Origin: an uncultured Oscillospiraceae bacterium
GTDB taxonomy: Bacteria > Bacillota > Clostridia > Oscillospirales > Ruminococcaceae
NCBI GenBank assembly: GCA_900556525.1
Contig: USOZ01000018.1
Location: 1-15,296 of the forward strand
Length of the DNA: 15,296 bases
Reading direction: 5' to 3'
The translations under genes were made by a program, and so were the position numbers. This document shows positions 1-15,296 of the stretch, in pieces. The notes below the pieces were generated by a model. It saw only the letters and a list, made by a program, of their open reading frames with translations, did no database searches and was not told the origin of the DNA. Within the stretch, counting starts at the first letter, position 1. Every line of letters starts with the position of its first letter.

Positions 1-144
1 TGCAGTTACTTTTTCTGCTGCTTTTGCTACCGGAGCCGGAGTTCCGCTTTTGTCACAAAAAAAAGCCGACGGCTCCCGTGACAATAAAATCACAGAAGTC
101 ATCAGCTTAACAGCGGTTTCGGTTTTACCGAGGGAGAACTTCAT
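1..144 (-). CDS. Possible 5' part of an unrecognised gene running off the left edge
   Basis: An open frame starts at ATG 144 and stays open to base 1, giving 48 residues (MKFSLGKTETAVKLMTSV...). I do not recognise the product. It has a basic, then mildly hydrophobic start, and an Ala/Lys/Pro-rich stretch (APVAKAAEK) at the edge. A good sigma-A promoter lies just upstream (160-188), but it would leave a leader of only about 9 nt with a weak AGGGA ribosome site. The in-frame ATG at 102 is an alternative with no clear site. A GC hairpin followed by eight T on this strand (74-57) falls inside the frame and could be a terminator. The transcript may therefore be a short leader or small RNA rather than mRNA. 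The missing sequence to the left would decide. Confidence 0.35.
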   Translation of the reverse strand, partial: MKFSLGKTETAVKLMTSVILLSREPSAFFCDKSGTPAPVAKAAEKVTA

Positions 145-159
145 TCCCTATTTGCCCTT

Positions 160-188
160 ATTATATCACTTTTCGCGTGAAAATGCAA
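160..188 (-). promoter_or_regulatory. Sigma-A promoter reading off the left edge
   Basis: On the minus strand TTGCAT (188-183) and TATAAT (165-160) are separated by exactly 17 nt. The spacer holds an imperfect palindrome, TTTTCACGCGAAAA, which could be an operator. The promoter lies directly behind the stop codon of the nucleotidyltransferase gene and fires away from it towards base 1. Confidence 0.7.
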
Positions 189-198
189 TAGCTTTTCT

Positions 199-1125
199 TC
201 AATTCATGAGATTTTCGGGGTATTTGCCGTTTTGGATATATTCGCGGACGCTGAGCCTTACCGCTTCAACGTCCTCGGCGAACGTCATTCCAAACCAGCG
301 GCTTTCCGTTTTGATAACGCGGACGGTGCATTTTTTCTCGCGAATAAGGCGGTCGATCGCTATCGGAACGAGAAATTCCGAACTGTTTACGTCGCTTTCG
401 TCCACTTTTTCCAGAAACTCGCGGAACTGCTCCGAAAGCCGCGCCATGTAGTCCTCGGTAAAGCACCACATATTCATGGAAGCAACGTCGTTTTCGCTTA
501 CTTTCCGCAGTTCTCCGTTATAAGTTCCGCAGATCTCGCCGTTTTCGCCGCGCATAATGCCCTTTGTTTCTTCAAGTTCTGCCAAAAAACCGTCTTTGAC
601 AGTGCAGATCCCGCGCGTGACCGCGCCGTTTTCGCTGAGCGTGTTGCCGATTCTGAACCCGCACATTGCGTACTCGGGAACTGCCGCTGCGGAGTTGTCC
701 GCGTGGGAAAGATACTCAAAAATAACGCGGTAAGCGTCCGAACCGTAGAAATCGTCCGCGTTTATTACCGCAAACGAGCCGTGAACGATTCCTGCCGCCG
801 AAAGAACAGCCTGACCAGTTCCCCACGGGCGCGTGCGGAGCGCGGCAAGCTCTTTTCTGACGGGTATGTCGTCTTTTTCCTGAAAAACGTAGCTGACTTT
901 CACCTTTTTCGCGAGTCTGTCGCCAATTTTTTCGCGGAACAGCGCTTCAATGTCGCGGCGGATAATAAAAACAATGTGGTTGAAACCTGCGCGAACCGCG
1001 TCGTAGACGGAATAATCCATAAGCAGCTCGCCGTTCGGTCCGATAGGTTCAAGCTGCTTTATCTTCTGTCCAAAGCGCGAGCCTAAGCCCGCCGCCATAA
1101 TCACAAGCGTTATTTCTTTCGCCAT
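199..1125 (-). CDS. Sugar-phosphate nucleotidyltransferase family protein
   Basis: The 308-residue protein has the fold signature of NTP-sugar nucleotidyltransferases (COG1208-like). These join a nucleotide to a sugar or polyol phosphate and release pyrophosphate. Visible features are the N-terminal nucleotide loop MAAGLGSRFG (10-19), with K21/K23 and the P-x-GPNGE segment (28-33), a WGTGQAVLSA nucleotide-binding stretch (101-110) and the metal-binding NADDFYG motif (122-128). No hexapeptide-repeat acyltransferase domain is attached and no membrane segment is visible, so it should be a single-domain cytosolic enzyme. The substrate cannot be read from the sequence. ATG 1125 is preceded by AAAGGA at 8 nt. 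It lies 66 nt behind rplA, past that operon's terminator, and no separate promoter is obvious, so read-through is the likely source of transcript. Confidence 0.85.
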   Translation of the reverse strand: MAKEITLVIMAAGLGSRFGQKIKQLEPIGPNGELLMDYSVYDAVRAGFNHIVFIIRRDIEALFREKIGDRLAKKVKVSYVFQEKDDIPVRKELAALRTRPWGTGQAVLSAAGIVHGSFAVINADDFYGSDAYRVIFEYLSHADNSAAAVPEYAMCGFRIGNTLSENGAVTRGICTVKDGFLAELEETKGIMRGENGEICGTYNGELRKVSENDVASMNMWCFTEDYMARLSEQFREFLEKVDESDVNSSEFLVPIAIDRLIREKKCTVRVIKTESRWFGMTFAEDVEAVRLSVREYIQNGKYPENLMN

Positions 1126-1145
1126 CGCGTTATCCTTTCACATAT

Positions 1146-1178
1146 ACAAAAATAAGGGCACGTTTCCGCGTACCCTTA
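1146..1178 (-). terminator. Rho-independent terminator of the rpmG-rplA operon
   Basis: On the minus strand AAGGGTACG pairs with CGTGCCCTT across a 6-nt loop (one G-T pair), followed by ATTTTTGT. It starts 14 nt after the rplA stop codon and lies before the nucleotidyltransferase ribosome site. Confidence 0.88.
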
Positions 1179-1191
1179 CCTGTTTTTGCAA

Positions 1192-1884
1192 TTAGCAGCC
1201 GTACTTAGCGGTGCTTACCTTAACGCCGGGTCCCATTGTGGACGAAATGGTGCAGCTCTTGAGGTACTGACCCTTTGCTGCTGCGGGCTTAGCCTTAACG
1301 ATAGCAGCCATGAGGGTTTCGAGGTTCTCTTCGAGCTTGGTCTGTCCAAAGGAAGCCTTTCCGATAGGGCAGTGGATAATATTTGTCTTATCAAGACGGT
1401 ATTCGATCTTACCTGCCTTTGCGTCGGTTACTGCCTTAGCAACATCGGGGGTAACGGTACCTGCCTTGGGGTTAGGCATTAAGCCTCTCGGACCTAAAAC
1501 CTTACCTAAACGTCCGACAACGCCCATCATGTCGGGGGAAGCGATTACAACGTCGAAATCCATCCAACCGTCCATGATCTTCTTAACGGTGTCGTCGTCA
1601 GCAACATAGTCAGCGCCTGCGTCCTGAGCGTCCTTGATCTTATCGCCCTTAGTGAAAACTAAGGTTCTTACGGTCTTACCTGTACCGTTAGGAAGAACAA
1701 CTGCGCCTCTTACCTGCTGGTCAGCGTGACGGGAGTCAACGCCTAAGCGGATGTGAATTTCAACAGTTTCGTCGAACTTAGCCTTTGCGGTCTTGCAAAC
1801 TAAATCGCAAGCCTCGGGAACTTCATAGAACTTTCCTGCTTCAACGAGCTTTGCGCTCTCAACATATTTCTTTCCGTGCTTCAT
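1192..1884 (-). CDS. rplA: 50S ribosomal protein L1
   Basis: The 230-residue protein matches full-length bacterial L1. It has the N-terminal MKHGKKY start, the [23 protein letters not shown] segment in domain I, the central [20 protein letters not shown] signature (about 125-143) and the C-terminal GKASFG and STMGPG motifs. L1 forms the mobile L1 stalk of the large subunit by binding 23S rRNA, and in many bacteria it represses its own mRNA. ATG 1884 has AAGGAGG at good spacing. It is last in the rpmG-secE-nusG-rplK-rplA operon, 64 nt after rplK, and that gap holds an L1-type binding site. Unlike many Firmicutes loci it is not followed by rplJ-rplL: a terminator comes next. Confidence 0.98.
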
Positions 1885-1898
1885 GTAAAATCCTCCTT

Positions 1899-1925
1899 GT
1901 GGTCAAGCGGTATAAAACCTCCCAC
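1899..1925 (-). promoter_or_regulatory. L1-type autoregulatory RNA element before rplA
   Basis: The minus strand reads GTGGGAGG, a short GGT/ACC stem with loop TTTAT, then GCTTGACCAC. GTGG pairs with CCAC and the GGT/ACC stem closes the top, leaving an asymmetric internal loop that begins with GA. From memory this GUGGGAGG...ACCAC form matches the known L1-binding site in rRNA and in L1-regulated mRNAs. The closing CCAC abuts the AAGGAGG ribosome site of rplA, so bound L1 would be expected to block translation of its own gene. Confidence 0.7.
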
Positions 1926-1948
1926 GAATAATAGTTTTAATTGGTTAA

Positions 1949-2374
1949 TCAGTCAACAACCTCGATACCCATCGAGCGAGCGGTTCCTGCGATCATGGAC
2001 ATAGCAGCTTCAACGGAACCTGCGTTGAGATCCTGCATCTTCTGCTCAGCGATCTGCTGAACCTGAGCCTTGGTAATCTTAGCAACCTTGGTCTTGTTGG
2101 GTGTACCGGAAGCGGTTTCGATACCGCAAGCCTTCTTTAAGAGAACTGCTGCGGGGGGAGTTTTTGTTACAAAGCTGAAGCTTCTGTCAGCGTAAACAGT
2201 GATAACAACAGGAATGATAAGACCTGCGTCGTTCTTTGTACGCTCGTTGAATTCCTTTGTAAACGCCATAATATTAACGCCGTGCTGACCTAAAGCAGGA
2301 CCTACCGGCGGAGCGGGAGTAGCTTTTCCCGCAGGAATCTGTAATTTAATAAATCCGACTACCTTCTGAGCCAT
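1949..2374 (-). CDS. rplK: 50S ribosomal protein L11
   Basis: The 141-residue protein is full-length L11. The N-terminal domain has the [27 protein letters not shown] block, and the C-terminal rRNA-binding domain has [15 protein letters not shown] and ends with [11 protein letters not shown]11 binds the GTPase-associated centre of 23S rRNA, supports factor function, and is needed for stringent-response sensing. I start it at ATG 2374 because GGAGG lies 8 nt upstream. An in-frame ATG at 2389 overlaps that ribosome site and would add five residues not seen in the family. The gene lies 30 nt after nusG and 64 nt before rplA in one operon. Confidence 0.98.
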
Positions 2375-2404
2375 TTTAATTACCTCCAAAAAAACTTAAA
2401 GAAC

Positions 2405-2938
2405 TTAATTGATTTTTTCAACCGAGGAAAGTTCAAGCGTAGTGGGTGTTTCTCTGCCGAACATGGATACCGTTACAACCACGGTTCCAGCAGCCTCGTC
2501 TACTTCCTTTACTGTTCCCTCGAAGCCTTCGAGCGAGCCGTTTACGATATTGACAATATCGCCGGGCACGACCTTGGCCTCCGCAGTCTGTTTAACAACG
2601 CCGAGATTTCTCGCTTCCTCATCGGTGAGGGGAATAGGCTTTGATCCGGGACCTACGAAGCCGGTAACGCCTCTTGTATTGCGGCAGATGTACCATGACT
2701 CGTCGGTCATGACCATTTTTACATATACATAGCAGGGAAACAGCTTTTCTTCCTTCTGGTTTCCGTCCTTGTCGAGAATGGGCTTTCCGTAATCGTCCGT
2801 AGCGGGACCGATAGGAACCATAACGTCTTCGATAAGATGCTGAAGATTTCTGTTTTCCGCAAGCGTTTTAATATCGTTTGCAACCTTATTCTCATATCCG
2901 GAATAGGTATGCAGGATATACCATTTTGCTTCTGACAT
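2405..2938 (-). CDS. nusG: Transcription termination/antitermination factor NusG
   Basis: This 177-residue protein has the normal NusG layout. The N-terminal NGN domain runs from about residue 4 to 110, with KWYILHTYSGYENKVA at the start and FPCYVYVKM and NTRGVTGFVG later. A C-terminal KOW domain (about 124-177) includes VVPGDIVNIVNGSLEGFEGTV. NusG binds RNA polymerase to modulate pausing and termination, and links transcription to the ribosome. The NGN domain has an insert (DDYGKPILDKDGNQKEEK) of the kind common in Firmicutes. ATG 2938 has AAAGGGG at 7 nt. It lies between secE and rplK, 34 nt after the former. Confidence 0.98.
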   Translation of the reverse strand: MSEAKWYILHTYSGYENKVANDIKTLAENRNLQHLIEDVMVPIGPATDDYGKPILDKDGNQKEEKLFPCYVYVKMVMTDESWYICRNTRGVTGFVGPGSKPIPLTDEEARNLGVVKQTAEAKVVPGDIVNIVNGSLEGFEGTVKEVDEAAGTVVVTVSMFGRETPTTLELSSVEKIN

Positions 2939-2972
2939 ATTTTACCCCTTTAGCCTCTTCGTGTCATTAAAC

Positions 2973-3212
2973 TCACAGATTGCCAAGCAGCAGCTTTATC
3001 AGCAGCATGAAGATATTGTCCATGCCCCAGATAGCGATACCGCAGACAACCATTGCAACAATAACGACGATCGTATTGTTGATAACCGACTTTCTTGTCG
3101 GCCAGACAACCTTTTTGAATTCGGATCTGGCGTCCTTAAAATACTTGACAACAGACTTCTTCTGCTTTTTCGGAGCGGAAGGCTTTGCTGCTGCTGCTTT
3201 CTCGTTTGCCAT
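2973..3212 (-). CDS. secE: Preprotein translocase subunit SecE
   Basis: The 79-residue protein is a short single-span SecE, the normal form in Gram-positive bacteria. A Lys/Ala-rich N-terminal tail (1-22) is followed by the conserved amphipathic helix YFKDARSEFKKVVWPTRKS (about 24-42). One membrane helix (about 46-67, TIVVIVAMVVCGIAIWGMDN) comes next, then a short hydrophobic tail. SecE clamps the two halves of SecY in the SecYEG channel. ATG 3212 is preceded by AAGGAGG, which overlaps the rpmG stop codon, so the two genes are probably translationally coupled. Confidence 0.97.
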   Translation of the reverse strand: MANEKAAAAKPSAPKKQKKSVVKYFKDARSEFKKVVWPTRKSVINNTIVVIVAMVVCGIAIWGMDNIFMLLIKLLLGNL

Positions 3213-3222
3213 AGAATCCTCC

Positions 3223-3372
3223 TTACTTGGTTTCTCTGTGGAGAGTGTGCTTGCGGCAGAATTTGCAGAACTTGTTCATTTCAATTCTGTCAGGGTCGTT
3301 CTTCTTGTTTTTCTTGGTGTTGTAATTGCGCTGCTTGCATTCTGTGCAAGCGAGTGTAATCTTAACTCTCAT
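3223..3372 (-). CDS. rpmG: 50S ribosomal protein L33, zinc-binding type
   Basis: A 49-residue ORF begins [20 protein letters not shown] and ends KHTLHRETK. It carries two CxxC pairs (C9/C12 and C36/C39), so it is the zinc-dependent C+ form of L33, a large-subunit protein near the E site. The gene is short and encoded on the minus strand. ATG 3372 has GGAGG at 8 nt. It is first in the operon, with its stop codon 10 nt before secE. A rpmG-secE-nusG-rplK-rplA order is standard for Firmicutes. No tRNA-Trp gene, sometimes found here, is present. Confidence 0.97.
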
Positions 3373-3395
3373 TTTCGGCACCTCCTATTTTATTA

Positions 3396-3500
3396 TTCAT
3401 TCTTATGAATGAACTAAGCCTCCCTCGGCGGCAGAACCCAGCGCTGCCGGGGAATTTTTCTGTAAAAAAGCGTACAAAAAAATAACCCCCTTTTCGAGGT
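3396..3500 (-). promoter_or_regulatory. Structured leader of the rpmG operon
   Basis: About 130 nt separate the promoter from rpmG. On the minus strand three hairpins can be drawn. The first is at the transcript's 5' end: ACCTC (3500-3496) pairs with GGGGT (3489-3485) and is followed by TATTTTTTTG, like a very early intrinsic terminator. The second has a CGGCAG/CTGCCG stem (3449-3444 with 3434-3429) extended by CCC/GGG. The third is a 7-bp TTCATTC/GAATGAA stem (3413-3407 with 3402-3396) ending 15 nt before the GGAGG of rpmG. No known riboswitch class is recognised, and a regulatory role is inference. Confidence 0.5.
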
Positions 3501-3506
3501 AAACTT

Positions 3507-3535
3507 ATTTTATCACATTACGGGCGTTTTGTCAA
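3507..3535 (-). promoter_or_regulatory. Sigma-A promoter of the rpmG-secE-nusG-rplK-rplA operon
   Basis: On the minus strand consensus TTGACA (3535-3530) and TAAAAT (3512-3507) are separated by 17 nt. The predicted start is near 3500. The promoter is divergent from the one at 3607-3635 on the other strand. Confidence 0.88.
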
Positions 3536-3606
3536 GGGCTTTTCCGCATTTTTATTGTTGTTTGGGTAGAAAATAAGCGATTTTCCGTTCTCGGCATTGC
3601 CTATTA

Positions 3607-3635
3607 TTGACAAAAATATTTAAATATAGTATAAT
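3607..3635 (+). promoter_or_regulatory. Consensus sigma-A promoter for the zinc-ribbon/fliB transcript
   Basis: Perfect TTGACA (3607-3612) and TATAAT (3630-3635) are spaced by 17 nt of A/T-rich DNA. The predicted RNA begins with a small CGGG-TTAT-type hairpin (3646-3658, CGGG/CCCG) before the AAAGGA ribosome site. Confidence 0.88.
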
Positions 3636-3683
3636 CATTATGATACGGGGTTATCCCGCATTAAAACGAAAGGAATGAAAGCT

Positions 3684-4079
3684 ATGAAAATTTGTACCAA
3701 CTGCGGTTCGCAGTGCATGGACGACAGCAGCTTCTGCACGTCCTGCGGAAGTCAGATGTTCGCGCAGTATCCCGAAAGCGCCCAGCAGCCCGTTCAGCCC
3801 CTGCCGCAGCCGCGTGTAAAGCCCGATTTCACCGTGTTCGACCTTATGACGATATTCGGATTTGTTGCGTCGCTCGTGGGACTTTTCCAGATAGGGCTTA
3901 TTCTCGAGCCGCTTGCGCTTCTCTCAACGATTGCTGGTTTTGCAAAGGGCAAGCGCTGCCGCGGGCTCGCTATTGCGGGATTTGTTATTGCGGCGATAGG
4001 TCTGCTTGTGCGGCTTTTTGAAACGCTTTACCGCAACAATGTCATACCGCAGTGGCTTATAAGCGGAGCGTTAGGATAA
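3684..4079 (+). CDS. Small zinc-ribbon membrane protein
   Basis: The 131-residue protein begins with a zinc ribbon of the zinc_ribbon_2 type, with C4/C7 and C18/C21 as the four ligands (KICTNCGSQ and FCTSCGSQ). A Gln/Pro-rich linker follows (about 30-45), then two hydrophobic segments of the DUF4190 kind (about 50-85 and 93-113), separated by a basic KGKRCRG loop. Its function is unknown; such proteins are common in Clostridia and sit in the membrane with the zinc ribbon in the cytoplasm. I start at ATG 3684, where AAAGGA is 9 nt upstream; ATG 3675 directly abuts that site. It precedes fliB by 40 nt with no terminator between them, so the two are probably co-transcribed. Confidence 0.82.
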   Translation: MKICTNCGSQCMDDSSFCTSCGSQMFAQYPESAQQPVQPLPQPRVKPDFTVFDLMTIFGFVASLVGLFQIGLILEPLALLSTIAGFAKGKRCRGLAIAGFVIAAIGLLVRLFETLYRNNVIPQWLISGALG

Positions 4080-4119
4080 GATAATTTTTATAAAAACGGC
4101 AATATATGGAGGTAATAAT

Positions 4120-5310
4120 ATGAGCTTGTACTACAAGCAGCCAAAATATTATGATAAGTTCAAATGTATCGGCGGTGCCTGTCCGGTCACTTGCTGCGGG
4201 TATTGGAGAATTGACTGGCTTCAGGAAGAAATAGAGCGGCTTAAAGAAAAAGACTGCTCCGAGGAGCTGAAGAGCCTTATTGACACTTCTTTTGAAGAGA
4301 TTGAAAATGCGCCGGTCGACAATCTGCACGCAATAAGACTGAATGAAGATTGTAAATGTCCTCTTCAGGATGCCGACGGGCTTTGCAGAGTACAAAAAGA
4401 ACTTGGAGAGGAATATCTTTCCAGAACCTGCGCAGTTTATCCCAGGAAATTTTTCTGGCATCGCGACGCATTTATAAGAAGCTGCCATAGTTCGTGTCCT
4501 GCCGTTCTTGATCTGCTGTCCGAAGACGTCAACGCTTTAAGGTTTGAAAACCGAAAAACTGAAAAGGAACTTAAAATGAGAACTTCGACCGGCAGAGACT
4601 CTTCCGAAATGATTAAAAATAATCCTGAGCTTGGATACCGTATTCAGCTTATGGAATTTTATAATAGTATAATAACCTGCCGCGGCGTTTCTCTTGAAAC
4701 AGCCGTTGTACTCGGCGCTCTTGCTTCAAAGCACTTTGCCGACGCGGTGGGACATGGCAAATATGATGAAATTCCGAAAATTATTGCGGAATATGAAAAA
4801 AAGCTTCACGACAGGTCGGTAATTTCGGCTATCGAAGAAATAAAACCGAATCCTGCGGTGCAGTTCAAATTCGTAAACAATCTGCTGCTTACATATTTTG
4901 AAGGTTCTAATATTCATATTAACATTTCAAATCTTCACGACGGCGAAAAGGTGATTCCCGAAAGATATAACGAGGGCAAAAAAATTCTCGAAGAAGCTTT
5001 TAGCGGCAAAGAATATTTTTTCAAAAATCTTGCGGCTAATATGCTTCTTGAGCAGAGAGTACCTTTTTATATAAAGGATGTTTCGATTCTCGAAAATTAC
5101 AGCTACTTTGCTCTGACGGTCGCTGCGACGAAGCTCATTTCGATATCGGCGGCACTGAACGCCGAAAATGTTGAAAGGGATGTTAAGTGTAAAATCGCTG
5201 TTTTGTCGAGAGTTATGGCGCACAACGCAAGTAAAGCCAAAGACATAGTTGAGGATATGAAAAAGCACGGTTTTACTTCTGCGGCACATATCGCCCTGTT
5301 CATAAAATGA
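4120..5310 (+). CDS. fliB: FliB-family flagellin lysine N-methylase
   Basis: The 396-residue protein has the FliB/YkgJ-like cysteine-rich N-terminus: PKYYDKFKCIGGACPVTCCGYW (C16, C21, C25, C26) and CKCPLQDADGLC (C78, C80, C89). RTCAVYPR (C104) and SCHSSC (C122, C126) follow. In the family these cysteines are thought to hold a metal or iron-sulfur centre, and FliB transfers methyl groups from S-adenosylmethionine to lysines on flagellin. The helical C-terminal part (about 150-396) has no motif I can name. ATG 4120 has GGAGG at about 8 nt. It ends about 240 nt upstream of the flagellin gene, which gives the likely substrate. Family assignment is strong; the methylation of this particular flagellin is inferred from family and position. 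Confidence 0.88.
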   Translation: MSLYYKQPKYYDKFKCIGGACPVTCCGYWRIDWLQEEIERLKEKDCSEELKSLIDTSFEEIENAPVDNLHAIRLNEDCKCPLQDADGLCRVQKELGEEYLSRTCAVYPRKFFWHRDAFIRSCHSSCPAVLDLLSEDVNALRFENRKTEKELKMRTSTGRDSSEMIKNNPELGYRIQLMEFYNSIITCRGVSLETAVVLGALASKHFADAVGHGKYDEIPKIIAEYEKKLHDRSVISAIEEIKPNPAVQFKFVNNLLLTYFEGSNIHINISNLHDGEKVIPERYNEGKKILEEAFSGKEYFFKNLAANMLLEQRVPFYIKDVSILENYSYFALTVAATKLISISAALNAENVERDVKCKIAVLSRVMAHNASKAKDIVEDMKKHGFTSAAHIALFIK

Positions 5311-5329
5311 TTTTGTGCGATTTCAACAA

Positions 5330-5358
5330 ATGCAAGAGGATTTATCCTGCATTTTCTA
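5330..5358 (+). terminator. Probable terminator after fliB
   Basis: ATGC and AGGA pair with TCCT and GCAT around loop TTTA (8 bp with an AAG bulge), followed by TTTTCT. It lies 20 nt after the fliB stop codon and 28 nt before the flagellin promoter, so it would separate the two transcripts. Confidence 0.5.
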
Positions 5359-5385
5359 CAAATTGAAAAATTTCTCAAAAAACGC

Positions 5386-5412
5386 TAAAGTTTACGCGGC
5401 GGCGGACGATAA
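5386..5412 (+). promoter_or_regulatory. Sigma-28 (FliA/SigD) promoter of the flagellin gene
   Basis: TAAAGTTT (5386-5393), an 11-nt spacer, then GACGATAA (5405-5412). This differs from the flagellar sigma consensus TAAAGTTT-N11-GCCGATAA by a single base. It implies late-class expression of flagellin, after hook completion, independent of the sigma-A promoter that serves fliB. Confidence 0.9.
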
Positions 5413-5435
5413 AACGTATGTAAAGGTTAAAGACA

Positions 5436-5531
5436 GTTTTCCGGAAAACAGTTAAGACCAAAACAAAGCACAAATTTAAGCGGCTCAAACGAGCCAAAAC
5501 ACACAGGATTGACCGAAAGGAGTTCGGTCAA
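5436..5531 (+). promoter_or_regulatory. Structured flagellin mRNA leader, possible CsrA target
   Basis: Three hairpins lie in a row in the roughly 135-nt leader. GTTTTCCGGAAAAC (5436-5449) is palindromic. GGCTC/GAGCC closes loop AAAC (5482-5495). A perfect 9-bp stem TTGACCGAA/TTCGGTCAA displays loop AGGAG (5509-5531). The looped GGA, a GGA at 5506-5508 and the GGA in the ribosome site AAGGAGGA (5541-5548) sit within about 40 nt. This is the layout of the Bacillus hag leader, where a CsrA dimer bridges a hairpin-loop GGA and the ribosome site. CsrA binding is inference; no csrA or fliW gene is in the window. Confidence 0.6.
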
Positions 5532-5553
5532 TTAAGAATCAAGGAGGAACATT

Positions 5554-7212
5554 ATGGGAATGGTAGTACAGCACAATATTAGCGCTATGAATGCTAATAA
5601 TGCAATGACAAGAAACGTAAGCGGTTTAGGCAAGTCCACCGAAAAGCTCTCTACAGGTTATGCGATCAACCGTGCAGCAGATAACGCAGCAGGTCTTGCA
5701 ATCTCCGAAAAGATGAGATCTCAGATCCGTGGTCTTTCTCAGGCTACAAACAACGCTAACGACGCTATCAGCCTTATCCAGACTGCTGAAGGCGGCTTAC
5801 AGGAAACTGAAGACATTCTCCAGAGAATGCGTGAACTTTCCGTTCAGTCCGCTAACGGTACATACACAGACGAAGACAGAGAGCAGATCCAGTACGAAGT
5901 TGACGCTCTTAAGTCCGAAATCGACAGAATCGCTGAATCCACAGAATTCAACGAGATGAAGTTACTCGACGGTTCGCTCGACGGCGTATCCACAGGTTCT
6001 ACCGATTACGGCCCTCGTTACGGCGTTCTCCTTTCTGCCAACACAGCAACAGGCGGTAAGCTCACCAAGAATACTTCTCTTGAGGGCTCTACAATAACCT
6101 CCAGCATTGCCGGTGTTCAGATTGCGCTTGCTGATACAGCTTCCGGCGCAGGCGGCGAAAGTGCTGAATGGGACGCAGCAGGTAAGAAATTAACCTTAAA
6201 CCTCGTTAAGGGTTCTACTTACACTCAGAGCCAGATTGATGACCTCATCAAGAACGCTACACAGGCTAAGGACACTACTCAGACAGGCGATCCTGCTAAC
6301 GTAAGCGTTAAACTTAAGAACGGTGTGTTCTCTTTCACTGACGCTGAAAACTACACAACTCAGACAGGCGTTAGAGCTGATTCCGGCGAAGTAGACGTAA
6401 CAGGTCTCCTTATGACCGGCGGCACGGTTGCAAACGATAAGTATGCAGACAGCGTTAAGTTTACGTCCAATACTTATGGCGAAGACAAGCGTAAAATTAC
6501 CTTAAAGACTGACGTTGCAGCAGGTAAGGAATGGGTTGAAACCACAGCTAAGGGCAATGAAGGCACAGGCATCAAGGATGGTGAGTTCACACTTCACCTT
6601 TCTACCGGCGTTGAATATTCCGAAAGCGATATCGAAAAGCTCCTCGCTAAGGCTGGCCTTGATTATGATATAACATTATCTGACCAGTCTGCTAACCCTG
6701 ACGGTGATAAGGTTCTCTTCGCTCAGAAGAAGGATACAACCGGTGTTGAAGTTGATATGACTGGTGGCACTGCCGGTGCAGGTCTCGGCGCTGATAAGAT
6801 GATGGGCGCAGGCGACGGCTTAACATTCCAGATCGGTGCTAACGGCGTTGAAGACCAGAGACTTACTATCAACATTGCTAACATGGGCTCTACCGCTATC
6901 GGCGTAAACGGCGTTGACGTATCTACACAGGACGGCGCTAACGCTGGTATCAACAAGATCGACGACGCTATCAAGACTGTTTCTACTCAGAGAGCTAAGC
7001 TCGGTGCTGTTCAGAACAGACTTGAGCACACAGTTAACAGCTTAAGCACAGCAGAAGAAAACCTCCAGTCCGCTGAATCTCAGATTCGTGATACTGATAT
7101 GGCTGCTGAAATGATTAAGTACACTAAGTCCAACATTCTTCAGCAGGCTTCTCAGTCCATGCTGGCTCAGGCTAACCAGCAGCCTCAGGGCGTTCTCCAG
7201 TTACTCGGCTAA
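5554..7212 (+). CDS. fliC: Flagellin
   Basis: A 552-residue flagellin, the filament subunit. The D0/D1 N-terminus (1-140) starts MGMVVQHNISAMNANNAMTRN, and the C-terminus (about 445-552) ends with SMLAQANQQPQGVLQLLG. Between them is a Thr/Gly/Asp/Lys-rich variable insert of about 300 residues that would face outwards. The LQRMRELSVQSANG segment (89-102) and E115 keep the residues (R90, L94, E114 in Salmonella) recognised by TLR5, so it looks immunostimulatory. Lysines in the insert are candidate FliB targets. ATG 5554 has AAGGAGG at 6-7 nt. The codon choice looks like that of a highly expressed gene (many AAC, AAG, GCT). The gene is monocistronic between a sigma-28 promoter and a terminator. 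Confidence 0.98.
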   Translation: MGMVVQHNISAMNANNAMTRNVSGLGKSTEKLSTGYAINRAADNAAGLAISEKMRSQIRGLSQATNNANDAISLIQTAEGGLQETEDILQRMRELSVQSANGTYTDEDREQIQYEVDALKSEIDRIAESTEFNEMKLLDGSLDGVSTGSTDYGPRYGVLLSANTATGGKLTKNTSLEGSTITSSIAGVQIALADTASGAGGESAEWDAAGKKLTLNLVKGSTYTQSQIDDLIKNATQAKDTTQTGDPANVSVKLKNGVFSFTDAENYTTQTGVRADSGEVDVTGLLMTGGTVANDKYADSVKFTSNTYGEDKRKITLKTDVAAGKEWVETTAKGNEGTGIKDGEFTLHLSTGVEYSESDIEKLLAKAGLDYDITLSDQSANPDGDKVLFAQKKDTTGVEVDMTGGTAGAGLGADKMMGAGDGLTFQIGANGVEDQRLTINIANMGSTAIGVNGVDVSTQDGANAGINKIDDAIKTVSTQRAKLGAVQNRLEHTVNSLSTAEENLQSAESQIRDTDMAAEMIKYTKSNILQQASQSMLAQANQQPQGVLQLLG

Positions 7213-7279
7213 TAACAGATTGGTCAAAGCAGCTTAAAAGAATGGCTTAACAGGCGCTTAAAGCAACTGAATAAAGTAC

Positions 7280-7307
7280 AGCCCTCGCACACGCGGGGGC
7301 TTCTTTA
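7280..7307 (+). terminator. Rho-independent terminator of the flagellin gene
   Basis: AGCCCTCGC (7280-7288) pairs with GCGGGGGCT (7293-7301) around loop ACAC, with one G-T pair. The tail is TCTTTATGTATTTTTT. It ends the transcript about 70 nt after the flagellin stop. Confidence 0.88.
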
Positions 7308-7329
7308 TGTATTTTTTACATATCAGCTA

Positions 7330-7358
7330 TTGCATTATTGGCCGAAATATGGTATAAT
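7330..7358 (+). promoter_or_regulatory. Sigma-A promoter of the four-gene operon
   Basis: TTGCAT (7330-7335) and TATAAT (7353-7358) are separated by 17 nt, 34 nt before the GTG start of the first gene. The predicted leader is short (about 27 nt) and unstructured. Confidence 0.78.
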
Positions 7359-7391
7359 ATTTATACAAAAATAAAGAAAGAGGTGATTCCT

Positions 7392-8069
7392 GTGGCGCAA
7401 TCGCGGTTCTGCTTGTGGTTAGACGGTCAGCGGATATACGGTATTCGCGCGCTTCGGGAGCACTTTGATACGTCCGTCCTTATCGGCTATCTTATCGGCG
7501 GCGGGCTTGAGCTTTGGCTCGAATCGCTCGGTGAAAACGCGATACTTGAACGCGTTCGGGGAATCGACCGCGGCGGAAATCTCGCCGAGCAGTTAGCATA
7601 CGTTTTCGGTGTTCGTCCCGAGCCGCGCGAGGCGGTAATGCTGAATCTGTCGGCACTTGAAAAGGGAAGCGAACAGCGGCGTGCGGCAGCGCAGCTTCTT
7701 CCGAAGCACGAAGAAAAGCTAGAAAAAGCTGCTGAAAGTCAGACACAAAAGCCCGAAGATCTTGCGGCGTCGAGTTTTCTTTTCAAAAGCTCGTTTATCG
7801 GCGGCTCTTTTACTTTCGGTTCGGGAGTTTACGGCTCTTTCCGTGTAGGTTCGTTTAGAAAAGGCTCGTTCGGTTCATTCGGGCGCGGCTCTTTCGGCTC
7901 GTTTGGTTCGGGAGTCGGAATGGCGGCTCTTCATGCGGAATTTATCGGCGGCAGTTTCAGATATTTTTCGGGAAACGCTGAAATAACGCAGAGTGAATAC
8001 AAAAAAACTATGATAAATCTCTCCTCGTGCCCGCTTAACCGCTATGGGTACGGGATAAATCTTGTATAG
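7392..8069 (+). CDS. Unknown protein with Gly-Ser-Phe pentapeptide-like repeats
   Basis: The 225-residue protein has two parts. Residues 5-75 form a compact helical domain (LWLDGQRIYGIRALREHF...LWLESLG...LAEQLAYVFGV). It resembles a small unnamed module of pattern I-G-L-x-x-x-F-x-G-x-L-x-x-WL-x-FGV, seen as I recall in many Clostridia proteins. After an Ala/Glu/Lys-rich linker (86-127) comes a Gly/Ser/Phe repeat (128-174). There SF or SG recurs every five residues from 134 to 159 (KSSFI, GGSFT, YGSFR, GSFRK, GSFGS), and GGSF reappears at 187. A spacing of five with a central Phe fits a short pentapeptide-repeat beta-helix. I start at GTG 7392, with AGAGGTGA upstream; ATG 7338 lies inside the promoter. 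The next gene starts 7 nt downstream. Function unknown. Confidence 0.75.
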   Translation: MAQSRFCLWLDGQRIYGIRALREHFDTSVLIGYLIGGGLELWLESLGENAILERVRGIDRGGNLAEQLAYVFGVRPEPREAVMLNLSALEKGSEQRRAAAQLLPKHEEKLEKAAESQTQKPEDLAASSFLFKSSFIGGSFTFGSGVYGSFRVGSFRKGSFGSFGRGSFGSFGSGVGMAALHAEFIGGSFRYFSGNAEITQSEYKKTMINLSSCPLNRYGYGINLV

Positions 8070-8076
8070 GTATAAA

Positions 8077-8913
8077 ATGAAAGCAATTCATGTAAATTCA
8101 ACGCTGCCGTTCTTTGCAAAGCACAAGGACGGCATTTATTCTATCGAAAAATTCAGCCTCTATACGACCGTTATTTCCGCGCTTCAATGGCGAAAAATGA
8201 ACGGCGAGATTTTTATGTGTACCGACGAGATCGGTGCGGAATATTACCGAAAACTCGGTATTGAACAGGTGTGGAACGGCATAAAAACGGTTATCCCGAC
8301 CGATATGGAGGGAATCGACCCCGTGATGTTCTGGGCGGCGGGAAAGCTGCTGGCAATGCGTGAAGTGAAAGGCGATTACGCGCTCGTTGACGAGGATTTT
8401 ATTGTGTGGAATCGGCTGGATTTGCCGAAAACGGCTGTTGCTGTCGCGCACCGCGAGGATATTTCTCCCGATATTTATCCCGACCCCGACAGTTTCGGCA
8501 TTGATTTCCCGTTGCTGAAAAAATTGGACAAATCTATTCTTCCGTGCAATACGGCGTTTCTCTATATTCCCGATGAATCGTTCCGCGATTTTTACGTCAA
8601 CCAGTCCATTGCGTTCATGAAATCGGCGGAAGGCTGCGGGGATTACCTTTGCCGCATGGTCTTTGCCGAACAGAGATTGCTGGCAATGCTCTGCGGGTAC
8701 TGTAATATTGGGATTGAAACGCTTCTCGATAAGGACAGGCTGTTCGTCGCGCAGGAAAATTACACACACATCTGGGGCGCGAAGCAGGCTATGCGTGATG
8801 ACGCGGGTGAACGTGAAAAATTCGAGGAAAGCTGCCGCAGACGTATCCGCGCGGATTTCCCCGAATATGAATATGTAATAGAAAAAATTGATAATTTGGG
8901 AGGTACAGGATGA
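8077..8913 (+). CDS. DUF6734-like putative glycosyltransferase
   Basis: The 278-residue protein resembles, by my recollection, the DUF6734 family: glycosyltransferase-like proteins with a single Rossmann-type domain. Visible marks are a SLYTTVISALQWRK helix near the start and MCTDEIGAEYYRKLG (about 47-61), as in GT-A folds. A DED-F-I-V-W metal-site-like motif follows (D105, D107), then a CNTAFLYIP strand (about 161-169). The substrate is not evident. No signal peptide or membrane helix is visible. I chose ATG 8077, 7 nt after the previous stop, with AGG at about 6 nt; an upstream TTG at 8062 would overlap that gene. The stop overlaps the next start by ATGA, so the two proteins are probably made in step. 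Confidence 0.65.
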   Translation: MKAIHVNSTLPFFAKHKDGIYSIEKFSLYTTVISALQWRKMNGEIFMCTDEIGAEYYRKLGIEQVWNGIKTVIPTDMEGIDPVMFWAAGKLLAMREVKGDYALVDEDFIVWNRLDLPKTAVAVAHREDISPDIYPDPDSFGIDFPLLKKLDKSILPCNTAFLYIPDESFRDFYVNQSIAFMKSAEGCGDYLCRMVFAEQRLLAMLCGYCNIGIETLLDKDRLFVAQENYTHIWGAKQAMRDDAGEREKFEESCRRRIRADFPEYEYVIEKIDNLGGTG

Positions 8914-9800
8914 ACAACGATAATATGACGCTTAGAGTCGCGATTTTGCAGATAATACCGGGCGCAGATACGGCGGAGAACCTTGCGATAGGCGAGAGAG
9001 CGTGCCGCGAGGCGAAGCGCATGGGCGCGCACCTTGCCGTGTTCCCAGAAATGTTCAGCAGCGGATACAATATCCCTGAAAATCCCGATGTACTGCGGGA
9101 ACTTGCCGTTCCTGCGGACGGGGAGTTTGTTTCATTTTTCGGGCGGCTTGCCGCAGAGCTTGACATGGCGATCGCGGTGACGTTCCTCGAAAAACACGAC
9201 CCGCTGCCGAGAAATTCGGTTTGCCTTTTCGACCGCCGCGGAAACACCTTGTTCACATACGCGAAGGTGCATACCTGCGATTTCGGCGATGAACGGCTGC
9301 TCACGCACGGTGATGAGTTTTTTGTCGCTCCGCTCGAAACACAGGCGGGAACGGTAAACGTCGGCGCAATGATATGCTATGACCGTGAGTTTCCCGAAAG
9401 CGCGCGGATACTTATGCTAAAGGGTGCGGAGCTTATAATCGTGCCGAACGCCTGCCCTATGGAAATAAACAGAATATCGCAGCTTCGCGGCAGAGCCTAT
9501 GAAAATATGCTCGGAATCGTCACGGTAAATTATCCGCTCGGAAAGCCCGACTGCAACGGACACTCCACGGCTTTTGACGGAATGGCGTATCTTCCCGAGC
9601 TTGGCGGGTCGCGGGATACAATGCTGCTTGATGCGGGCGAAAAGGCGGGAGTTTACACCGTTGATATGCCTATCAGCGCGATCAGACGGTACAGAAATTC
9701 CGAGGTTCACGGCGACGCTTACCGCCGCCCCGAAATGTACGGGCTGCTTACGGAGGATATGAAAAGGTCGCCGTTTCTTCGTGCGGATTTCAGAAAATGA
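8910..9800 (+). CDS. Carbon-nitrogen hydrolase (nitrilase superfamily amidohydrolase)
   Basis: The 296-residue protein has the Glu-Lys-Cys triad of the nitrilase superfamily in the right order: FPEMF (E47), YAKVH (K119) and ICYDREFPE (C156). The start RVAILQIIPG and the VPNACP strand after the nucleophile loop are also typical. Members cleave amide bonds of small molecules (omega-amidase, N-carbamoyl-amine hydrolase and others). The substrate is not certain here; the length and the CYDREFPE form fit the N-carbamoylputrescine/omega-amidase-like branches. It should be cytosolic. ATG 8910 overlaps the upstream stop by 4 nt and has GGAGGT about 7 nt upstream. It is third in the operon, so its substrate may relate to whatever the putative glycosyltransferase handles. 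Confidence 0.9.
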   Translation: MNNDNMTLRVAILQIIPGADTAENLAIGERACREAKRMGAHLAVFPEMFSSGYNIPENPDVLRELAVPADGEFVSFFGRLAAELDMAIAVTFLEKHDPLPRNSVCLFDRRGNTLFTYAKVHTCDFGDERLLTHGDEFFVAPLETQAGTVNVGAMICYDREFPESARILMLKGAELIIVPNACPMEINRISQLRGRAYENMLGIVTVNYPLGKPDCNGHSTAFDGMAYLPELGGSRDTMLLDAGEKAGVYTVDMPISAIRRYRNSEVHGDAYRRPEMYGLLTEDMKRSPFLRADFRK

Positions 9801-9810
9801 GGTGAACTTA

Positions 9811-10017
9811 ATGAGTGAATATAATGCTCTGTGGGAATATGTAAAAAATAACGGAAGTCGGTCGTTTAAGCTCACATTTGATGAAATACGCGACATCGCG
9901 GGAGTGCCGATAGACCATTCTTTTCTGAAATATAAAAAGGAGCTGGCGGAATACGGCTATGAGGTCGGGAAAATTTCCATGAAAGAACAGACGGTTGTGT
10001 TTAATAAGGGCGATTGA
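9811..10017 (+). CDS. Conserved small protein of unknown function
   Basis: The 68-residue protein (MSEYNALWEYVKNNGSRSFKL...) has no membrane segment or metal motif. The order helix, short strand (FKLTFDEI), a G-x-P-x-D-HSFLKYKKEL helix and a final strand (KQTVVF-like) resembles small DUF7662-like proteins seen widely in Clostridia. That group name is my recollection, and the role is unknown. I start at ATG 9811, with GAGGTGA 5 nt upstream; a GTG at 9781 would lie inside the previous gene. It is 10 nt after the nitrilase gene and the last member of the operon before a terminator. Confidence 0.75.
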   Translation: MSEYNALWEYVKNNGSRSFKLTFDEIRDIAGVPIDHSFLKYKKELAEYGYEVGKISMKEQTVVFNKGD

Positions 10018-10082
10018 CGGTTGAGAACCGACCGTCCACTATCGGTGCGCGATGCATTAAACATTGGCTGAAATCCCTTATG

Positions 10083-10109
10083 AACGGGCTTTCGCAAGGC
10101 TCCGTTTTC
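10083..10109 (+). terminator. Terminator of the four-gene operon
   Basis: AACGGGCTTT pairs with AAGGCTCCGTT around loop CGC (10 bp with one bulge and two G-T pairs), followed by TTTTC. It lies 66 nt after the last stop codon. The preceding 10013-10037 stretch also folds (GACGGT/ACCGTC) but has no T tail. Confidence 0.65.
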
Positions 10110-10131
10110 ACGACATTTTCAGCATAATTGC

Positions 10132-10160
10132 TTGCAAATCTGCCAAATCTATGATATAAT
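10132..10160 (+). promoter_or_regulatory. Sigma-A promoter of the RING-protein gene
   Basis: TTGCAA (10132-10137) and TATAAT (10155-10160) are separated by 17 nt. The predicted start (near 10167) falls just before the left end of MITE copy 1, so the element forms the bulk of the 5' untranslated leader. Confidence 0.78.
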
Positions 10161-10171
10161 GAAAAAATATA

Positions 10172-10295
10172 GGAAGTGCTGAATAAATCCTGTATGCGGA
10201 TTGCGCAGACAGATTTTTTGTGCAAGTCTGGGGGCGGCTTCCGCCTACGGAAAATATGCAAGAAAGATGCGTGCTGCGATTTATTCAGCGCTTCT
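10172..10295. mobile_element. MITE-like element, copy 1 (about 124 bp)
   Basis: The ends are inverted repeats: GAAGTGCTGAATAAATC (10173-10189) and GATTTATTCAGCGCTTC (10278-10294) match at 16 of 17 positions. TA flanks both sides (10170-10171 and 10296-10297). There is no coding capacity. The core holds a GGCGG/CCGCC hairpin. Left and right arms also occur, with few changes, at 11414-11588, so this is a mobile family rather than a chance hairpin. TA or TTAA flanks and short size suggest a non-autonomous element moved by an IS630/Tc1-type transposase; that link is inference. Confidence 0.8.
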
Positions 10296-10323
10296 TAAGA
10301 TGCGTGCCGCGATTTATTCAGCG
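10264..10323 (+). repeat. Duplicated right end of MITE copy 1
   Basis: A 27-nt sequence (AAGATGCGTGC[T/C]GCGATTTATT + CAGCG) occurs at 10264-10290 and again at 10297-10323, with one mismatch and a 33-nt period. The second copy lies outside the element's inverted repeat and ends in GCGATTCC rather than GCGCTTC. It looks like the remnant of a second, nested or tandem insertion. Confidence 0.8.
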
Positions 10324-10371
10324 ATTCCATGGGAAATGTGCCGAACGAAAAGGACGTTAAAGGAGGCGGTA

Positions 10372-11421
10372 ATGATGAAAGAATATGAGAACAAATGCTG
10401 CATATGCTGCGGAAAAAAGTTTACCGACGATGATGATATAGTTGTCTGCCCCGAGTGCGGGACTCCCATGCACAGGAGCTGCTGGAACGGGCATTGCCCG
10501 AACGAGGATAAGCACGCGCAGGGCTTCGACTGGGATAAGGCGCAGGAAAGCGCGCCGCAGTCCGCCAATGCCGCGCCGCCCGATACGGCAGTTGTGCGCT
10601 GTGATATATGCGGAATGGTAATTGAACCCGACGAGGAAAAGGTTTACTGTCCGGAATGTGGGACTCCTATGCACCGCGACTGCTATGAAAGCTTCGGACG
10701 TTGTCCACACGAAGCCGAACACGCTCTCGGCTACAGTTGGAAAGCGGCTCACGAGCGGCGAACAGGCGAGCCTATCCCGCAGCCAATGAGTTTTGACGGT
10801 TTTGATGATTTCATGGAGCATATGCAGGAAAATCCCATGAAGAATGAAAGTTCGGGCGAGGAGATAACCTGCTGCGGAGTTAAGCAGACCGAGCTGCTGC
10901 ACTTCCTCGGAATGCAAAGACTAAGCACGCCGCGATTTTTCGCGCTGTTCATGAACATGGCGGTTACGGGCAAAAAAGTTTCGTTTAACTTCTTCGCGGG
11001 GCTTCTTATGCCGTTTTATCAGTTTTACCGTAAGATGACGGGACCCGCAATACTTATGACCGCGGCGTATTTTATAATGAATATACCGCAGTTCGTGGTT
11101 CAGTACAATTTTGTAAGAGGCGGGACAGAAATGCATATTTCGTCCGAGCTTCTCTCGATCTACAACATAATGACGTATGTCGGGCTTATAGTCGAGATAC
11201 TCGTGATATTGTTCAACGACTACATTTATATGAAGTGGTCGGTCGGAAAGATCCTTTCGCTGCGCGAGCGGTATCGCAACGCCCCCGAAAGTGAATATAT
11301 GGAAGCGCTCGAGCGCGCGGGCAGACCTAGAATGGCGTTCGCATTTGCCGCGCTTGGCGCTGTCGCGATAATTTTCTACCTCATTTTTGTATTTTTAAGC
11401 GGAAGCTCGTTAAGGTGCTGA
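10372..11421 (+). CDS. Membrane protein with two prokaryotic RING-type zinc fingers
   Basis: The 349-residue protein carries two cysteine/histidine fingers: C10/C13, C26/C29, H34, C37, C42 (1), and C77/C80, C93/C96, H101, C104, C111 (2). Both have the CPECGTPMHR core of the prokaryotic RING finger family 1. After an acidic linker there is a CCG pair and a DUF2628-like membrane part with FFAGLLMPFYQFYRKM (about 207-222). Hydrophobic helices follow near 225-245, 265-285 and 322-343. RING-like fingers in bacteria have been tied to ubiquitin-like systems, but none is visible nearby. ATG 10372 has AAAGGAGG 5 nt upstream; ATG 10375 is equally good. The frame stays open back through MITE copy 1, which I exclude. 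The final two codons and stop lie in MITE copy 2. Confidence 0.82.
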   Translation: MMKEYENKCCICCGKKFTDDDDIVVCPECGTPMHRSCWNGHCPNEDKHAQGFDWDKAQESAPQSANAAPPDTAVVRCDICGMVIEPDEEKVYCPECGTPMHRDCYESFGRCPHEAEHALGYSWKAAHERRTGEPIPQPMSFDGFDDFMEHMQENPMKNESSGEEITCCGVKQTELLHFLGMQRLSTPRFFALFMNMAVTGKKVSFNFFAGLLMPFYQFYRKMTGPAILMTAAYFIMNIPQFVVQYNFVRGGTEMHISSELLSIYNIMTYVGLIVEILVILFNDYIYMKWSVGKILSLRERYRNAPESEYMEALERAGRPRMAFAFAALGAVAIIFYLIFVFLSGSSLRC

Positions 11422-11588
11422 TTAAATCGGGTATGCAGATTGCGCAGACAAATTTTTCGTAGCGGAAGCCGCCCCCAGTGATTGTATGAAAATGACGCAG
11501 GAATACTTGATGTATTTCAAGGAGTTTTCGTGCAATCAGGCGGAAAATATGCAAGCAAGATGCGTGCCGCGATTTATTCAGTGCTTCC
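11414..11588. mobile_element. MITE-like element, copy 2 (about 175 bp)
   Basis: The element is flanked by TTAA on both sides (11410-11413 and 11589-11592). Its left arm GTATGCAGATTGCGCAGACA (11430-11449) and right arm (11541-11588, including GATTTATTCAGTGCTTCC) match copy 1. The left end has lost three bases (GGTGCTGATTAAATC). The 17-nt core GCGGAAGCCGCCCCCAG (11462-11478) is the reverse complement of the core in copy 1 (10228-10244). An extra stretch of about 60 nt with a CTTGA/TCAAG hairpin makes it longer. Its left end overlaps the end of the RING gene and supplies its stop codon. No ORF of note is inside. Confidence 0.82.
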
Positions 11589-11654
11589 TTAATGTGACCG
11601 ACATTGCTCGGATAAAGGCGGCAGCCTGCACCAAAAAAGAAAGGAGCGGACAGA

Positions 11655-13691
11655 ATGTTGATCGACAGATTTGAAGAGCTGTACGGAAAGTACGGCGGAC
11701 GGCTCGTATATCCGTTTCTTTTTATTTCATTCTTTTTGGTGCAGTTTATCGGTGCGCTCGGCATGAGCTATCCCGCTATGGATCCGAACGAGCTTAGCGT
11801 TATTGCGGTTTCGCAGTTTTTTGCGGGAAAAAGTTGGTCTGGCGTGATGTGCGCCGTGGATTATTACTACGGTTTTTTGCAGGGCTTGCTGTATACTCCC
11901 GCCGCGCTTATTTTCAGCGACCCGCAGGCTCAGTATACCGCCATGCTCGCGATAAATTCGCTTATGATGGCGCTTATACCGATACTTGCGTTCTCAGCGG
12001 CGAAAAGGCTCGGAGTGGACAAATTCTGGAAGCTGTTGGCGATTTCGCTTGTTTCAGGCGGCTTCTGCTGCTATTTTGCGCACTCGAAATTCGCGTGGAC
12101 TGAAACTGCTTCAATAGTTATCCCGTGGATATTGCTCTGGCTTTTGTTCAGGATAGGTGACGTTAAAAGCAAGGCTGTGCGCGCGCTGCTCTCTACCGTT
12201 TTCGGTATCGTCTGCGCGCTTTCTCTCGCCGCTCACATACGGCTTATCGCGGTCGTTCTCGCTATATTTGCGGCGATTTTTGCGGAACGCTTCTTCTTCG
12301 GGAAGAAGTCTGTGCTGATGCCGTTTTTCCTGCCCGCGTTCGGCGTTTTTTCGGCGTTGGTTGCGTTTATTTCGCAGGAACTTCGCACATATCTCTGGTG
12401 TCAGTCCGATCCGTCGCTGTTGAAAAACACCGTTTCGTCGTTTTTTGCTGATATTGCGGCAGGATTTGAACAGGGCGGCGTTCTGCGCCTTTTACAGACT
12501 TTCTGTGGACAGCTTTACTATTTCGTAACGGCGACGTGGGGAGTCGGCGCTATAGCGGTATGCCTGTTCGGGGCGGTAGCTGCGGGCTGTATAAGACGTA
12601 AAAAAGGCTCGGAAGAGGTTACATACGGAAGCGGCGCTTCTGTTTTCGCGTTTTTCTCTTTCTTCACCGTCTTTTTCACGATAATCATAGGCACTCTCTA
12701 CCGTTTCGGAAGCGACAGCTTCGGCGTTTATCAGGATACCGCGCTTTTCGGGCGGTTCCTCGACGGAGTGATCCCGATCGCGACAATGTTCGTGATGGTG
12801 ATACTGTTTTCCTACTCTATCTCGCTCAACAAGATACTCGGCTCGATAGCCGTTCTCGGCGTTATCTACCTTGCGTTCTTCGCTTCGACTGTCCCGATGA
12901 TACTCGAATGCGGAATGACGCGCATAGCGCCTGTTCTCGCGCTTTATCCGCTGCGAATCGGCGCGGCGAGCGACGAGCTGCTGAGCTTCGACAGCCTGCT
13001 GCTTACTGCGTCCGTGACGTTCTGCGTTATGGCGCTGTTCATTGTCGTTATAAGCTGCACAAAAAAATACCGCTCGCTTATTTTATCGGGCATACTGCTC
13101 GGAATAACAGTATATTCCGCAGTGTTTATCCAGGCGGAATATCTGCCGATGTGCAGGAACGAGTCTGAGAGCAAGAACTCTGCGGTCGCGGATATCTCCG
13201 AAAGCGTTTACAACCAGGTCGGCGCTCCGCCCGTTACGGCGTATAAGCTGAGCCGCCATGAAACGCTCATGCTCCAGTTCCTCAACAGGGACATAACCGT
13301 CCGCATAACGTATGACATTGAAAATATTCCCGAAAACTGCTATCTCGCAGTAAAGGCGGGCGAGGACGTTTCGGCGCTTTCGAACAGCCGCCGCCCGTTT
13401 CTGCTTGTAAATGAAAATAAGGAGCTTAAATTATACGCCTACGGCGAAAGAGCGGTAGCCTATATGCGTTCGCAGAATATCGGTGAAAACGAGGACACGC
13501 AGGAAACGCTTATCCCCGAAAAAACGACCGCTCCGCAGACGACCGCTCCGCAGACGACTGCGCCGCAGAGCGTTCCCACGGAGCGCACTACCGAGCGCAC
13601 GCCGATGATCTCGACATACACGACGCCTGCGGTCATAACCGTTCCCGCCGAGGAATTTAACTCGGATGACGAATGGGCTTCCATTGAATGA
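11655..13691 (+). CDS. Polytopic membrane protein, GT-C glycosyltransferase-like
   Basis: The 678-residue protein has about a dozen hydrophobic helices from residue 18 to about 496, then a roughly 180-residue soluble tail. An acidic pair in the first outer loop (D43, E46 in AMDPNELSVIAVSQFFAG), followed by GKSWS and YYGFLQGLLYTP, recalls GT-C enzymes of the GT39/ArnT type. These move sugars from lipid-linked donors on the outer face. AHIR near residue 195 fits that picture. The tail holds a mixed alpha/beta part (about 520-615) and a Thr/Pro-rich end with three TTAPQ repeats. ATG 11655 has AAAGGAG at 8 nt. No promoter is clear in the 66 nt after MITE copy 2, so it is probably read from upstream. 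GT activity is inference. Confidence 0.65.
   Translation: MLIDRFEELYGKYGGRLVYPFLFISFFLVQFIGALGMSYPAMDPNELSVIAVSQFFAGKSWSGVMCAVDYYYGFLQGLLYTPAALIFSDPQAQYTAMLAINSLMMALIPILAFSAAKRLGVDKFWKLLAISLVSGGFCCYFAHSKFAWTETASIVIPWILLWLLFRIGDVKSKAVRALLSTVFGIVCALSLAAHIRLIAVVLAIFAAIFAERFFFGKKSVLMPFFLPAFGVFSALVAFISQELRTYLWCQSDPSLLKNTVSSFFADIAAGFEQGGVLRLLQTFCGQLYYFVTATWGVGAIAVCLFGAVAAGCIRRKKGSEEVTYGSGASVFAFFSFFTVFFTIIIGTLYRFGSDSFGVYQDTALFGRFLDGVIPIATMFVMVILFSYSISLNKILGSIAVLGVIYLAFFASTVPMILECGMTRIAPVLALYPLRIGAASDELLSFDSLLLTASVTFCVMALFIVVISCTKKYRSLILSGILLGITVYSAVFIQAEYLPMCRNESESKNSAVADISESVYNQVGAPPVTAYKLSRHETLMLQFLNRDITVRITYDIENIPENCYLAVKAGEDVSALSNSRRPFLLVNENKELKLYAYGERAVAYMRSQNIGENEDTQETLIPEKTTAPQTTAPQTTAPQSVPTERTTERTPMISTYTTPAVITVPAEEFNSDDEWASIE
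13524..13568 (+). repeat. Three 15-bp tandem repeats encoding TTAPQ
   Basis: The unit ACGACCGCTCCGCAG occurs at 13524-13538 and 13539-13553, and as ACGACTGCGCCGCAG at 13554-13568. It codes for a Thr/Pro linker near the end of the GT-C-like protein. Copy number is probably variable by slippage without changing frame. Confidence 0.9.
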
Positions 13692-13710
13692 TGATTAAGG
13701 AGGGGTGAAC

Positions 13711-15066
13711 TTGCCCATACTTCAGCCTAAAAAAAATAAAACTATAACTCCCGCGAGAACGCTTGCTCTAGGATTTATAATAATTATTCTGATAGGCGCG
13801 GTGCTGCTTTTCATGCCTTTTTCTTCAAGCAACGGGAGCTTCACTGATTTTGTGGACTGTCTTTTCACGGCTGCTTCGGCGACCTGCGTTACCGGCATAA
13901 GCGTCGTGGAAACATACACGCACTGGTCGATAATAGGGCAGGTTGTAATCCTTCTTCTTATTCAAGTAGGCGGTCTGGGATTTGTTACTTTGGTAACGTT
14001 TTTCAACTTTGCGATAGGTAAGAAGATAGGGCTGCTCAAGGCGAACAGCATAAGCGGGGATTTCTCTATGAGCGGACTTTCCGCGACAAAGAAGCTTTTC
14101 ACGCGTATCGTTGCGGTCTCGCTTTCCGTTGAAACTGCGGGAGCGTGCCTGCTTATGGTGCGCTTTATTCCCGACTACGGCGGATACGGCGTTTTTATGG
14201 CGTTTTTCACGGCGGTTTCGGCTTTCTGCAACGCGGGTTTTGACCTTTTCGGAATCGACGGAGAGGGAATGGGGCTTTCGGGCTTTATCGATGACCCGTA
14301 TGTGCTTATGATAATTGCGCTGCTCATTATTCTTGGCGGACTTGGCTTTGTCGTATGGGAGGAGCTGCTTAGCTACAGAAAAGAGAAGCATTTTTCGCTG
14401 CATACGCGGATAGTTCTTATTTCGACGGGCGTTCTGCTTGTTCTTGGAATGCTGATATATCTCACGACGGCGCTTACCGTCCCGTCCATTTTCGGTGAAT
14501 ATTCATTCGGTCAAAAGCTCTACACGTCGTTTTTTGCAAGCGCCTCTGCTCGCACCGGCGGCTTTACCGCTGCGCCGTATCCGCTTGCGAACAGCTTTTC
14601 TCAGCTTTTCACGATACTCCTCATGTTTATCGGCGCAGCCCCCGGTTCGACGGGCGGCGGCATAAAAATAACTGCCGCGGCAATTCTCATATCAACGGCG
14701 TGGTCGGTTCTTCGCGGCAGAGAGGATACGCAGATGCTGGGCCATGTCGTAACAAAGCAGGTCGTTTACAAAACGTTGACGGTTTTATTTCTGTCGCTGG
14801 CATTCCTCGTTACGGGATTTTTCGTTATTCACCTGCTGAACATCGACACGAACCCGCTTGACGTGCTTTTCGAGGTCGTTTCGGCGTTCTCGACTACGGG
14901 ATATTCGGCGGGTGTTTCGGCATGCTCCGGACCGGCGACGAAGATACTGCTTTCGTTTATCATGTACGTCGGGCGGATAGGTCCCGTTTCGCTTATGCTT
15001 TCCTTTACGGGAACGCAGACCGTGAACCGCAGCCGCATACTGCCTCAGGGTGAGATAATGGTATGA
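13711..15066 (+). CDS. Potassium uptake channel subunit, KtrB/TrkH family
   Basis: The 451-residue protein has the four-fold M1-P-M2 layout of the K+ transporter family. The four filter glycines appear in order: TCVTG (about 62), FCNAG (176), ARTGG (283) and STTGY (397). The third repeat is followed by the family's gating loop APGSTGGGIK (about 309-318). It moves K+ (with or without Na+) into the cell together with a cytosolic RCK subunit, KtrA/TrkA, which is not in the window. TTG 13711 is preferred because AGGAGG lies 7 nt upstream; GTG 13705 sits inside that site. The gene begins 19 nt after the GT-C-like gene, so the two are probably one transcript. It is close to full length for KtrB. 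Confidence 0.92.
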   Translation: MPILQPKKNKTITPARTLALGFIIIILIGAVLLFMPFSSSNGSFTDFVDCLFTAASATCVTGISVVETYTHWSIIGQVVILLLIQVGGLGFVTLVTFFNFAIGKKIGLLKANSISGDFSMSGLSATKKLFTRIVAVSLSVETAGACLLMVRFIPDYGGYGVFMAFFTAVSAFCNAGFDLFGIDGEGMGLSGFIDDPYVLMIIALLIILGGLGFVVWEELLSYRKEKHFSLHTRIVLISTGVLLVLGMLIYLTTALTVPSIFGEYSFGQKLYTSFFASASARTGGFTAAPYPLANSFSQLFTILLMFIGAAPGSTGGGIKITAAAILISTAWSVLRGREDTQMLGHVVTKQVVYKTLTVLFLSLAFLVTGFFVIHLLNIDTNPLDVLFEVVSAFSTTGYSAGVSACSGPATKILLSFIMYVGRIGPVSLMLSFTGTQTVNRSRILPQGEIMV

Positions 15067-15186
15067 TGAGATGGCGCGGCGCGTGGATAGCATTTTTTCG
15101 GTTCAAAATCAACCGCTTTCGGGAAATGTAATAAAATTGTAATAATTTTGCGGACGGATTTTCGCAGCATACCCATTCGGGCATAC

Positions 15187-15230
15187 AAAACCGCGGGGTC
15201 TGTGCATTTTCGCACAAAGCCCGCGGCTTT
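15187..15230. terminator. Bidirectional terminator downstream of the potassium transporter gene
   Basis: CCGCGGG (15191-15197) pairs with CCCGCGG (15220-15226), with an inner TGTGC/GCACA stem. The T tail is weak on the plus strand (CTTTC) and better on the minus strand (TTTTGT). It lies about 120 nt after the last stop codon. The remaining bases to 15296 hold only the start of another hairpin (GTGCG/CGCAC, 15281-15294) and no gene that I can support. Confidence 0.6.
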
Positions 15231-15296
15231 CAATTTGCTCATCTTTTCCGCACCCCGCAAAACGCCGCGAAACCGAAAAAGTGCGCTTTCGCACCG

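Follow-up and report, generated by a model that had tools for sequence, protein, structure and literature searches.

Two elements beside a RING-type gene are probably decayed insertions of an IS5-linked MITE family with a conserved, folded interior

Why do two short, related elements bracket a single gene in this stretch of DNA (15,296 nucleotides, hereafter the window) from an uncultured Oscillospiraceae bacterium? The elements, called E1 and E2, lie on either side of a gene for a RING-type protein. The original prediction held that they are copies of a mobile, MITE-like element, that a transposase of the Tc1/IS630 type may stand behind them, and that the pair could carry the gene as a composite unit. 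The locus therefore raises the questions of whether a mobile family exists, what its interior is kept for, whether the gene travels with it, and which transposase moves it. The features of the window are as follows (coordinates, strand, description).

86-157, minus strand: fluoride riboswitch (Rfam RF01734, 46 bits)
10132-10160, plus strand: promoter-like site upstream of E1 (TTGCAA, 17 nt, TATAAT, with TG before; promoter scan)
10172-10295, plus strand: E1, a degenerate MITE with type A terminal repeats (GGAAGTGCTGAATAAATC / reverse complement of GATTTATTCAGCGCTTC; covariance-model match 10190-10288, 48 bits)
10296-10328, plus strand: further right-end remnant directly 3' of E1, 33 bp (exact right-end motif at 10299-10321)
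10372-11421, plus strand: Prok-RING_1 protein gene between E1 and E2 (Pfam PF14446; ORF list)
11410-11413, no strand: TTAA, left copy of the E2 target duplication (read in the sequence; its length is that of the family's duplications)
11414-11588, plus strand: E2, a near-complete MITE that is predicted to fold as one hairpin over its full length (covariance-model match 11429-11581, 79 bits)
11589-11592, no strand: TTAA, right copy of the E2 target duplication (read in the sequence)
11655-13691, plus strand: gene for a large protein with no Pfam match, a conserved neighbour of the RING-type gene in relatives

The presence of two related elements, as predicted, is borne out by the right-end motif, which occurs three times in the window and not once in 200 shuffles, and by the identity of E1 and E2 in their left arms (87% over 46 nt) and right arms (94% over 47 nt). 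The left end of E2 is 3 bp shorter than that of E1. The conserved interior is present in E1 without its centre, and the middles of the two elements differ. TTAA stands directly outside both ends of E2, and its duplication is therefore 4 bp, not TA. Thus the TA/TTAA flanks described earlier hold for E2 as TTAA on both sides, but not as a TA duplication, and not for E1. The latter lacks a clean target duplication because a third, partial right end, the remnant at 10296-10328, adjoins it; this remnant forms an inverted repeat (I4) with the left end of E1. Both elements also contain a small hairpin of the GGCGGCTTCCGC type, in opposite orientation (I3), and small hairpins of ~20 nt are inserted at varied interior points in E1, E2 and the relatives' loci L028, L042, L043 and L044. 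The elements may serve as targets for another mobile repeat of very small size.

Relatives found via the TrkH gene comprised two 'Ruminiclostridium' MAGs. When E1 was used as a DNA query, matches were obtained in 8 of 71 genomes of the genus group, with few candidates scored per genome, and in 14 of 396 genomes of the family, with at most two candidates scored per genome. A covariance model of the interior (R1), run at E 0.001 with no more than eight candidates scored per genome, matched 110 of the 396 genomes of the family. At E 1e-5 it also matched 22 genomes in a sample of 291 from the class, and two of these 22 had already come up in the family search. Elements in the collected loci are usually 161-173 bp long and consist of a GG-starting repeat of ~18 bp, the common interior and the inverted repeat. 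Two end types recur, namely type A (GGAAGYRCTGATTAAATC), which is that of the window, and type B (GGCAAYACCGCACAAAGA), with a B-like variant that starts GGCTATACC; one element, in L032, has other ends. The prediction of a non-autonomous, MITE-like element agrees with the length range of 124-227 bp over 40 elements and with the lack of any reading frame that is open in all cores. The best frame, plus-0, is open in 43 of 72 distinct interior cores, and a peptide made from it, which is formally still admissible, is counted against the explanation favoured here.

Recent transposition is plain in one relative, G183. On its 3.56-Mb contig the type B repeat occurs 126 times per strand with at most two mismatches, versus 0 for a reversed control. 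Scoring of 40 of the 206 first-look candidates gave 41 matches, of which 23 are identical over 172 bp, 17 are at 99% and one is at 70%. Far from there being two copies only and no empty sites, many copies occur in other genomes and relatives lack an element at the homologous sites, as expected of the mobile family that had been proposed.

Some family members are very short. Minimal elements of 46-59 bp, with little beyond two type B repeats, were seen in L107 (6114-6159), L068, L069, L050 and L052, some of them with equal 4-bp flanks. In the draft genome G071, at least 15 contigs start ~90-150 bp inside an element end, and the repeat therefore seems to break assembly.

Several other collections were searched. 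The right end as an exact pattern, which is too strict for relatives, had 0 matches in the genome contig and viral contig collections, and the interior pattern likewise had 0 matches in viral contigs. No match was found in plasmid records with three queries, or in phage records with the window region as query. A relative's element, when used as query against the phage records, matched six unannotated faecal scaffolds without sign of being phages; four of the six were read, and ordinary repeat pairs were present in all four.

An interior of ~136 nt is shared by elements with terminal repeats of two kinds, which correspond to two transposase clades among the few sequences compared. For 21 interiors, RNAalifold predicts one long hairpin, in which 25 of 50 pairs show two-sided change, versus 13.4 (sd 1.8) in shuffles and at most 13 in slid versions of the structure. 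For 30 family loci the corresponding value is 34 of 50 pairs, versus 15.8 (sd 2.1) in shuffles and at most 17 in slid versions, in an alignment that was made to the covariance model and so leans towards structure, and some of its rows were also in the training set. Counted over the paired cells, there are 125 G-U versus 5 A-C, and 170 versus 3 in the 30-locus set; part of this excess is expected, since G-U is preferred to A-C by structure prediction as such. Of 40 elements, 39 have the more stable fold on the plus strand (mean -87.9 versus -62.8 kcal/mol), the 40th being a copy oriented in reverse with respect to the model strand. DNA parameters also make the plus strand the more stable one in 39 of 40, and this asymmetry is not proof of RNA because G-U and G-T are tolerated in RNA and single-stranded DNA alike. 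On these predicted structures, it is the folding of a single strand that has been kept.

A tree of 78 interiors indicates that the end type changes five to six times, a number that is rough given the few columns, with at least two changes forced by well-supported branches. The interior has therefore been joined to both end types more than once. Comparison with known RNA families (Rfam 15) returned only the fluoride riboswitch in the window at the gathering score, and no credible match on an element in six element-bearing loci at E 0.5. The sole microRNA match in these six loci, at E 0.11 and far below the cut-off, falls on the minimal element of L107.

How might such a fold serve its host? We lean slightly towards the interior being kept as RNA when the element is transcribed. 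In the window, the folded interior would act within the transcripts that it has entered, E1 in a leader and E2 between two genes, and its role would be in the processing or stability of the host message. E1 lies between the promoter-like site at 10132-10160 and the start codon of the RING-type gene; the scan found two promoter-like sites versus a shuffle mean of 2.9, and hence no excess. A terminator role of the elements was considered and rejected, both terminator-like sites found being outside the elements. Genes flanking 77 copies in G183 show no sense excess, with 17 copies in the same orientation as both neighbours versus 29 opposite to both. A cruder count of 74 copies, for which the gene caller let frames run through masked elements, gave 12 versus 26. 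As this sense bias beside genes is missing, a simple role at mRNA ends is not supported, and it is mainly for this reason, since an RNA role would not predict the lack, that our preference for RNA remains a slight one.

Orientation with respect to replication points elsewhere. It is possible, at odds that we rate well short of even, that the hairpin of the interior owes its retention to a role as single-stranded DNA, being tuned to the replication fork such that copies insert or survive in one orientation to fork movement. The replichores of G183 were assigned from the GC skew of 50 stretches, among which single stretches vary. On this basis, the stable strand is in the lagging orientation in 35 of 40 copies of 99-100% identity (binomial p 1.4e-6), or 22:1 in one arm and 13:4 in the other. 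The same holds for 60 of the 78 copies in 593 kb of retrieved sequence, which stem partly from a plus-strand-heavy list, and for 56 to 61 of the 78 when the arm borders are moved. In the right arm the bias holds whichever way the neighbouring genes point, with 15:2 where both are plus genes and 8:2 where both are minus genes; the corresponding ratios in the left arm, where it is weaker, are 4:3 and 9:3. The bias is highest in copies that are 99-100% identical (38 of 44) and then runs through 7 of 9 and 8 of 12 to 7 of 13 in ever older copies, which speaks for bias at insertion over slow purging.

Other genomes are less clear on this point. In drafts, where local GC skew only was used, G071 agrees with the fork reading (17 of 23), but G356, G061 and G025 together give 11 of 22, and the four pooled give 28 of 45 (p 0.14). 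Against this reading it also counts that the less stable strand is the one on the lagging-strand template. Furthermore, Tn7, IS608 and a number of IS families are known to orient with replication, several ordinary IS families through clamp binding (available portion of PMC5371812), so no hairpin is needed for such a bias.

More broadly, we would tentatively entertain, as a possibility to which we give somewhat more weight than to the fork reading by itself, a mobile cassette that is independent of any transposon and consists of a folded RNA or a fork-sensing DNA hairpin. Such a cassette would have undergone repeated swaps of terminal repeats and transposases across gut Clostridia, with a selected fold and with its folded strand fixed relative to the fork.

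It is improbable that the interior is kept as neither RNA nor single-stranded DNA. More doubtful still is that the interior is a neutral leftover, with a hairpin and covariation that come from arm-to-arm palindrome correction during replication. Correction of quasi-palindromes makes their arms covary, and the element is palindromic from end to end. However, such correction is strand-blind, yet G-U and A-C stand at 170 to 3 and one strand folds better in nearly every element (39 of 40). An interior common to different terminal repeats also argues against a leftover.

The gene between the elements was the reason for suspecting a composite transposon, in which E1, E2 and the RING-type gene would move together. 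One gene is indeed bracketed by two like-oriented copies, and the outer repeats are inverted (I2), but the neighbourhood in relatives makes this proposal highly improbable. A RING match at 1e-40 was found in 15 of 149 relatives, and 14 of these 15 have the window's next gene as its immediate neighbour, with no element matched there. The gap between the aligned parts of the two genes is 40-129 bp in relatives versus 233 bp in the window, and covariance model R1 had no match in the 17 loci of the 15 RING-bearing genomes. TrkH then follows the gene pair in both of the longer relative loci, L001 and L002, in which the order Prok-RING_1, large protein, TrkH (window 10372-15066) is conserved. In addition, internal decay differs between E1 and E2, E2 is flanked by its own target duplication, and no second copy of the unit came to notice. 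Since the gene pair is syntenic without the element in relatives, these genes are long-standing neighbours among which E1 and E2 landed. The RING-type gene is not cargo, and the elements came to lie beside it by insertion. In several relatives, additional RING-like stretches precede the RING match.

The insertion of E2 has left its mark on the gene. The last codon and the stop codon (11419-11421) of the RING-type gene are supplied by the left end of E2. The closest other RING protein is P0001, 93% identical in the alignment; P0002 is 85% identical. P0001 ends in ...SSLRMC, versus ...SSLRC in the window, and P0002 ends otherwise. The C-terminus of P0001 is that expected from an E2 with three more left-end bases, and E2 is therefore probably older than the split of the window and P0001 strains.

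The original prediction also called for a transposase whose ends match the inverted repeats, and elements of this kind were found in relatives. They encode a transposase of the IS5 type (NCBIfam NF033581), which has a match in 8 of 21 element-bearing genomes, four of them above the cut-off. Among 392 family genomes, 35 have a match at 1e-30 and 17 pass the cut-off. G356 and G268 carry NF033581 elements of ~1.2 kb with GGAAACGCTGAWTAAATC-type ends, and the window 12-mer GCTGAATAAATC is identical to these IS ends. At contig ends of G356, TTAA or CTAA is followed by GGAAACGCTGAATAAATC, with a protein start in two of four cases. Ends of the GGCAATACCGCAC type occur on the NF033581 elements of G209, G365, G178 and others; G209 has six NF033581 copies, and ends were read in one, L268.

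A total of 31 IS loci were examined for their ends. Type A ends stand on both sides in L127, L128 and L135, and B-like ends on both sides in L268, L269 and L276. One B end is present in L270, L271 and L272, one A-like end in L273 and L275, B-like ends in the truncated IS loci L279, L280 and L281, and other ends in L129. Thirteen IS loci below the NF033581 cut-off (L282-L294) have neither end type. The transposase clades agree with end type, in that three A sequences from two genomes are 93-97% identical and four B sequences 59-77%, versus 40-45% between A and B, although these are few sequences. Both flanks were read for four IS copies; 3, 2, 3 and 3 of the 4 flank bases agree, and there is no perfect duplication. 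A lone repeat end in L182 was considered as an IS end and rejected, as only a membrane-protein-like frame adjoins it.

The elements have no transposase of their own, and their terminal repeats match those of autonomous IS5-family elements, except in G183 itself. This genome, despite its 126 repeat matches per strand, has no NF033581 match. PF01609 is present in 2 of 10 genomes with B or B-like ends, and the loci of the G183 PF01609 proteins have no unpaired type B repeat; the transposase of G183 is therefore unseen. These G183 proteins are arranged in tandem, with a DDE_Tnp_1 frame of 459 aa repeated at a spacing of 1,625 bp, at two places (G183:C2 557287-559676 and 1885286-1887675).

Target duplications were assessed in the same genome. 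Of 78 copies delimited in 593 kb, 59 have identical 4-bp flanks, A/T-rich as a rule, which are TTAA (26), TATA (9), TTTA (8), CTAA (5), TAAA (4) and others (7, including TTAG twice). Across 37 loci, a repeat pair was detected in 28 elements, 21 of which have equal 4-bp flanks, under a scoring that favoured matching flanks; CAAG is also among the duplications of the family. IS5 target duplications are described as YTAR in the accessible text of one report (PMC10359306). This pattern is strictly fitted by 33 of the 59 G183 duplications (TTAA 26, CTAA 5, TTAG 2) and not by the other 26; in the window, E2 (TTAA/TTAA) has a 4-bp YTAR-like duplication and E1 does not. A Tc1/IS630-type MITE with a TA duplication, the guess made originally, is the least credible reading of all, because although TA is contained in TTAA, the duplications are 4 bp (for example TTTA, CTAA, TAAA and CAAG) and the ends match those of NF033581 elements, which have an IS5-family transposase.

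Taken as a whole, the explanation that we favour, with a probability of roughly 85%, is that E1 and E2 both stem from insertions, since decayed, of a non-autonomous, IS5-linked MITE family common in gut Clostridia around the 'Ruminiclostridium' MAGs, moved in trans and with an interior under selection for its fold, and that the RING-type gene is not their cargo. An IS5-type transposase encoded elsewhere would bind the repeats and move the element. The interior would be retained because its folded strand works, and it may have changed transposase partner by taking on other terminal repeats.

These findings matter in three respects. The interior of a MITE is usually regarded as padding that separates the ends on which the transposase depends. 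An interior that is conserved over many genomes, with a one-strand fold and two kinds of ends, offers a testable case for a working structural RNA or DNA within a MITE. With 126 repeat matches per strand, one chromosome documents the replication-linked orientation of natural insertions, and the element is a common repeat at which draft assemblies break.

No description of this MITE family was found in the literature searched, which left subscription journals mostly outside its scope, and the element sequence strings turn up in unrelated papers only. Like IS5-family MITEs, the elements are short and non-coding, with terminal repeats resembling those of a parent IS and a 4-bp duplication. Parent-derived MITEs are usually deletion copies of one IS, whereas here one conserved, covarying interior lies behind the ends of two transposase clades. 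ERIC, BOX and REP are likewise intergenic, palindromic repeats that fold back and occur in many copies, but the present family has clear 4-bp duplications and matching IS5 elements. The Correia elements of Neisseria have a TA target duplication, in contrast with 4 bp here, and differ in sequence and hosts. Correia elements (CREE/NEMIS) are also an abundant MITE, with transcripts that are cut by RNase III, as set out in the available part of a paper that treats ERIC among other repeats (PMC10969869). The TnsE route of Tn7 and IS608 are similar in that orientation follows replication (PMC5371812, available portion), but here strong bias is seen in one genome only. MITEs, IS5 MITEs and RNase-processed MITEs are thus already known, and what is new is a conserved, covarying interior common to two transposase lineages.
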